Source: Pseudoxanthomonas suwonensis
GTDB taxonomy: Bacteria; Pseudomonadota; Gammaproteobacteria; Xanthomonadales; Xanthomonadaceae
Assembly: GCF_010093235.1 (NCBI RefSeq)
Contig: NZ_PDWP01000019.1
Span: 1 to 64,000 of the forward strand
DNA length: 64,000 bases
Direction of reading: 5' to 3'
Positions 1-64,000 of this stretch are shown here, in pieces. The position numbers and the translations under genes were made by a program. The stretch's first letter is position 1. Each line of letters opens with the position of its first letter. Below the pieces are notes generated by a model. That model did not search any database. It was not told where the DNA came from and was given only the letters and a program-made list of their open reading frames with translations.

Positions 1-157
1 CGCATGTGATCTGTATGTTTTGAAAGAACTGCAGCACACGCCCAGTCCACCACTGACTCGACCGCCGGCGGCGTCGGTTGTTAATAAGCACCCCCCCACG
101 GCCCCGCCGCGGTCCGCCAGGGTCTACCATGCACGCCCCTCCATCGTTCCACCCGCC

Positions 158-886
158 ATGGCCACGCCCCCGCCCTATCTCGACGACGCGCAGATCGAAC
201 GCCTCTCCAACCTGCTCGACCAGCGCGCCGTGCCATTCCGCGGCTTCAACCTGGAGGCGCTCGACGGCTTCCTGTCGGCCCTGGTGGTCGCACCCTCGCC
301 GGTGCCGCCGGAGGAATGGCAGCCGGTGGTCTGGGGCGGCAAGGCCCCGGCCTGGGGCAGCGCCGAGGAGGCCGAAGAGGTGCAGGCCCTGCTGCTGGGC
401 CACTGGAACATGTGCGCCGCCCGCGCCCGCGCCGGGGACGAAGAGCTGCCCGACCACCTGATGCCGCTGATGTGGCTGCCGGACGACCCGGAGAACGCCG
501 AGGAAGCGCTGGCCGAGGACGAGCTGGACGTCGGCCGCGACTGGGCGCTGGGCTTCTTCGAGGGCGTGGCCCTGCGCGAGGAGGGCTGGGACGCCTGGCT
601 GGACGAGCACGAGTGGATCGAGGAGATCTTCGACCTGCTCGAGCGCCTGGCCTCCGGCGAGGTGGTCGATCCCGAGGACCCGGACAAGGCGCCGACCCCG
701 CTGGCCTACCGCGAGCGCCTGGACATCGTGATGGAGCTGCCCGGCATGCTGGCCGACCTCAACCACCACCATTTCGAATCGCTCACCCCGCGCACCCCGA
801 TCCGTCGCGAGGACGGGCCGGGCCGCAACGACCCCTGTCCCTGCGGCAGCGGCAAGAAGCACAAGAAGTGCTGCGGCGCCGGCTGA
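158..886 (+). CDS. UPF0149/YecA-family protein with C-terminal SEC-C motif
   Basis: The product is 242 aa and acidic. The body resembles the UPF0149 (YecA/YgfB) fold, seen in the early stretch on a DGFLSALVV helix and conserved Trp residues. The C-terminus is a SEC-C zinc motif ([16 protein letters not shown]), the same metal-binding tail found on SecA and many YecA proteins. The family function is poorly known; SEC-C tails bind Zn and sometimes ribosomes or SecB. I chose the ATG at 158 because homology begins there; the frame stays open upstream to 20 but reads as low-complexity Pro/Ala. The gene is convergent with oleA and separated from it by a strong hairpin. Confidence 0.85.
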
Positions 887-927
887 GGCCGGGCGCCTGA
901 CGCCGACCGGCGGAAGCGGCGCAAAAG

Positions 928-958
928 GAAAGGGCCGGCATGGCCGGCCCTTTCGTTT
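928..958. terminator. Bidirectional intrinsic terminator between the SEC-C gene and oleA
   Basis: There is a perfect 12-bp stem (928-939 with 943-954) and a 3-nt loop. The A-rich left flank and T-rich right flank let it work on both strands. It lies between two convergent genes. Confidence 0.8.
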
Positions 959-977
959 CAGGCGAAGCTGGAGGGGA

Positions 978-1994
978 TTACCACTCCACCTCGGCCATCG
1001 AGCAGTTCAGGCCCGAGCCGATGCCCAGCAGGGCGATCCGGTCGCCCTTCTTCAGGCGCCCCAGCTCCTTGAGCTTGCTCAGCACGATCGGCACCGAAGC
1101 CGGGCCGATATTGCCGTGTTCGCCGAAGATGGTCATGACCTTCTTCGGGTCCACGCCCAGCGACTTGACGAAGGCCTTGGTGTGCGGGCGGCTGACCTGG
1201 TGGATCACGAACTGGTCCAGCTCGTCCACCGCCCAGCCCAGGGCCAGCTTGGCCGCGGCGAAGGTCTTGGTGGCCAGCTTGATGCCCTCGATCAGCAGCA
1301 GGCGGGTATCGGTGACCATGCGGTCCAGGTTGCCGCGGCACAGCTGGTTGAACTCGGTGGCCGAGCGGGTCACGCCGCCCTTGTAGCGCGGGGCATCCGG
1401 CACCAGCTCGCTGCGCGCCAGGACCATGGCCGCCGCGCCGCAGCCCAGGGTCAGGGCCGCCATCTCGTCGCGGAACTCCTGTTCGGTGACGTCCGGCGAG
1501 CTCATCCGCTCCAGGGTCTTCTCGTACACCAGGTTGGCGGTCTCGCCGTCCACGACCAGGGCGTAGTCGATCTCGCCGCGCTCGAGCATGCGCGCGGCGA
1601 TATCCATGCCGTTGATGAAGGCCAGGCAGGCGTTGGCGACGTCGAAGGTCATGCACTCGTCGGACACGCCCAGGTTGCCGGACACGATGGAGGCGGTGGA
1701 CGGCTCCAGGTAGTCGCGGCTGACCGAGGTGTTGACCAGCAGGCCGATCTTCTCCACGCCGATGCCGGCGTCGTCCAGCGCCTTGCGCGCGGCCATGGTG
1801 GCCACGTCGGAAGCCTGCAGACCGTCATCCCACAGGCGCCGCGCATGGATGCCAGCGATGTCGCCCAGCACGTCGACCCGGATGCCCAGGCGGTCCAGGG
1901 TCGGCTTCAGGCGAGCGTTGATTTCCTGGGAAGTGAGGGTATGCGGCGCATCGATGTGCGCCAGCCCCGCGATGGAGACGTTCTTGAAAAGCAT
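978..1994 (-). CDS. oleA: OleA, long-chain acyl-CoA head-to-head condensing thiolase
   Basis: This 338-aa thiolase-fold enzyme joins two fatty acyl-CoAs into a beta-keto acid, the first step of long-chain olefin synthesis. From memory it is very close in sequence and length to Xanthomonas campestris OleA. The catalytic residues are visible: Cys123 (VANACLAF), Glu97 (RDYLEP), His265 (VIHQVSRP) and Asn295 (GEHGNIGP). They correspond to Cys143, Glu117, His285 and Asn315 of the tagged Xanthomonas numbering. The Glu distinguishes OleA from FabH, the likely automatic annotation. oleB, oleC and oleD normally accompany it but none is in this window, so the pathway partners must lie elsewhere or be missing. 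Confidence 0.93.
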   Translation of the reverse strand: MLFKNVSIAGLAHIDAPHTLTSQEINARLKPTLDRLGIRVDVLGDIAGIHARRLWDDGLQASDVATMAARKALDDAGIGVEKIGLLVNTSVSRDYLEPSTASIVSGNLGVSDECMTFDVANACLAFINGMDIAARMLERGEIDYALVVDGETANLVYEKTLERMSSPDVTEQEFRDEMAALTLGCGAAAMVLARSELVPDAPRYKGGVTRSATEFNQLCRGNLDRMVTDTRLLLIEGIKLATKTFAAAKLALGWAVDELDQFVIHQVSRPHTKAFVKSLGVDPKKVMTIFGEHGNIGPASVPIVLSKLKELGRLKKGDRIALLGIGSGLNCSMAEVEW

Positions 1995-2087
1995 GGCTGG
2001 ACCACGCCGGTAAGGCGAAAGGGGCGTCGATTCTACCGGTTGCCCGCTTTCACCGCACCTTTACGTACGGCCCCGGGCCGCCCCCGT

Positions 2088-2402
2088 TCAGGGACAGCGC
2101 CAGGCTGCGAAGCGCTGGGTGCCGCCCGCCGGCTCGTCCAGGGGCTGGATCACGTTGGCGCCCAGGCCCGGGGCCTCGTTGCGGGCCAGGGTTTCCAGCT
2201 CGTCGCGGACCTTGACCGGGTTGCGCTGGTAGAAGGCCACGCTGTGCTTGACCGAGACCTCCACGTCGCCCAGGCGGGTGCAGCCGGCCGGGGCGGGGCC
2301 GGCGGCGATCACGCGCACCGCCTTGGCTTCGGGCTGGATCGGCACCCAGGTGCAGGCGACCAGCGGCAGGAGGAGCAGGGCGGAGGCGGCGATACGGCGC
2401 AT
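2088..2402 (-). CDS. DUF4156-family lipoprotein
   Basis: A 104-aa protein begins with a short lipoprotein signal (lipobox LVAC, acylated Cys about residue 17). The mature part matches the DUF4156 pattern: a conserved C-x-x-L-G turn, a central basic helix and a GAN-V-I segment. Members are small outer-membrane-anchored lipoproteins of unknown role. I chose the ATG at 2402 because the signal peptide starts there; an upstream in-frame extension has no signal character. It lies between oleA and the M16 peptidase on the same strand and may be read with them. Confidence 0.75.
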   Translation of the reverse strand: MRRIAASALLLLPLVACTWVPIQPEAKAVRVIAAGPAPAGCTRLGDVEVSVKHSVAFYQRNPVKVRDELETLARNEAPGLGANVIQPLDEPAGGTQRFAAWRCP

Positions 2403-2468
2403 GCGGTCGTTCCGGAATGTGAAGACAGGCTCGAAAGCCTGCCATGGTTCGGTGCAACAGGGGGACAA

Positions 2469-2502
2469 CCGCCGGCGCCGCCCGTCGGAGCGGCGCCGGC
2501 GG
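2469..2502 (-). terminator. GC-rich hairpin after the M16 peptidase gene
   Basis: There is a perfect 13-bp stem (2469-2481 with 2490-2502) and an 8-nt loop, directly after the peptidase stop codon. No clear T tract follows on the minus strand, so termination is likely but not certain. Confidence 0.5.
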
Positions 2503-2511
2503 CGGGCAGGT

Positions 2512-5367
2512 TCAGCGCTTGACCGGGCGGCCGTCGGCGTCGATCACATGGACCGGGCCGAGGTCCAGCGAGCGCACCGGCTGCTCGACCTGCTTCAGGT
2601 CGCCCACCACCACCCAGACCAGCCGGTCCGGATCCAGGGCCGAAGCGGCCTGCTGCACCTGCTCGACGGTCAGCGCCTCGATCCGCGCCTTGCGCTGGAA
2701 CACCCAGTCGTCCGGACGCCCGTAGCGGACGATCCCGCCGATCGTGCCCAGCACCGCGCGACCGGTCTCGTAGGCGCCCGGCAGGCTGCGGATCTCGGTG
2801 GCCTGGATCTTGGCCACCTCGGCACCGGTCGGCGGCTTGTGCCCGGCCACGTATTCGCGGATCTCGCGATCCAGCTCGGCCAGGGCCTCGGCGGTCTTGT
2901 CGATCTGCACCGGGGCGAAGGCCATCCAGGGGCGCTGGCCCAGCGCCGGGGCGGTGAAGCTGTAGGCGCCGTAGGCCCAGTGCTTGTCCTCGCGCAGGTT
3001 CATGTTCAGGCGCGAGGAGAACTCGCCGCCCAGCACGGAGTTGCTGAAGTCGAACACGATCGCGTCCGGGTCGCGGGTGGAGGGCACGACCTGGCCGGCC
3101 AGGATGGTGGCCTGCACCGCGCCGGGCTGGTCGATCAGGTACACCGCCGACGCCCTGGGGCGCTCGACCTGCGGGATTTCGCCCGCGCCCGCCGGCGCCG
3201 GCGCGACCGCCTTCCAGTCGCCGAAGTGCCGCTCCAGCAGGGGCATGATCTCCTCGAGCGTGGTGTCGCCGACCACGATCAGGGTCGCGTCGTCGGGCCG
3301 CACCCACTGCGCATGGAAGGCCTGCAGGTCCTCGCGCGTCAGCGAGGCGATCGACGCCTCGGTACCGGAACCGCTGAACGGGATCGCATAGGGATGGTCC
3401 TTGCCGTACAGCAGCGGCGGCAGCACGCGCTGGGCGGCGCCGTTCGGGCGCGCCTTCTCCTGGGCGATGCCGGCCAGCCAGGTGGCGCGGACGCGGTCGA
3501 TCTCCTTCTGCTCGAAGCGCGGACGGCGGACCATGTCGGCGAACAGCGCCAGCGACTCGTCCAGGTTCTCCTTCAGCGCCGACAGGTAGGCATTGCCGCC
3601 GTCCAGCGAGGCGCCGGCGCCGACCGAGGCACCCAGCGACTCGACCCGGTTGGCGAAGCCGATCGCGTCCAGGTCGCCGGCGCCCTCGTCCAGCATCGAC
3701 ATGGTGAAGCTCGAGGTGCCCAGCTTGCGGCCATGGTCGGCCGCGAAGCCGCCCTTGAACTCGTAGCTGAACTGCACCACCGGCACCGCGTCGCGGCGGG
3801 CCAGGACCACCTGCGTGCCGTTGCCGAGGGTGGCCCGCTCCAGCGCCGGGAACTTCAGGTCCGGGAAGCGCTCGGGCATGGGAACGCCCTTGCTGCGGTC
3901 GACGTCGGTCCTGACCGTCCTGTACTTGCGGTCCGGCTTGGGCAGGTTGAACGGCGCCGGGGTCGGCGACGGTTCCTCGGCCAGGACCTGGCGCTCGCCC
4001 GGCTCCACCACAAGGGTGTGCGAGCCTTCGCCCAGCCAGGTGCGACCGGCCTTGCGCACGTCCTCGACGGTGGCGCTGGAGAACACCTCCAAGCTGTCGC
4101 GGAAGCAGCCGGGGTTGCCGGTGTAGACCGCGCATTCGGCCAGCGCGTCGGCCTTGCCGCCGAAGCCGCCGATGCGCTCTACGCCGCGCACGACCGAGGC
4201 CTTCACCATGGCCTGGGCCTGCTGCAGCTCCGCGGCGGTGGGACCCTCGGCCAGCAGGCGCGCGATCTCCTCGTCCAGCACCTTCTCGACCTGGGCCGGG
4301 TCCACGCCCTGGCGCACGTCCGCGGTCACGTAGAAGGTGGAAGCCAGCTCGAACGGCAGCACGTAGGCGGAGACCTTGTCGGCGAGCTTGTCCTCGAACA
4401 CCAGGCGGCGGTCCAGGCGCGAGCTCTTGCTGCCGCCCAGCACCTGCGCCAGCAGCTGCAGCCGCTCCAGGTCCGGCCTGCCGTAACGCTCCACGCTCCA
4501 GGCGCGGTAGATGCGCGCCTGCGGCACCTTGTCCTGCATGGTCTCGCGGGTGGTCGCGCGCTTCACCGGGCCCGCCTTGATGCGATCCAGCCCAGGACCC
4601 GCGGGGATGTCGCCGAAGTAGCGGGTGACCTTCTCCTTCGCGGTGGCCACGTCGATGTCGCCGGCCAGCACCAGCACCGCGTTGTTGGGGCCGTACCAGG
4701 CGCGGAACCACTGCTTCACGTCCTCCAGCGAGGCCGCGTTGAGGTCGTTCATCGAGCCGATCGTGCTGTGGTGGTACGGGTGGTCCTTCGGGTACAGCGC
4801 GCGGTAGATCAGGTCGTCGGCCTGGCCATAGGGCTGGTTCTCGCCCTGGCGCTTCTCGTTCTGGACCACGCCGCGCTGCTCGTCCAGCACCTTCTGGTCG
4901 ATCGCGCCGAGCAGGTGGCCCATGCGGTCGGACTCCATCCACAGCGCCAGGTCCAGCGCGGTGGTGGGCACGTTCTGGAAGTAGTTGGTGCGGTCCAGCC
5001 AGGTGGTGCCGTTCATGTCGGTGGCGCCGACCAGCTCGAACGGCTCGAAGTACTCGCCGCGGTGGTTTTCCGAGCCGTTGAACATCAGGTGCTCGAACAG
5101 GTGGGCGAAGCCGCTGCGCCCGGCCGGTTCGTCCTTGCTGCCGACGTGGTACCAGATGTTCACCGCCACGATCGGCGCCTTGCGGTCGGTGTGGACCACC
5201 ACCCGCAGCCCGTTGGGCAGGGTGAACTCCTCGTACGGGATCAGCTCCTCGCTGCCCGCCGGCGCGGCGCGGTCGGCGGCCTGCGCCGGGGCGAGGCCAG
5301 CGCCTCCAAAGGTCGCGGAAATGGCCAGTACCACTGCCGCGGCAAGCGGCCTGCGTGCGATCCTCAT
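2512..5367 (-). CDS. Periplasmic M16 (pitrilysin/insulinase) zinc peptidase, two-lobed
   Basis: The product is 951 aa with a clear N-terminal signal peptide of about 30 residues ending in Ala-rich sequence. The zinc motif H89-LF-E92-H93 (HxxEH) lies in the N-terminal lobe with a downstream Glu-rich helix (DEQRGVVQNE). The second half is a degenerate M16 lobe without HxxEH. This is the usual architecture for exported proteobacterial M16B peptidases, which degrade unstructured peptides. The start is the ATG at 5367 just before the hydrophobic stretch. The promoter is shared with, or divergent from, the SDR gene 91 bp away. Confidence 0.92.
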   Translation of the reverse strand: MRIARRPLAAAVVLAISATFGGAGLAPAQAADRAAPAGSEELIPYEEFTLPNGLRVVVHTDRKAPIVAVNIWYHVGSKDEPAGRSGFAHLFEHLMFNGSENHRGEYFEPFELVGATDMNGTTWLDRTNYFQNVPTTALDLALWMESDRMGHLLGAIDQKVLDEQRGVVQNEKRQGENQPYGQADDLIYRALYPKDHPYHHSTIGSMNDLNAASLEDVKQWFRAWYGPNNAVLVLAGDIDVATAKEKVTRYFGDIPAGPGLDRIKAGPVKRATTRETMQDKVPQARIYRAWSVERYGRPDLERLQLLAQVLGGSKSSRLDRRLVFEDKLADKVSAYVLPFELASTFYVTADVRQGVDPAQVEKVLDEEIARLLAEGPTAAELQQAQAMVKASVVRGVERIGGFGGKADALAECAVYTGNPGCFRDSLEVFSSATVEDVRKAGRTWLGEGSHTLVVEPGERQVLAEEPSPTPAPFNLPKPDRKYRTVRTDVDRSKGVPMPERFPDLKFPALERATLGNGTQVVLARRDAVPVVQFSYEFKGGFAADHGRKLGTSSFTMSMLDEGAGDLDAIGFANRVESLGASVGAGASLDGGNAYLSALKENLDESLALFADMVRRPRFEQKEIDRVRATWLAGIAQEKARPNGAAQRVLPPLLYGKDHPYAIPFSGSGTEASIASLTREDLQAFHAQWVRPDDATLIVVGDTTLEEIMPLLERHFGDWKAVAPAPAGAGEIPQVERPRASAVYLIDQPGAVQATILAGQVVPSTRDPDAIVFDFSNSVLGGEFSSRLNMNLREDKHWAYGAYSFTAPALGQRPWMAFAPVQIDKTAEALAELDREIREYVAGHKPPTGAEVAKIQATEIRSLPGAYETGRAVLGTIGGIVRYGRPDDWVFQRKARIEALTVEQVQQAASALDPDRLVWVVVGDLKQVEQPVRSLDLGPVHVIDADGRPVKR

Positions 5368-5458
5368 GGTGACGCTCCCTGTGCTTTGTGGAGCCGCGAT
5401 CCTAGCCCCCGGACAGGATCATTACACTAGGCCATACGCCACACTGGCAGGAGCGGTC

Positions 5459-6163
<705 letters not shown>

Positions 6164-6323
6164 CGCGGCCTCCCGCCGCCTCCATCCTTTCCCGCCCGCT
6201 GGCCTGCGCCGCCCCCCATGGCGCAGGCGATGCGTCGCCTCGCCCCGTCTTTGCCGCCCTCCGGCGCCTTCCCAACCCCCACTGCCCCTTCCACGGCCCT
6301 GCGAGGCTTGCTGGCGTTCCGCC

Positions 6324-6363
6324 GTCCGGACAGGGCCGTCCGCAATCCCGCGGACGTCCGGAC
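6324..6363 (+). promoter_or_regulatory. Clustered GTCCGGAC palindromes: putative enhancer (UAS) for a sigma-54 activator
   Basis: Two identical 8-bp palindromes GTCCGGAC (6324-6331 and 6356-6363) are 32 bp apart, about three helical turns. Between them is a 7+7 inverted repeat (CGTCCGC, 6-nt spacer, GCGGACG) at 6337-6356. They lie roughly 83-122 bp upstream of the start point predicted for the sigma-54 promoter at 6419, the usual place for enhancer-binding-protein sites. They do not match the NtrC consensus seen at glnA. The activator is unknown. Confidence 0.5.
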
Positions 6364-6390
6364 ACCCGTGCGGACACCGGTCATCGCCAA

Positions 6391-6403
6391 TAAACCATTG
6401 ATT
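6391..6403 (-). promoter_or_regulatory. IHF-binding consensus between UAS and sigma-54 promoter
   Basis: On the minus strand AATCAATGGTTTA fits the IHF consensus WATCAANNNNTTR exactly. It sits in the only AT-rich stretch of the region and ends 17 bp before the -24 GG. It is also embedded in an inverted repeat, CCAATAAA (6387-6394) and TTTATTGG (6404-6411). Confidence 0.55.
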
Positions 6404-6418
6404 TTTATTGGATAAAAG

Positions 6419-6436
6419 TTGGCACGCGCCCTGCTT
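6419..6436 (+). promoter_or_regulatory. Sigma-54 (-24/-12) promoter of the repeat-protein gene
   Basis: TTGGCACGCGCCCTGCTT matches the RpoN consensus (TGGCACG, N4, TTGCW) with one mismatch. The invariant GG (6421-6422) and GC (6433-6434) have the required 10-nt spacing. Transcription would start near 6446, giving a leader of about 138 nt. The leader opens with a 7-bp hairpin (GAATCCC at 6453-6459 with GGGATTC at 6466-6472). The first 12 bases are identical to the glnA promoter at 37520-37537. Confidence 0.72.
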
Positions 6437-6583
6437 GGTAGAGGTTATCCAGGAATCCCAAACCCGGGATTCACTGAACAAACGCTGAAGCAAGGCGCAA
6501 AAACGAAAGGTTCTGGTTGCGCCAGCTGCTTAGGTGTTTTACTTTACTACCACACCACTGATCAACGACACCGGAGCACACTG

Positions 6584-6994
6584 ATGAACGCCAAGACCCT
6601 CGCCGCCTCCCTGGCCCTGTCCCTGGCCGCCACCTCCGCCTTCGCCGCCGAAACGCCGCGCGTCGATCACATCGTCACCCTTCCCGCCGTCGAAGTCCGC
6701 CCGGACGCCGCCCTGCAGGCCGAACTGGTCGCCCACCGGATCGTGAACCTGCCGGCCGTGGAAGTCCGTCCGACCGCCACGCAGAAGGCCGAGTACCTGG
6801 CCCTGCAGGCACTGCAGACCCGCGTCGTCGACCTGGCCACCGTCTACGTCCGCCCGACCGCCGAGCAGCTGGCCGAGCGCGCCGCCATCGCGGCCCGCGA
6901 GCAGGCCGAAGCCCTCGCCACCCAGGTCGGCACGACCCTGGCCGAGCAGGCCTCGCCGGCCCGCGTCGCCGGCTTCGCCAGCGCGGGCAACTGA
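6584..6994 (+). CDS. Small secreted protein with three LPxVxVRP repeats, unknown function
   Basis: I do not recognise a characterised family. The 136-aa product has a typical Sec signal (MNAKTLAASLALSLAATSAFAA). The mature protein carries three imperfect repeats about 28-36 residues apart, with cores IVTLPAVEVRPDA, IVNLPAVEVRPTA and VVDLATVYVRPTA. Each core is followed by an Ala/Gln/Glu-rich helix (LQAELVAHR, QKAEYLALQ, EQLAERAAI). A beta-hairpin plus helix unit in the periplasm or outside is plausible. The ATG at 6584 follows GGAG at good spacing; the frame is open upstream but without coding character. It is expressed from the sigma-54 promoter at 6419 and looks monocistronic. Confidence 0.8.
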   Translation: MNAKTLAASLALSLAATSAFAAETPRVDHIVTLPAVEVRPDAALQAELVAHRIVNLPAVEVRPTATQKAEYLALQALQTRVVDLATVYVRPTAEQLAERAAIAAREQAEALATQVGTTLAEQASPARVAGFASAGN

Positions 6995-7013
6995 GTGCGG
7001 CCCGCGGAAGACA

Positions 7014-7063
7014 CCGGCGGACGCGGCGCAGGCCGCAAGGCGCACCAGCGCCCCGTCCGCCGG
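7014..7063. other. Nested hairpins (three-way-junction-like) between the repeat gene and trmL
   Basis: An outer perfect 10-bp stem (7014-7023 with 7054-7063) encloses two small hairpins: 7024-7027 with 7032-7035, and 7039-7043 with 7048-7052, each with a 4-nt loop. It may end transcription of the repeat gene or be a structured leader of trmL. No T tract follows. Confidence 0.4.
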
Positions 7064-7081
7064 CACGTCTAGAATCCGCGA

Positions 7082-7558
7082 ATGCCAGATCCCGTTTTCG
7101 ACGTCCTGCTGTACCAGCCCGAGATCCCGCCCAACACCGGCAACGTGATCCGGCTCTGCGCCAACACCGGCGCCCGCCTGCACCTGATCGAGCCGCTCGG
7201 CTTCGCCATGGAAGACCGGCAGCTGCGCCGCGCAGGCCTCGACTACCACGAGTACGCCAGCGTGCAGGTCCATCCGGACCTCGCCACCGCGCTGGAACGC
7301 ATCTCCCCGAAGCGCCTGTTCGCCCTCAGCACCCGCGGCCAGGTCCGCCACGACCAGCCCGCCTACGCCGACGGCGACGCTTTCCTGTTCGGCTGCGAGA
7401 CCCGCGGCCTGCCCGACGAGGTCCTGGAGTCGGTGCCGGAAGCACAGCGCCTGCGCCTGCCGATGCGACTGGGCAACCGCAGCCTCAACCTCTCCAATGC
7501 CGTGGCCGTGGTGGTTTTCGAAGCCTGGCGCCAGCACGGTTTCGCCGGCGGCCACTGA
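7082..7558 (+). CDS. trmL: tRNA (cytidine/uridine-34 2'-O)-methyltransferase TrmL
   Basis: This 158-aa SPOUT methyltransferase uses S-adenosylmethionine to methylate the ribose of wobble nucleotide 34 in tRNA-Leu isoacceptors. The trefoil-knot motifs are visible: EIPPNTGNVIRLC near the N-terminus, FGCETRGLP in the middle and NRSLNLSNAVAVVVFE near the C-terminus. The length equals that of the family. It stands alone on its strand after the repeat-protein gene. Confidence 0.95.
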   Translation: MPDPVFDVLLYQPEIPPNTGNVIRLCANTGARLHLIEPLGFAMEDRQLRRAGLDYHEYASVQVHPDLATALERISPKRLFALSTRGQVRHDQPAYADGDAFLFGCETRGLPDEVLESVPEAQRLRLPMRLGNRSLNLSNAVAVVVFEAWRQHGFAGGH

Positions 7559-7632
7559 ACCGGCACGGTCCCCGCGTGGCGTTCCCCGGCTGCGCCCCGG
7601 TCCCCGCATGGCGCCTGTGGCTCGCAGAGGCA

Positions 7633-7646
7633 TGTCAACGTTGTCA
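7633..7646. promoter_or_regulatory. LacI-type operator-like palindrome, distal to the TonB receptor gene
   Basis: TGTCAACGTTGTCA matches the shared pattern TGWCARCGYTGTCW also found at 7880, 58877 and 61771. It lies 320 bp upstream of the receptor start and could loop with the proximal site. Confidence 0.5.
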
Positions 7647-7831
7647 CAAATGTCCCAATCATCGTCTGCGACGGTCCCGGGCGGACAACCGCCGCGCCAA
7701 TGCGGGGCCAGGCCGGTCCATGCACTGTCCCGCAGGGCCCTTTATCGGACAGGCAGTGGAATCCCCAGACTTTTATGCGCTTTTTCGCCTGGCTGCGGAA
7801 AACCTTGCTGCACGGCAGCAACAGCCGGAAG

Positions 7832-7845
7832 TGTTAGCGCTACAT
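7832..7845. promoter_or_regulatory. Second-type LacI-like site with TAGCGCTA core
   Basis: TGTTAGCGCTACAT has a perfect 8-bp central palindrome. It resembles the xyl-box described in Xanthomonas (TGGTAGCGCTAACA) at 10 of 14 positions. It lies between the two other operator-like sites upstream of the receptor gene, so two LacI-family regulators could act here. Confidence 0.35.
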
Positions 7846-7879
7846 CTCCCGGGAATCGCCCGATTTCGCGGTTTTGTGT

Positions 7880-7893
7880 TGACAACGCTGTCA
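7880..7893. promoter_or_regulatory. LacI-type operator-like palindrome, proximal to the TonB receptor gene
   Basis: TGACAACGCTGTCA is a palindrome with one mismatch and a central CpG, as LacI-family operators have. It ends 72 bp before the receptor start. The 407-bp gap 7559-7965 has no gene; it holds this site, those at 7633 and 7832, and presumably the promoter of the receptor operon. Confidence 0.6.
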
Positions 7894-7965
7894 CGCGCCA
7901 TCCAAATCCGGCCCGTCGGGCGCACCGCGCCTCCTCATCCACCGTGCCGAGAGAAGGAAGGAACC

Positions 7966-10900
7966 ATGAAGCGTTCGTACGCACACCGCCTGCCGCGCCG
8001 GCGCCTGCTGGCCACGGCGCTGCTGGTCGCGCTGGCCCCGTCCGCCACCCATGCCGTCGCCCAGGAGGTGGATGGACGGGATGACGTCAGCGAACTGGAT
8101 GCCGTCGTGGTCACCGGCATCCGCGCCAGCCTGGCCTCGTCCATGAACCTCAAGCGCGACGCCCAGGGCGTGGTCGACGGCATCGTCGCCGAGGACATCG
8201 GCAAGTTCCCCGACACCAACCTGGCCGAAGCGCTCCAGCGCATCAGCGGCGTGTCGATCGACCGCACCAGCAGCGGCGAAGGCTCCAAGGTCACCGTGCG
8301 CGGCATCAGCCCGGACTACAACCTGGTGCTGCTCAACGGCCGGCAGATGCCGGCGTCCAACCTTGGCCCGGGCGGCGGCGGCACCTCCAACTCGCGCTCG
8401 TTCGATTTCGCCAACCTCGCGGCCGAGGCGATCTCGGCGATCGAGGTGCACAAGACCGGCCGCGCCGACCTGCCCACCGGCGGCATCGGCGCCACCCTCA
8501 ACGTGAAGACCGCCCGGCCGCTGGACATCGGCCAGTTCCTCGGCAGCGTCGGGCTCAAGGCGGTGCACGACACCTCGGTCGACAACCTGCCGCGCAGCTT
8601 CGCCGGCAGCAAGTTCACCGGCGAGCTGTCCGGCATCTTCAGCCAGACCTTCGCCGACAACCCCTTCGGCGTCATGGTCAGCGGCAGCTACCAGGCGCGC
8701 GACTCCGGCTTCTCCCAGGCCTCGGTGGCCGACGGCTGGCTGACCTTCCCCGGCGACGATGCCACCAGCGGCCCCCGCCTGCCGCTGCCGGGCGAGCCCG
8801 GCTACGAACGCATCCAGAACCGCCCCGGCCCCGACGACATCTATGCCCGGCCGCAGAACACCGGCTACAGCGTCAACGGCGTCCAGCGCCAGCGCACCAA
8901 CGGCAACATCACCCTGCAGTGGGCGCCCAGCGACGCGGTCACCGCGACGCTGGACTACAACTACATGGAGAACAAGGTCCAGCAGCAGCGCAGCGAGCTG
9001 TCGGTGTGGTTCAACTACCAGCCCGGCGACAGTTCCTGGACCGACGGCCCGGTGGCCGCGCCGACCTGGTACTCGGAGGACATCCCGGCCGGCAACAGCG
9101 ACCTCTCCATGGGCGGCATGCGCCTGGCCACGAAGAACAGCGGCGATTCGCTCGGCTTCAACGTCGAGTGGGAGGTCAACGACGCCCTGGGCCTGGAGTT
9201 CGACTACCACAAGGCCAAGGCCGAATCGCGCCCGGACGGCCCCTACGGTTCGGCCGGCGTGCTCGGCGTGGCCGCGTTCGTGCGCGGCACCACCTCGGTG
9301 GACTACACCGGCGAGATCCCGATCGTGAACGTGGCGCTGCCGCCGGGCATGGGCGAAGTCAGCCCGGCCGACGCGGTGGTCACCGGCTCCGTGTTCCAGA
9401 ACAGCTACAACCGCTCGGAAGTCGAGCAGTTCCAGGTACGCGGACGCTTCGAGTTCGGCGACTACTCGGGGCTGGATTTCGGCGTGTCCGCCACCGAGGT
9501 CCAGAACCGCACCGCGGCCTCGGTGATGCAGGCCGACAACTGGGGCGGCCTGGGCAGCCCCGGCGACTACGACGATGGCATCTGGTACCTGGACCACATG
9601 TCGCGGTACTTCGACGCCTTCGGCAATGCCGGCGACCCGCGCTGGAGCGACGGCTTCCTGGTGTTCGACTTCGAGCGCCTGCGCCAGCGCGCGGCGCAGA
9701 TCCCGCAGCCCGACGGCCAGCCTTGCCCATCCTGTTACGAGATGCGCCCGGACTACACCGACGACCTGCGCACCAAGGAGAAGTCGCGCAGCGCCTACCT
9801 GCAGTGGACCAGCACCTTCGACTGGTCCATGCCGCTGGACGTGGCGGTGGGCGTGCGTTACGAGAAGACCGAGGTGGAGTCGTCGGCGCTGGTACGCATC
9901 CCCACCGGCATCAGCTGGGTCGCCGCCAACGAGATGTACGTGCAGTACGCCGACGAGCAGGGCTTCACCACCCTGGACGGCGAGTACGACTACGTGCTGC
10001 CCAACCTCGACCTGGCCCTGCACATCCGCGACGACCTGGTGCTGCGCGGCAGCTTCAGCGAAACCATCGGCCGCCCGGGCTGGCAGGACATCCAGGGCGG
10101 CCAGCGCCTGGACAACATCGTGCGCACCATCGGCGGCAACGGCAGCCGCGGCAACCCGGCGCTCGAGCCGCTGAAGTCGCAGAACTTCGACCTGTCGCTG
10201 GAGTGGTACTACGGCGAGGCCAGCTACGTGTCCGCCGGCTACTTCCGCAAGAACGTGGAGAACTTCATCAGCAGCACGGTGCTGCGCGAGTCGCCGTTCG
10301 AGCTGCACACGCCGGTCGGCGGCGCCTACTGGAACGAGGCCACCTCCGCCGGCGGCTGCGGCCAGACCGACCTGCCCTGCATCCGCGACTACATCTTCGC
10401 CAACTTCGACGGCCAGCCCGGCGTGGAGTTCACCGGGCTCAACTCGGCCGGGCAGCTGACCGGCACCATCGAGGGCCTGCCCGGCGATCCGGTCGCGCAG
10501 TTCGACATCACCGTGCCGGTGAACCAGCGCCGCGACCATGTCGACGGCTTCGAGGTGAGCATCCAGCACGTGTTCGGCGAAAGCGGGTTCGGCCTGGCCG
10601 CCAACTACACCAAGGTCGATTCGGGCCTGACCTTCGACAACACCAGCCTGGAAACGCAGTACCCGATGGTAGGCCTGAGCGACACCGCCAACCTGGTCGC
10701 GTTCTACGACAAGGACAGGTGGCAGGTGCGCGCGGCGTACAACTGGCGCGACAAGTTCTTCAACGGCATCGGCGGCCAGGGCCCGAATCCGAACTGGACC
10801 GAGGAGTACGGCCAGCTGGATGCGATCGTCAGTTATTCGGTGACCGACAACCTGGTGCTGAGCCTGGAGGGCATCAACCTGACAGACGAGACCCAGCGCA

Positions 10901-10983
10901 TCCACGCCCGCCACCCGAACATGGTGCGCTATGCCACCCAGACCGGCCCGCGCTACATGTTCGGCCTGCGCTACCGGTTCTGA
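7966..10983 (+). CDS. TonB-dependent receptor, Xanthomonas/Caulobacter carbohydrate type
   Basis: This 1005-aa outer-membrane transporter is of the TonB-Xanth-Caul type. A signal peptide of about 33 residues is followed by a TonB-box-like region (SELDAVVVTG), a plug domain (DIGKFPDTNLAEALQRISGVSI) and a C-terminal beta-barrel ending in the aromatic YMFGLRYRF signature. Many members import oligosaccharides. The cupin and halogenase genes downstream and LacI-type operators upstream support a carbohydrate-utilisation locus. The ATG at 7966 follows GAAGGAAGG; earlier in-frame codons lie inside the operator region and are unlikely. Substrate is inferred, not seen. Confidence 0.93.
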   Translation: MKRSYAHRLPRRRLLATALLVALAPSATHAVAQEVDGRDDVSELDAVVVTGIRASLASSMNLKRDAQGVVDGIVAEDIGKFPDTNLAEALQRISGVSIDRTSSGEGSKVTVRGISPDYNLVLLNGRQMPASNLGPGGGGTSNSRSFDFANLAAEAISAIEVHKTGRADLPTGGIGATLNVKTARPLDIGQFLGSVGLKAVHDTSVDNLPRSFAGSKFTGELSGIFSQTFADNPFGVMVSGSYQARDSGFSQASVADGWLTFPGDDATSGPRLPLPGEPGYERIQNRPGPDDIYARPQNTGYSVNGVQRQRTNGNITLQWAPSDAVTATLDYNYMENKVQQQRSELSVWFNYQPGDSSWTDGPVAAPTWYSEDIPAGNSDLSMGGMRLATKNSGDSLGFNVEWEVNDALGLEFDYHKAKAESRPDGPYGSAGVLGVAAFVRGTTSVDYTGEIPIVNVALPPGMGEVSPADAVVTGSVFQNSYNRSEVEQFQVRGRFEFGDYSGLDFGVSATEVQNRTAASVMQADNWGGLGSPGDYDDGIWYLDHMSRYFDAFGNAGDPRWSDGFLVFDFERLRQRAAQIPQPDGQPCPSCYEMRPDYTDDLRTKEKSRSAYLQWTSTFDWSMPLDVAVGVRYEKTEVESSALVRIPTGISWVAANEMYVQYADEQGFTTLDGEYDYVLPNLDLALHIRDDLVLRGSFSETIGRPGWQDIQGGQRLDNIVRTIGGNGSRGNPALEPLKSQNFDLSLEWYYGEASYVSAGYFRKNVENFISSTVLRESPFELHTPVGGAYWNEATSAGGCGQTDLPCIRDYIFANFDGQPGVEFTGLNSAGQLTGTIEGLPGDPVAQFDITVPVNQRRDHVDGFEVSIQHVFGESGFGLAANYTKVDSGLTFDNTSLETQYPMVGLSDTANLVAFYDKDRWQVRAAYNWRDKFFNGIGGQGPNPNWTEEYGQLDAIVSYSVTDNLVLSLEGINLTDETQRIHARHPNMVRYATQTGPRYMFGLRYRF

Positions 10984-10995
10984 CCCTGCAGCAAT

Positions 10996-11028
10996 CCGCC
11001 GCGCCCCCCTCCCTGGCGCGGCGGCTTT
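10996..11028 (+). terminator. Terminator-like hairpin after the TonB receptor gene (first)
   Basis: There is a 9-bp stem (10996-11004 with 11016-11024), an 11-nt loop and CTTTCC after it. It may reduce read-through into the cupin and halogenase genes. Confidence 0.45.
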
Positions 11029-11030
11029 CC

Positions 11031-11064
11031 GGGTCGCCGGAAGGAACCGGCGACCCTTCTTTCC
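11031..11064 (+). terminator. Terminator-like hairpin after the TonB receptor gene (second)
   Basis: There is a perfect 10-bp stem (11031-11040 with 11047-11056), a 6-nt loop and then TTCTTTCC. Two hairpins in tandem within 109 bp suggest that expression of the receptor exceeds that of the downstream genes. Confidence 0.5.
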
Positions 11065-11091
11065 ACCCATGCCTTCCGGCACGATGCCGGC

Positions 11092-12183
11092 ATGGCCGAT
11101 CCGGAAACCCGGGCAATGGATGAGCAGGCCCGCCAACCCGAGGATGCACTCCTGCCGGTCGCCGCGGCGATCCCGGAGTACCTCGTCACCGCGCCGGGCG
11201 TTGTCCCCGACGAGGTGCTGCAGTCGACGCGCCCGCTGGTGCTGCGTGGCCTGGTCGCGCACTGGCCCGCGCTGGCCGCGGCCCGGCAGTCGCCGGAGGC
11301 CGCGATCGCCTACCTGCACGGCCTGGAAAGACCGGGCGCGCCGCCGGTCACCGCCACCGTCGGCCCACCGGAAATCGAGGGACGCTTCTTCTACGACGAC
11401 GCGTTCACCGGCTTCAACTTCCGCCGCGAGGAGGTGCCGCTGGGCGTGGTCCTGGCCACCCTCCGCAAGTACCTCGGCCAGGAACGGCCGCCGGCGATCT
11501 ACGTGGCATCGACCACGATCGACACCTGGCTGCCGGGCTTCCGCGCCGCCAACGCGCTTGCGCTGCGCGGGCAGGATCCGCTGGCCAGCATCTGGATCGG
11601 CAACCGCAGCCGCATCGCCGCGCACCAGGACCTGCCGGAGAACATCGCCTGCGTGGTCGCCGGGCGCCGCCGGGTGACCCTGTTCCCGCCCGAACAGCTG
11701 CGCAACCTCTACGTCGGCCCGCTGGAGTTCACCCCGGCGGGGCAGCCGGTGAGCCTGGTCGACTTCGCCGCACCGGACCTTGCGCGCTTCCCGCGCTTCG
11801 CCGAGGCGATGAGCCACGCCATGCGCGCCGAACTGGGGCCCGGCGACGCGGTGTTCATCCCTTCGATGTGGTGGCACCACATGGAGGGGCTGGAAGACTT
11901 CAATGTCCTGGTGAACTACTGGTGGCGCCGGGCGCCGGCGTGGATGGACAACCCGATGGACGCGCTGATGCTCGCCATCGCCAGCCTGCGCGGGCTGCCG
12001 CCCGAGCAGCGCGCGCTCTGGCGCGACGCGTTCGCGCATTACGTATTCGAGTACGACGAGGACGCCGTGGCCGGCCACGTACCCCCGCCCGCCCGCGGCG
12101 TGCTCGGACCAATGGCCGAGGCGCGGGCCGCGCGCATCCGCGCCAAGCTGCTGCAACGGCTCGCACGACGAGGATCCCGATGA
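11092..12183 (+). CDS. Cupin-like (JmjC/cupin_8) protein
   Basis: This 363-aa protein has a cupin_8/JmjC-like fold. The Fe(II)/2-oxoglutarate-type ligands are visible as H178-x-D180 (AAHQD) and His262 or His263 (MWWHHMEG), so an oxygenase is possible though no substrate is known. These proteins are recurrent partners of TonB receptors and tryptophan-halogenase-like genes in Caulobacter and Xanthomonas sugar-uptake loci. Its stop codon overlaps the halogenase start (ATGA at 12180), so translation is coupled. A second in-frame ATG eight codons in is an alternative start. Confidence 0.85.
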   Translation: MADPETRAMDEQARQPEDALLPVAAAIPEYLVTAPGVVPDEVLQSTRPLVLRGLVAHWPALAAARQSPEAAIAYLHGLERPGAPPVTATVGPPEIEGRFFYDDAFTGFNFRREEVPLGVVLATLRKYLGQERPPAIYVASTTIDTWLPGFRAANALALRGQDPLASIWIGNRSRIAAHQDLPENIACVVAGRRRVTLFPPEQLRNLYVGPLEFTPAGQPVSLVDFAAPDLARFPRFAEAMSHAMRAELGPGDAVFIPSMWWHHMEGLEDFNVLVNYWWRRAPAWMDNPMDALMLAIASLRGLPPEQRALWRDAFAHYVFEYDEDAVAGHVPPPARGVLGPMAEARAARIRAKLLQRLARRGSR

Positions 12184-13712
12184 GCAATCCGCCGCTGCCC
12201 GACACTCCCATCCGCCGCGTCGTGATCGCAGGAGGCGGAACCGCCGGCTGGATGGCCGCCGCCGCGCTGTCGCGCACGCTCGGCAAGGTGCTGGACATCA
12301 CCCTGGTCGAGTCGGAGGAGATCGGCACGGTCGGCGTGGGCGAGGCCACGATCCCGCCGCTGCGCACCTTCCACCGCCTGCTCGGGATAAGCGAGCAGGA
12401 ATACCTCGCCGGCACCCAGGGCACGATCAAGCTGGGCATCTCGTTCGAGGGCTGGAAGGCACGGGGCCACCGCTACATCCATTCCTTCGGGACCAGCGGA
12501 CGCGACCACTGGTCGGCCGGATTCCAGCAATTCTGGCTGCGCGGACGGCAGGAGGGACTGGCCTCCGACTACGCCGACTACTGCATCGAGCTGCAGGCCG
12601 CGCACCAGGACCGCTTCGCCCACCTGCCGGACAGCCACGTCAACTACGCCTACCACATGGATGCGGCGCTCTACGCGCGCTTCCTGCGCGAGCTGGCCGG
12701 GCGCCATGGTTGCCGGCGCGTTGAGGGAAAGATCGCCGAAGTGGAGACCGATGCAGGCAATGGCTGCATCCGTGCGCTGAAGCTGGAAAGCGGGGACGTG
12801 CTGCAAGGCGACTTCTTCATCGACTGCACCGGCTTCCGCGCGCTGCTGATCGGCCAGGCACTGGGCGTGGGCTTCAGCGACTGGTCGCAGTGGCTGCCCA
12901 ACGACCGCGCCCTTGCCACCCAGACCACCGCGGTGCGCGACGCCGTGCCGTACACCCGCGCCATCGCCGGCCGCGCCGGCTGGCAGTGGCGCATCCCGCT
13001 GCAGCACCGGGTCGGCAATGGCATCGTCTATTCCAGCCGCTTCATGGACGACGACGAGGCGTGCGAGGCGTTCCTTTCCAGCCTGGAAGGCGAGGTGATC
13101 CGCACGCCGTGGCCGGTGCGCTTCCGACCCGGCCAGCGCGAGCGCTGCTGGGAGAGGAACTGCGTGGCCCTGGGCCTGGCCGGCAGCTTCATCGAGCCGC
13201 TCGAGTCCACTACCATCCACCTGATCCAGCGCGGCATCGTGCGCCTGCTGCAGTCGTTCCCCGGGGTGCTCAGCCAGGCCGCCATCGACGATTACAACGC
13301 GCAGCTGGACGCCGAACTGCAGCACGTGCGCGACTTCGTGGTGCTGCACTACCACGCCACCGAGCGCCGCGACTCGCCGTACTGGGAGGAGGTGGCCTCG
13401 ATGCGGCTGCCGCCGAGCCTGCAGCACCGCATCGACCTGTTCCGCGAGACCGGCCTGGTGTTCCACCAGCCGGGCGAGCTGTTCGCCGAGAACTCCTGGA
13501 TCCAGGTGATGATGGGCCAGGGCATCCAGCCGCGGCGCCACCACCCGGTGGCCGACGTCATGACCCGCGAGGACCTGGGCCGCTTCCTCGGCGACATCCG
13601 CCGCAACGTGCTCGACACCGTGCGCCAGTTCCCGGCGCACATGGACTACCTGCGCCGCTACGCCCCCGCGCCCGTCCCCGAGGCGGTGAAGCGGGCGCAG
13701 GCGCTGCCGTAG
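12180..13712 (+). CDS. Flavin-dependent tryptophan-halogenase-family protein
   Basis: This 510-aa FAD enzyme has the dinucleotide motif GGGTAG at residues 18-23, GEATIPP at about 54-60, the Lys84 equivalent of the catalytic lysine (TIKLGISFEGW) and the diagnostic halogenase motif W268-x-W270-x-I-P. All key residues of a halide-oxidising flavin halogenase are therefore present. Members of this sub-branch in Xanthomonas accept indole-type substrates in vitro, but the natural substrate is unknown; their location in sugar-uptake operons is unexplained. It overlaps the cupin gene by four bases. No dedicated flavin reductase is adjacent. Confidence 0.9.
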   Translation: MSNPPLPDTPIRRVVIAGGGTAGWMAAAALSRTLGKVLDITLVESEEIGTVGVGEATIPPLRTFHRLLGISEQEYLAGTQGTIKLGISFEGWKARGHRYIHSFGTSGRDHWSAGFQQFWLRGRQEGLASDYADYCIELQAAHQDRFAHLPDSHVNYAYHMDAALYARFLRELAGRHGCRRVEGKIAEVETDAGNGCIRALKLESGDVLQGDFFIDCTGFRALLIGQALGVGFSDWSQWLPNDRALATQTTAVRDAVPYTRAIAGRAGWQWRIPLQHRVGNGIVYSSRFMDDDEACEAFLSSLEGEVIRTPWPVRFRPGQRERCWERNCVALGLAGSFIEPLESTTIHLIQRGIVRLLQSFPGVLSQAAIDDYNAQLDAELQHVRDFVVLHYHATERRDSPYWEEVASMRLPPSLQHRIDLFRETGLVFHQPGELFAENSWIQVMMGQGIQPRRHHPVADVMTREDLGRFLGDIRRNVLDTVRQFPAHMDYLRRYAPAPVPEAVKRAQALP

Positions 13713-13732
13713 GTGCCGGCGGTGCCGCGCGG

Positions 13733-15109
13733 TCAGGTCCCGCTGCGGACGAACACCGGGTTGGAGTAGAACCACAGGTCCTGCCAGGGATCCTCGCCGG
13801 GCGGATCGGGCTGCGGCTCGGCCTCGGCGGTGCTGCTGCCGCGCACGCGCAGGAAGCCGCCGCCCGCCGGGGCCGCGATCTCCCAGGACAGCGACAGCCA
13901 GCGGCCGTCGCGGCGCCAGTCGCCCGCGCCGGCGCGGCGCACCTCCATCCGCGGCGCGCCGTCCGGGCCGCGCGCGCCGACGATCAGGTCCACGTGGTCC
14001 AGCCGCGGCCGCTGTCCGTTGGCGTTGGGCCCGGCGGGCTGGCGCAGGCGCAGTTCCACCCGCAGCCGCGCGCCCTCCGGCACCCGCAGCGTGCCGCCCA
14101 GCGTGGCCGCATCGCCGCCGTCCGGGCCGCGCACGGTCAGTTCCAGCGCATCGACCAGGTCGCCGGTGACGGCGAACATGCGCCCGTGGCGCATGGCGTC
14201 GAGGATGTCGGCAGGTTCGTGCCGCGCCCACACGTAGGTCTTGCTGTACTCGCCGGGGTCGAAGTCGCGGCCGCCGTCGCGGCGGTTGACGTGCGAGGCC
14301 GAGGGCGCGGGGATCCAGAAGCGGCGGCCCTGGGCCAGCATGCCGTCCCAGACGCCGCCGACCTCGGCGGTCATCTGGTCGAAGCCGCCGAAGGTGGGCG
14401 CACCGGCGTGGCGGTAGAGCCCGCGCTCGGGCGCGGCCTGGTGGCCGGGCGCGCCCTCCATGCCCACCAGCACCTGCGGCGCGGCGTCGTGCCAGGCCAG
14501 CAGCTCCACCGGCTCCACCTGGCCCCAGCGGCCGACGCCGGTGGAGCTGCGCGAGGGGTGGTTGACGAACACCAGCGGCGGCGCCGGCAACGCGCGCATG
14601 AGCGCCAGGGCCCGCAGCATCAGCCGGCCGTCCTCGCGGGTGCCGGGCTGCAGCGGCTCGGCGCGGCCGTAGTCGCGTTCGATGGCCACCAGTTCGTCGC
14701 GCTCGGCCGGCCCGGGCGCGATGATCAACGAAGCGTGTTCGCCGCCGGGTACGTCGAATTCCATGCCGTTGAACTGCACCAGCTCCAGCACCTCGCGCCT
14801 GGCCTGCAGCAGCGCCGGCCAGGCATGGTCGCGGGTGACGGCCGAATGGCCCGGGCCGCCGTGGTCGGTGTGCACGATCCACGCCAGGCCGTGGGCCAGC
14901 GCCTGGCGCGCGTTGCGCGTGCGGCTGTAGGGGGAGTCGCCGCCGCGGATCGGCGTGGGCGGCGTGGTGCTGCGGTCCCAGCCCACGCTCCATTCGCTGT
15001 GGACGTGGTGGTCGCCGGCCAGCCAGCGGCGGCCGTCTTCGGCCGCGGCCGGCACGGCGGCGGCGCAGGCCAGGGCCGCCACGGCCCGCAGGAGGGGCGT
15101 GATGCGCAT
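13733..15109 (-). CDS. Secreted PHP-domain metallohydrolase (CehA/McbA-like)
   Basis: The product is 458 aa with a Sec signal of about 23 residues (cleaved near AAAEDG). The PHP metal-binding motifs are visible: DHHVHSEWS just after the signal, VHTDHGG and later FVNHPSRS, NGMEF and PSASHVNRRD. A C-terminal beta-rich domain of about 130 residues follows. PHP enzymes hydrolyse phosphoesters; exported CehA/McbA-like ones also cleave other esters. It is the last gene of a sigma, anti-sigma, receptor and hydrolase order, which suggests that it processes the ligand imported or sensed by that receptor. Confidence 0.85.
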   Translation of the reverse strand: MRITPLLRAVAALACAAAVPAAAEDGRRWLAGDHHVHSEWSVGWDRSTTPPTPIRGGDSPYSRTRNARQALAHGLAWIVHTDHGGPGHSAVTRDHAWPALLQARREVLELVQFNGMEFDVPGGEHASLIIAPGPAERDELVAIERDYGRAEPLQPGTREDGRLMLRALALMRALPAPPLVFVNHPSRSSTGVGRWGQVEPVELLAWHDAAPQVLVGMEGAPGHQAAPERGLYRHAGAPTFGGFDQMTAEVGGVWDGMLAQGRRFWIPAPSASHVNRRDGGRDFDPGEYSKTYVWARHEPADILDAMRHGRMFAVTGDLVDALELTVRGPDGGDAATLGGTLRVPEGARLRVELRLRQPAGPNANGQRPRLDHVDLIVGARGPDGAPRMEVRRAGAGDWRRDGRWLSLSWEIAAPAGGGFLRVRGSSTAEAEPQPDPPGEDPWQDLWFYSNPVFVRSGT

Positions 15110-15158
15110 GTTCGGTTCCTCTCGGGGCGGCGGCACGGCAAGCGCCGTCGCGGGGATG

Positions 15159-15182
15159 CCCGGCGGCGCGGCGGCCGCCGGG
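15159..15182 (-). terminator. Intercistronic hairpin between the receptor and PHP hydrolase genes
   Basis: There is a 9-bp stem (15159-15167 with 15174-15182) and a 6-nt loop in an 86-bp gap. It may attenuate transcription or stabilise the upstream message. No T tract is visible. Confidence 0.35.
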
Positions 15183-15195
15183 CGCGGTGCGCCGG

Positions 15196-18100
15196 TCAGA
15201 AGTCGGCGCGGATGCCCAGGCTGATGCGGCGGCCCGAGCGCTCGTACATGGTCGGGAAGGCCGGGTCCATCGTGTACCCTGTGGTTTCCTCGTCGGTCAT
15301 GTTGATCCCCTTCAGGCTCAGCTTGACGTGGTCCGTCAGCCGGTAGCCGATGGAGATGTCCACCTGGCCGTAGGCGTCGCGCCAGATCGGGTACATGTCG
15401 TAGCCGATGGACTCGACGTACTCGCCCTTGTGGTTGTACGAGACGCGGGCGTCGAAGCGGTCGTTCTCGTAGTAGGCGGTGAAGTTGTAGCTCTTCTCCG
15501 CCAGGCCCGGCATCGGGGTCTGGATGCCCAGCGCGGACTCGCCGGCCAGGGAGCTGTCGAGCATGGTGTAGTTGGCATTGATGCCGAACCCTTCCAGCGC
15601 CGGGTGCAGCGTGCCCAGCGGCAGCTGCGCGATCAGCTCGATGCCGTCCACGTCGTACGAGCCGTCGGCATTGACCGGCTGGTAGACGTCGAAGTCGAAG
15701 TGGCCGTTGAGCGTGCCGTTGGCGTTGTAGACCGCCACGTTCTCCACCACGCCGGTCAGCGAGTTGATCACCACGCCGTCGATCTTCTTGTGGAAATACG
15801 ACGCCGCCAGCAGGCCGCCGTTCTCCAGGTACTTCTCCAGGCCGATCTCCCACTGCCTGGCGTACGTGGGCTGCAGGTCGGGGTTGCCGTCGGTGAAGCG
15901 GAACGAACTCCAGCTGGCGGTGCGCTTGTAGGCCACGTCGGTCAGCGCCGGGCGGATCAGCGTCTCGGAGGCCGCCGCGCGCAGCAGCAGGTCCGGCGCC
16001 AGCTCGGCGGTCAGGTTCAGGCTGGGCAGCACGTCGCTGTAGTCGCCCTTCCGCGACACCGGCGCGTCGGTGTAGCCGGTGCTGCCGTCCGGGTTCTGCA
16101 CCGGGTGGTAGCCGTAGGACTGCACCGCGGTGTCGACGTAGCGCGCGCCGGCGTTGAGGTTCGCCGGCACGCTGCCCAGGTCGAAGGCGAAGCCGGCCAT
16201 CGCGTACAGGCTGGCCACCTCCTCGTCCACGCGGTAGTACTGGCCGTCGTCGAACGGGGTGGAGAAGCCGGGGTAGCGGAAGTAGCCGCGCGCCCAGTCG
16301 TTGGACGCCTGCTGCCAGTCCAGGTCCTTGACCGTGTAGGCGCCACCCGGCACCAGGTCGCTGATCCACTGCAGCGGGCTGTCGGCCAGGGTGCGGGTGT
16401 TGACCCAGGAGGTATCGCCGGCCCCCGGGCCGGTGATCTTCAGCTCGCCGTAACTGCGCTCCTTGGACTTGTCGGTGTAGCGCGCGCCGAACTGCACGGT
16501 GCGCAGCGCGGGCAGGAACGCCAGGTCCATCGCGCGGCTCACGTCGACCTGCGCGGCATACTTGTCGTCGGTGATCTTCTCCAGAGTGGTCTCGTAGGCC
16601 TCGAACAGGTACAGCTCCGGCGCGCCGTACATGTCGATGGTGCCCGGGTTGGCGCTGGGGACGGTCTCGCCGCTGCGTCCGGTCCAGCGGGTGCGCGAGG
16701 GCGCGTAGGCCACGTGCTTGAGGTTGGCGTAGTCCAGCGTCTTCTCCGCGCCGGAGTAGCCGACCATGGCGTCCACGCCCCAGACGTCGCCCTTCCAGTC
16801 CAGCGCCAGGCTGTACTGCGCGTAGTCGGTCTCGTTGACCCGCTCCTTGCTCAGGAACTCGTGCTGGGTGGCGGTGTAGGACACGTCGCGCAGGACCACC
16901 ATGCCGTACTCGGACAGGGTGCGGTCGTCGTACTCGTGGATCGTCTCCAGCGTGCTGCGGCTGGAGGCCGAGTACGCCGCCGCGTCGTACTCGTCTTCGG
17001 TGGCGTCGTAGCCGCCGAGCATGGCGTCGAAGGTCAGGCTGAAGCGGCTGCTGGGCCGGTATTGCAGCGACGCGGTGGCGCCCCACTTGTCCTGCTCGTT
17101 GAGGTACACGCGGTCGCCGACCTTGTCCTGGAACACGATCAGGTTGGTCTCGCCGGTGTCGGTGCGGTCGCGCACTACCACGCCCGCGTCGCGCGCCAGC
17201 ACCTCGGCGGCCTGGGTGCCGCGCGTGCCCGAGGCCCCAAGGAAGCGCGACATGGGGCGGAAGTTGATGCCGGAGGTGGAGTCGGTGCGGTTGGTGCGCC
17301 TGGCGGTCGAGAACGACACCAGCGCGCCCCAGTCGCCCCAGGTGTCGCTGGCCAGGAACGAGAACTTCGGGTCGGTCTCCTCGGAGATGGAGTTGAACGC
17401 ACCCTCGGCCGAGGCCACCAGCTTGCGCCCGGTGTAGTCGAACGGCCGCGCGGTGGAGATGAGCACTGAGCCGGCGATGCCGCCCTCCTCGTCCGCCGCC
17501 GTCGGCGACTTCTGCACCGTCACCTGCTGGATGATCTCCGAGGCGAAGATGTCGAACTCCACGTCGCGCCCGCCGCTGCCCGAGGCGGTGGCCAGGCCGT
17601 TGATCGACACGTGGGTGTACTCGGACGGCAGGCCGCGCACGTTGACCTTGGTGCCCAGGCCCTTGCTGCGCTCGATGGTCACGCCCGGCATGCGCTGCAG
17701 CGCCTCGGCCAGGTTCTGCTCGGGGAAGTCGGCCACGTCGGTGGCGACGATGGAGTCGGAGAAGCCGATGCCGGCGCGCTTGATGTCCACCGCGCGCTCG
17801 AGGCTGCGGGCGTAGCTGCCCACCACCTCGATGCTCTCCAGTTGCACCGGGCCGCCGGACTGCGCCTCGCCCGCCCCGGCCGCGGGCGGCGTCGCCGGCT
17901 GCCCGGTGGCGGGCGCGGCCGCCGGGGCCGCTTCCGCCTCGATGGTGACGGTGGCGGCGTTGAGGTAGCGGTGGCGCAGGCCGGTGCCGGCCAGCAGCCG
18001 CCGCAGCGCCTCCTCGGCCGGCAGCCCGGCCGGCACCGCGCGCGTGGCCGGGTTGCCCGCGGCCTGCGCGTCGTAGACGAACTGCAGCCCGGTCTGGCGC

Positions 18101-18228
18101 GAGAGCGCGTTGAGCGCGCGGTCCAGCGACTGCGCGGGGATGGCTTCGGCCGCGACCGTGGCGGCTTCCTGCGCGGTCGCGGTGGCGGCCAGGGCGAGGG
18201 CGATGGAAAGAACGAGGGTTCGACGCAT
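15196..18228 (-). CDS. TonB-dependent transducer with STN signalling domain
   Basis: This 1010-aa outer-membrane receptor has a signal peptide of about 20 residues and an STN domain at roughly 30-90 (IPAQSLDRALNALSRQTGLQ to the GLRHRYL strand). A Pro/Ala linker follows, then a plug (DVADFPEQNLAEALQRMPGV) and a barrel ending in ISLGIRADF. STN-containing receptors signal to a FecR-type anti-sigma; fecI and fecR lie directly upstream in the same direction, which fits exactly. The start is the ATG at 18228 before the signal peptide. The ligand is unknown; the downstream PHP hydrolase suggests an ester- or phosphate-containing compound. Confidence 0.93.
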   Translation of the reverse strand: MRRTLVLSIALALAATATAQEAATVAAEAIPAQSLDRALNALSRQTGLQFVYDAQAAGNPATRAVPAGLPAEEALRRLLAGTGLRHRYLNAATVTIEAEAAPAAAPATGQPATPPAAGAGEAQSGGPVQLESIEVVGSYARSLERAVDIKRAGIGFSDSIVATDVADFPEQNLAEALQRMPGVTIERSKGLGTKVNVRGLPSEYTHVSINGLATASGSGGRDVEFDIFASEIIQQVTVQKSPTAADEEGGIAGSVLISTARPFDYTGRKLVASAEGAFNSISEETDPKFSFLASDTWGDWGALVSFSTARRTNRTDSTSGINFRPMSRFLGASGTRGTQAAEVLARDAGVVVRDRTDTGETNLIVFQDKVGDRVYLNEQDKWGATASLQYRPSSRFSLTFDAMLGGYDATEDEYDAAAYSASSRSTLETIHEYDDRTLSEYGMVVLRDVSYTATQHEFLSKERVNETDYAQYSLALDWKGDVWGVDAMVGYSGAEKTLDYANLKHVAYAPSRTRWTGRSGETVPSANPGTIDMYGAPELYLFEAYETTLEKITDDKYAAQVDVSRAMDLAFLPALRTVQFGARYTDKSKERSYGELKITGPGAGDTSWVNTRTLADSPLQWISDLVPGGAYTVKDLDWQQASNDWARGYFRYPGFSTPFDDGQYYRVDEEVASLYAMAGFAFDLGSVPANLNAGARYVDTAVQSYGYHPVQNPDGSTGYTDAPVSRKGDYSDVLPSLNLTAELAPDLLLRAAASETLIRPALTDVAYKRTASWSSFRFTDGNPDLQPTYARQWEIGLEKYLENGGLLAASYFHKKIDGVVINSLTGVVENVAVYNANGTLNGHFDFDVYQPVNADGSYDVDGIELIAQLPLGTLHPALEGFGINANYTMLDSSLAGESALGIQTPMPGLAEKSYNFTAYYENDRFDARVSYNHKGEYVESIGYDMYPIWRDAYGQVDISIGYRLTDHVKLSLKGINMTDEETTGYTMDPAFPTMYERSGRRISLGIRADF

Positions 18229-18358
18229 CGTGGGGTCCAGTGGGGGTGGTGACGAAGGGCGCGGACGTCGCCGCGCATGCCTAGACATACGATGGGTTCG
18301 GAAGCGGATCGGGCACCGCTTTTTCCGTGAATTTTTTCTTACACCGCGGCCGATGCGG

Positions 18359-19387
18359 CTAGCGCTGCGGCGCCCGCGCGCGGCGGCGGCTGGCGACGTG
18401 GATGCCGCCGTCGGCCACGCGCGTGGACAGCGTGGGCTGCTCGTCGAGGAAGGCGCGCAGCGAGGCGAGGTCGCCGGCGGCCAGGTTGCCGGGCGGCCGC
18501 AGCGGGCCGGCGGCCTCGTCCTCCACGTGCAGGCGCAGCGGGTTGAGGCGGTTGAAGCGCTCGGCCACCTCGCGCTGCGGCACGTCGCGGAACACGACGC
18601 GGCCGCGCCGCCCCGCGGTCATCGCGTCCGCCTCGCCGCGCTCCAGGCGCACCGTGCGGCCGTCGTAGGCCACGCGCGCGCCGTCGCCGGCACGCAGGTC
18701 CGCCAGCAGGCGCGCGCCGGCGGCCACGTGCACGCGTCCTTCGCTCACGGCGATGCGCGCCTGGTCGCGTTCCAGCGCCACGTCGAAGGTGGTGCCGATG
18801 TCGCGCACCACCAGGCCGGCGGCGTGCACGGCGAAGGGACGGCGGTCCGGCGCGACCTCGAAGCTGGCCTGCCCGCGCGCCAGCTCCACCCGCCGCTGCA
18901 GCAGCCACAGGCGCGCGCGCAGTTCGCTGTCGCCGTTCATGTGCACCCGCGTGCCATCGGCCAGCGCGAAGCTGCGCGGCGCGCCGGCGGCGGTGCGGTA
19001 CTGCACCGGCTGCGGCCACAGCAGCGGCAGCACGCCCAGCGCCAGCACCGCCGCCGCGGCCGCGGCGAACCGGCGCAGCCGCGGCCGCGCGGGCGGCCGC
19101 GCGGTCGCGCCGCGGGCGACCGGCAACGGCACCACGTTGGCCGGCTCGGCGGCGGCATCCTCGCCTCCGGCGGCGTCCAGGTCGATGCGCATGCCGCGCA
19201 TGGCCTCGGCCAGTTCGCCCGACACGCGGGCCACGGCCAGGTATTCGTGCAGGTGCTCGGGCGCGGCCACCAGCCAATCCATGAACTGCGCCTGCTGCGC
19301 CGCGCTCATCGCGCCCTCGCGCTGCAGCACGTGCCATTGCGCCGCCTCCTGCGTCGCCCACCCTCGGGCGGGCCGGGTTCCGTCCAT
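18359..19387 (-). CDS. FecR-type anti-sigma factor
   Basis: The product is 342 aa. The N-terminal cytoplasmic part (about 1-95) has the DUF4880-like Trp-rich motif AAQWHVLQREG. One membrane segment follows at about 125-145 (FAAAAAAVLALGVLPLL). The periplasmic FecR domain has the motifs FALADGTRVHMNGDS and FEVAPDRRPFAVHAAGLVVRDIGTTFDV. It relays the occupied-receptor signal from the STN domain to the sigma factor. Its start overlaps the sigma stop (TGATG at 19385-19389), so the two are translationally coupled. Confidence 0.93.
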   Translation of the reverse strand: MDGTRPARGWATQEAAQWHVLQREGAMSAAQQAQFMDWLVAAPEHLHEYLAVARVSGELAEAMRGMRIDLDAAGGEDAAAEPANVVPLPVARGATARPPARPRLRRFAAAAAAVLALGVLPLLWPQPVQYRTAAGAPRSFALADGTRVHMNGDSELRARLWLLQRRVELARGQASFEVAPDRRPFAVHAAGLVVRDIGTTFDVALERDQARIAVSEGRVHVAAGARLLADLRAGDGARVAYDGRTVRLERGEADAMTAGRRGRVVFRDVPQREVAERFNRLNPLRLHVEDEAAGPLRPPGNLAAGDLASLRAFLDEQPTLSTRVADGGIHVASRRRARAPQR

Positions 19388-19902
19388 CACGCCTCCGCGT
19401 CGGCCAGGGCCCGCCGGCACACCGACAGCCCGCGCACCACGTGCTTCTTCACCATGTGCGGCGAAACCCCCAGGCGGTCGGCGATCTGCCGGTAGCTCAG
19501 GCCGTCGCGGTACTGCATCACCAGCACCGCGCGGGTGCGCTCGGGCAGGCTGGCCAGCAGCGCCTGCAGGCGCTGGCGCCGCTGCGCGCGTTCGGCCGCG
19601 TCTTCCACGCTTTCCTCGCTCGCCAGCAGGGTGGTGAGGTTCTCCAGTTCCTCCAGCGGCACGGGCGTGCGCCGGCGGCGCGCCGCCTGCTCGCGGGCCA
19701 GGTTCAGCGCCACGGTGAACAGGTAGGCCTCCGGGTTGGCGATCGCCGCCTGGCCCTGGTGCGCGCGAAGCAGGCGCAGGTAGGTCTCCTGCACCAGGTC
19801 CTCCGCGTCGTCGTTGGCCCCGCGCCGCGCGAAGAAGCCCCGCAGCACCGGACCGTGTTCCGCGAACATGCGGGCCAGTCCCCGCTTTGCCTGCTCGGCC
19901 AA
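19387..19902 (-). CDS. ECF sigma factor, FecI type
   Basis: This sigma-70 region 2/4 protein is about 171 aa from the start chosen. Region 2 shows NDDAEDLVQETYLRLLRA and region 4 shows LPERTRAVLVMQYRDGLSYRQIADRLGVSPHMVKKHV. It should activate the receptor-hydrolase operon and its own genes once FecR releases it. The start is uncertain: TTG at 19902 gives a family-like N-terminus with GGGG/AGGA upstream, ATG at 19869 would be slightly short, and TTG at 20004 adds an implausible extension. Confidence 0.88.
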   Translation of the reverse strand: MAEQAKRGLARMFAEHGPVLRGFFARRGANDDAEDLVQETYLRLLRAHQGQAAIANPEAYLFTVALNLAREQAARRRRTPVPLEELENLTTLLASEESVEDAAERAQRRQRLQALLASLPERTRAVLVMQYRDGLSYRQIADRLGVSPHMVKKHVVRGLSVCRRALADAEA

Positions 19903-20010
19903 TGCGCCGTCCTGCCCCTGGAGTGGGCGGCAGGGTAAGCGCCGGTCATGACGCGGCGGTGACGCGCACGCAAGGCGAGGAAAGTTCCCGCACGCGCCGG
20001 GCAATTCATG

Positions 20011-20051
20011 TACCGGTCAGTTCGGTATTCAGGCCGCGTTCCCGCGGCCTG
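20011..20051. promoter_or_regulatory. Two inverted repeats between divergent sigma and porin genes
   Basis: TACCG (20011-20015) and CGGTA (20023-20027) form a 5+5 palindrome with a 7-nt spacer. Right after it a 9-bp perfect hairpin (20030-20038 with 20043-20051, loop TTCC) occurs. They lie in the 230-bp gap shared by the divergent fecI-type and Ax21-like genes. Role unknown. Confidence 0.35.
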
Positions 20052-20132
20052 CGAATAATTCGTTACGCCGCTGCCGCAGCCGCTTTCCGCGCCGGTGGTG
20101 GCGCACACAACAACGAGACAGCGAGTGTCCAC

Positions 20133-20690
20133 ATGAAGAAGAATTCCGTGCTTGCCCTGGCCCTGCTGGCCGCCCTTCCCTTCGCCGCCACGGCCGCCGA
20201 GGGCGTGTCCTACAACTACGTCCAGGGTGGCTACACCGCGACCAACACCGACGGCGCCGACGCCGACGGGTTCGGCGTGGACGGCTCGGTTGCCATCGCC
20301 CCCAACTTCCACCTGTTCGGTGGCTACAGCAACCAGGAGATCGATCACACCTCGATCGACTTCGACCAGTACCGCTTCGGCGTCGGCTACAACCGCGAGG
20401 TTGCCCCGGCCGTCGATCTGGTCACCCGCGTGGCCTATGAGAAGTTCGATGCCGGCCACGGCTTCGACTACGACGGCTGGAGCGCCGAGGTCGGCGTGCG
20501 CGGTTCGCTGCATCCGAACTTCGAGGGCTACGCGATGGCCGGTTACGAGGACGGCGACGAGTACGACGGCGAGTTCTACGGCCGCGTCGGTGCGCTGGCC
20601 AAGTTCAACCAGAACTGGGGCATCAGCGGCGACGTGAAGTTCGTCGATGGCGATACCCAGTGGTTCGTGGGCCCGCGCTTCACCTGGTGA
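20133..20690 (+). CDS. Ax21-family outer-membrane beta-barrel protein
   Basis: This 185-aa protein has a 21-residue Sec signal (MKKNSVLALALLAALPFAATA). The mature part alternates aromatic and polar residues over about eight strands and ends in a terminal Trp (VGPRFTW), as small outer-membrane barrels do. It closely resembles Ax21 (Omp21) of Xanthomonas and its Stenotrophomonas homologues, which are secreted partly in vesicles. An earlier claim that Ax21 is a quorum-sensing peptide precursor was withdrawn, so I assign only an outer-membrane protein. The ATG at 20133 begins the signal peptide. Confidence 0.88.
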   Translation: MKKNSVLALALLAALPFAATAAEGVSYNYVQGGYTATNTDGADADGFGVDGSVAIAPNFHLFGGYSNQEIDHTSIDFDQYRFGVGYNREVAPAVDLVTRVAYEKFDAGHGFDYDGWSAEVGVRGSLHPNFEGYAMAGYEDGDEYDGEFYGRVGALAKFNQNWGISGDVKFVDGDTQWFVGPRFTW

Positions 20691-20783
20691 CCCGCTGCAA
20701 GTCCGCGCAGGGCGGGTGGTCTCTCCCCCGACCCGTCCTGCATGGCGGTGCTGGCGTGTTCCTCTCCCCCACGCCAGCCACCC

Positions 20784-20816
20784 GGAGCCCGGCCTCGTGC
20801 CGGGCTCCTTTTTTTT
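20784..20816 (+). terminator. Strong intrinsic terminator after the Ax21-like gene
   Basis: There is a perfect 10-bp stem (20784-20793 with 20799-20808), loop CTCGT, followed by eight T residues. It is textbook rho-independent. The rest of 20691-20926 shows nothing else. Confidence 0.92.
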
Positions 20817-20926
20817 GCGCGGGCACCCGGCGGCGGGCGCGCGAAACGGCACGCACGCAGGCGCCGCCCGGCCGGGCGGCATCGACGGATGAGGGACGCA
20901 GCCCGCGCCAGCTACGGCGCGGGGGC

Positions 20927-21955
20927 TCAGCGGAACAGGGTTTCCGGGTATTCCGGTTTCTGTTCGCGGGCCAGCAGCTGCTCCAGGCCCTGGCGCGGCG
21001 TCAGCTCGCCGTGCAGCACGGCATGCACGCCGGCGGAGATCGGCAGTTCCACGCCATGGCGCCCGGCCAGGCGCATGACCTCGTTGGCGGTCTGCACCGA
21101 CTCGACCACCTGGCCGATCTCGCGCACCGCTTCCTGCAGTTCCTTGCCGCGGCCCAGGGCCAGGCCCAGGCGACGGTTGCGGGACAGGTCGCCGGTGCAG
21201 GTCAGCACCAGGTCGCCGAGGCCGGCCAGGCCCATCAGGGTCTCCGGGCGCGCGCCGATCGCCGCGGCCAGGCGCAGCATCTCGTTGAGGCCGCGGGTGA
21301 TCAGGCCGGCGCGGGCGTTCAGGCCAAGCTCCATGCCGTCGGCCACGCCGGTGGCCACGGCCAGCACGTTCTTCATCGCCCCGCCCAGCTCGGCGCCGAC
21401 CATGTCGTCGCCGGTGTAGGCCCGGAACGCCGGGCCGTGCAGCGCCGCGGCGACCTTGCGGGTGAACGCGGCGTCCTCGCCGTGGACGGTCACCGCCGTG
21501 GGCAGGCCCAGGGTGACTTCCTTGGCGAAGGAGGGGCCGGTGACCACGGCCAGCGGCACGCGGGGGCCCAGCACGTCGGCCGCGACCTCGTGCAGGAAGC
21601 GGCCGGAGCCGGGCTCGAAGCCCTTGGTCGCCCAGGCCACGCCGGCACCGGCCGGCAGCAGCGGCTTGAGCGCGTGCAGGGTCTCGGTGAAGGCGTGCGA
21701 AGGCACCACCACCAGCACCCAGTCGCAGCCGGCGACGGCCGCGGCCAGCTCGGTGGTGGCGCGCAGGTTCCCGGGCAGCGGAATGCCCGGGAGGTAGCGC
21801 GGGTTCTCGTGGCGCTGGTCGATGGCCTCGACCACCGCCGCGTCGCGGCCCCACAACGTGGTCTCCAGGCCGTTGCGCGCGCTGAGCGTCGCCAGGGCCG
21901 TGCCCCACGAGCCGGCCCCGAGGACCGCCAGCCTGCTGCCGGTTGTAGCAGTCAT
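20927..21955 (-). CDS. gpsA: Glycerol-3-phosphate dehydrogenase [NAD(P)+]
   Basis: This 342-aa cytoplasmic enzyme reduces dihydroxyacetone phosphate to sn-glycerol 3-phosphate for phospholipid synthesis. The Rossmann motif [12 protein letters not shown] is at the N-terminus, WATKGFE and [10 protein letters not shown] are in the middle, and the catalytic Lys lies in [17 protein letters not shown]. The length matches the family. It follows secB by 22 bp in the order rhodanese-secB-gpsA that many gammaproteobacteria keep. Confidence 0.96.
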
Positions 21956-21977
21956 CGGATGACCGTGGACCGCCGGA

Positions 21978-22502
21978 TCAGGCGTTGCCGGCCGGCTCGG
22001 CCGAGGCCACGTCGCCGCCGGCCTGGGCCTGCTGCTGGCGCTGGCGCAGGGTCTCGGCGTACAGCGCGTCGAAGTTGATCGGCTGCAGCAGGAACGGCGG
22101 GAAGCCGCCGGCCTGGATCAGGTCGCTGGCCAGCTGGCGCACGTACGGGAACAGGATGTTCGGGCACTGGGTGCCGAGCAGCACGTCCACGCCCTGCGGC
22201 GGCAGGCCGGCGATGCCGAACACGCCGGCCTGGTCGATCTCGACCATGTAGGCGGTCTTCTCGCCGACCTTGCAGGTCAGGGTTACGCGCAGGGAGACCT
22301 CGAACGCGGTCTCGTTCAGGCGCTGGACGCGCTGGTTGAGGTTCAGCTGCAGGTCGGGCTGGCCCGGCTCGTTGAAGATGGCCGGGGAGCCGGGCGACTC
22401 GAAGGAAACGTCCTTGACGTAGATCTTCTCGACGCTGAAGGCCGCGCCGGCGGCTTCCTGCGGGGCGGCGGCGGCAGCGCCGTTGGTGGTTTCGTCGGAC
22501 AT
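21978..22502 (-). CDS. secB: Protein-export chaperone SecB
   Basis: This 174-aa cytosolic chaperone forms a tetramer that holds preproteins unfolded and passes them to SecA. Conserved stretches are visible: [15 protein letters not shown] near the start, [13 protein letters not shown] and [36 protein letters not shown]. An Ala-rich leader (residues 1-24) and an Ala/Gly-rich tail flank the core. It sits between the rhodanese and gpsA genes, probably as one operon. Confidence 0.96.
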
Positions 22503-22611
22503 TTCGGACTCCAGAATCGCTGATGGTGGGCCGGTGGCGCCGGCCGGGAACGGTAACGCGGGATTATGGCACGGGCGCCCGTGGCGGCGGGGCGCGGCCC
22601 CGCCGGAGGGC

Positions 22612-23046
22612 TCAGCGGCCCTTGACCAGCGGCAGGCCGGCGGCCTGCCAGGCGACGATGCCGCCGTCGAGCCAGGACACCTGCTCGAAACCGGCCTTCT
22701 TCAGCTTGCGCGCGGCGCCGGCCGAGGCCATGCCGGTGCGGCACACCACCACCACCGGCGACTGCTTCGCGCCGGCCAGCAGCTTGCCGGCCGGGTCGAA
22801 CTGGCTGGGAATGACGTTGCGGCTGCCGGCGATGTGGCCCTTCTCGAAATCGGCGATCGCCGACAGGTCGACCACGACCGCGCCGGGCTGGTTGGCCACC
22901 AGCGGCAGCTCGGCCGGCTTGAGCGCCTTGTAGCCGCGCAGCAGGCGCATGATCTCGGTGTAGATGATCGCCACGGTCAGACCGGCCAGCGCCAGCGACA
23001 GCATCGGGTGGCGGCCGGCGAAGGCCATCAGGGTCTCAAGATTCAC
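22612..23046 (-). CDS. Membrane-anchored rhodanese-like protein
   Basis: The product is 144 aa. An N-terminal membrane helix (about 14-36) precedes one rhodanese domain with active-site loop CRTGMAS, so the catalytic Cys is present and sulfur transfer is plausible. Single-domain anchored rhodaneses upstream of secB are common in this group (YibN-like). The start is a GTG at 23046; no better start is nearby. Confidence 0.88.
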
Positions 23047-23127
23047 GGCGCGCGTTCTTCGTTGCGGATGGGACGGGGCGGCGATTGTCGCACACGGCCC
23101 GGGCGACGCCGCGGACGGCCAGGGGGG

Positions 23128-23550
23128 CTAGTGGCCGTCCCAGAAGTCCGGCAGGCCCGCGCCCTGCCACCAGCGGCCGGCGGCCGCATCCCAGCGCCAG
23201 GTCTCGCGCCAGCGCACCGTGCGTTCGGCCTGGGTGTGGCGGTTGACCGCGCCCACCTCGACCTCACGCACCACGGTGCCGTCGGGCAACGCGATGCTGC
23301 CGCCCTCGCGGTAGCTGGTCACGCGCAGCTGGCGGTAACGCTCCAGTTCCAGGTCGGTCACGGGGTTGGCCGCCAGCCAGTCGGGATCGACCAGCTGCAG
23401 CGCCTGCTCGTAGTCGCTCCAGCGCACCGCGGACGCAAACGCGGCCTGGGCCTGTTCCAGCAGCCGCCCCTGGCGCGCGCCGCGGGCATGCGCCGGCAGC
23501 GCCAGCAGCATCGCGGCCAGCACCAGCAGCAGGATCGCGGGCTTGCGCAT
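23128..23550 (-). CDS. Putative exported small protein (separate-start reading of the fused ORF)
   Basis: From the internal ATG at 23550 the frame encodes 140 aa with a clean Sec signal (MRKPAILLLVLAAMLLALPAHA) and a mature domain rich in Trp and Arg near the end (TVRWRETWRWD...WWQGAGLPDFWDG). I do not recognise the family; it resembles SnoaL/NTF2-like or other small periplasmic domains in length only. The signal peptide makes an independent start attractive, but the same frame runs on upstream into the thioesterase without any stop. Confidence 0.55.
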   Translation of the reverse strand: MRKPAILLLVLAAMLLALPAHARGARQGRLLEQAQAAFASAVRWSDYEQALQLVDPDWLAANPVTDLELERYRQLRVTSYREGGSIALPDGTVVREVEVGAVNRHTQAERTVRWRETWRWDAAAGRWWQGAGLPDFWDGH

Positions 23551-24069
23551 CGTCGGGCTCCAGCGGGAACTGGCCGGCATGCTAGCAGCTGGCGCCGCTG
23601 CCCGGCCGCCGGCCAGGGCGACGTAGCGACCGCTGAACACCGTGGCCTCGCCGCCATCCGGCAGGGCGATGCGCGCGGCGATGCGGCAGCGCGCGCGGGA
23701 GCGCTGGCGGAAGGTGGCGACAAAATCGTCCCACTGTCCGTCCTCCAGCCACGCCTCGGCTTCCAGCGCGTCGTACAGCGGCGCCAGGTAGCGCACGTTG
23801 CTGTCGGCCACGTAGACATCCGCCGGCAGGCCGGCCTTCGCCAGCTGCCAGGTCGCCAGGCCCCAGCCGGCCAGGGTCATCAGCGAGACCAGGCTGCCGC
23901 CGAAGGCCGAGCCCTTGTCGTTGATGTTCGGTGCCAGCGGCGCACGCAGGCGCAGCCGGCCGTCGCCGGCATGGGCGATCTCGATCTGCATCTGGCGGGC
24001 CAGCGGGATCGCGCACAGCTGCGCGCGCACCGCGGCCAGGGATTCGTCGCGGGGGTCGATTCCGGTCAT
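23128..24069 (-). CDS. YiiD_C-type thioesterase fused in frame to an exported-protein domain
   Basis: From the ATG at 24069 the first 150 or so residues form a hotdog thioesterase of the YiiD C-terminal type (NINDKGSAFGGSLVSLMTLAGWG and YLAPLYDALEAEAWL). The frame then continues through a 20-residue Ala/Ser-rich linker into a signal-peptide-like segment and the exported domain, giving 313 aa in total. I checked 23551-23640 codon by codon and found no stop. A TAG lies in another frame close to the expected end of the thioesterase, so a one-base error or mutation could explain the fusion. It is divergent from hemD. Confidence 0.7.
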   Translation of the reverse strand: MTGIDPRDESLAAVRAQLCAIPLARQMQIEIAHAGDGRLRLRAPLAPNINDKGSAFGGSLVSLMTLAGWGLATWQLAKAGLPADVYVADSNVRYLAPLYDALEAEAWLEDGQWDDFVATFRQRSRARCRIAARIALPDGGEATVFSGRYVALAGGRAAAPAASMPASSRWSPTMRKPAILLLVLAAMLLALPAHARGARQGRLLEQAQAAFASAVRWSDYEQALQLVDPDWLAANPVTDLELERYRQLRVTSYREGGSIALPDGTVVREVEVGAVNRHTQAERTVRWRETWRWDAAAGRWWQGAGLPDFWDGH

Positions 24070-24120
24070 CGGCACAGGGTAGCGGAAGCCCGCGCCGGGC
24101 TGCGCCCGCATAATGCCGCG

Positions 24121-24867
24121 ATGCCGACGCCCACCTGGACCCTGTTGTCGCTGCGCCCGGCCGGCGGCCACGATGGCATGCGCCGTGCCGCCGCGCGCCA
24201 TGGCGGGCGCCTGCTGGCGCTGTCGCCCTGGACGCTGCTGCCCTGCGCGGACGCCGAAGCCACCCGTGCCCTGAATGCCGCGCTGTCCTGCGAGGCGGTG
24301 CTGTTCACCAGCCCCGCGGCGGTGCGCGCGGCGGCGGCGCTCCGGCCGCTGCGCCCGCGTCCGGGACAGGCATGGCTGGGGGTGGGGGCCGGCAGCGCCG
24401 GGGCCCTGCGCCGCGCCGGCGTGGACCAGGTGCTGGCCCCGGGGCGGATGGACAGCGAAGGCGTCCTCGCCCTGGACGCGCTCCAGGCCCCGGCCAGCGT
24501 CGGCCTGGTCACCGCGCCGGGCGGACGCGGCGTGATCGCACCTACCCTCCAGGCCCGCGGCGCGGAAGTCGTGCGCGCGGACGTGTACCGGCGCCAGCCA
24601 CTGCCGCCATCCCCGCGCGCGCTGCAGTCGCTGCGCGCGCTGCAGGGTCCGGCCTGCCTGGCCGCCAGCAGCGGCGAGGCGCTGGCCCTGGTGCTGGACA
24701 CCTGGCCGGCGGACGTTGCCGCCGTGCTGCGCCGCTGCAGCGTGGCGGCCGCCAGCGAACGGCTGGCGGAGCTGGCCAGGGAGCGCGGCTTTGCCCGGGT
24801 GGCGTCGGCGGGAAGCCCCCGGCCGGCCGCGTTGGCCGCGCTGGCGCAACAGCTGGTTGCCGGCTGA
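24121..24867 (+). CDS. hemD: Uroporphyrinogen-III synthase
   Basis: This 248-aa cytoplasmic enzyme closes hydroxymethylbilane with D-ring inversion to give uroporphyrinogen III. Sequence conservation in HemD is always low; the recognisable parts are the N-terminal LSLRPAGGHDG, VLFTSPAAVRAA and VGLVTAPGGRGVIAPTLQARGAEV. Position first in a hemD-hemX-hemY series makes the call firm. hemC is not in the window. Confidence 0.88.
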   Translation: MPTPTWTLLSLRPAGGHDGMRRAAARHGGRLLALSPWTLLPCADAEATRALNAALSCEAVLFTSPAAVRAAAALRPLRPRPGQAWLGVGAGSAGALRRAGVDQVLAPGRMDSEGVLALDALQAPASVGLVTAPGGRGVIAPTLQARGAEVVRADVYRRQPLPPSPRALQSLRALQGPACLAASSGEALALVLDTWPADVAAVLRRCSVAAASERLAELARERGFARVASAGSPRPAALAALAQQLVAG

Positions 24868-24963
24868 GTCCTTGCGGCACCGGCGGGGCCAAGCGATGCT
24901 TGTCGCCGGCCGGCTGGCCGCGGACCCCGCGGCACCCCCGCCCGGCCCGACAAGGATGCAGCC

Positions 24964-25938
24964 GTGAACGAGATTCCCCCTTTCCGCCGGCCGTCCGCGC
25001 GCCTGCTCGCGTGGCTGCTGGCGCTGTGCGCGCTCGTGCTGGTCGCCGCCTACGGGTGGCATGCCTGGCGCGAGCGGCAGGCGCAGGCGCAGGACCAGGA
25101 CGCCGACCAGGCGCGCCAGATCGAGGCCCTGCTCGCGCGCCTGGACAACCTGCGTGGCGACCTGGCCACCCAGTCGCGGCTCATCCGCGACGCATCCAAT
25201 GCCAACCGCGTCCTGCGCGACGAGGTGCTCGGCCTGGGCCAGCGCAATGCGCTGCTGGAGGACAACGTCGCGCGGCTGGCGGCGACCACCCGCGACAGCG
25301 GCCGCAGCGCGCGCCTGGACGAGGTCGAGCTGCTGCTGGTGATGGGCGCCCAGCGCCTGCGCATCGCCGGCGACATCGAAGGCGCGCGCCGCGCCTATGC
25401 ACTTGCCGCCGGCGTGCTGGACGACCTGCGCGATCCGTCGCTGATCAACCTGCGCCAGACCCTGGCCGAGGAACGCGCCCTGCTCGACCGCCTGGGCCCC
25501 GGCCCGCGCGCGGCCATCGCCGCCCGCCTGGACGCGATCGCCACACGCATGGCCAGCCTACCGCTGGATCCGCCCGACGCGACCGAAGGCGGCGCGCACG
25601 CGCCCTGGTGGCAGCGCGCGCTGGCACCGCTGGTGCAGATCCGACCCTCCGGCCGGCACGCCCTGCTTACCGGCAGCGAGCGCAACGCATCCGAGGCCGC
25701 CCTGCAGCTGGAACTGACCCTGGCGCGGGCCGCGCTGGAACGCGGCGACGCCCGTGCATTCACCTCGGCGCTGGACCGCGTGCTCGCCGCCACCCGGCGG
25801 TTGTGGCCGGATTCACCCGCCCTGCGCGAGGTTCAGGGTCAACTGCAGGCCCTGCGCGGCGAACCGCTGCAGCTGCAGGAGCCGGTGCTGGAAGCCACCC
25901 TGCTGCAGCTGCGGGCCGCGCGCGACGCAAGGAGGTAA
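24964..25938 (+). CDS. hemX: HemX-like membrane protein
   Basis: The product is 324 aa. One N-terminal membrane helix (about 14-32) is followed by a coiled-coil region (QDQDADQARQIEALLARLDNLRGDLATQSR) and a C-terminal helical domain. It is often annotated as uroporphyrin-III C-methyltransferase because it is fused to that enzyme elsewhere, but no methyltransferase motif is present here. Role in haem synthesis is by association only. The start is a GTG at 24964. hemY follows after 6 bp. Confidence 0.85.
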   Translation: MNEIPPFRRPSARLLAWLLALCALVLVAAYGWHAWRERQAQAQDQDADQARQIEALLARLDNLRGDLATQSRLIRDASNANRVLRDEVLGLGQRNALLEDNVARLAATTRDSGRSARLDEVELLLVMGAQRLRIAGDIEGARRAYALAAGVLDDLRDPSLINLRQTLAEERALLDRLGPGPRAAIAARLDAIATRMASLPLDPPDATEGGAHAPWWQRALAPLVQIRPSGRHALLTGSERNASEAALQLELTLARAALERGDARAFTSALDRVLAATRRLWPDSPALREVQGQLQALRGEPLQLQEPVLEATLLQLRAARDARR

Positions 25939-25944
25939 CACGCA

Positions 25945-27201
25945 ATGAAGCCCTATCGATGGCTGGTGGCCTTGCTGGTGGCGGCGGTACTGGGCGTGCT
26001 CGCCGCGCAGTGGATGGCGCAGCAGGACGCGGCCGCGCTTGGCCGGGTGATCGTGCGCACCGGCGGCTACGACTACAGCGCCAGCCTGCCGGTGGCGATC
26101 GCCCTCGCGTTGCTGGCGTTGGTCCTGCTGGCCGTGGTCTGGCGCCTGTTGCGCCTGCCCTTCCGGGCATGGGGCCGCTACCGCAAGCGGCTCGGCCGCG
26201 GCCGCCTGATCGAGGGCATGCGCGCGGTGTACGGCGGGCGCTGGAGCCAGGGCGAACGCCTGCTGGGCGATGCCGCCGAGGACGCGGAGGCCGGCACCCT
26301 GGCCCTGGTCGGCGCGGTGCGCGCGGCCGACGCCCGTGGCGACGAGGCCGCCGCCGACCAGTGGCTGGCCCGGCTGGCCGAACGCGATCCGGGGCTGCAC
26401 GCGGTGCTGCAGGGCGAACGGATGCTCGCCCGCGGGCGTCCGGTCGATGCGATCAATGCACTGGACGTGGCCCGTGCCCAGCCGCTGCCGCCGCGCGGCC
26501 TGCTGCTGCGTGCCCGCGCCCTGGCCGCGGTGCATCGCGCCGGCGAGGCCTACGGCCTGCTGGGCGCGCTGCGCCAGCAGGGCGCGCTGCCCCCGGACGA
26601 GCTGGCCACGCTGGAAGTCGAGCTGGCGGCCGCCTCGCTGGACGAGACCGACGACGCCAACCTGCTGGCCGAACGCTGGGAAGCCATGCCCAAGGCGCTG
26701 CGCACCGAACCGGCGGTGATCGGCGCCTATGCCCGCCGCGCTTCGGCCCTGGGCTGGCACGAGGCCGCGATGCGCCACCTGGAGCAGGCGCTGGAAGCCA
26801 ACTGGGACGAGGAGCTGGTGGACCTCTACGCACGGCTGCCGGTCGGCCACGTGGATTCGCGTCGCGCCAGCGCCCAGCGCTGGCTGCAGCAGCGCCCCGC
26901 CAGCCCCGCGCTGCTGGTCGCGCTGGCGCGGCTGGCACGACAGCAGGAACAGTGGCCGCAGGCGCGCGACTTCCTGCAGCGAGCCCTGGAACAGGGGGCC
27001 GGGGCCGATGCCTGGGAACTGCTGGGAGACGGCCTGGCGGAGGCCGGCGAGCACGCCCTGGCTGCGCAGGCCTACGCCAACGCGCTGCTGGCCTCGCGCG
27101 GCGAGCCGGTGCAGCCGCTGCCGGCCGCGCTGGTCGAGGCCGCCCCCGACATCGACCCGGACGTGCGCGACGCCAACGGCCTGCCTCGCCTGCTGGAGTA
27201 G
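25945..27201 (+). CDS. hemY: HemY-type TPR membrane protein
   Basis: The product is 418 aa. Two N-terminal membrane helices (about 6-24 and 46-68) are followed by the HemY_N motif (RLIEGMRAVYGGRWSQGERLL) and TPR-like helical repeats to the end. The gammaproteobacterial HemY (HemY_N) protein is distinct from the protoporphyrinogen oxidase of the same name. It is proposed to help coordinate late haem-pathway steps at the inner membrane. A GGAGG site precedes the ATG. Confidence 0.9.
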   Translation: MKPYRWLVALLVAAVLGVLAAQWMAQQDAAALGRVIVRTGGYDYSASLPVAIALALLALVLLAVVWRLLRLPFRAWGRYRKRLGRGRLIEGMRAVYGGRWSQGERLLGDAAEDAEAGTLALVGAVRAADARGDEAAADQWLARLAERDPGLHAVLQGERMLARGRPVDAINALDVARAQPLPPRGLLLRARALAAVHRAGEAYGLLGALRQQGALPPDELATLEVELAAASLDETDDANLLAERWEAMPKALRTEPAVIGAYARRASALGWHEAAMRHLEQALEANWDEELVDLYARLPVGHVDSRRASAQRWLQQRPASPALLVALARLARQQEQWPQARDFLQRALEQGAGADAWELLGDGLAEAGEHALAAQAYANALLASRGEPVQPLPAALVEAAPDIDPDVRDANGLPRLLE

Positions 27202-27236
27202 GCCGGCGTTCCGTCCCGGCGAGGACGCGGAAAAAG

Positions 27237-27263
27237 AAAGGCGGCCCGGAGGCCGCCTTTTTT
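27237..27263. terminator. Bidirectional terminator between hemY and the thiolase gene
   Basis: There is a 10-bp stem (27237-27246 with 27251-27260) and a 4-nt loop. It is followed by T6 on the plus strand and preceded by an A-rich run, so it serves both convergent genes. Confidence 0.88.
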
Positions 27264-27282
27264 CATCGCGCCGGCGCGAAGT

Positions 27283-28560
27283 TCAGCGCTCGACGATCGC
27301 CACCACGCCCATGCCGCCGGCGGTGCAGATCGACACCAGGGCGCGGCCGCCGCCGCGCTCGGCCAGCTGCTTGGCGGCGGTGGCGATCACGCGCGCGCCG
27401 GTGGCGGCGAACGGATGGCCGGTGGCCAGCGAGGAGCCGACCGGGTTGATCTTCTCCGGGTCGATCCTGCCCAGCGGCGCATCCAGGCCCAGGCGGTTGC
27501 GGCAGTAGTCCTCGCTCTCCCACGCGCGCAGGGTGCACAGCACCTGGGCGGCGAAGGCTTCATGGATCTCGTAGATGTCGAAATCCTGCAGGGTGAGGTT
27601 GTTGCGCTTGAGCATCTCGGCCACGGCCACGGTCGGGGCCATCAGCAGGCCCTCGCCATGGACGAAGTCCACCGCCGCCACGTGCGCGTCGCGCAGGTAG
27701 GCCAGCGGCTCGTGGCCGTGGGCGCGCGCCCACTCCTCCGAGGCCAGCAGCACCGCGGCGGCGCCATCGGTCAGCGGGGTGGAGTTGGCGGCGGTCAGGG
27801 TGCCGCGGCCGGAGGTCTTGTCGAACGCCGGCTTGAGCGTGGCCAGCTTCTCCAGCGAGGTGTCCGGACGCAGGATGTTGTCGCGCTCCACGCCACGGAA
27901 CGGCGCGATCAGGTCGGAGAAGAAGCCGCGCTCGTAGGCGGCGGCCAGCTTCTTGTGCGAGGACACCGCCCACTCGTCCTGCGAGTCACGCGAGATGTTC
28001 CACTGCTTGGCCATGTCCTCGCAGTGGTCGCCCATGCTCTTGCCGGTGCGCGGCTCGGCCACGCCCGGGAAGTCGGGCTTGAGCTCGGACAGGCGGAAGC
28101 CCTTGAACGCGGCCAGCTTGTCCTTGAAGGTCCTGCCGCGGTTGGCGGCCAGCAGGCGCGCGCGCAGCTTCTTGCCGTAGACGATCGGCACGTCCGAGGT
28201 GGTATCCGAGCCGCCGCCGATGCCCGAGTCGATCTGCCCGACGGCGATCTTGTTGGCGATGGTGATGATCGAATCCAGGCTGGTGCCGCAGGCGCGCTGC
28301 AGGGTGATGCCCGGGGTCAGCGGCGACAGCCCCGACGACAGCGCCGCCTCGCGGCCCAGGTTCCAGTCGGAGGAGTGCTTGATGACCGCACCCATGGCCA
28401 CCTCGCCGAGCTGCTGGCCGTGCAGGCCGAAGCGTTCGACCAGCGCCCCCAGGGTGCGCACCGACATGCCGAGGTTGCCCACGTCGGAGTAGGCGGTGTT
28501 CTGGCGGCAGAACGGGATGCGGACGCCGCCAATGATGGCGACGGGGCGGGTGGATGGCAT
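27283..28560 (-). CDS. Acetyl-CoA C-acyltransferase (FadI-like thiolase)
   Basis: This 425-aa thiolase cleaves 3-ketoacyl-CoA in beta-oxidation, or condenses in reverse. Catalytic signatures are all present: the nucleophile Cys in QRACGTSLDS, His in EIHEAFAAQV, GHPFAATG and the second Cys in CTAGGMG. Length and an extended loop region suit the FadI branch. No fadJ-type partner is adjacent. The ATG at 28560 aligns with the usual N-terminus; a 14-residue upstream extension is possible. Confidence 0.9.
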   Translation of the reverse strand: MPSTRPVAIIGGVRIPFCRQNTAYSDVGNLGMSVRTLGALVERFGLHGQQLGEVAMGAVIKHSSDWNLGREAALSSGLSPLTPGITLQRACGTSLDSIITIANKIAVGQIDSGIGGGSDTTSDVPIVYGKKLRARLLAANRGRTFKDKLAAFKGFRLSELKPDFPGVAEPRTGKSMGDHCEDMAKQWNISRDSQDEWAVSSHKKLAAAYERGFFSDLIAPFRGVERDNILRPDTSLEKLATLKPAFDKTSGRGTLTAANSTPLTDGAAAVLLASEEWARAHGHEPLAYLRDAHVAAVDFVHGEGLLMAPTVAVAEMLKRNNLTLQDFDIYEIHEAFAAQVLCTLRAWESEDYCRNRLGLDAPLGRIDPEKINPVGSSLATGHPFAATGARVIATAAKQLAERGGGRALVSICTAGGMGVVAIVER

Positions 28561-28597
28561 GGGATGACCTCGGGTGGATTCCATCGGGATTACGGTC

Positions 28598-28617
28598 TGC
28601 ATACGCGACCGAATGCA
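28598..28617. promoter_or_regulatory. Inverted repeat TGCAT-N10-ATGCA between divergent genes
   Basis: A 5+5 palindrome lies 38 bp upstream of the thiolase start and about 110 bp upstream of the divergent unknown gene. It could be an operator for a fatty-acid regulator, but the arms are short. Confidence 0.25.
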
Positions 28618-28728
28618 TAATGGCCGAAGTGTATCCCCCAGCCGTCAGGCGGCCAACGATGCAGACCGATTTCGCGATGAATGGCACCCCCCGCCTCCGC
28701 ATCCACCCTGCCCGCGGGAGGACCGCGC

Positions 28729-29616
28729 GTGGCTGACACCGTGTTCCGTGGCGTTTTCGCGCTGGAACTGGCCGGCGGCCAGGCTCCGGGCCGCGCGGCC
28801 CTCACCCAGGAGGAGGCCGGCGCCCTGGCCGTGGCCGTGGGCCGCGACCTGGCCCGGCTGGTGCCCGACGTGGCCTCGCTGGACCTGGTCCTGGCGGCGG
28901 CCCACTTCGACCCGGCCGAGGCGCTGCGCCCGGGCTGGTCGCTGCACCGCAGGCTGGAGGAGCTGCACATGCGTGCCCCGGGCCGCAACCAGAGCCCGCG
29001 CGTGGTCGCCTTCGGCGCCGATGCCTCCGGCGACATCCCGCTGCCGCTGCAGGCCGATCCGGCCCTGACCGGCGGCGGCCTGCGGGTACTGCCCTTCATC
29101 CTCGCCGGTTCCGCCGACGTCCTGGCGATGGTGTCCGGTGCCCTGGAGGAACAGCTGCTGCCGCAGGGCATGGCCAGCGCCGACACCGCGCTGCTGGCCC
29201 AGGACGGCTTCCAGGCGCGGATCGAGCACGCACGCTACCTCAGCGCCCACGACCTGGCGGCGATGATGGCGATGCAGTACGAGAACCAGGGCCTGTCGCC
29301 GCTGTGGAACCTGATCGAGGCGGCGCTGCTGGCGCCCGGCTCGGTCGAGTGGCTGGACGCCGGCCCCGAGCCGCTGCTGCGGCTGGCCGATGGCGAAGCG
29401 CGCATGGCCCTGTTCGATCCGGCCAGCTGGTGCGCCCATTCCCACGGCGGCTCGCCTGGCGAGGGCGAATGCGACCGCCTGCAGAAGGTCTACGAAATGT
29501 TTCTCGCCCGCCAGCGCCAGCTGGCCGCGGTGCTCGAGGCACACGGCATCCCGGTGCTGTACGTGCATGCCGACGGCCGCCGGGACGCGCGCGAACTGCT
29601 CTCCCAGGCGGGGTGA
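28729..29616 (+). CDS. Conserved hypothetical protein, soluble, unknown function
   Basis: I do not recognise this 295-aa protein. It has no signal peptide or membrane segment and is acidic with many Ala/Leu helices. Distinctive stretches are VFRGVFALELAGG at the start, RVLPFILAGSADVLAMVSGALEEQLLP in the middle and SWCAHSHGGSPGEGECDRLQKVYE near the end, where Cys/His residues could bind metal. The GTG at 28729 has an excellent GGGAGGA site; the ATG at 28681 gives a less likely extension. It diverges from the thiolase gene. Confidence 0.75.
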   Translation: MADTVFRGVFALELAGGQAPGRAALTQEEAGALAVAVGRDLARLVPDVASLDLVLAAAHFDPAEALRPGWSLHRRLEELHMRAPGRNQSPRVVAFGADASGDIPLPLQADPALTGGGLRVLPFILAGSADVLAMVSGALEEQLLPQGMASADTALLAQDGFQARIEHARYLSAHDLAAMMAMQYENQGLSPLWNLIEAALLAPGSVEWLDAGPEPLLRLADGEARMALFDPASWCAHSHGGSPGEGECDRLQKVYEMFLARQRQLAAVLEAHGIPVLYVHADGRRDARELLSQAG

Positions 29617-29828
29617 TCTGGTTCCCTCTCCCTGCGGGGTGAAACGTGCTTGCGCGCATGGCACGCACGCACCGTCGAACGCCCGCGTCCTGCCGGTCGC
29701 GGGCCGGGGCGCGAAACGGGGGATGGGGAGAGGGTTGGTTGCCGGCGGCAGGAGCGGGCGCATGGATCCGTTCGCGCCCGGTTGCGCGGCCGGACTTCGA
29801 CGTCGCAACGGTTCCGGCCTCTCCGCAG

Positions 29829-29853
29829 CCCCTCTCCCATGTGGGGAGAGGGG
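29829..29853. repeat. Intergenic inverted repeat of the CCCCTCTCCC type
   Basis: CCCCTCTCCC (29829-29838) pairs with GGGAGAGGGG (29844-29853) around ATGTG. Related half-copies (CCCTCTCCC near 29627, GGGGAGAGGG near 29727) lie in the same 252-bp gap. This looks like a dispersed palindromic element of the kind frequent in xanthomonads. It may also end transcription of sodC. Confidence 0.5.
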
Positions 29854-29868
29854 CCAGGAAGCCGCTTT

Positions 29869-30441
29869 TCAGCGGACGACCTTGATCACGCCGCACGCCA
29901 CGCGTGCGCCCGCATTGCCGGTGGGCTGGCTCTGGTAGTCGTCCGGGTCGGCATGCACGATCACCGCGCGGCCGGCGATGTCGTTGGCCGCGCCGCCGCC
30001 GAGGGTGACCCCGTGCAGGTGCGCATCAACCGCGGCCACGCCTTCGGCATTGCTGGTGAGGTTGTCCATGTCGCCGCCGTGGTGGGCGCCGCTGCCGGCG
30101 CGGCCGTGCGGCGCACCGGCCGGATTGAAGTGGCTGCCCGCGCTGGTGGCATCGGCTGCGCTGCAGTCGCCCTTCTCGTGCACGTGGAAGCCGAAGCGGC
30201 CGTTGGGCGCCAGCCCGCCGACCTCGCCGCGCACGTGCACGCCTCCGGTCACCGGGACCAGGCCCAGCTTGCCGCTGACGCGGCTGCCGGAGGCCGAGGC
30301 CAGGACCACCGTCGCTTCCTGGGCGGTGCTGACCGGGGCCGGCTCGGCCGGCGGCGGCGGAGCCACCGGTTCGGTGGTGCTGCAGGCGGCCAGCAGCAGC
30401 AGGCCGGTCGTCGCAAGGCAGGCGCGGGCGATATGCATCAT
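29869..30441 (-). CDS. sodC: Cu,Zn superoxide dismutase, lipoprotein form
   Basis: This 190-aa periplasmic enzyme converts superoxide to peroxide and oxygen. A lipobox (LLAAC at about 17-21) indicates membrane anchoring, followed by a Pro-rich linker. The copper and zinc ligands are visible in GFHVHEKGDC, GSHFNPAG, PHG...HHGGDMDN and VIVHADPDDY. The closing disulfide Cys lies in ARVACGVI. All ligands are intact, so it should be active. Confidence 0.95.
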   Translation of the reverse strand: MMHIARACLATTGLLLLAACSTTEPVAPPPPAEPAPVSTAQEATVVLASASGSRVSGKLGLVPVTGGVHVRGEVGGLAPNGRFGFHVHEKGDCSAADATSAGSHFNPAGAPHGRAGSGAHHGGDMDNLTSNAEGVAAVDAHLHGVTLGGGAANDIAGRAVIVHADPDDYQSQPTGNAGARVACGVIKVVR

Positions 30442-30517
30442 CGGCTCCTCGGGTCCATCGGGGCCGCCGAGGATACCCGGCCGGGCGCATGGGGCGGATG
30501 AACCCGCCGCTGGCGCG

Positions 30518-31945
30518 TCAGCGCCGGCTGCGTCCGGGCCCGAGCTTGCGCGTCACCGTGTTGCGGCCCACGCCCAGCAGCGCCGCCGCCTCCACCCGCC
30601 GCCCGCCGGTGTGTTCCAGTGCGGCATTGAGCAGGGCACGGTCGAAGCGTTCGCGCGCCTCCGCATGCAGTTCGCGCGCGCCGGCGCGCAGGCAGTCCAG
30701 CGCCCACTGCCGCAGCTGCATGTCCCACTGCCCCGCCGGGGTCGCCGGGGCCGGGCTGGACGCCACCGGCGCCTGCAGCACCTGCAGGTCCTCCAGGGTG
30801 ATGGTCTCGCCGGGGGCCAGCGCGGCCAGGCGCCAGCACAGGTTCTGCAGCTCGCGCACGTTGCCCGGCCAGTCCATCGCCTGCAGCGCGGCCAGCGCGC
30901 CGGGCTCGAAGCGCTTGGCGCCGCCGCCCAGCTTGCGCGAGGCACGGTGCAGGAAGGTGGTGGCCAGCAGCGGGATGTCGCCGCGGCGCTCGCGCAGCGC
31001 CGGGATCTGCAGCCGCACCACGTTGAGCCGGTGCAGCAGGTCGGCGCGGAAGCGGCCCTGCTGCACCAGCGCCTCCAGGTCCTGGTGGGTGGCGGCGATC
31101 ACCCGCACGTCCACCCGGATCAGTTCGCGGCCACCGACGCGGAAGAACTCGCCCTCGGCCAGCACGCGCAGCAGGCGGGTCTGCAGCGAGGCCGGCATGT
31201 CGCCGATCTCGTCCAGGAACAGGGTGCCGCCGTTGGCCTGCTCGAAGCGGCCGACATGCCTCTTCTGGGCGCCGGTGAAGGCGCCGGCCTCGTGGCCGAA
31301 CAGTTCGCTCTCCAGCAGCTCGGCCGGGATCGCGGCGGTGTTGAGCGCCACGAACGGACCGTCGGCGCGCGGCGACTCGCGGTGCAGGGCGCTGGCGACC
31401 AGTTCCTTGCCGGTGCCGGTCTCGCCGGTGATCAGCACCGACAGCGGCGCCTGGGCCAGGCGGCCGATCGCGCGGAACAGCGCGCGCATGGCCGGGGTAT
31501 CGCCGATCAGCTCCTGGCTGGCGGCCTCCTCGGCGACGGCGGCCGGCACGGGCGCCGGCGGCGGCGTGCCCTCCGCCGGCAGCGCGCGCGCGGCCAGCGC
31601 CACCGCATCGTCCAGGTCGAACGGCTTGGACAGGAACTCGTGGGCGCCGCCGCGGAACGCGGAGGCGGTGCTGGCCACGTCGGTATAGGCGCTCATCACG
31701 ATCACCGGCAGCTGCGGGTGCGCGGACTTGAGCCGGTCCAGCAGCTTGAGGCCGTCGTCGCCGGGCATGCGCACGTCGGTGAACAGCAGGTCCGGTGCGC
31801 CGCGCACGCGCAGCGCCGCCAGCGCGCTGGCGGCGTTCTCGAAGCCGTCCACCTCGTAGCCCGCGTCGCGCAGCGCGGTGGCCAGCACGAAACGCACCGA
31901 GCGGTCGTCGTCCACCACCCAGACGCGGCGGCTGTCGGAATTCAT
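30518..31945 (-). CDS. ntrC: Nitrogen-regulation response regulator NtrC (sigma-54 activator)
   Basis: The product is 475 aa. The receiver domain carries the phospho-acceptor Asp57 (PDLLFTDVRMPG). The AAA+ domain has Walker A GETGTGKE, the sigma-54 contact GAFTGA and Walker B GTLFLDEIGD. The C-terminal Fis-type helix-turn-helix reads AAALLGVGRNTVTRK. Phosphorylated NtrC activates sigma-54 promoters such as that of glnA at 37520. The start overlaps the ntrB stop (ATGA), so the pair is coupled. Confidence 0.96.
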   Translation of the reverse strand: MNSDSRRVWVVDDDRSVRFVLATALRDAGYEVDGFENAASALAALRVRGAPDLLFTDVRMPGDDGLKLLDRLKSAHPQLPVIVMSAYTDVASTASAFRGGAHEFLSKPFDLDDAVALAARALPAEGTPPPAPVPAAVAEEAASQELIGDTPAMRALFRAIGRLAQAPLSVLITGETGTGKELVASALHRESPRADGPFVALNTAAIPAELLESELFGHEAGAFTGAQKRHVGRFEQANGGTLFLDEIGDMPASLQTRLLRVLAEGEFFRVGGRELIRVDVRVIAATHQDLEALVQQGRFRADLLHRLNVVRLQIPALRERRGDIPLLATTFLHRASRKLGGGAKRFEPGALAALQAMDWPGNVRELQNLCWRLAALAPGETITLEDLQVLQAPVASSPAPATPAGQWDMQLRQWALDCLRAGARELHAEARERFDRALLNAALEHTGGRRVEAAALLGVGRNTVTRKLGPGRSRR

Positions 31946-32991
31946 GCGGCGGTTTCTCCTTCGGACTCGGTCTGCGGCAGCAGGAGGGTGAAGACGGTGT
32001 GCCCCGGGCGGGAGCGGAAGGTCAGCGAGCCGCGGTGCTCGCGCGCGACCTGGTGGGCCAGGGCGAGCCCCAGGCCGGTGCCTTCGGCGCGACCGCTGAC
32101 CAGGGGCAGGAACAGGTGCTCGGCCAGTTCCTCGGGCACGCCGCGGCCGTCGTCGACGATTTCCACCCGCAGCGCGCGCGCGTGCATGTGTTCGCGGATG
32201 CTGAGCCCGTGCTCGAAACGGGTACGCAGGATGATGGTCGTGGCGCCGGCCTGCAGCGCGTTGTTGACCAGGTTCCACACCGCCTGGGCGAGGCGGTCGG
32301 CGTCGCCGGGGAATTCGGGGATGGACGGGTCGTAGTCGCGCTGCATGCGCACCGGCTTGCCGCCCTCGGCCTCGGCCAGGCGCAGCACCCGCTCGAGCAC
32401 GGCATGGATGTTCACCGGCGCGTGCGGACGCTGCGGCACCGGAGAAAGCAGCTGGTCCACGAGGGTGCTCAGGCGTTCGATCTCCGAGCCGATCAGCTCG
32501 ATCAGTTCGCGTTCGCCGGCATCGTCCTGGCGCGCGGCGGCGCGCCGCGACAGCAGCTGGGCCGCGCCCTTGAGCCCGGCCAGCGGATTGCGCAGCTCGT
32601 GGGCCAGGCCCTTGAGGGCGGCCTGCAGGGCTCCCGGCAGGGCCTGTGCCGGATCCGGCACGGCCAGGCCATCGCTGGGATGGGCCTCCAGCAGCCAGCC
32701 GCCGTCGACCCGGGTGAGCCAGCCATCGGCCATGTGCGGGGCCTCGCCTGGCACGCCCAGCGCGATCCGGTGCAGGCGCAGGACCTCGCGTTCGCCCTGC
32801 TCCAGGAACCGCGCCAGGGCATCGCCTTCCTGCTCCAGCGCGGCCAGCGGCTGGCCAACCAGTCGCCGGGGACCGATGCCCAGCCAGCGCGGGAAGGCGG
32901 CGTTGACCCCCACGATGCGGGCCTGGTCGTCGGCCCAGACCACGGGCGTGGCGAGGTGTTCGAGGGTCGGAGCGGCGGCGGTCATGGGCAT
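31942..32991 (-). CDS. ntrB: Nitrogen-regulation sensor kinase NtrB
   Basis: The product is 349 aa from the first ATG (347 from the next, at 32985). A PAS-like domain occupies about 10-105. The H-box has phospho-His131 (LAHELRNPLAGLKG), and the ATPase has N (NLVNNALQAGA), G1 (DDGRGVP) and G2 (GTGLGLALA) boxes. No membrane segment is present. It phosphorylates or dephosphorylates NtrC under control of P-II (GlnK at 35452). An NtrC palindrome sits directly at its start. Confidence 0.95.
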   Translation of the reverse strand: MPMTAAAPTLEHLATPVVWADDQARIVGVNAAFPRWLGIGPRRLVGQPLAALEQEGDALARFLEQGEREVLRLHRIALGVPGEAPHMADGWLTRVDGGWLLEAHPSDGLAVPDPAQALPGALQAALKGLAHELRNPLAGLKGAAQLLSRRAAARQDDAGERELIELIGSEIERLSTLVDQLLSPVPQRPHAPVNIHAVLERVLRLAEAEGGKPVRMQRDYDPSIPEFPGDADRLAQAVWNLVNNALQAGATTIILRTRFEHGLSIREHMHARALRVEIVDDGRGVPEELAEHLFLPLVSGRAEGTGLGLALAHQVAREHRGSLTFRSRPGHTVFTLLLPQTESEGETAA

Positions 32992-33009
32992 TGCACCAAT
33001 TTAGTGCAA
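32991..33009. promoter_or_regulatory. NtrC-binding palindrome at the start of ntrB
   Basis: TTGCACCAATTTAGTGCAA contains TGCAC, a 7-nt spacer and GTGCA, the spacing and bases of the enterobacterial NtrC site. It touches the first possible ATG of ntrB. As at E. coli glnLp, this position suits repression of ntrBC by NtrC itself. Confidence 0.72.
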
Positions 33010-33039
33010 GCCGGGTCCGCCGGCGATGCCCGGCCGCAT

Positions 33040-33786
33040 TCAGCGCCGTCGGCGGGCCTGCAGCACCAGCGAATGCAGGATCCGCAGGTCCTCCGCATCC
33101 AGGGTGTCCGCCTCGTCACCACGGTAGTGGCGGCGGGACGCGCGCACGGCAGCGGCAGGGGCGTGCCGCGGCCAGCCGATGGCCTGCATCGCCAGCCACG
33201 GGTCGAAGCCTGGCGGCGGCGCGCCGTCGGCCGGGTCCGGCCAAAGGCCAAAACCGGCTTCGGCCAGCTGCCGCCACGGGAACAGCGGACCCGGGTCGCG
33301 CTTGCGCGTGGGCGCCAGGTCGGCATGGGCGATGACCGCGTGGCGCGGGATGCCCAAGCGCGTGGCCAGGTCCTCGAGCAGGCGCAGCAGGGCCTCGATC
33401 TGCGCGGGCGGGAACGGTGCGGCTCCATCATTGTCCAGCTCGATCCCGATGGACGCGGAATTCAGCTCGCCCAGCGTGCCCCAGCTGCCGCCGCCGGCGT
33501 GCCAGGCCCGGCGTCCGTCCTCGACCAGCTGGTACAGGCTGCCGTCGGCTCCGACCAGGTAATGCGCGCTCACCGGCCCGCCGCTGTTGCCGGTGCGCAA
33601 CGTGCGCAGGCTCTGCGCGACCGAGTCCTGCTCGGTCGCATGCAGCACGACCAGCGAAGGTCGCCGCGCGTCGTGGTTGGGCGAGGGCGTCCACTGCGCC
33701 AGCGGACTGCGCTGCGGCGCGCTGGCGCAGGCCGCGAACAGGAGGCAGAGGACGGCGGGAAGGAGCGTGCGCAGGTCCGGGCTCAT
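33040..33786 (-). CDS. N-acetylmuramoyl-L-alanine amidase, lipoprotein (AmiD-like)
   Basis: The product is 248 aa. The signal ends in a lipobox (LFAAC), which places it at the outer membrane. An Amidase_2 domain follows with zinc ligands recognisable in LVVLHATEQD, AHAD (VIAHADLAPTRKRDPG) and a Trp-His pair (RRAWHAGGGSWG). It should cleave the lactyl-Ala bond of anhydro- or intact muropeptides. Context near ntrBC is probably fortuitous. Confidence 0.88.
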   Translation of the reverse strand: MSPDLRTLLPAVLCLLFAACASAPQRSPLAQWTPSPNHDARRPSLVVLHATEQDSVAQSLRTLRTGNSGGPVSAHYLVGADGSLYQLVEDGRRAWHAGGGSWGTLGELNSASIGIELDNDGAAPFPPAQIEALLRLLEDLATRLGIPRHAVIAHADLAPTRKRDPGPLFPWRQLAEAGFGLWPDPADGAPPPGFDPWLAMQAIGWPRHAPAAAVRASRRHYRGDEADTLDAEDLRILHSLVLQARRRR

Positions 33787-33917
33787 GCCCCATTGCACCG
33801 CCCCGCGACGGCGGCGGCAAGCACTGCCTCCGGCGCGCATGGGTGACGGGAAGGCGGAACACGGTTCACCTCGGCGCATTGCGGCGCATCGCACGGGTGG
33901 CGGTGCGCGGGAATCGG

Positions 33918-33943
33918 GCGGTGGCGCCGGCAGGCGCCACCGC
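33918..33943 (-). terminator. Hairpin downstream of amtB (distal)
   Basis: There is a perfect 11-bp stem (33918-33928 with 33933-33943) and a 4-nt loop. No T run follows. Confidence 0.5.
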
Positions 33944-33960
33944 GGTTGTTGCCGGAAACG

Positions 33961-33982
33961 CGCCGCGGCCGGGGCCGCGGCG
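33961..33982 (-). terminator. Hairpin downstream of amtB (proximal)
   Basis: A GC-only inverted repeat (CGCCGCGGC with GCCGCGGCG) lies 10 bp past the amtB stop and is followed on the minus strand by CGTTTCC. With the hairpin at 33918 it forms a double structure ending the glnK-amtB transcript. Confidence 0.5.
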
Positions 33983-33992
33983 CGGGTACCAC

Positions 33993-35432
33993 TCAGGCCT
34001 CGTAGGCGGATTCGCCGTGCGAGGTGATGTCCAGGCCGACGCGCTCGGCCTCTTCGCTGACGCGCAGGCCGAAGGCCAGCCTGGCGACCAGCAGGGCCAG
34101 CACGGTGACCACGGCGCACCAGACGATGGTGAAGCCGATGCTGACCACCTGGATCCAGACCTGGCTGCCGATGGAGAAGTCGGCGTCGCCGGTGCCGCCC
34201 AGCGACGGAGCGGTGAACACGCCGGTCAGGATCGCGCCGACGATGCCGCCGACGCCGTGCACGCCGAACACGTCGGCGGTGTCGTCGACCTTCAGCAGCT
34301 TCTTCAGGCCGGTGACGCCCCACACGCAGATGGCGCCTGCGGCCAGGCCGATGACGATCGCGCCCAGCGGGCCGACGGTGCCGCAGGCCGGGGTGATGCC
34401 GACCAGGCCGGCGACCGCGCCCGAGGCGGCGCCCAGCGCGGACGGCTTGCCCTTGCTGATGGCCTCGACCAGGGTCCAGCCCACGACCGCCGCCGAGGTG
34501 GCGAGGATGGTGTTGATGAAGGCCAGGGCGGCGGTGCCGTCGGCGGCGGCGGCCGAGCCGGCGTTGAAGCCGAACCAGCCGATCCACAGCAGGGCGGCGC
34601 CGATGAAGGTGAACGGCACGTTGTGCGGCTTCAGCGCGGTCTGGCCGAAGCCCAGGCGCTTGCCGACGAAGTAGGCGCCGACCAGGCCGGCCACGCCGGC
34701 GTTGATGTGCACCACCGTACCGCCGGCGAAGTCGATCGCGCCCAGCTCGCCCAGGTAGCCGCCGCCCCACACGATGTGGGCCATCGGCAGGTAGCTGAAG
34801 GTGAACCACAGCACGGAGAACAGCAGCACGGCCTTGAACTTGATGCGCTCGGCGAAGGCGCCGACGATCAGGGCGGTGGTGATGGCGGCGAAGGTCGACT
34901 GGAAGGCGACGAACAGCAGCTCGGGAATCGTGCCGCTGAGGGTCTCGACGGTAATGCCCTTCAGGAACGACTTCTCGGTGAACGAGCCGAAGAAGGCGTT
35001 GCCTTCGGTGAACACCGCGCTGTAGCCATAGAAGGCCCACAGCACGATCACGACCGAGGCCACGACCAGCACCTGGCTGAGCACCGACAGCACGTTCTTG
35101 CTGCGGACCAGGCCGCCGTAGAACAGGGCCAGGCCGGGCACGATCATCAGCAGCACCAGCAGGGTCGAGGTCAGCATCCAGGCGGTGTCGCCGGAATCAA
35201 GGACGGCCTCTTCCTCCGCGGCCGCTTCGGCGGCGGGCTCGGCGGCAGCGACGTCGGCCGCGGCTTCGGCCACGCCGGCGGTTTCGGCGACCATTTCGGT
35301 GGCGGGCGGCGTCGCGGCCTCCTGGGCCGCGGCGTTGCCGGCGAAGGCCAGGGTGGCCGTCGCGCTGACCAGCATCATCAGGCACACGGAATAGAACCGG
35401 GTCTTCCACCCGGCCAGGATTCGCGTCTTCAT
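33993..35432 (-). CDS. amtB: Ammonium transporter AmtB
   Basis: The product is 479 aa. A signal-like N-terminus (about 1-36) is followed by an unusual Ala/Glu-rich stretch (about 37-75) and then the 11-helix Amt core beginning TAWMLTSTLLVLLMIVPGLALFYGGLVR. The twin pore histidines are present in VVHINAGVAG and FGVHGVGGIVG. It is the partner of glnK, which lies 19 bp upstream in the same operon; GlnK blocks the channel when ammonium is plentiful. Confidence 0.96.
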   Translation of the reverse strand: MKTRILAGWKTRFYSVCLMMLVSATATLAFAGNAAAQEAATPPATEMVAETAGVAEAAADVAAAEPAAEAAAEEEAVLDSGDTAWMLTSTLLVLLMIVPGLALFYGGLVRSKNVLSVLSQVLVVASVVIVLWAFYGYSAVFTEGNAFFGSFTEKSFLKGITVETLSGTIPELLFVAFQSTFAAITTALIVGAFAERIKFKAVLLFSVLWFTFSYLPMAHIVWGGGYLGELGAIDFAGGTVVHINAGVAGLVGAYFVGKRLGFGQTALKPHNVPFTFIGAALLWIGWFGFNAGSAAAADGTAALAFINTILATSAAVVGWTLVEAISKGKPSALGAASGAVAGLVGITPACGTVGPLGAIVIGLAAGAICVWGVTGLKKLLKVDDTADVFGVHGVGGIVGAILTGVFTAPSLGGTGDADFSIGSQVWIQVVSIGFTIVWCAVVTVLALLVARLAFGLRVSEEAERVGLDITSHGESAYEA

Positions 35433-35451
35433 GGGTCTCTCCGGGGTGGGT

Positions 35452-36075
<624 letters not shown>

Positions 36076-37484
36076 TCAGTTGCCGTAGTACAGCTGGTAT
36101 TCCAGCGGGTGGGTCGCCGCGCGGAACTTGGTGACTTCCTGCATCTTCAGCGCGATGTAGCCGTCGATGAAGTCGTCGCTCATGACGCCGCCGGCCTTGA
36201 GGAACTCGCGGTCCGCGTCGAGCGCTTCCAGGGCCTGGTCCAGGCTGGAGCAGACCTTCGGGATGTTCTTCTCCTCCTCCGGCGGCAGGTCGTACAGGTC
36301 CTTGTCGCTCGGCGCACCCGGGTCGATCTGGTTACGGATGCCGTCCAGGCCGGCCATCATCAGCGCGGTGAAGGTCAGGTAGCCGGACTGCAGCGGATCG
36401 GGGAAGCGGATCTCGATGCGGCGGGCCTTCGGGTTGGAGACCCACGGGATGCGGCAGGAAGCCGAGCGGTTGCGGGCCGAGTAGGCCAGCATCACCGGCG
36501 CCTCGAAGCCCGGGACCAGGCGCTTGTAGCTGTTGGTGCCGGAGTTGGCGAAGGCGTTGATCGCCTTGGCGTGCTTGAAGATGCCGCCGATGTACCACAG
36601 CGCCAGCTGCGACAGGCCGCCGTAGCCGTCGCCGGAGAACAGGTTCTTGCCGTCCTTGCCCAGCGACTGGTGCACGTGCATGCCGCTGCCGTTGTCGCCG
36701 ACGATCGGCTTGGGCATGAAGGTGGCGGTCTTGCCGTTGCGGTGGGCGACGTTCTTGACGATGTACTTCAGCGTCAGCAGCTCGTCGGCCTTCTTCACCA
36801 GGGTGTTGAACTTGGTGCCGATCTCGCACTGGCCGGCGGTGGCCACCTCGTGGTGGTGGACCTCGACCTCGATGCCGGCCTCTTCCAGGGTCTTGCACAT
36901 CTCGGCGCGCAGGTCGTGCAGCGAGTCGGCCGGGCCGACCGGGAAGTAGCCGCCCTTCACGCCAGGGCGGTAGCCGGTGTTGCCGGTCTCGTACTTGGTG
37001 CCGCTGTTCCAAGCCGCTTCCTCGGACTCGATCTCGAAGAAGGTGTGGCCCATGTCGTTGGCGTAGCGCACGGCGTCGAAGATGAAGAACTCCGGCTCGG
37101 GGCCGAAGAACGCCAGGTCGGCGATGCCGGAGGACTTGAGGTAGGCCTCGGCGCGCTTGGCCACGCCGCGCGGGCAGCGCGCATAGGCCTGCATGGTCGC
37201 CGGGTCGAGCACGTCGCAGGTCAGGATCAGGGTCGGGTCGGCGGTGAACGGATCGAGCAGCGCGGTCTCCGGATCCGGCATCAGCAGCATGTCCGACTCT
37301 TGATGCCCTTCCAGCCGGCGATCGAGGAGCCGTCGAACATCTTGCCGTCCTCGAACAGCGCGTCCTCGACGATGCTGGCCGGGAAGGTGACGTGCTGCTG
37401 CACGCCGCGCATGTCGACGAATCGCAGGTCGACGAACTCGACCTTGTTGTCCTTGATCAGCTTCTGAACGTTTTCCACGGACAT
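36076..37484 (-). pseudogene. glnA: Glutamine synthetase type I, interrupted by a -1 frameshift as given
   Basis: The enzyme condenses glutamate and ammonia. The N-terminal 60 or so residues ([14 protein letters not shown] to IAGWKGIK) read in one frame and run into a stop at 37281; the rest ([15 protein letters not shown] to LEYQLYYGN) continues in another frame. One base is missing between 37299 and 37300, where GGCATCAA(C or G)GAGTCG is expected. Restoring it gives exactly 469 aa, the GlnA length. The rest is intact: FGPEPEFF, the [10 protein letters not shown]-type ATP site and the adenylylation Tyr in KDLYDLPP. As the main ammonium-assimilating enzyme, it is more likely hit by a sequencing error than truly lost. 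NtrC, IHF and sigma-54 sites lie upstream. Confidence 0.92.
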
Positions 37485-37519
37485 CGCGTGCAACCTCGGG
37501 GTGATGGGTAACCACCCAG

Positions 37520-37537
37520 TAGCACGGCGCGTGCCAA
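37520..37537 (-). promoter_or_regulatory. Sigma-54 promoter of glnA
   Basis: On the minus strand TTGGCACGCGCCGTGCTA carries GG and GC with the required 10-nt spacing. Transcription would begin near 37510, 26 nt before the ATG. It is nearly the same as the promoter at 6419-6436. Confidence 0.78.
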
Positions 37538-37552
37538 CTGGAAGAACCGTCA

Positions 37553-37565
37553 CAAGCCATTGATT
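37553..37565 (-). promoter_or_regulatory. IHF consensus upstream of the glnA promoter
   Basis: AATCAATGGCTTG on the minus strand fits WATCAANNNNTTR exactly and lies 17 bp from the -24 GG, between the promoter and the NtrC sites. The bend would let NtrC touch the polymerase. Confidence 0.55.
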
Positions 37566-37596
37566 TGACTTAACTCCGTCCCTGAAGCGGGGATGT

Positions 37597-37613
37597 CGCA
37601 CCAAACAGGTGCA
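37597..37613. promoter_or_regulatory. NtrC-type site upstream of glnA
   Basis: CGCAC, 7 nt, GTGCA differs from the NtrC consensus at one base and is centred about 95 bp before the predicted glnA start point, a typical enhancer distance. Confidence 0.62.
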
Positions 37614-37620
37614 TTATTTT

Positions 37621-37637
37621 GGTGCGGCTCTTGCACC
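37621..37637. promoter_or_regulatory. Second palindrome in the glnA-uppP gap
   Basis: GGTGC, 7 nt, GCACC is a perfect 5+5 palindrome of NtrC-site length, but with arms in the opposite order from TGCAC-N7-GTGCA. It may be a second, weaker NtrC element or an operator for uppP. Confidence 0.35.
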
Positions 37638-37715
37638 ACTTTGGGGATATACGCAGTGCAGCATTTGCTCGCGTATGCTCAGGCACACCCCCGCCCGAAA
37701 CCGACAAACCCCCAC

Positions 37716-38507
37716 GTGTCCGACATGCTCTCCGCCCTGCTGCTGGGCATCCTCGAAGGACTGACGGAATTCCTGCCCATCTCCAGCACCGGGCACCTGC
37801 TGATCGCACAGCACTGGCTCGGAGCCAGGTCGGATTTCTTCAACATCGTCATCCAGGCCGGCGCGATCCTCGCCGTGACCCTGGTGTTCCGCCGCCGCCT
37901 GTGGGAACTGGCCACCGGCCTCGGCGATCCGGCCAATCGCGACTACGTCGCCAAGCTGGCGGTCGCGTTCCTGGTGACCGCGATGGTCGGGCTGCCGGTG
38001 CGCCTGGCCGGCTGGGAACTGCCGGAGACGGTCACCCCGATCGCCTGGGCGCTGGTGCTGGGCGGCGTGTGGATGCTGGTGGCCGAGCACTACGCCGGCA
38101 AGCGCGGCGACGTGCCCACGATCAGCTGGAAGGTCGCGGTCCTGGTCGGCCTGGCGCAGGTGGTGGCGGGCGTGTTCCCGGGCACCTCGCGCTCGGCCGC
38201 GGCGATCTTCATGGCCATGCTGGCCGGCACCAGCCGCCGTGCCTCGGCCGCCGAGTTCGTGTTCCTGGTCGGCATCCCGACCATGTTCGCCGCCAGCGCG
38301 TACGCCTTCCTGGAGCTGGCGATGGAAGGCGGGCTGGGCGGCGAAGCCTGGGGCGACGTGCTGCTCGCGTTCGCTGCCGCCGCAGTCACCGGTTTCGCCG
38401 TGGTGCGCTGGCTGATGGGTTACATCAAGGCACACCCGTTCACCGGCTTCGCGGTCTACCGGATCCTGTTCGGCCTCGGCCTGCTGGTGCTGATGCCGGC
38501 GCTGTAA
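37716..38507 (+). CDS. uppP: Undecaprenyl-diphosphatase UppP/BacA
   Basis: This 263-aa polytopic inner-membrane enzyme dephosphorylates undecaprenyl diphosphate to recycle the peptidoglycan lipid carrier; extra copies give bacitracin resistance. The signatures LEGLTEFLPISSTGH near the N-terminus and VFPGTSRSAA later are intact, with about eight membrane helices. I prefer the GTG at 37716 because it gives the family N-terminus (M)SDMLSALLLG; the ATG at 37725 is the alternative. It is divergent from glnA. Confidence 0.94.
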   Translation: MSDMLSALLLGILEGLTEFLPISSTGHLLIAQHWLGARSDFFNIVIQAGAILAVTLVFRRRLWELATGLGDPANRDYVAKLAVAFLVTAMVGLPVRLAGWELPETVTPIAWALVLGGVWMLVAEHYAGKRGDVPTISWKVAVLVGLAQVVAGVFPGTSRSAAAIFMAMLAGTSRRASAAEFVFLVGIPTMFAASAYAFLELAMEGGLGGEAWGDVLLAFAAAAVTGFAVVRWLMGYIKAHPFTGFAVYRILFGLGLLVLMPAL

Positions 38508-38558
38508 CACCTGGCGGCGCAGGATCGCGCTACTCCCTGCCACCCCCGGAGGCACGCC

Positions 38559-39353
38559 ATGTCTGCGGTTCCACGCACCCTCCTGCCGCTGCTGCTGGCC
38601 GCCATGCTGGAAGGCTGCGCCTCCCCGGGAGGAAGCTCCGCGCTGCCGGCCGGCGAAGTCGCCACGCTGCTGGCGGCGCACCACTGGCGGCTGGACGAGG
38701 CCACCGACCGGCGCGGCCGCGCCATCGACGCGCTCATGGCCCGGCCCGGCCAGCCCCTGCAGCTGGACTTCGGCGACGGCCGCCTGGCCGTCTCCAACAC
38801 CTGCAACCGCATGTCCGCGCCGTGGCGCATCGAAGCGGATGCGCTGCAGCTGGGACCACTGGCATCGACGATGATGGCGTGCACCGACCCGGCGCTGGCA
38901 TCGCTGGACCGCGAGGTCGCCACGCGCCTGCGGGGGCGCCTGCAGCTGGCGCTGGACGCCGGCCCGCGGCCGCGCCTGGTGCTCACCACCGCCGGCGGCG
39001 ACCGCCTGGCGTTCTCCGGCCATCCCACTGCCGCCACGCGCCACGGCGGGGTGCCGGAGCGGATCTTCCTCGAGGTCGCCGCCCAGGCCCGGCCGTGCCA
39101 CCACCCCTTGATGCCGGAAATGCAGTGCCTGCAGGTGCGCCAGGTGCATTACGACGCGCACGGGCTGGAAGCCGGCCCCCGTGGCGAATGGCAGCTGCTT
39201 TACGACCCCATCGAGGGCTACGTGCACCGGCCCGGCGTGCGCACCGTGTTGCGCATCGACCATTACCGGCGCCGCGAACCGGTGCCGGCCGACGCCTCGC
39301 GCCATGCCTACGTGCTGGACATGGTGGTCGAATCGGAGGCGGTGGACCCGTAG
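38559..39353 (+). CDS. META and DUF4377 domain lipoprotein
   Basis: The product is 264 aa. A signal with lipobox-like LEGC (about 17-20) suggests a lipoprotein. An HslJ/META-type domain follows (HHWRLDEATDRRGR, FGDGRLAVSNTCNRMSAPW, STMMACTDPALASLDREV). The C-terminal part carries the DUF4377 pattern (ERIFLEVAAQARPCHHP, MQCLQVRQV). Such proteins are linked to envelope stress or heat tolerance in other species, but the biochemical role is unknown. It starts 51 bp after uppP. Confidence 0.82.
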   Translation: MSAVPRTLLPLLLAAMLEGCASPGGSSALPAGEVATLLAAHHWRLDEATDRRGRAIDALMARPGQPLQLDFGDGRLAVSNTCNRMSAPWRIEADALQLGPLASTMMACTDPALASLDREVATRLRGRLQLALDAGPRPRLVLTTAGGDRLAFSGHPTAATRHGGVPERIFLEVAAQARPCHHPLMPEMQCLQVRQVHYDAHGLEAGPRGEWQLLYDPIEGYVHRPGVRTVLRIDHYRRREPVPADASRHAYVLDMVVESEAVDP

Positions 39354-39356
39354 GCC

Positions 39357-39962
39357 TCAGGCCATCGGCTGGCGCAGGATGGTCTTCCACTTCGCCGGCG
39401 CGATCCGGCGCGCGTCGTTGAGGTAGATCTCGTGGTGGCGGCCGCGCAGCGCCGAACGGGCGCGGATGTACTCGTGCAGGCGCACGATCGCCGGCCCCTC
39501 CTCCGCATATGGGCCCACGTGCAGCAGCTGCGCGCAGCGGCCCTCGGCGAGGGTTTCCAGGCGCACCCGTCCCAGCGCCGGCAAGGCCTTCTTCGCGCCG
39601 GCCGAGACCACAGCGGCCGCGACCATGGCCGCGTCCACCTCCGGCGGCTGCATGATCATCGCCGTCCACTGCCATGCATCGCGCGCGCCACGCACGAAGC
39701 TGGACAGGTCGTCGGACCACCACGACGCCTCCAGCGGCATCACCACGTAGTCCAGCGCGCGCTGCTTCTTCAGCGCGAACTTGAGCGTGTAGGCCACCGC
39801 GAACAGCGCCTCGACCGCCTCGCGCCACGCGGGCGAGGCATCGGGATCGCCGCGCCCGTCGACCATGAGGAAACCGAAGGCGGGAACCTCGACCTCCACG
39901 ATGCCACTGGCCGGCGGACGGTAGAGCGAGCCCAGTTCGCGCTTGAGGTCGATCTTCCGCAT
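39357..39962 (-). CDS. GyrI-like small-molecule-binding domain protein
   Basis: This 201-aa cytoplasmic protein lacks a DNA-binding domain. The GyrI-like (SOUL/BRE) fold is indicated by EVPAFGFLMVDGRGDP, FAVAYTLKFALKK and the late YAEEGPAIVRLHEYIRARSALRGRHHEIYLNDARR. Stand-alone members bind hydrophobic or cationic small molecules and may hydrolyse or sequester them. It starts 21 bp after the PEBP gene on the same strand. Confidence 0.82.
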   Translation of the reverse strand: MRKIDLKRELGSLYRPPASGIVEVEVPAFGFLMVDGRGDPDASPAWREAVEALFAVAYTLKFALKKQRALDYVVMPLEASWWSDDLSSFVRGARDAWQWTAMIMQPPEVDAAMVAAAVVSAGAKKALPALGRVRLETLAEGRCAQLLHVGPYAEEGPAIVRLHEYIRARSALRGRHHEIYLNDARRIAPAKWKTILRQPMA

Positions 39963-39983
39963 GGCCGGAGACCGCGCGGCGCC

Positions 39984-40595
39984 TCAGCCCAGGCGGTTGT
40001 TGAGGGTGTAGGTGCCGTGCACCGCCGCCTCGCCGCGTACGTGGCCGTGCATGGCGCGCAGCACCTGGCCGGCGGTGAAGCGGTCCGGCACGTCCAGGCG
40101 CGGCACGTCCAGCGCGAACAGGCGGAAGAAGTAGCGGTGCACGCGGGCGTCGTTGAACGGCGGATACGGGCCGTCGTAGCCGTGGTAGTCGCCGCCCATC
40201 TCCGCGTCGCCGGCGAACCAGGCGGTGTAGTCGTTGATGCCCTGGCGCGCGCCGGGCGGCCCCGGCGGCTGGCGCTTGCCGCCACGGGTCACCCCGTCGC
40301 TGCAGCTGCCGGCCTCGATCACGCGCACGGCGGGATCGATGTCGACCATCGCCCAGTGCACGAACTCGGTGCGCGGCTGGCCAACCGGGATCTCCATGTC
40401 CTGGCGGCCGACCGTTTCCGGCACGGTCGGCGCGTCCGGATCGATGCACAGCAGGACCAGCGAACGGGTGCCCTCCGGCACGCCGTCCCAGGCCAGGTGC
40501 GGGTTGCGGTTGCCGCCGAAGCCGTCGACGGCACCCAGCGCGAACTCGGCGGCGATCGGGCCACCGGCGGGGAAACTGTCGCTCCAGATGCGCAT
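39984..40595 (-). CDS. YbhB/YbcL-family PEBP-like protein
   Basis: This 203-aa protein of the phosphatidylethanolamine-binding (Raf kinase inhibitor-like) family has the ligand-pocket motifs PHLAWDGVPEGTRSLVLLCIDPDAP, FVHWAMVDIDP and YHGYDGPYPPFNDARVHRYFFRLFALD. No signal peptide is present, so it acts in the cytoplasm. Function in bacteria is not established. It is probably co-transcribed with the GyrI-like gene. Confidence 0.9.
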   Translation of the reverse strand: MRIWSDSFPAGGPIAAEFALGAVDGFGGNRNPHLAWDGVPEGTRSLVLLCIDPDAPTVPETVGRQDMEIPVGQPRTEFVHWAMVDIDPAVRVIEAGSCSDGVTRGGKRQPPGPPGARQGINDYTAWFAGDAEMGGDYHGYDGPYPPFNDARVHRYFFRLFALDVPRLDVPDRFTAGQVLRAMHGHVRGEAAVHGTYTLNNRLG

Positions 40596-40614
40596 GGTCC
40601 TTCCTCCTTGTGGA

Positions 40615-42681
40615 TCAGTCCGCAGCGTAGCCGAGGCGCACGGCGACCGGCGTCAGCGCCGCGAACGGGCCGGCCAGCGCCTGCGCGTATGCGCGCCAGC
40701 GCCCCGCGGGCAGGCGCGGCGGAGCCGGCGGGGCCGGCGGCAGGGGCACGCCCAGCACCTGGCTGAGCGAGGCGCCGAGCGCGACCGGATCGTTGATCAC
40801 CTCGTCCACGCGCAGCAGCAGGTGCGGATAGAGCTCCTGCTCGTGCAGGTCGGCGAGCTGCCCCAGCACCCCGGCCAGCCATCGCGCCGCCTCGTCGGCC
40901 GAGGCCAGCTGCAGCGGCAGCGGCGCGCCGTGCGCGTACCAGTCCAGCAGCATGTCGCGCGGGTCGCGCAGGACCGCCATCAGGCGCCCGCCCGGCAGGT
41001 GCGGGCGCAGGGCCAGCAGCAGGGCGTTGTCCCAGTGCAGCAGCCAGTCGACGACCTCGGTGTCGGTGGCACCCCGCGCCGGCAGGCGCTCGCGCCACTG
41101 CGCCACCACCGCGTCCGCCGGCAGGCGGCCTTCGGCCAGGGCCGGGCCGGTGCCCAGGCTCTGCAGCGGATCCTGCGGCGGACCGGGACGGAAGCGGTCG
41201 GTCAGCAGCGGCGCGCCGGCGGCGGTGAGCAGGTCGACCACGCGCTCCACGGCCGAACCCGGGGCGCCCCACAGCAGCACCGGGCGCGGCGCGTCGGCCG
41301 CGGCCTCGGCCAGTGCGGGCCAGGACTGCGGGGCCACGGCCGGGGCCGGCGGCTCGGCACGGCGCCCGCGGTTGCCGTCATGCAGTTCCTGCCACAGCGA
41401 CAGTGCCTCCTCGCTGCGGCCGAGGCGGTCGAGCAGGCGGCCGATCCAGCCGCCGACCACGTCGCGCCGCGGCCCCTCCGGCGTCCGCTCCATGATCTGG
41501 CGCGCCCGTGCAAGCGCGGCATCGGGATCGGCTTCCAGCTGCGACTCGACCAGGAACTGCAGGCCCGCCGGATGTTCGGGCGCGACCTCCAGGAGCCGGC
41601 GCGCGGCCTCGCCCACGACCGCGGCATCGCCGATCCGACCGGCATGGGCCAGCGCCGCCTCCAGCGCCGGCACGTGCCCGGGCATCGCCGCCAGCCATCG
41701 CTCGAGGACGGCCGAGGCCTCGGCACTGCCCGGCTGCTCGAACGACTGGCGTGCGGCCCACAGCATGCCGTTGCCCGGGTGGGCGGCCAGCAGCGATTCC
41801 AGGGTGGCGCGGCCGTCGTCGCGGTCGCCGGTGGCGGCCCACAGGTTCATCAGCCCGCGCAGGGCCAGGGCATCGTCGGGTGCCGCTTCCAGCGCGGCCC
41901 CCAGCCACTGGCGCGCCTGGCCGGCGCGTCGCGCCTGCAGGGCGTAGAGGCCGGCCGTGCGCAGGAGCGCGGGCGTGGCGGAGGCCGGCTCGGCCAGCAA
42001 CGGCGCCAGCAGGTCGGCGGCCTCGCTGGGGCGGCCCTGCGCGGCGACCGCCTGCGCCAGCAGCGGCTGCACGCCCCGCGCGTCCGGGACCAGGTCGACG
42101 ACGCGGCGGAGCGCCTGCTCGGCGAACGCGTGGTGGCCCTTGGCCGCGTAGGCGAAGGCCAGCACCGAGAACCCCTGGGGATCGTCCGGCAGCCGCTTGC
42201 TGGCGGCCGAAGCCAGGGCCAGGGCGCGCTCGGCGTCGCCACGGCGCATCGCCAGCAGGCCGTCCAGGGCCGCCAGCTCCGGATGGCCCTCGCCGATGCG
42301 CGCGGCGATGCGCACCAGGCGCTCGGCCTCGTCCAGCCGGCCGAGGGACATCGCCAGGCGCGCCTGGGCGAGGTAGGCCGGCAGGTTGTTCGGATCCAGC
42401 TCCAGGCTCTGCCCGAACGCGGCGTGCGCGGCGGCCGCGTCGCCCTTGCGCGCCAGCAGCAGCGCGCGATCGTGGTGCAGGCCGGCATCGTCCGGGGCCA
42501 GGGCGATGGCCTGGTCCAGTGCCGCCAGCGCGGCGGCGGGGTCGCCGGACTGCGCCAGCGCATGGGCCAGCGCGCGGTGGGCGGCGGCGAGGCCGGGCTC
42601 GGCGGCGGTCCATTCGCGCGCCAGCTGCAGCGCCTCGTCGTGCGCGCCGCGTTCCAGGGCCTGGTGGATCTTCTGCTGCAT
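40615..42681 (-). CDS. TPR protein with C-terminal sulfotransferase-like domain
   Basis: The product is 688 aa. TPR repeats span roughly 1-430 (for example AALDQAIALAPDDAGLHHDRALLLARKGD and FGQSLELDPNNLPAYLAQARL). The C-terminal 230 residues look like a sulfotransferase of the type usually fused to TPRs, but the 5'-PSB loop is atypical: LLWGAPGSAVERVVDLL instead of a Gly-Ser-Thr loop. The later RDPRDMLLDWYA matches the 3'-phosphate segment. It may be an inactive or divergent member. No signal peptide. Confidence 0.78.
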   Translation of the reverse strand: MQQKIHQALERGAHDEALQLAREWTAAEPGLAAAHRALAHALAQSGDPAAALAALDQAIALAPDDAGLHHDRALLLARKGDAAAAHAAFGQSLELDPNNLPAYLAQARLAMSLGRLDEAERLVRIAARIGEGHPELAALDGLLAMRRGDAERALALASAASKRLPDDPQGFSVLAFAYAAKGHHAFAEQALRRVVDLVPDARGVQPLLAQAVAAQGRPSEAADLLAPLLAEPASATPALLRTAGLYALQARRAGQARQWLGAALEAAPDDALALRGLMNLWAATGDRDDGRATLESLLAAHPGNGMLWAARQSFEQPGSAEASAVLERWLAAMPGHVPALEAALAHAGRIGDAAVVGEAARRLLEVAPEHPAGLQFLVESQLEADPDAALARARQIMERTPEGPRRDVVGGWIGRLLDRLGRSEEALSLWQELHDGNRGRRAEPPAPAVAPQSWPALAEAAADAPRPVLLWGAPGSAVERVVDLLTAAGAPLLTDRFRPGPPQDPLQSLGTGPALAEGRLPADAVVAQWRERLPARGATDTEVVDWLLHWDNALLLALRPHLPGGRLMAVLRDPRDMLLDWYAHGAPLPLQLASADEAARWLAGVLGQLADLHEQELYPHLLLRVDEVINDPVALGASLSQVLGVPLPPAPPAPPRLPAGRWRAYAQALAGPFAALTPVAVRLGYAAD

Positions 42682-42723
42682 CGGGGCTTTCCACGGGAAA
42701 ACCCGGATTCTAGCCTGCGCCGC

Positions 42724-43719
42724 TCAGTCTGCCGGCAGCGCCGCGCACAGCCGTTCGGCCACCCAACGCTCGGCGAAGCCGTCGCCGTGCAGGTTCTCGA
42801 CGAAGGCGCAGTGCCCGCCCCACGAGGCCACTTCCAGCCGCACCCGCGGCGGCAGCTGCCAGTGCTCGAAGTCCTCGAACGGGATCACCGGGTCGTCGCG
42901 CGACATCAGGATGTCGGACGGGACTTCCAGCGCGGCCAGGCGCTGGCCGGCGATCGAGTAGCTGTCGAAGTAGGCCTCGACCGAGCCGAAACCGGCGTGG
43001 CGCTGCGCCAGCCAGCCCATCAGGCCGCGCAGGTCCAGCTGCAGGGTGGCGTCGTCGTAGCCGAAGCGCTCCGGGAACAGCTCGCGCTTGCGCAGCAGCG
43101 AGCTGCGCCACTTGCGCCGGAAATACCAGTCGTAGAACTGCGGCGCGCGCTCCATGTGCTCCATGGTCCGCGACGGGTCCACCAGCGGGCAGACCGCGGC
43201 GATGTGGCGCAGCGGCAGGCCGGCCAGCGCCGCGCGCAGGCCCAGGCGCAGGGCGTGGTTGCCGCCCAGCGAGTAACCGGCCACCACCAGGTCGCGCACC
43301 CCCAGGCGCGCGACCATGTCCGCGGCCGCGTGCACCACCTCGTCGAGGCGGTTGGAGTGGAACAGGTCCTCGTTGAGGTGGTGGGTGTCGCCGTGGTCGC
43401 GGAAGTTGAGGCGGAAGACCTCGAAGCCGCAGGCCAGCAGGCGGGCGGCGGTCATGCGCATGTAGCCGGACTCGGCGCTGCCTTCCCAGCCATGCAGCAG
43501 CAGCGCCATGCCGCGCGGAGCCATCCCGGGCACCCGGCTGTGCCAGCCCTGCAGGCGCACGCCGTTGCCGCCGTCGAGGATCAGTTCGCGGCTCTGCGCG
43601 CCCACGGCCGCGAGCGCACGCAGTCCGCGGTGGCGGCGCAGGGCGCTGGAACCGAGGACCGACTGCAGGTGCGGGTTGCGCAGCAGGCGCGGCGGCTGGA
43701 AATCGGCGGCGGTGAGCAT
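42724..43719 (-). CDS. YheT-family alpha/beta hydrolase
   Basis: The product is 331 aa. The alpha/beta-hydrolase features are LLLHGWEG (oxyanion), the nucleophile elbow GYSLGGN, Asp in MSRDDPVIP and His in SWGGHCAF. The N-terminal FQPPRLLRNPHLQSVLGS is diagnostic of the YheT/ABHD1-3 group, which hydrolyse ester or phospholipid substrates that are not well defined in bacteria. All triad residues are present. Confidence 0.9.
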   Translation of the reverse strand: MLTAADFQPPRLLRNPHLQSVLGSSALRRHRGLRALAAVGAQSRELILDGGNGVRLQGWHSRVPGMAPRGMALLLHGWEGSAESGYMRMTAARLLACGFEVFRLNFRDHGDTHHLNEDLFHSNRLDEVVHAAADMVARLGVRDLVVAGYSLGGNHALRLGLRAALAGLPLRHIAAVCPLVDPSRTMEHMERAPQFYDWYFRRKWRSSLLRKRELFPERFGYDDATLQLDLRGLMGWLAQRHAGFGSVEAYFDSYSIAGQRLAALEVPSDILMSRDDPVIPFEDFEHWQLPPRVRLEVASWGGHCAFVENLHGDGFAERWVAERLCAALPAD

Positions 43720-43796
43720 TCGGGGGGATGGACGGTTCGGGCGTGACCATACCGCGTCACACGGGGGCGCGGTGCAGGCAGGCCGTCCCGCGCGGC

Positions 43797-44606
43797 TCAG
43801 GACTCCATCGCCGCGAGGATGCGCTCGCGCGACAGCTCGGCCAGGCGCCGGCGGCCCTCGACCTGCCCCGGATGGATCGGCTCGAGGAAGTGCACCTCGG
43901 CGCGCCGTGCCGGCTCGCCAAGCAGGCGGACGAAGTTGGTCGCGAAGTTCTCGCGCGGGCCGAACGCCACCACCGTCTGCGCGTCGCCGCGCTCACCGTA
44001 GCGCAGCGCCACCGGCTGCACCGGCACCCCGGCCTCGACCGCCGCCTGGAAGATGCGTGCGTGGAACGGGCCCACCTCGCGACCGTCGCGGGTGCGGCCT
44101 TCCGGGAACACGCCCACCGAACGGCCCTGGCGCAGGCGCTCGAGCATCACCGCGATCACGCCGGCCAGCGAATCGGTGCTGCCTCGCTGGTGGTAGATGG
44201 TCTGGCCCAGGGTGGCCAGCCAGCCGACGATGGGCCAGCTGGCGATCTCGCGCTTGGCGACGAAACCCATCATGCGCTGGCTGTGCAGCACCTCGATGTC
44301 GACCCAGCTGACGTGGTTGGCCACGAACAGCGTCGCCCCCGGCAACGGCCTGCCGGACCGCACCAGGCGGAAGCCGAACACCCACATCAGCCCGGCGGAC
44401 CAGGCCCGCACCGCGCGGTCGCCCAGCGTCTCCTCGCCCCAGCGCAGGCGCGCCAGCGGCGGCAGCTGGCACAGCAGGGTCAGCGGCAGCGGCACCAGGA
44501 TGTGCAGCAGGAACAGCGGCACGCGGTACAGGTAGCGGAACAGGCGGGCAACGCCGGAACCGGAGCCTGAGCGGCGCCGGGCGGCTCGAGGGGGGGCGGG
44601 GTCCAT
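43797..44606 (-). CDS. 1-acyl-sn-glycerol-3-phosphate acyltransferase (PlsC family)
   Basis: This 269-aa inner-membrane enzyme is expected to acylate lysophosphatidate in phospholipid synthesis. An N-terminal membrane region (about 24-48) is followed by the HX4D motif NHVSWVD and the second block FPEGRTRDG. These and the downstream VPVQPVALRYG fit PlsC. I chose the ATG at 44606, which follows a GGA-rich site. Whether it is the main PlsC or a paralogue such as an OlsA or HlyD-type acyltransferase cannot be told. Confidence 0.85.
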   Translation of the reverse strand: MDPAPPRAARRRSGSGSGVARLFRYLYRVPLFLLHILVPLPLTLLCQLPPLARLRWGEETLGDRAVRAWSAGLMWVFGFRLVRSGRPLPGATLFVANHVSWVDIEVLHSQRMMGFVAKREIASWPIVGWLATLGQTIYHQRGSTDSLAGVIAVMLERLRQGRSVGVFPEGRTRDGREVGPFHARIFQAAVEAGVPVQPVALRYGERGDAQTVVAFGPRENFATNFVRLLGEPARRAEVHFLEPIHPGQVEGRRRLAELSRERILAAMES

Positions 44607-44680
44607 AGGAGGCGCACGATACCGGATCGAACGGCTGTTTGGGGATCGCGGGCGCAGTGGCGCGCGGGCCGGGACGCAGG

Positions 44681-45124
44681 TCAGCCGGCGCGGCCCTCCG
44701 GCGGCGCCACCGGGACCACGGCCAGGGTCAGGCGCGAGACGCAGCTGGCGCGCCCGCGCGCGTCCTCGATGCGGATGTCCCAGACCTGGGTGCTGCGGCC
44801 CACGTGCACCGCCCTGGCGGTACCGGTAACCACGCCCTCGCGCACCGCGCGCAGGTGGTTGGCATTGATCTCCAGCCCCACCGCCTGCTGCCGGGTGGTG
44901 TCCAGGCACAGGTTGCCGGCACTGCTGCCCAGGGTCTCGGCCAGCACCACCGATGCGCCGCCGTGCAGCAGGCCGTAGGGCTGGCGGGTGAAGCCTTCCA
45001 CCGGCATGGTCGCCTGCAGCCAGTCATCGCCGGCGGCGGTGAACACGATGCCCAGGTGCTCGATCAGGGTGCCGCGGCTGAGGCGGTTGAGTTCTTCCAG
45101 GTCGACCGGGCCACGGAAGGCCAT
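44681..45124 (-). CDS. PaaI-type hotdog thioesterase
   Basis: The 147-aa hotdog-fold protein shows the family sequence GLLHGGASVVLAETLGSSAG with the active Glu/Asp region and GLEINANHLRAVREGVV. It resembles MenI/YdiI-like acyl-CoA thioesterases (such as 1,4-dihydroxy-2-naphthoyl-CoA hydrolase), but the natural acyl-CoA is uncertain. It is 47 bp from the phospholipase D gene on the same strand. Confidence 0.88.
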   Translation of the reverse strand: MAFRGPVDLEELNRLSRGTLIEHLGIVFTAAGDDWLQATMPVEGFTRQPYGLLHGGASVVLAETLGSSAGNLCLDTTRQQAVGLEINANHLRAVREGVVTGTARAVHVGRSTQVWDIRIEDARGRASCVSRLTLAVVPVAPPEGRAG

Positions 45125-45171
45125 GGGCGCTGCTCCTGCGGGAAAAGAAGGCGGCGATTATCGCCGCCGCC

Positions 45172-47139
45172 TCACAGGATCGGCACCAGCCCCGCGCCGA
45201 AGGCGGTGAGCATGCGGGTGAGGATCGTGCGCGGTCCCAGGCTCACTTCCGGGAAATCGCCCACCGCCACGTAGCACTGGTGGAAGCGCGGGTCACGCCG
45301 CGGCAGCGGCTCCGGGCAGTCCGGACCCGGCTGGAACTCGTAGCTGGTGGCGTAGCGCCACGGCCACAGGTCCAGGACCGGCGACTTCTCCAGCACCTTG
45401 CCCACGCTGTAGTTGAGCCCGGACAGCACCGGCGGCCGGCCGCGCGGGGCCACCGTCCAGGAATTGCCCGGTGCGATGTCGCGCTGGATGCTCTCGGCCA
45501 GGGCCTGGGCGAAGCCCTCGTCCTCGATCACCACCACCGCCTCGGTGTTGTAGTTCTCGCTGCGGGGGTCGAAGTTGTGGGTGCCGATCACCGCGATGCG
45601 CCGGTCGATCACCATCGACTTGGCATGCAGGCCCATGCGTGGGCGCTTGCCCTGCGAGCGCACCGGCAGCGGGCGGTTGGCCGGCGTGCTGGTGCTCAGC
45701 AGCGAGGGACGGCTCTCGGTACGCAGCTTGTCGCGCACCTGCCTGCGGTCGCGGTCGCCCCCGCCGGGTCGGCCGCTGCCGGCCCGGGATCCGGCGCCCG
45801 GCAGCTCGCTGCGCGCCACCGACGGCTCCGGGGTGTCCGGGTCGCCCGGCTGCCACGCACCCAGCGCCGGATCGACAGGCGGATCTGCAGGGAAGGGCTT
45901 GTACTCGAAGATGTCGAAGCCCAGCTCGCGCACATTGCGGCGCTTGTACTTGTAGGTCAGCGCGTAGACGATCGCGTTGTCGGTGGCGGCCAGGCTGTTG
46001 GTCGAAGCCACCACCCGCGGCGGCTCCGGGCCTTGGCGCAGCTCGCGGAAGATCTCCACGGCGCTGTCGGAGAGCACCAGGTACGGCGTCTGCAGCAGCA
46101 CCTCCTCCTTCGCCTGCGACAGCAGCCCGGCCAACCCGGACGCGCCGCTGACCCGGCTGCCGCCCTCGCGGTGCTTCCTCGGCACGTCGGCCAGGTAGCT
46201 GACCCGGCCGACCGCCAGCGCGTTCCGCGCCAGGCGCTCCTCGACCAGCTCGCCGTCTGCGGCCGCCTGGCGCATCAGTTCCACCCGCTCCGGGCGCGCC
46301 GGGCGCGCCGGCGGCAGCTCCGGCACGCCGGACGCCAGCAGCAGCCTGCCCACGTCGTCCAGCCGCTCCACCGGCACGCTGCGGCGGTCGTTCCAGTACA
46401 GGGCGAAGTTGCGCTCCATCTCGCGCACCACCGGGCCGGCCACCAGCACGTCGCGGTCGCGGAAGTTGTACTCGGCGTCCCAGTCGTAATAGTCGTCCTG
46501 GTAGTTGCGCCCGCCGGAGATGCCGACCGCGTCGTCGACCACCAGCAGCTTGTTGTGCATGCGCTGGTTGAAGCGGCGGAAACAGCAGATCACGCTGGCG
46601 GCGTAATGCAGGTAGTTCGGCTTGGCGCGGCCGAAGGTGGGGTTGTAGATGCGCAGCTGCAGGTTCTCGTGCGCGCCGGCCAGGGCGCCGAGGATCTGCA
46701 GGTCGGCGATCGCCGAGAGCTGGTCGATCAGCACCCTCACCTTGACCCCGCGCCTGGCCGCGGCCAGCAGCTCGTCGATCACCAGGCGCGCGCTGTCGTC
46801 CTTGTCGAAGATGTAGGTCTGCAGGTCGATGCGGCGGGTGGCGCTGCGCATCAGGTTGATCCGCGCCAGCAGCGCGTCACCGCCCTCGTCGAGGATCAGG
46901 GCGCGGTGGCGCGGCTGTCCGTCCGGGGCCGAGGCGGTCTCGGCGAACGCCTCGCCGGCCAGCTCGCGCAGCGGCGAGGGCTCGGCGCAGCGGTCCGCGC
47001 GCGTGCATTCAACGGTCGAATCGCGCGCGGACACCGCCACCGCGGCCGCCCGGTCGCGCTGCTGCGGGCTGAGCGTGCTGCAGGCGGTCGCGGACAGCGC
47101 CAGCAGCGCGGCCAGCAACGGACGGGCCCAGGCGTTCAC
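45172..47139 (-). CDS. Phospholipase D-superfamily lipoprotein (cardiolipin-synthase-like)
   Basis: The product is 655 aa with a lipoprotein signal (SATAC, about 16-20). Two HKD motifs are intact: MHNKLLVVDDAVGISGGRN and LHAKSMVIDRRIAVIGTHNFDPRS. Between them lies an Arg/Pro-rich insertion (about 440-510). The domain order fits the periplasmic PLD-type enzymes related to ClsC/YmdC. The start is a GTG overlapping the yceI-type stop (GTGA), so the two genes are coupled. Confidence 0.87.
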   Translation of the reverse strand: MNAWARPLLAALLALSATACSTLSPQQRDRAAAVAVSARDSTVECTRADRCAEPSPLRELAGEAFAETASAPDGQPRHRALILDEGGDALLARINLMRSATRRIDLQTYIFDKDDSARLVIDELLAAARRGVKVRVLIDQLSAIADLQILGALAGAHENLQLRIYNPTFGRAKPNYLHYAASVICCFRRFNQRMHNKLLVVDDAVGISGGRNYQDDYYDWDAEYNFRDRDVLVAGPVVREMERNFALYWNDRRSVPVERLDDVGRLLLASGVPELPPARPARPERVELMRQAAADGELVEERLARNALAVGRVSYLADVPRKHREGGSRVSGASGLAGLLSQAKEEVLLQTPYLVLSDSAVEIFRELRQGPEPPRVVASTNSLAATDNAIVYALTYKYKRRNVRELGFDIFEYKPFPADPPVDPALGAWQPGDPDTPEPSVARSELPGAGSRAGSGRPGGGDRDRRQVRDKLRTESRPSLLSTSTPANRPLPVRSQGKRPRMGLHAKSMVIDRRIAVIGTHNFDPRSENYNTEAVVVIEDEGFAQALAESIQRDIAPGNSWTVAPRGRPPVLSGLNYSVGKVLEKSPVLDLWPWRYATSYEFQPGPDCPEPLPRRDPRFHQCYVAVGDFPEVSLGPRTILTRMLTAFGAGLVPIL

Positions 47140-47738
47140 CGCGCGCCCGCCTCCCTGAGCCAGACTTCCATCGTGAAACGCACCCGCTCGGACAGCACCA
47201 CCTGCCAGTCGTCCATGCCGTAGCGGGCCCGGGCGATGTCGCCGTGGACCTGCACCGCGCAGTCCAGGCCCGGGCGCTCGCAGGCCGCCGGCTCCACGTC
47301 CAGGCTCTCGGCCCGGGTGGCGCCGCGCAGGGTCAGGTGGCCATGCAGTTTCCCGCCCTGCGCCAGCGCGTGGGGCGGGAACGGGTCGGAAACGAATTCC
47401 ATCCAGGGATGCCGCAAGGTGTCGAAGAAGCTGTCGCCACGCATCCAGCCGGTGTAACGCGGCTTTCCCGGGATCTCGGCGGCAGCGGTGGAAACGCGCA
47501 AGCGTACCCGCTGGCGGCCGTCGGGCAACAGGTCGACCAGTCCTTCGTAGCGCGGGAATTCCCCGCGCAGCCGCTGGCCCAGGCGGGTCCGCACCTCGAA
47601 TTCCAGGCGCGTATGCGCCTGGTCCAGCTCGTACAGGGTCACCGCCTGCTGGGCAGGCGGGGCAGGATGGTACTGGCCCGCCGCCACGCCCGCGGCAGGC
47701 AGCAACAGCGCCAGGAACAACGACAACCGCGACAACAT
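47136..47738 (-). CDS. YceI-family periplasmic protein
   Basis: This 200-aa protein has a Sec signal of about 21 residues and a YceI lipocalin-like fold, seen in VTLYELDQAHTRLEFEVRTRLG, the GWMRGDSFFDTLRHPWMEF segment and GHLTLRGATRAESL. Members bind isoprenoid lipids in the periplasm. The ATG at 47738 begins the signal peptide. It sits 4 bp after sixA and overlaps the PLD gene. Confidence 0.88.
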   Translation of the reverse strand: MLSRLSLFLALLLPAAGVAAGQYHPAPPAQQAVTLYELDQAHTRLEFEVRTRLGQRLRGEFPRYEGLVDLLPDGRQRVRLRVSTAAAEIPGKPRYTGWMRGDSFFDTLRHPWMEFVSDPFPPHALAQGGKLHGHLTLRGATRAESLDVEPAACERPGLDCAVQVHGDIARARYGMDDWQVVLSERVRFTMEVWLREAGAR

Positions 47739-47742
47739 CCGC

Positions 47743-48219
47743 TCAGGGCCACCAGAACGCGTCGAGCCTGCCAATCCCTGGTTCCATCGCCCGCCCCTGC
47801 GGCAGCGTCAGCACCGCCACCGCCGCCGGCGGCATCCCGCGGTAATCGTCCGAACGGCCGCTTCCCAGCAGCGCCACCAGCCGTTCCAGGCCGGGGTTGT
47901 GGCCGACCAGCATCAGCCGTTCGACGTCGCGCTGCTCCTCCAGCAGGCCGATCAGGGTGCCAGGGGTGGCCTCGTAAATCGCCTCCTCCAGCCGCTGCTC
48001 GGCATAGCCGGTGATCGCCAGCACCGCCTCCAGGGTCTCGCGCGTGCGCCGCGCCGGGGAGCACAGCACCCGGTCCGGCAGCAAGCCGTTGCCAGCCAGC
48101 CAGCGGCCGGCCGCCTCGGCCTCGGCCAGGCCATGGGGCGAGAGGGGGCGGTCCATGTCCGCCTGCCCGGGCGCACCGGGTTCGGCATGGGCATGGCGCA
48201 GCAGGATCAGTTCACGCAC
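47743..48219 (-). CDS. sixA: Phosphohistidine phosphatase SixA
   Basis: This 158-aa histidine-phosphatase superfamily protein carries the active-site LILLRHAHAEPG at the N-terminus, the Arg in CSPARRTRETLEAV and the second His in LMLVGHNPGLERLV. SixA removes phosphate from His of HPt domains such as PTS-Ntr protein NPr. The start is GTG at 48219. It begins the sixA-yceI-pld series. Confidence 0.9.
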   Translation of the reverse strand: MRELILLRHAHAEPGAPGQADMDRPLSPHGLAEAEAAGRWLAGNGLLPDRVLCSPARRTRETLEAVLAITGYAEQRLEEAIYEATPGTLIGLLEEQRDVERLMLVGHNPGLERLVALLGSGRSDDYRGMPPAAVAVLTLPQGRAMEPGIGRLDAFWWP

Positions 48220-48246
48220 GTGGTTTCCTCCCGGGGCGGCAGGCGC

Positions 48247-48879
48247 TCATGCCTGGCCCAACCATTGGAGCAGGGGCTCCCAGTCGGCCTGGTGATCGCG
48301 CACCTGGGCGGAGTGGTAGTCGAACAGGCTTCGGCCCAGGCCCACCAGGACCACGTAGGCCTGGGTGTCGCGCAGCTGCGCGACCACCGGGTAGGGCCAT
48401 CCTTCCAGCATCTGCAGCGCCTGCTGGCTGGTATTGGTCCAGGGCTTGGCGCGGTTGAGCACCAGGCCCACGGGCAGCTTCCGCGCGTGGACCCGCGGCA
48501 CCTTGGCCAGGGTGTTCAGGAAGGCGACGGTGGCCTCGATGTCCAGCGCCGAGGGCTGCAGCGGCACCACGACGGCGTCGGCCTGGTCCAGGAAGCCACC
48601 GAGATCGGCGGCCAGCGCGCCGGCCGGGGCATCGACCACCACCAGGTCGGCATCCGGGGGCAGCCGCGACTGCCAGGCCCGGCGCCCGCTGGCATCCAGC
48701 GGCAGCACGGCGCTGTCGAGCGCGGCACGACGCTCGGCCCAGCGGGTGGCCGACCCCTGGGGATCGGCGTCGGCAAGCACCGTGCGCCGCCCGCGCAGCG
48801 CCGAGTGCGCCGCCAGGTGGGTGGCGACCGTGGTCTTGCCCACGCCGCCCTTGGAACCCGCCACCAGGATCGTCTTCAT
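48247..48879 (-). CDS. ParA/MinD-family ATPase (orphan, no ParB)
   Basis: The product is 210 aa. The deviant Walker A box KGGVGKTT is at residues 10-17 with the signature Lys10; the switch regions are ADADPQGSATRW and VVVDAPAG. It is short, lacks an N-terminal DNA-binding domain and no parB gene is adjacent. Small orphan ParAs position large complexes such as chemotaxis arrays, carboxysomes or cellulose synthase. Its start is 111 bp from a divergent AAA ATPase gene. Confidence 0.9.
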   Translation of the reverse strand: MKTILVAGSKGGVGKTTVATHLAAHSALRGRRTVLADADPQGSATRWAERRAALDSAVLPLDASGRRAWQSRLPPDADLVVVDAPAGALAADLGGFLDQADAVVVPLQPSALDIEATVAFLNTLAKVPRVHARKLPVGLVLNRAKPWTNTSQQALQMLEGWPYPVVAQLRDTQAYVVLVGLGRSLFDYHSAQVRDHQADWEPLLQWLGQA

Positions 48880-48990
48880 CCGCCGCCTGCTCCCGTTGGG
48901 CTGGCCGCAGGTTACACCGCCCTCCCGTGGACGCGGTAGGAAGGGTCCCGGTATTGCTATCTTCACGCCCCCTCCCGCCACGGAAGCGCC

Positions 48991-50475
48991 ATGAGCCAGC
49001 TGCAGGACCTCACCGCCCTGATCCGCGCCAATACCCCGCTGGTGGTGATCGAGACCCGCGACGAGGTCCGCGTCGTGGAACTGTTCCGGCAGTCGCTGAC
49101 CCATGTCTGGCGCGCCCTGCACCGCTGGACCATCACCGAGGGACTGCGTCGCCTGGACCTGGACCGCGAGGATCCGGCCGACGGCCCGCCCGATGCCTCC
49201 TACGTGCTGCGCGCCATCCAGGACGCGGAGCAGCGCGGCGTCTACCTGCTGCTCGACTTCCACCCCTACCTGGGCTACGCCAGCCACCAGCGCCTGCTGC
49301 GGGACATCCTCCAGCGACGCCACTGCCAGCCGCACGTGATCGTGCTGGTCGGGGCCAGGGTGGAACTGCCGCCCGAGCTGGAGGCGATGGCGGTGCGCTT
49401 CGCTCCCCGCCTGCCCGACGCGGCCGCCCTGCTGAAGCTGGTGCGCGAGGAGGCGGAGGCCTACGCGCGGGAGCACGGCGGCCGCCGGGTGGAGGTCGAC
49501 GCCGAGGCGGTGCAGCAGATCGTGCGCAACCTGCACGGCCTGGACCTGCACGACGCGCGCCGCATCGCGCGCCAGCTGATCCACGCCGACGGCGCCCTCA
49601 CCGCCTCCGACCTGCCGCAGCTGGCGAAACTCAAGTTCGAGCTGCTCAACCGCAGCGGCCACCTGCACTACGAGTACGACACCGCGGCCATGGACGAGGT
49701 GGCCGGCGCACGGCGGCTCAAGCGCTGGGTGCAGCTGCGCAAGGCCGCCTTCGCCGGCTCGCCGCCGCCGGGCCTGGACCCGCCGCGCGGCATCCTGCTG
49801 CTGGGCGTGCAGGGCTGCGGCAAGTCGCTGCTGGCCAAGGCCATCGCCGCCGGCTTCGGGGTGCCGCTGTTGCGCCTGGATTTCGGCACCCTCTACGCCA
49901 AGTACCACGGCGAGACCGAGCAGAACCTGCGTTCGGCGCTGGCTTCGGCCGACCAGCTGGCCCCCTGCGTGCTGTGGATCGACGAAATCGAGAAGGGCGT
50001 GGCGGCCGACGGCGGCGAGGGCGATGGCGGCGTGTCGCGCCGGGTGCTGGGCTACCTGCTGACCTGGATGGCCGAACGCAAGGCGCCGGTGTTCCTGGTG
50101 GCCACCGCCAACCAGGTCCAGCACCTGCCGCCCGAACTGCTGCGCAAGGGCCGCTTCGACGAGATCTTCTTCGTCGACCTGCCCGACCCGGACACCCGGG
50201 TGGAACTGCTGCGCATCCACCTTGCGGCGCGCGGACTGCCGCCGGACGACTTCAACCTGCCGGCGCTGGCGGCGGCGGCCAACGGCTTCTCCGGCGCCGA
50301 GATCGAGCAGGCCATCGTCTCCGGCCTGTACGCCGCCCACGGCGAACAGCGGGTGCTGGACACCCCCCTGCTGATGGACGAGATCCGCAACACCCGGCCG
50401 CTGTCGGTGCTGATGGCCGAGCAGGTCGAGGCGCTGCGCGCCTGGGCGCTGCCGCGCACGGTACCGGCCGACTGA
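48991..50475 (+). CDS. Ycf46-like AAA+ ATPase
   Basis: The product is 494 aa. The N-terminal half (1-210) is the helical region typical of chloroplast Ycf46 and its bacterial homologues. The AAA+ module follows with Walker A GVQGCGKS (272-279), Walker B VLWIDE (327-332), sensor-1 Asn in VATANQ and arginine-finger LRKGRFDE. Family members are of unknown function; links to stress or CO2 uptake exist in cyanobacteria. The upstream gene is the divergent orphan ParA. Confidence 0.92.
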   Translation: MSQLQDLTALIRANTPLVVIETRDEVRVVELFRQSLTHVWRALHRWTITEGLRRLDLDREDPADGPPDASYVLRAIQDAEQRGVYLLLDFHPYLGYASHQRLLRDILQRRHCQPHVIVLVGARVELPPELEAMAVRFAPRLPDAAALLKLVREEAEAYAREHGGRRVEVDAEAVQQIVRNLHGLDLHDARRIARQLIHADGALTASDLPQLAKLKFELLNRSGHLHYEYDTAAMDEVAGARRLKRWVQLRKAAFAGSPPPGLDPPRGILLLGVQGCGKSLLAKAIAAGFGVPLLRLDFGTLYAKYHGETEQNLRSALASADQLAPCVLWIDEIEKGVAADGGEGDGGVSRRVLGYLLTWMAERKAPVFLVATANQVQHLPPELLRKGRFDEIFFVDLPDPDTRVELLRIHLAARGLPPDDFNLPALAAAANGFSGAEIEQAIVSGLYAAHGEQRVLDTPLLMDEIRNTRPLSVLMAEQVEALRAWALPRTVPAD

Positions 50476-50508
50476 CGCCGCTGCGGCGCGCGGCCGCTGC
50501 CCCGGCCG

Positions 50509-51426
50509 TCAGCCGTGGATGCGTCCCAGCAGCCAGGCCCAGGCCGGCAGCGTGGCCAGGCATACGACGATGCCGTAGCCGACCAGGCCCGCGCACAGCC
50601 GCGGCGCCAGGCCATGGGCCATGGCCAGGGCCGCGACGGAGACCATGGTCGGCATCGCCGATTCGAGCACGTTGGCGCGCAGCATCAGCGGCGGCATGCC
50701 GAACAGCAGCGACAGCGGCAGGGCGATGGCCGGCATCACCACCAGCTTGAGCGCCAGGCCGGTGGCCAGCGGGCCCAGCTCCTCGCGCGGCAGGCGCAGC
50801 CGGATCGACAGGCCCACCGCCAGCATCACCAGCGGCAGCATGGAGTCGGCCAGTCGCTGCAGGCCCGCGCCGATCCAATGCGGCGGGTCGGCCGGCATCA
50901 CCGTCAGGCCCAGCAGCAGCGCCCACGCCGGCGGGAAGCGCCCGATCCGCCGGGCCATCTCGCGCGGACCCGGAGGGGCATCGCCGCTGTAGCGCGCGCA
51001 GATGTACAGGCCGAGCGTGGACAGCATCACGAAGGTGCCGAACTGGTCGTACACCACCGCGTACTGCACCGCGCTCTCGCCCAGCAGCGCGCGCACCATC
51101 GGGTAGCCGAGGAAGCTGGTATTGCCCAGGCCCACGCACAGCAGCAGCACCGCGTACTGCTCGCGGCCGAACTTCCATGCGCGCGCGGCCAGCGCGACCA
51201 GCAGCCAGGTCGCGCCCATCAGGATCCACGGCGTCAGCGCCATGCCCAGCAGCGACCATTCCAGGTGCAGTCGCGGCACGTACAGCAGCACCGCCGCGGG
51301 CAGGCAGACGTAGAGCACCACCAGGTTGAGCACCTCGGACGCGTTGTCCGGGAGCAGGGTGGTGCGGCCCATGGCCATGCCCAGGGCGAGCATGGCCAGG
51401 ATCAGGGCAAATGCATCGAACGCCAT
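50509..51426 (-). CDS. Auxin-efflux-carrier (AEC) family permease
   Basis: This 305-aa protein has about ten hydrophobic helices in two halves, with the broken helix Pro/Asn motifs seen in VGLGNTSFLGYPMVRALLG and TLLPDNASEVLNLVVLYVCLPAAVLL. AEC transporters export or import organic acids such as malate. No substrate can be inferred. It is convergent with the Ycf46-like gene. Confidence 0.88.
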   Translation of the reverse strand: MAFDAFALILAMLALGMAMGRTTLLPDNASEVLNLVVLYVCLPAAVLLYVPRLHLEWSLLGMALTPWILMGATWLLVALAARAWKFGREQYAVLLLCVGLGNTSFLGYPMVRALLGESAVQYAVVYDQFGTFVMLSTLGLYICARYSGDAPPGPREMARRIGRFPPAWALLLGLTVMPADPPHWIGAGLQRLADSMLPLVMLAVGLSIRLRLPREELGPLATGLALKLVVMPAIALPLSLLFGMPPLMLRANVLESAMPTMVSVAALAMAHGLAPRLCAGLVGYGIVVCLATLPAWAWLLGRIHG

Positions 51427-51554
51427 CGAACCGCCCTCACTGCCTCCGTACGCAGGCGTGCGTGCACGCCGGGCAGGGGTCGCTTCCGGGGTCGATGCAG
51501 GTCATGGGGGCGTGGCCGTGTGGGGGACGATCATTGTCCCACGCACGGACCGGA

Positions 51555-52187
51555 TCAGGGCCAGGTCGGCGGATTGGCTTCCCAGGCCCGGTGGACCTCC
51601 GCCAGCACCGTCCGCTCCTCCTCGGTCCAGTCAGGCAGGAGGGTGGCGTGGTTGGCCGGATCGCTCCACTGCTGCGGCTCGGTACGGACCGCGGCCGCGT
51701 ACCACTTCACCGCCTCATCCCGCCGGCCAAGGGTCCACAGCACCAGGGCGAAGGTCGGCGGCTGCCAGCCGGGCGCCGCCGGCCAGCCACCCACCAGCCC
51801 GGACCACTGCTCCAGCGCGCGCTGCGGCTCGCCGTTGCGGAACAGGTCCCAGCCGTAGTTCCAGACCACGGCGCGCTGCAGGCGCTGCTTGCCCGACACG
51901 GCCTTCAGCGCCGCATCGTAGAGCTGCGTGCCGAGCTCGGTGCGGCCGGAGCGCATCGCGATGTGGGCCAGCTGCACGCGCGGCTCCACGTCGCTCGGGC
52001 GCCTCTGGATCGTGGCCGTGAGGCGCTCCACGACCTCGTCGCCATCGCCCTGCACGGCGATCAGCTCGCGCGTGGTGAGGCTGTCCTCGTCGAAATAGAA
52101 CTCCTTGGGCGCCGGCAGCGACTGCGCCAACGCCACGACCGGGACCAGCACCAGCAGGTGCGCGAGCACCAAACTCAACTTCTTCAC
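51555..52187 (-). CDS. Exported TPR-like protein, unknown function
   Basis: I do not recognise a specific family. The 210-aa product has a Sec signal (VKKLSLVLAHLLVLVPVVALAQ) and a mature part of alpha-helical repeats (ATIQRRPSDVEPRVQLAHIAMRSGR, LYDAALKAVSG). It is rich in Trp near the end (VKWYAAAVR, QWSDPAN, HRAWEANPPTWP). The GTG at 52187 has a G-rich ribosome site; an ATG 16 codons upstream is less likely. Confidence 0.78.
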   Translation of the reverse strand: MKKLSLVLAHLLVLVPVVALAQSLPAPKEFYFDEDSLTTRELIAVQGDGDEVVERLTATIQRRPSDVEPRVQLAHIAMRSGRTELGTQLYDAALKAVSGKQRLQRAVVWNYGWDLFRNGEPQRALEQWSGLVGGWPAAPGWQPPTFALVLWTLGRRDEAVKWYAAAVRTEPQQWSDPANHATLLPDWTEEERTVLAEVHRAWEANPPTWP

Positions 52188-52333
52188 GTCGTTTTTCCCC
52201 CGAGAGAAGATCCCTCCCGCGCCAATGCTAACCAACCTTGGCCCTTATTGCTGCGTTCAATGTCCCGGGGCGCGAGCTTGATTATGATGTCGCGCTCAGC
52301 CGGGCGCCCGGCACAGCCACGCTCAGGCCTGTC

Positions 52334-55300
52334 ATGACCAGTACCGCCGAACTGACCTCGCCCGCGTCCGCCAACCAGCCCGGGCTCGCCACCTTCGACG
52401 CCGACTACGCGCTGGAGCATCGCTATACCCGGCGCGATGGCCGCATCTACCTGAGCGGCGTACAGGCGCTGGTGCGCCTGCCGCTGATGCAGCAGCTGCG
52501 CGACGCGGCGGCCGGACTCGACACCGCCGGCTTCATCAGCGGCTACCGCGGCAGCCCGCTGGGCGGCTTCGACCTGGAGCTGTGGCGCGCGCGCAAGCAC
52601 CTGGAAGCGGCCAGGGTGCGCTTCCAGCCGGGCCTCAACGAGGACCTGGGCGCGACCATGGTCTGGGGCACGCAGCAGACCAACCTGTTCCCCGGGGCCA
52701 AGGTCGATGGCGTGTACGCCATGTGGTACGGCAAGGGTCCGGGCGTGGACCGCTGCGGCGACGTGTTCAAGCACGGCAACGCCGCCGGCACCTCCCGGCA
52801 TGGCGGCGTGCTGGCGCTGGCCGCCGACGACCATGCCTGCCGCAGCTCGACCCTGCCCCACGGCAGCGAGGACGAGTTCGTCAGCGCGATGATGCCGGTG
52901 CTCAATCCGGCCGGCGTGCAGGACATCCTCGACCTGGGCCTGGTCGGCTGGGCGATGAGCCGCTACACGGGACGCTGGATCGGCTTCAAGACCATCGCCG
53001 AGACGGTGGAATCCTCCGCATCGGTGGACGTGGATCCGTTCGCGCGCCGGATCGTGCTGCCGGAGGACTTCGAGCTGCCGCCGGGCGGACTCAACATCCG
53101 CTGGCCCGATCCGCCGCTGGACCAGGAGATGCGCCTGCACCGCTACGCGGTGCGCGCGGCCCAGGCCTTCGCCCGCGCCAACCAGGTCGACCGCATCGTG
53201 CTGGACTCGCCGCGCGCGCGGCTGGGCATCGTCACCACCGGCAAGAGCTACCTGGACGTGCTGCAGGCCCTGGAATACCTGGGCCTGGACGAGGAAGCGT
53301 GCCGCGACATCGGCATCCGCGTGTACAAGGTCGGCATGAGCTGGCCGCTGGAGCCGCAGGGCATCGCCGCCTTCGCCCGCGGGCTGGAAGACATCGTCGT
53401 GGTGGAGGAGAAGCGCGCCTTCATCGAGCGACAGATGAAGGAGCAGTTCTACAACTGGCCGGCCGACTGGGGCCGGCGCCCGAGCATCGTCGGCAAGTAC
53501 GACGAGGCCGGCGAGTGGATCCTGCCGTCCACCGGGGAGCTGACCCCGGCCACCATCGCCGGCGTGATCGGCCGGCGTATCCAGCGCTTTTTCACGACCG
53601 AATCCATCGAGCAGCGCCTGCGCTGGATGGAGGAGAAGGAAGCGGAGATGGCACTGCCGCGGGCGCAGTTCCCGCGCGTGCCGCACTACTGCTCCGGCTG
53701 CCCGCACAACACCAGCACCCGCGTGCCGGAAGGCTCGCGCGCGCTGGCGGGCATCGGCTGCCATTACATGGTCACCTGGATGGACCGCTCCACCGACACT
53801 TTCACCCACATGGGTGGCGAAGGCGTCACCTGGGCGGGCCAGGCGCCGTTCACCGAGACGGAGCACGTGTTCCAGAACCTCGGCGACGGCACCTACTTCC
53901 ACAGCGGCTCGCTGGCGATCCGCCAGGCCGTCGCCGCGAAGGTGAACATCACCTACAAGATCCTCTACAACGACGCCGTGGCCATGACCGGTGGCCAGCC
54001 GGTGGACGGCACGCTGACGGTCCCGGACATTGCCTGGCAGATGCGCGCCGAGGGCATCGACACCATCGTCCTGGTCAGCGACGACATCTCGCGCTGGCAC
54101 AAGCGCGAGCTGTTCCCGCCGGGCGTGGAGTTCCACGACCGCAGGGAACTGGACGCGGTGCAGCAGCGCCTGCGCCAGGTCAAGGGCGTGTCGATCCTGA
54201 TCTACGACCAGACCTGCGCCACCGAGAAGCGGCGCCGGCGCAAGCGCGGCAAGCTCGAGGACCCGCAGAAGCGGGTGATGGTCAACACCCTGGTGTGCGA
54301 GGGTTGCGGCGACTGCGGTCAGAAGAGCTTCTGCGTGTCGGTGCTGCCGCAGGAAACGGAGTTCGGGCGCAAGCGCCAGATCGACCAGTCCAACTGCAAC
54401 AAGGACTACAGCTGCGTCGAGGGCTTCTGCCCCAGCTTCGTCACCGTGCACGGCGGCCGCCCGCGCAAGGGCCCGCGCGCCGAGGCCGCGGCCCTGCTCG
54501 ACAACCTGCCGGCACCGCAGGTGCGTACGGAACTGGAGCGTCCCTGGAACATCCTGATCACCGGCGTGGGAGGCACCGGCGTGGTCACCATCGGCGCCCT
54601 GCTGGGCATGGCCGGCCACCTGGAAGGCAAGGGCGCGACCGTGCTCGACCAGACCGGACTGGCGCAGAAGGGCGGTGCGGTCACCACCCACGTGCGCCTG
54701 GCGCGCAGGCCGGCCGACATCCACGCCGTGCGCATCGCCGCCGGCGAGGCCGACCTGGTGCTTGGCTGCGACATGGTCGTGGTCAACGACTACTGGGCCC
54801 TGTCCAAGGTGCGCGCCGAGCGCTCGGAAGTGGTGCTCAACACCTACGAGGCCATGCCGGGCAGCTTCACCACCCGGCCCGACCTGCACTTCCCAGCGGC
54901 CGAGATCATCGCCGGGGTGAAGCTGGCCCTGGGCGGGCGCGAGCCGCGCCTGCTCGACGCCACCCAGCTGGCCACCGCGCTGCTGGGCGACGCCATCGCC
55001 ACCAACCTGTTCATGCTCGGCTACGCCTGGCAGCTTGGCCTGGTGCCGCTGTCCGAAGGCGCGCTGATGCGCGCGATCGAGCTCAACGGCGCAGCGGTGG
55101 AGATGAACAAGCAGGCCTTCGCCTGGGGTCGACTGGCGGCGGTGGACCCGGATGCGGTGGCCAAGGCCGCCGGCCTGGTCGCCAACCCGGTCACCGCGGC
55201 GGAGGAGTTCGCCGACGACCTGCAGGTGCTGCCGCCCGGCGACTGGGAAGGCAGCGAATGGGGCAGCACCAGCGCGCCGCGTCCGGCCACCGGCGGGCGC

Positions 55301-56080
55301 GAGTGGCGGGGGCTCCCGGCCTCGGCGGCCGAGGCCGCCGGCAATGGCCATGCCTCGCCCCTGGATACCGCCACCGGCAACGTCGCGCCGCTGCCGCTGG
55401 ACGACCTGCGCCTGTCGCGCAGCCTGGAGGAACTGGTCGAACGCCGCCGCGTGTTCCTGACCGCCTACCAGGACCGCGCCTACGCCGAGCGCTACACGAA
55501 GCTGGTGGAGAAGGTCCGCGCCGCCGAACAGGAACGCGTGCCCGGCTCCACCGCGCTGACCGAAGCGGTGGCGCGCTACGCGTTCAAGCTGATGGCCTAC
55601 AAGGACGAGTACGAGGTCGCGCGCCTGTACACCGGCGGCCACTTCCAGCGCCGCCTGCAGCAGCAGTTCGAGGGCGACTACCGCCTGCACTTCCACCTGG
55701 CGCCGCCGCTGCTGGCGAAGAAGGACGAGCACGGCCGCCTCGTCAAGCGCGAGTACGGTCCGTGGGTGTTCACCGCGTTCCGCTGGCTGGCGAAGCTGAA
55801 GTTCCTGCGCGGCACCGCATTCGATCCGTTCGGCCGCACCGCCGAGCGGCGCATGGAGCGGCAGCTGGTGGAGGACTACTTCGCCACCATCGAACGCCTG
55901 CTGCAGAAGCTGGACGGTGGCAACGTCGGCCTCGCCGCGCAGATCGCCTCCATCCCGGACCAGATCCGCGGCTACGGGCACGTCAAGGAAGCCCACCTGC
56001 ACGCGGCCAGGGCACGCGAGGCCGAGCTGCTGCGGCAGTGGGACGATCCGCTGCGGATCGTGGTGCGCGACGCGGCCTGA
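52334..56080 (+). CDS. Indolepyruvate ferredoxin oxidoreductase, fused alpha-gamma type
   Basis: This 1248-aa enzyme oxidatively decarboxylates indolepyruvate or other 2-oxoacids to acyl-CoA with ferredoxin. An N-terminal pyrimidine-binding domain (GFISGYRGSPLGGFD) is followed by a TPP-binding domain with GEGVTWAGQAPF and DAVAMTGGQPVDG. Cys-rich iron-sulfur motifs (VCEGCGDCGQKSFC, then SCVEGFC) come next. The gamma domain has the ITGVGGTGVVTIGALL motif, and a C-terminal DUF6537-like tail closes the protein. All parts are in one polypeptide, as usual in aerobic proteobacteria. The start is the ATG at 52334. Confidence 0.92.
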   Translation: MTSTAELTSPASANQPGLATFDADYALEHRYTRRDGRIYLSGVQALVRLPLMQQLRDAAAGLDTAGFISGYRGSPLGGFDLELWRARKHLEAARVRFQPGLNEDLGATMVWGTQQTNLFPGAKVDGVYAMWYGKGPGVDRCGDVFKHGNAAGTSRHGGVLALAADDHACRSSTLPHGSEDEFVSAMMPVLNPAGVQDILDLGLVGWAMSRYTGRWIGFKTIAETVESSASVDVDPFARRIVLPEDFELPPGGLNIRWPDPPLDQEMRLHRYAVRAAQAFARANQVDRIVLDSPRARLGIVTTGKSYLDVLQALEYLGLDEEACRDIGIRVYKVGMSWPLEPQGIAAFARGLEDIVVVEEKRAFIERQMKEQFYNWPADWGRRPSIVGKYDEAGEWILPSTGELTPATIAGVIGRRIQRFFTTESIEQRLRWMEEKEAEMALPRAQFPRVPHYCSGCPHNTSTRVPEGSRALAGIGCHYMVTWMDRSTDTFTHMGGEGVTWAGQAPFTETEHVFQNLGDGTYFHSGSLAIRQAVAAKVNITYKILYNDAVAMTGGQPVDGTLTVPDIAWQMRAEGIDTIVLVSDDISRWHKRELFPPGVEFHDRRELDAVQQRLRQVKGVSILIYDQTCATEKRRRRKRGKLEDPQKRVMVNTLVCEGCGDCGQKSFCVSVLPQETEFGRKRQIDQSNCNKDYSCVEGFCPSFVTVHGGRPRKGPRAEAAALLDNLPAPQVRTELERPWNILITGVGGTGVVTIGALLGMAGHLEGKGATVLDQTGLAQKGGAVTTHVRLARRPADIHAVRIAAGEADLVLGCDMVVVNDYWALSKVRAERSEVVLNTYEAMPGSFTTRPDLHFPAAEIIAGVKLALGGREPRLLDATQLATALLGDAIATNLFMLGYAWQLGLVPLSEGALMRAIELNGAAVEMNKQAFAWGRLAAVDPDAVAKAAGLVANPVTAAEEFADDLQVLPPGDWEGSEWGSTSAPRPATGGREWRGLPASAAEAAGNGHASPLDTATGNVAPLPLDDLRLSRSLEELVERRRVFLTAYQDRAYAERYTKLVEKVRAAEQERVPGSTALTEAVARYAFKLMAYKDEYEVARLYTGGHFQRRLQQQFEGDYRLHFHLAPPLLAKKDEHGRLVKREYGPWVFTAFRWLAKLKFLRGTAFDPFGRTAERRMERQLVEDYFATIERLLQKLDGGNVGLAAQIASIPDQIRGYGHVKEAHLHAARAREAELLRQWDDPLRIVVRDAA

Positions 56081-56096
56081 GCGCGGTGCGCCGGCC

Positions 56097-57164
56097 TCAG
56101 TCCAGCGGGGCCGGCCCGGTGGAATCGCGCAGCTGCAGCGCGTAGGGCATGTGCACCATGCTGCCGGCACCGCGGTCGCGGATCGCCGCCAGCAACTGCA
56201 TGGTCGCCACCTGGGCCATGTCCCGGGTCGGCTGCTGCACCGTGGTCAGCTGCGGGAAGATGTGCTTGGCGATGGGCGTGTTGTCGAAGCCGCAGACCGA
56301 GACCTCGGCCGGCACGCGCAGGCCCATCTCGCTGGCCGCGCGCATCACTCCGGCGGCCATGTCGTCGTTGGCGGCGAAGATCGCCGTGGGCCGTTGCGGC
56401 AGCGACAGCAGGCGGCGGCCGGCTTCCAGGCCCGAGTCGAACGAGAACTCGCCGTTGACCACCAGTTCCGGGTCGTAGCACAGGCCGGCGCGGCGCAGCG
56501 CGGTGCGGTAGCCGGCCAGGCGCCACTCGCTGGCGCCATGGTCCGGATGCCCGCGCACATGGCCGATGCGGCGATGGCCCAGCGCCACCAGGTGGGCCAC
56601 CAGTTCGCACACCGCGTCGTGTTCATCCAGCGACACGCCGATGCGGCCTTCGCGCTTGTACGGGGAAATGCAGGCGAACGGGATGCCGCGCTGGTCCAGG
56701 AGGTCCAGCAGCTCGTCGCTGTCGGTCAGCGGCGGGGTGAGGATCAGGCCGTCCAGGCGCGAGCCGGCCAGCAGCGAATCCAGCGCCTCCAGGCAACCCG
56801 GCGCCTTGTACGCCAGCGGCTGCATCTGCATGCCGTAGTGGTGGGCCTCGCAGGCCTCGACCACGCCGGTCACCACTTCCATCAGGTAATTCGGCGAAGG
56901 GTTGTCGTACAGCAGCGCGACCAGGTACGAGCGGGCGCCGGCGAGGCTGCGCGCGGACGGGTCCGGACGGTAGTTGAGGGCCGCCACCACCTCGCGCACG
57001 CGCAGCCGGGTGGATTCGCGCACGCCCGGCTCGTTGTTGAGCACGCGCGAGACGGTCTTCATCGAGACGCCGGCCGCGGCCGCCACGTCCTCGATGCGGG
57101 CCCGCGCCGGGACCGATCCCGGGCGCGGGTCCGGCTGCTGTCCGCTGGACGGCCCCGCGCTCAC
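56097..57164 (-). CDS. LacI-family transcriptional regulator
   Basis: The product is 355 aa. The N-terminal helix-turn-helix reads RIEDVAAAAGVSMKTVSRVLNN with the hinge helix LNYRPDPSARSLAG; a periplasmic-binding-protein-like sensor domain follows (TAIFAANDDMAAG, VCGFDNTPIAKHIFPQLTTV). The start is a GTG at 57164 overlapping the symporter stop (GTGA), so it is the second gene of that operon and translationally coupled. It is the best candidate to bind the 14-bp palindromes at 58877, 61771 and 7633/7880. Confidence 0.93.
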   Translation of the reverse strand: MSAGPSSGQQPDPRPGSVPARARIEDVAAAAGVSMKTVSRVLNNEPGVRESTRLRVREVVAALNYRPDPSARSLAGARSYLVALLYDNPSPNYLMEVVTGVVEACEAHHYGMQMQPLAYKAPGCLEALDSLLAGSRLDGLILTPPLTDSDELLDLLDQRGIPFACISPYKREGRIGVSLDEHDAVCELVAHLVALGHRRIGHVRGHPDHGASEWRLAGYRTALRRAGLCYDPELVVNGEFSFDSGLEAGRRLLSLPQRPTAIFAANDDMAAGVMRAASEMGLRVPAEVSVCGFDNTPIAKHIFPQLTTVQQPTRDMAQVATMQLLAAIRDRGAGSMVHMPYALQLRDSTGPAPLD

Positions 57165-58726
57165 CAGAAGACCGCGTACAGCGCCACGAGGATGGCGACC
57201 ACGCCGAGGGCGCCGATGTTGAACGCGGCGGTGGTCGAATAGTCGATGTCGTCGGTGCGGATCAGGTCGCTGCCTTCGCGCTGCGGTGCGGTGGCCAGCG
57301 ACACCGCCACGGCCAGCGCCAGGGCCAACAGGAACACCAGGCCGACGCGGTCGATGAACGGCAGCGAGGGCCAGGCCAGCTTGAGCACGACCGACAGCAC
57401 GAACGAACCGATCGCCGCGGCCAGCGCACCGGCCTGGTTGGCGCGCTTCCAGAACAGGCCCAGCACGAAGATCACCACGATGCCCGGGGTGAAGAATCCG
57501 GTGTATTCCTGGATGTACTGGAAGGCCTGGTCGAAGCTGCCCAGCAGCGGGCGCGCGGCGAGGATGCCGATCAGCACCGACAGCGCAGCGGCGATGCGGC
57601 CCACGCGCACCAGCTTCGGCTGGTCTGCGTCCGGGCGCATCTTGGCGTAGAAGTCCAGGGTGAAGATGGTCGCGACCGAATTGATCTTCGATGCCAGCGA
57701 GGCCACGATCGCGGCCACCAGCGCGGCGAACACCAGGCCGAGGATGCCGCTGGGCAGCAGGCCCATCATCGTCGGGTAGGCCTGGTCGGGACGCTCGAGC
57801 GAGGGCGCCAGCATCACCGCGGCGATGCCCGGCAGCACCACGATCACCGGCATCAGCAGCTTCAGGAACGCGGCGAACAGCACGCCCTTCTGCGCTTCCT
57901 TCAGGTCCTTGGCCGCCAGCGCGCGCTGGATGATGTACTGGTTGAAGCCCCAGTAGCTGACATTCATGATCCACATGCCGCCGATCAGCACGCTGATGCC
58001 CGGCAGGTCCCTGTAGAACGGGTTGTCCGGGCTGAGGATCATCTCGAAGTGGCCCGGATGCTCGGACCACAGGCGGTTGAAGCCGGCGATGATGCCGTCG
58101 CCGCCGCCCAGCTCGCCCAGGGTCAGCGCCGTCACCAGCAGTCCGCCCAGCACCAGCAGCGTGACCTGGACGATGTCGGTCAGGGCCACCGCCTTCAGGC
58201 CGCCATACAGCTGGTAGGCCAGCGCGAACACGCCGATCAGCACTACCGCGGTCATCTGGTCCACGCCGGCGACCTGGTTCACCGCGATCGCGCCCAGCCA
58301 CAGGATCGAGGTGATGTTCACGAACACGTACAGGCCCAGCCAGAACACCGCCATCAGCGTGCGGATGCGCTTGCCGTAACGTTCCTCCAGGAACTGCGGC
58401 ATGGTGTAGATGCGGTTGCGCAGGAACACCGGCAGGAAGAACTTGCCGACGATCAGCAGGGTGGCCGCCGCCATCCATTCGTAGGAGGCGATCGCCAGGC
58501 CGATGGCGTAGCCGGAGCCGGACATGCCGATGATCTGCTCGGCCGAGATGTTGGCCGCGATCAGCGAGGCGCCGATCGCCCACCACGGCAGCGATCGGCT
58601 GGCGAGGAAATAGTCGCTGGCCGACTTCTGGTGGCCGGCCTTCTCGCGGGATACGAGCTGGGCGAGGATGAAGATGCCCGCCAGGTAGGCGAGCACGATG
58701 GCGATGTCCAGCGTCGCAAGTTTCAC
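57161..58726 (-). CDS. Sodium:solute symporter (SSS family), probable sugar transporter
   Basis: The product is 521 aa with about 14 membrane helices, similar to the vSGLT branch: IVLAYLAGIFILAQLVSREK opens it, and FLASRSLPWWAIGASLIAANISAEQIIGMSG gives the Na-site helix. Neighbouring LacI and GH3 genes suggest glucose or a small glucoside as substrate. The start is a GTG at 58726 behind GGAGG. Confidence 0.92.
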   Translation of the reverse strand: MKLATLDIAIVLAYLAGIFILAQLVSREKAGHQKSASDYFLASRSLPWWAIGASLIAANISAEQIIGMSGSGYAIGLAIASYEWMAAATLLIVGKFFLPVFLRNRIYTMPQFLEERYGKRIRTLMAVFWLGLYVFVNITSILWLGAIAVNQVAGVDQMTAVVLIGVFALAYQLYGGLKAVALTDIVQVTLLVLGGLLVTALTLGELGGGDGIIAGFNRLWSEHPGHFEMILSPDNPFYRDLPGISVLIGGMWIMNVSYWGFNQYIIQRALAAKDLKEAQKGVLFAAFLKLLMPVIVVLPGIAAVMLAPSLERPDQAYPTMMGLLPSGILGLVFAALVAAIVASLASKINSVATIFTLDFYAKMRPDADQPKLVRVGRIAAALSVLIGILAARPLLGSFDQAFQYIQEYTGFFTPGIVVIFVLGLFWKRANQAGALAAAIGSFVLSVVLKLAWPSLPFIDRVGLVFLLALALAVAVSLATAPQREGSDLIRTDDIDYSTTAAFNIGALGVVAILVALYAVFW

Positions 58727-58876
58727 TCGGGTTCCTCCACGATCCTTTTGGGCCGCCGGCGCGACGCGCCGCCGTGTTCCAGTGCCTTGGGCGGGTACGG
58801 GAGCGGGCGCTGCAAGCGCGCCCGCAGCCCTCGCGGCGACGCGGCGGGCCCGCGCACGCCGGTTTCCCTCGACGCC

Positions 58877-58890
58877 TGACAGCGCTGTCT
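58877..58890. promoter_or_regulatory. LacI-type operator upstream of the symporter-LacI operon
   Basis: TGACAGCGCTGTCT is a nearly perfect 14-bp palindrome (one terminal mismatch) with a central CpG, 151 bp before the symporter start. A half-site TGACAACGC lies on the minus strand at 58909-58917. The gap 58727-59101 (375 bp) holds this site, the operon promoter, and nothing else that I can see. Confidence 0.65.
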
Positions 58891-59101
58891 TATCGGTGCC
58901 GCCGGCCGGCGTTGTCAAACGCTTCCACCGCCAGGCCCTTCCTGCGCCTGCCGTGGCCTGCGCGGGGCGCGTGTTTGCGTGTGGCGGAGGCGGCGCGGGG
59001 CCGCGTGGTCACTGCAATGCAGCAAAGTTTTGCGCGAAACGGCACCGCCTGCGGCGACGTTGCCGGGGCCGGCGAGCGGGTCGCCGGCCCCGGCACATGG
59101 A

Positions 59102-61687
59102 TCACTCGCCGCGCGGGCAGTCGACGATGTGCTCGGCCTCGCTGACCGCGCCGATCGCCACGCGCGAGACGGAGAGCGCCGCCTCGGCATCGGAGTGCAG
59201 GCGCATCAGCACGTCCAGCGCGGACACGTCGGCACCGGCATGGGCCAGGCACTTCAGCGGCACGCCCACGGTGGTCCACTGCCCCGCCGGCAGCGCCGCC
59301 AGCGATTCGCGCAGCGACACCGGCGTGCCGCGGCCGGCGCTGATGCCGAGGTTGCCGCTGGCCGGCACGGCGTCCGGACGCAGGGTCAGCACCAGCAGCA
59401 GGTCGCCATTGGTTTCGCGCGACAGGTCGATCGCCGGCTCGGCGTAGATCGACACCGTGGCCGGCGTACTGCCGGACCAGGCGAAGCGGCGCGAGTCCTC
59501 CTGGCGCTGGTGGTCGACCGCAGTCACCTCGATGCTGCCGTCGTGCAGGGAGACCGGGACCGTGGTGATCTGCGCGGTGTGGTTCTGCGCGTTCTCCACG
59601 CGCGCGGCCAGGCCCGGCGCCAGCATCGCGTTGGCGAAGTACACGCCCGGGGCGGCATGCAGGCCGTCGATGCCCGACTCCTCCGGCAGCACCTCCAGGT
59701 CGCCGCCGTCGGCATAGGTGAGGCCATGGCCGAACGGGAACAGCGCCTTGTAGTCCGGCGAGCGCACGCTGCCCTCGACGGCCTGGGCCGGCCAGGAGAA
59801 GCTCAGCTTGCCCTTGAAATCATGGGCGACGCTGCCGTCGGGCTTGCGCAGCAGCACGTCGGCAACGCCCGCGCCTTCCGAACCCGGCAGCCACGCCACC
59901 ACGAAGGCGTCGGAGGCGTTGATCTCGCGGTTCACCCACAGCGGACGGCCGGTGAGGAACACCGCCACCACCGGGATGCCATCGGCCTTCAGGCGCTTGA
60001 TCAGTTCCAGGTCGGCATCGTTGCCCGGCTTGTAGAGCAGGTTGGCGATATCGCCCTGGAATTCGGCATAGGGCTCCTCGCCGAACACCACGATGGCCAC
60101 GTCGGGCTTGGCCTTGTACTTGCCGTCCAGCGCCAGTTCGGCCTTGCCGCCGGCGGCCTTCACCGCGCGCTCCAGGCCGTCCCAGATGGTGTCGGCGTTG
60201 GGGAAGTCGGCGCGGGTGGTGCCGGAGCCCTGCCAGGTGAGGGTCCAGCCGCCGGCCTGCTTGGCCATGTTGTTGGCGCCGTCGCCGGCCACCAGGATGC
60301 GCTGCTTCGGCGACAGCGGCAGCAGGCCGCCCTGGTTCTTCAGCAGCACCAGCGATTCGCGCACGGCCTGGCGCGCCACCTCGCGGTGCTCCGGCGCGCC
60401 CAGCAGCTCGAACTTGCCGCCCAGCGCGCGCTGCGAGGGCCTGGGCTTGTCGAACAGGCCCATCAGGAACTTCACCCGCAGGATGCGGCGCACCGCGTCG
60501 TCCAGGCGCTCCATCGGCAGGGTGCCGTCGCGCACCGCGGCCAGGGTGGTCTCGTACATGCCCTTCCAGCTGTCCGGCGCCATGGCCATGTCCAGGCCGG
60601 CGGCGAAGGTGGCCGGGCAGTTGTCGTTGCTGCAGCCGGGAATCTGGCCGTGGCCGTTCCAGTCGCCGACCACGAAGCCGTTGAAGCCGAAGCGGCCCTT
60701 GAGTACGTCGGTCAGCAGCGGCTTGTGCCCGTGCAGCTTGGTGCCGTGGTAGCTGTTGAACGAGGCCATCACCGCCTGCGCGCCGGCATTGATCGCGGTG
60801 ACGTAGCCGGCGGCATGGATGTCGCGCAGCTCGGCCTCGCTGGCGACGTTGTCGCCCTGGTCGCGGCCGTTGCTGGTGCCGCCATCGCCGAGGAAGTGCT
60901 TGACCGAGACCATCACGTGGCGGTCGTCGAGGAAGTCCGGCGCACCCGCCTTGCCCTGCAGGCCCTCGACCATGGCGCGGGCGAACTCCGCCACCAGCTC
61001 CGGGTTCTCCGAATAGCCCTCGTAGGCGCGGCCCCAGCGCACGTCCTGCGGCACCGCCACGGTCGGGGCGAAGGTCCACTCCATGCCGGTGGTGCGGGTC
61101 TCGACCGCGGTGATCTCGCCGATCCGGCGCTGCAGCTCGACGTTGCGGGTCGCGCCCAGGCCGACGTTGTGGGGGAACAGGGTGGCGCCGACCACGTTGC
61201 TCTGGCCGTGCATGGCGTCGATGCCCCAGATGATCGGGATCGCCTTGCCGCCGCCGGAGGTGTCCATCGACGCCTCCCAGAAGGCATCGGCCAGCCTCAG
61301 CCACTCTTCCGGCCTGGCGTTGTACTTGCCGCCCGGGTCGGAGCTGCCGCCGGCGAGAATCGAACCGAGGCGGTACTTGCGCACGTCCTCCGGGGTGATC
61401 GAGGCGATGTCGCCCTGGACGATCTGGCCGACCTTCTCCTCGACGGTCATGCTCGCCAGCAGCTCGTCGATCTTCTGCTCGACGGCCGGGTCGGCCTGCA
61501 GCGGCCACTGGCCCTGCGGCCAGTTGTCCGGAGTGATGCTGCCGTCGGCCGCGGCGGGCGTGGCGGCAGTCGCGCCGGCGTCGGGTTCGTTCCTGCCGCA
61601 TCCGGCCAGCAGGGTCAGGGCCAGTGCGGTGGCCAGGGTCGCGATGCGGGCGCCGGGCGCGCGCATTCCAGCAAGCTTGCTGCTCAA
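59102..61687 (-). CDS. GH3 beta-glucosidase / exo-beta-glucanase, lipoprotein (ExoP-like)
   Basis: The product is 861 aa. A lipobox (LLAGC) marks an anchored periplasmic or surface enzyme. The GH3 domain has TWQGSGTT-type and substrate loops (SVKHFLGDGG) and the catalytic nucleophile Asp in GFVVGDWNGHGQ. The GH3_C domain follows (AVFLTGRPLWVN, WLPGSEGAG), and the C-terminal 160 residues form the ExoP galactose-binding-like domain. It should release glucose from beta-glucans or cello-oligosaccharides. TTG at 61687 has an excellent GGGAGGGAG site; ATG at 61666 is the alternative. Confidence 0.92.
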   Translation of the reverse strand: MSSKLAGMRAPGARIATLATALALTLLAGCGRNEPDAGATAATPAAADGSITPDNWPQGQWPLQADPAVEQKIDELLASMTVEEKVGQIVQGDIASITPEDVRKYRLGSILAGGSSDPGGKYNARPEEWLRLADAFWEASMDTSGGGKAIPIIWGIDAMHGQSNVVGATLFPHNVGLGATRNVELQRRIGEITAVETRTTGMEWTFAPTVAVPQDVRWGRAYEGYSENPELVAEFARAMVEGLQGKAGAPDFLDDRHVMVSVKHFLGDGGTSNGRDQGDNVASEAELRDIHAAGYVTAINAGAQAVMASFNSYHGTKLHGHKPLLTDVLKGRFGFNGFVVGDWNGHGQIPGCSNDNCPATFAAGLDMAMAPDSWKGMYETTLAAVRDGTLPMERLDDAVRRILRVKFLMGLFDKPRPSQRALGGKFELLGAPEHREVARQAVRESLVLLKNQGGLLPLSPKQRILVAGDGANNMAKQAGGWTLTWQGSGTTRADFPNADTIWDGLERAVKAAGGKAELALDGKYKAKPDVAIVVFGEEPYAEFQGDIANLLYKPGNDADLELIKRLKADGIPVVAVFLTGRPLWVNREINASDAFVVAWLPGSEGAGVADVLLRKPDGSVAHDFKGKLSFSWPAQAVEGSVRSPDYKALFPFGHGLTYADGGDLEVLPEESGIDGLHAAPGVYFANAMLAPGLAARVENAQNHTAQITTVPVSLHDGSIEVTAVDHQRQEDSRRFAWSGSTPATVSIYAEPAIDLSRETNGDLLLVLTLRPDAVPASGNLGISAGRGTPVSLRESLAALPAGQWTTVGVPLKCLAHAGADVSALDVLMRLHSDAEAALSVSRVAIGAVSEAEHIVDCPRGE

Positions 61688-61770
61688 GGTTCTCCCTCCC
61701 TAGGTTGACTCTCGCGGCCGCGGACGGCGTACGCCTCTCCGGGCATCACCGCCGTGAGGCTCGGGGCAAC

Positions 61771-61784
61771 TGTCAGCGCTGTCA
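61771..61784. promoter_or_regulatory. LacI-type operator upstream of the GH3 gene
   Basis: TGTCAGCGCTGTCA is a 14-bp palindrome with one mismatch, ending about 84 bp before the GH3 start. It fits the same pattern as the sites at 7633, 7880 and 58877. The gap 61688-62096 holds this site and the promoter of the cytochrome gene. Confidence 0.62.
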
Positions 61785-62048
61785 ATCCGGCCGGCCAGAT
61801 GGCGGCGGCGGCTCCCGGCCGCCCCACGGGCTGCGGCGGCGCGGCAGGCTTTGGCGTGGCGCGCGATGGCCGGCCGGCCCCGGCGCGGTCGGGCGGGGCC
61901 ACCGGCCCCGGCAGGCCCGGCGCGGGGCCGATTCCTGCTGCGTCGCAACAGGAAAATGCGACGGAACCGGGGCCGGGCCGGGCCGCCCACGGCCGCCGCC
62001 GGCATCCGCCCTTGGCCCCCGCGCTTCCGAACCCGGCGCGTCCGTACC

Positions 62049-62054
62049 TATAAT
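62049..62054 (+). promoter_or_regulatory. Consensus -10 element for the cytochrome c gene
   Basis: TATAAT is perfect and stands out in GC-rich DNA, 43 bp before the GTG start. The -35 region (TTCCGA, 62025-62030) is weak. Confidence 0.55.
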
Positions 62055-62096
62055 CGGCGGGCTGCGGCCCGGGGCCGCTCGCCAATAGGATGCGAA

Positions 62097-62612
62097 GTGC
62101 GCAACTACGACCTGGAATTCCTGAAGCGTTTCTCGATGGTCCTGGGCATGCTGGCCCTGATCACCCTCGGGCTGATCCTGCTGGCCTCCCACCTGCACGG
62201 CCGCATCCCGCCGGAGGTTTCGGCCTCGGCCGCGGCCCGCACCCAGGAGCGCATCGCCCCGGCCGGCGCGGTCTATGCCGGTGACACCGGCGCCGCCGCC
62301 CAGGCTGCCGCAGCGGCGGCCGCCGCGGCAGCCGCCGCCTCGCAGGTCGCCTACGGCGGCACCACCGACGGCTCGGTCATCTACCAGAACCTCTGCGGCG
62401 CCTGCCATACCAATGGCGTCGGCAACGCTCCGACCCTGACCCGCGCCGCCTGGGGCGCGCGCATGGCCCAGGGCAAGGACACGCTTTACAAGCACGCCGT
62501 CGAGGGCTTCGCCGGCAACGCCGGCGTGATGCCCCCGAAGGGCGGCAACCCGGCACTGACCGAGGAGCAGGTCCACGCCACCGTCGACTGGATGCTGGAC
62601 AACCTCAAGTAA
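62097..62612 (+). CDS. Membrane-anchored cytochrome c5-like protein
   Basis: The product is 171 aa. One N-terminal membrane helix (about 12-35) is followed by an unbroken poly-Ala linker of roughly 12 residues and a small class-I cytochrome c domain with CGACH haem motif and distal Met in GVMPPKGG. It resembles the cytochrome c5 found near respiratory genes in gammaproteobacteria. The start is a GTG at 62097 (RNYDLEFLKRFSM); the only nearby ATG is out of frame. Confidence 0.88.
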   Translation: MRNYDLEFLKRFSMVLGMLALITLGLILLASHLHGRIPPEVSASAAARTQERIAPAGAVYAGDTGAAAQAAAAAAAAAAAASQVAYGGTTDGSVIYQNLCGACHTNGVGNAPTLTRAAWGARMAQGKDTLYKHAVEGFAGNAGVMPPKGGNPALTEEQVHATVDWMLDNLK

Positions 62613-62634
62613 GCCGCACCACCCGAACCACCAC

Positions 62635-62658
62635 GGACGCCGCCCCAGGGCGGCGTCC
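62635..62658 (+). terminator. Hairpin after the cytochrome c gene
   Basis: There is a 10-bp stem (62635-62644 with 62649-62658) and a 4-nt loop, followed by GCGTTTCC. The T tract is short. Confidence 0.5.
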
Positions 62659-62692
62659 GCGTTTCCGGCCCCCGCCGGGCCGAGGACCTGCC

Positions 62693-64000
62693 ATGCCGCA
62701 CCGCCGCTCCAGCACGCGCCCGCGCGTCCCTCTCCTCCTCGCCGCGCTCCTGTTCGCCCCACCGCTGGCCCTGGCCGATAACGCGCCGGTGGCGATCGGC
62801 AGCCTCGGCCGCGGCGAGGCGGTTTCCGGGCAGGTGGTCGTCGAAGGCGTGGTCACCGCCGACTTCCGGCCGGGGCTTGGCGGGTTCTACCTGCAGGACG
62901 ATGGCGACGGCGACCCGGCCACGCCCGATGCGCTGCTGGTGCAGGCTGGCGCCGACATGGCCGTGCCGCCCGGCTTCGGCCCGGGCATGCACTGCCGGAT
63001 CAGCGGCGGGCTGGTCGAGGTGCGCGCCGGCGCCGACCGCCTGCGCGCGCTGGCCCCGTCGCGGATCGGACCCTGCCGCGAAGGGGTGCCGGTGGAAGCG
63101 GTGCGCCTGGCCACGCTGCCGGAGCGCTGGGAGCCACTGGAAGGCATGCGCGTGCGCATCGATGCGCCGCTGACCGTCACCGGCACCCACGCGCTGGAGC
63201 GCTACGGCGAGCTGACCGTCAGCTTCGCCGGCCGCCAGTGGCAGCCCAGCGAGCTGGCCCTGCCCGGCACCCCCGAACATGCCCGCCTGGCCACGGCCAA
63301 CGCCCGCCAACGGCTGCTGCTGGACGACGGCAGCGGCCAGCGCGATCCGAAGTCCATTCCCTACCTCGGCGGGGCCACCACGCCGCGCGTGGGCAGCATC
63401 GTCCGGGGCGTGGAAGGCATCCTCGAGCGCCGCCACGGCAGCTGGCGGATCCAGGTCGCGCAGCCGTTGCAGCTGCAGCCGGCCCCGCGCCCGCAGCCAC
63501 CGCGCGTGCCCGGCACGCTCAAGGTGGCCGCGTTCAACCTGGAGAACCTGTTCAACGGCGACGGCCGCGGCGGCGGCTTCCCGACCAGGCGCGGCGCGAA
63601 GACCCAGGCGGCGATGCATGCGCAGCTGGCCAAGCTGGTGGCCACCGTGCACGGGCTGGATCCGGACATCGCCGCGCTGATGGAGCTGGAGAACGACGGC
63701 TACGGTCCGGAATCGAGCATCGCCGAGCTGGTGGACGCGCTCAACGCCGGTGGCGCGCAGTGGCGCTTCGTCGATCCGGGCCAAGGCCCCGGCAGCGACG
63801 CCATCCGCGTCGGCCTGATCTACCGCGCCGACCGCGTCTCCCCGAAGGGCGAACCGGCGGTGCTGGAAGGCGGCCCGTTCGGCGAACGCAGCCGGGTGCC
63901 GCTGGCGCAGGCCTTCGTGCGCAAGGGCGGCAGGCGCGACCTGGTCGTGGTCGCCAACCACTTCAAGTCCAAGGGCTGCAGCGAGGCCAGCGGCGACGAT
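62693..64000 (+). CDS. Extracellular endonuclease/exonuclease/phosphatase family protein (cut by window end)
   Basis: 436 residues are visible and the frame is still open at the window edge. A Sec signal (about 1-33, ending LALA) is followed by an OB-like domain (VVEGVVTADFRPGLGGFYLQDDGDGDP). The EEP nuclease domain begins at about residue 275 with LKVAAFNLENLFNGDGRG and continues with ALMELENDGYGPES and VVVANHFKSKGC. This order fits ExeM/NucH-type secreted nucleases that degrade extracellular DNA. The remaining catalytic His/Asp region lies beyond the window. Confidence 0.88.
   Translation, partial: MPHRRSSTRPRVPLLLAALLFAPPLALADNAPVAIGSLGRGEAVSGQVVVEGVVTADFRPGLGGFYLQDDGDGDPATPDALLVQAGADMAVPPGFGPGMHCRISGGLVEVRAGADRLRALAPSRIGPCREGVPVEAVRLATLPERWEPLEGMRVRIDAPLTVTGTHALERYGELTVSFAGRQWQPSELALPGTPEHARLATANARQRLLLDDGSGQRDPKSIPYLGGATTPRVGSIVRGVEGILERRHGSWRIQVAQPLQLQPAPRPQPPRVPGTLKVAAFNLENLFNGDGRGGGFPTRRGAKTQAAMHAQLAKLVATVHGLDPDIAALMELENDGYGPESSIAELVDALNAGGAQWRFVDPGQGPGSDAIRVGLIYRADRVSPKGEPAVLEGGPFGERSRVPLAQAFVRKGGRRDLVVVANHFKSKGCSEASGDD

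Follow-up and report, generated by a model that had tools for sequence, protein, structure and literature searches.

A conserved, predicted sigma-54 control region and a likely second promoter precede the gene for an exported XAC0231-like repeat protein in Pseudoxanthomonas

Introduction

Which regulators act on a small gene that lies behind an elaborate upstream region, and what might its product do? The locus was found in a 64,000-nucleotide stretch of Pseudoxanthomonas suwonensis DNA (hereafter, the window), within contig C10 of a 3.4-Mb draft genome (G000). The gene is flanked by those for a short-chain dehydrogenase (5465-6160) and a SpoU-type methylase (7082-7558), and the original prediction was that an enhancer-dependent sigma-54 promoter serves this one small secreted repeat protein.

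6584..6994, + strand: open reading frame of the 136-aa exported repeat protein, ATG at 6584, a diverged XAC0231 relative
6573..6576, + strand: ribosome-binding site, sequence GGAG

A homologue of the protein was detected in 16 of 17 Pseudoxanthomonas-group genomes (hereafter, genus genomes) and in 20 of the 60 genomes searched, and within the family the NF052303 (XAC0231) model matched 71 of 247 genomes, spread over 13 of 54 genera; it matched none of the 14 controls. Upstream regions were compared across the 17 genus genomes and across 46 named loci, labelled Pseudoxanthomonas, Stenotrophomonas, Xanthomonas, some Lysobacteraceae assemblies, [Pseudomonas] boreopolis and one Bacillus subtilis record; the two samples have strains in common and are not independent. 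The locus in the Bacillus subtilis record (strain label SK7B5) is Stenotrophomonas-like, and the record is probably contaminated or mislabelled.

Results

The sigma-54 control region is conserved upstream of the repeat-protein gene

The promoter elements of the original prediction were recovered at their predicted places, including the GG-N10-GC spacing and the exact IHF consensus.

6419..6435, + strand: sigma-54 -24/-12 element TTGGCACGCGCCCTGCT, GG at 6421-6422, N10, GC at 6433-6434, predicted start near 6446
6391..6403, - strand: IHF-type site reading YAANNNNTTGATW on the + strand, exact consensus, binding putative

The -24/-12 string alone is not rare, with 5 matches in the window (at most one mismatch) against 5.15 expected, and 17 matches in the whole genome against 13 for the reversed control. 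In combination with the CGGACGTCCG enhancer, it was found exactly once per genome in 15 of the 17 genus genomes. All 15 matches precede the repeat-protein gene at near-constant spacing, and the reversed control gave 0. The two genomes without a match are G005, in which the gene is present and the region lost, and G016, in which the gene is absent. Across the named loci, the -24/-12 element is kept in 45 of 46. The prediction depended on the elements recurring upstream of orthologues, and this they do; the sequence is of the TGGCAC-N5-TTGC type, and upstream activator sites are conserved together with it. Thus, it is conservation that confirms the control region as real, given that the -24/-12 string by itself is no rarer than chance.

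IHF-type sites less than 60 bp from the -24 element were exact in 8 of 44 relatives' promoters and had at most one mismatch in 29 of 44, against shuffle means of 0.04 and 1.5, respectively. In P. broegbernensis (L151/L012), the sigma-54 element and the enhancer are lost upstream of the gene and a YtrA-type operator (see below) is kept.

The conserved enhancer unit is a cluster of half-sites

The enhancer had been described as a pair of GTCCGGAC palindromes. Both copies (6324-6331 and 6356-6363) are present, 32 bp apart, with the inverted repeat GTCCGC/GCGGAC between them. As a conserved unit the pair was rejected, for GTCCGGAC occurs in the 110-bp upstream regions of just 27 of 44 relatives, whereas a CGGAC at -48 to -51 from the -24 T (about 49 bp) is found in 44 of 44. 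What is conserved is a cluster of GTCCG/CGGAC half-sites with this one at a fixed place.

6324-6328, 6338-6342 and 6356-6360, no strand assigned: GTCCG half-sites of the enhancer, within 6324..6375
6327-6331, 6351-6355, 6359-6363 and 6371-6375, no strand assigned: CGGAC half-sites of the enhancer, within 6324..6375

The CGGAC at 6371-6375, which lies at -49 from the -24 T, is the half-site conserved in all promoters compared. Counted over the 110-bp upstream regions of 44 promoters, half-sites numbered 214, against 19.9 in 300 dinucleotide shuffles (sd 4.7, maximum 35); the count covered 44 of the 46 loci, leaving out L151 (no sigma-54 element) and L163 (too little upstream DNA). Among 16 evaluable sigma-54-like sites of the own genome, those before the repeat-protein gene and before an exporter operon have 7 half-sites each and the other 14 have 0-2, though most of these 14 may be chance strings. 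The scan that gave these 16 sites and the 27 of 44 for GTCCGGAC left out locus L074.

Separately, GTCCGGAC is over-represented in the window (7 copies against 1.96 expected, a count reached by 1 of 100 shuffles), and five of the seven copies fall outside the repeat-gene promoter.

The regulator of an exporter operon is the likely activator

Searching the 17 genus genomes for GGACAC before a -24/-12 element returned two recurring loci, the repeat-protein gene (14 of 17) and an exporter operon (14 of 17). Four single matches were found elsewhere, one of them before a glnA-like gene (G006), and the reversed control gave 2 matches. In the window's genome, the only one in which its gene content was annotated, the operon (G000:C44:109140-116843) encodes a periplasmic adaptor, a MacB/DarD-like ATPase, two MacB/ADOP-type permeases, a REC-AAA+-Fis sigma-54 activator and a histidine kinase. 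Its first gene starts with MI[PR]DTSAQDR in all 14 genus genomes with the site, and in 13 of these the response-regulator gene follows 4.8-7.4 kb downstream of the site.

We compared 18 operon stretches, from 14 genera of the family, one of another family and three genus members. In 15 of them, a sigma-54 element precedes the same kind of first gene, and these 15 promoters hold 80 half-sites against 8.8 in shuffles (sd 2.9, maximum 18), with CGGAC at -49 to -51 in 14 and an IHF-type site with at most one mismatch in 13. In G017, G022 and G037, the scan found no sigma-54 site ahead of the operon; the repeat gene is present in two of these three. Of the 15 operon genomes, eight gave no match to the repeat-protein family and two more (G018 and G033) gave only weak ones, in keeping with the half-sites being the regulator's own. 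The shared half-sites and spacing are direct observations, and, as they precede an operon that encodes exporter, regulator and kinase, they make its response regulator the likely activator of the repeat-protein promoter, binding and promoter activity being what we infer from them.

The response-regulator gene was found in 14 of the 17 genus genomes, in part in G015, and not in G007, G010 and G016. This counts against the exporter-operon regulator in two cases, as G007 and G010 (both drafts) keep the repeat gene and its sigma-54 element. That a different bEBP of the genome (PilR-, FleQ- or NtrC-type) is the activator in general draws some further support from five stronger sigma-54-activator domains in the genome, to which these type names were given by reading, and from the TGTC contained in GTGTCCG. 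Pseudomonas aeruginosa PilR uses TGTC-containing sites. We nevertheless consider this alternative unlikely, because the same half-sites recur at the same spacing before the exporter-operon regulator's own operon across the family, and because their absence from the glnA-like promoter of the window argues against an NtrC-type activator. The original prediction that a bEBP other than NtrC is involved therefore probably holds, and NtrC was set aside as a candidate. The exporter-operon regulator remains our preferred activator. XibR, another candidate, was rejected as a different, orphan regulator according to the part of PMC5130282 that was available.

Co-occurrence of regulator and gene was tried as a test and was not informative: the regulator does not track the repeat gene, and most family genomes without the gene still carry it.

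Several observations concern these genomes and regulators in their own right. The proximal half-site of G007 reads CGGACAG. In G010 (P. taiwanensis, L097/L220), the first gene of the exporter operon is apparently shortened near its start, the regulator gene was not found and the contig ends soon after; the third repeat of the XAC0231-like protein is degenerate there too. At 37521-37536 (- strand) and 30518-35432, the glnA-like gene of the window has a sigma-54 element with TGCACC/GGTGCA-like upstream sites and no GTCCG half-sites, and ntrBC- and amt-like genes (by reading) are located nearby. An AAA+ response regulator at G000:C55:113076-113540 has its GAFTGA loop seemingly replaced by GDDGDPAA and may not activate sigma-54.

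A second, YtrA-covered promoter is likely in the leader

The control region had been read as a sigma-54 one. That promoter stands, but probably not as the sole one, since a second promoter-like sequence with a YtrA-type operator lies in the leader.

6517..6545, + strand: putative sigma-70-like promoter, TTGCGC at 6517-6522, 17 bp, TACTTT at 6540-6545, -10 weak
6533..6556, + strand: YtrA-type operator GGTGTTTTACTTTACTACCACACC (GGTG-N16-CACC), covering the -10, in 44 of 46 loci
6474..6490, + strand: direct repeat CTGAAC-N5-CTGAAG

Across 45 aligned leaders, the TTG (6517-6519) and the -10 positions T 6540, A 6541 and T 6545 are invariant; the rows were picked for the -24/-12 element and a TAC.ACACCA string, so the columns of these two are conserved by construction. 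The invariant positions make a YtrA-covered sigma-70-like promoter likely. A 5' leader hairpin that had been proposed (about 6445-6465) found no backing in the same alignment, which has no conserved columns there.

The strict form of the operator occurs once in 15 of 17 genus genomes. The relaxed pattern (at most one mismatch) has exactly two occurrences in 16 of the 17 and a single one in G016, the genome without the repeat-protein gene; the reversed control gave 0. In G000, the second site lies before the genome's only PF00392 (GntR) gene, over a TTGACA/TATAGT-like pair, and by reading this gene forms an operon with those for an ABC ATPase and a permease. In the other genomes, the second site is near-identical in sequence, and the GntR gene beside it was seen in G000 only. 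GGTG-N16-CACC is cited in the accessible part of PMC6746942 (citing Zhou et al. 2017) as the motif of the X. citri YtrA-like regulator. In G000, the operators are observed as a pair, each over a promoter-like sequence, with a GntR gene of the same genome behind the same site type. With the operator lying over the -10, YtrA would repress the leader promoter, but activation is also conceivable: in X. campestris, gumB is activated by HpaR1, which belongs to the YtrA subfamily (PMC4730234, seen in part).

We weighed two other readings of the leader. The YtrA-controlled promoter could do most of the work, with the sigma-54 region minor or decaying, as might be suggested by G005, in which the sigma-54 region is lost and the operator, the TTG and the gene are kept. 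To this we give little credence, given the -24/-12 element in 45 of 46 loci and the fixed half-site in 44 of 44. The GGTG...CACC block could also act in RNA, as leader structure or an RNA-binding site, rather than as a DNA operator, because it lies within the leader of the sigma-54 transcript and GGTGT could pair with ACACC. This seems highly improbable: the other genomic copy precedes a GntR gene over a TTGACA/TATAGT-like pair, the form agrees with the DNA motif reported in PMC6746942 (as far as the available text goes), and an Rfam search for an RNA family in the leader gave two matches, both far under their gathering scores. We retain a DNA operator at a second promoter that would act beside the sigma-54 one.

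Between the two promoters, the TGAA direct repeat is conserved in relatives, with the TGA...G.TGAA columns 91-100% conserved in the 45 leaders. An OmpR/PhoP-type reading of it was rejected: the pattern has one further match in the own genome and four in the reversed control, and the parts of the literature available on this reading held nothing to the point.

The product is a diverged XAC0231 homologue with TonB-box-like repeats

Residues 1-21 of the 136-aa protein are likely a Sec signal peptide, as judged by eye. The protein had been taken to belong to no known family, which does not hold: residues 1-121 align with NF052303 (XAC0231) at an E value of 1.5e-20 and 73.9 bits. This score is below the curated cut-off of 140, which an X. 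arboricola relative exceeds (217.7 bits), and by its sequence we class the protein as a diverged XAC0231 homologue rather than a family member by cut-off. No Pfam model matched at E ≤1, and the literature searched held nothing on XAC0231. Among solved structures, there was no sequence match and no fold match (best E 3.3). The structure model (mean pLDDT 74.1, pTM 0.34) has extended repeat cores with helices between them and no compact fold.

6674..6703, + strand: repeat 1 core VTLPAVEVRP, TonB-box-like, profile score 11.4
6743..6772, + strand: repeat 2 core VNLPAVEVRP, TonB-box-like, profile score 10.9
6827..6856, + strand: repeat 3 core VDLATVYVRP, TonB-box-like, weaker, profile score 6.9

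Two to four cores are found in each of 28 relatives examined. The genome encodes 29 plug-domain proteins, each with L-x-x-[VIL]-x-V shortly before the plug, and the TonB-box profile was built from the strings of these receptors, picked by the pattern L..[VIL].V. The likeness of the repeats was first noticed by eye and scored afterwards. With a profile of such pattern-picked strings and a likeness already noticed, the best core ranks 10 of 426 proteins (about 544 kb of genome, computed residue frequencies), at least two of the nine proteins above it being receptors of the window; by the same profile, the second and third best cores rank 1 of 426. Using approximate residue frequencies as background, all 28 family proteins tested (of 46) reach the lowest receptor score, and the first repeat of Xanthomonas relatives scores up to 19-20 against a receptor median of about 20. 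The repeats thus resemble TonB boxes, which suggests a periplasmic TonB-binding role; the likeness is a lead and not proof, because the R/Q-P that follows is not receptor-like.

Discussion

We propose that the repeat-protein gene is transcribed from two stacked promoters. At the sigma-54 promoter (start near 6446), the activator would be the NtrC-type response regulator of G000:C44:109140-116843, probably aided by IHF bending. Its gene lies with those for a kinase and a MacA/MacB(ADOP)-type exporter, and the regulator would bind GTCCG/CGGAC half-sites both at the repeat gene and before its own operon. At the sigma-70-like leader promoter (start near 6552), a YtrA-type GntR protein sitting over the -10 would block transcription. 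The repeat protein, which is exported to the periplasm, should then be produced on firing of the exporter's two-component system or on release of YtrA. Since each circuit is part of an ABC-transporter operon, envelope or antimicrobial stress is the likely setting. We put the probability of this reading as a whole, with its two promoters, its exporter-operon regulator and YtrA-type repressor and its stress setting, at roughly 0.7.

The signal and the function of the protein are likewise proposals from context. Nitrogen and motility, which had been among the suggested roles, are not supported: the partner promoter serves an operon for an exporter and a two-component system, and half-sites are absent from the glnA-like gene of the window. 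Envelope stress or export would be the better supported function, and a job in the cell envelope is likely. Within the searched portions of the literature on sigma-54 regulators with MacB-type transporters in Xanthomonas, nothing was found on the repeat-protein system, nor was it in those on TonB-box peptides.

A more specific idea, which we hold to be distinctly doubtful, is that the protein forms a soluble array of TonB-box-like strands in the periplasm, a natural decoy that would occupy TonB under envelope or antimicrobial stress and turn down the many TonB-dependent gates of the outer membrane (29 plug domains in the genome), made on demand via the exporter's sigma-54 two-component system and the YtrA repressor. 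A synthetic TonB-box pentapeptide reportedly inhibits TonB-dependent processes in vivo. Should the repeats indeed bind TonB, bacteria would have a new means of shutting the uptake gates of their outer membrane.

The promoter is of an ordinary kind; it is the double control that is unusual, and it is well conserved. By its cis-elements, one unlinked gene appears tied to two ABC-transporter circuits simultaneously. For a family known only by its locus name in the searched literature, we propose an activator, a repressor and a physiological setting, and with candidate regulators named, a cell-envelope function is directly testable at the bench.

Comparison with known systems

The predicted arrangement resembles NtrC-type control of an adjacent MacAB/ADOP-like exporter: the genes for a REC-AAA+-Fis regulator, a kinase and an exporter lie together, and their own promoter carries a half-site enhancer and a -24/-12 element. 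It differs from such systems in that the regulator here passes no curated NCBIfam cut-off among the matches listed (25 of 93) and apparently also controls an unlinked gene for a single secreted protein. Like XibR of X. campestris, it is an NtrC-family response regulator in a xanthomonad; as described in the part of PMC5130282 that was available, XibR is an orphan without a linked sensor and has GAFTGA, whereas our regulator is linked to a kinase and carries GAYTGA.

The repeats share with the TonB box of TonB-dependent receptors the L-x-x-V-x-V core and a first copy soon after the signal peptide. In contrast to these receptors, the repeat protein is soluble, with two to four copies and no receptor domain, and the core is followed by P (mostly R-P) rather than T-G/A.

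The second circuit is similar to the YtrA regulon (B. subtilis YtrA and the X. citri YtrA-like protein) in its small GntR gene, its operon with an ABC ATPase and a permease, and the 24-bp operator-like site over the -10 of the GntR gene's own predicted promoter. Unlike in that regulon, the pattern points here to one further target per genome, and this target also has a sigma-54 promoter.
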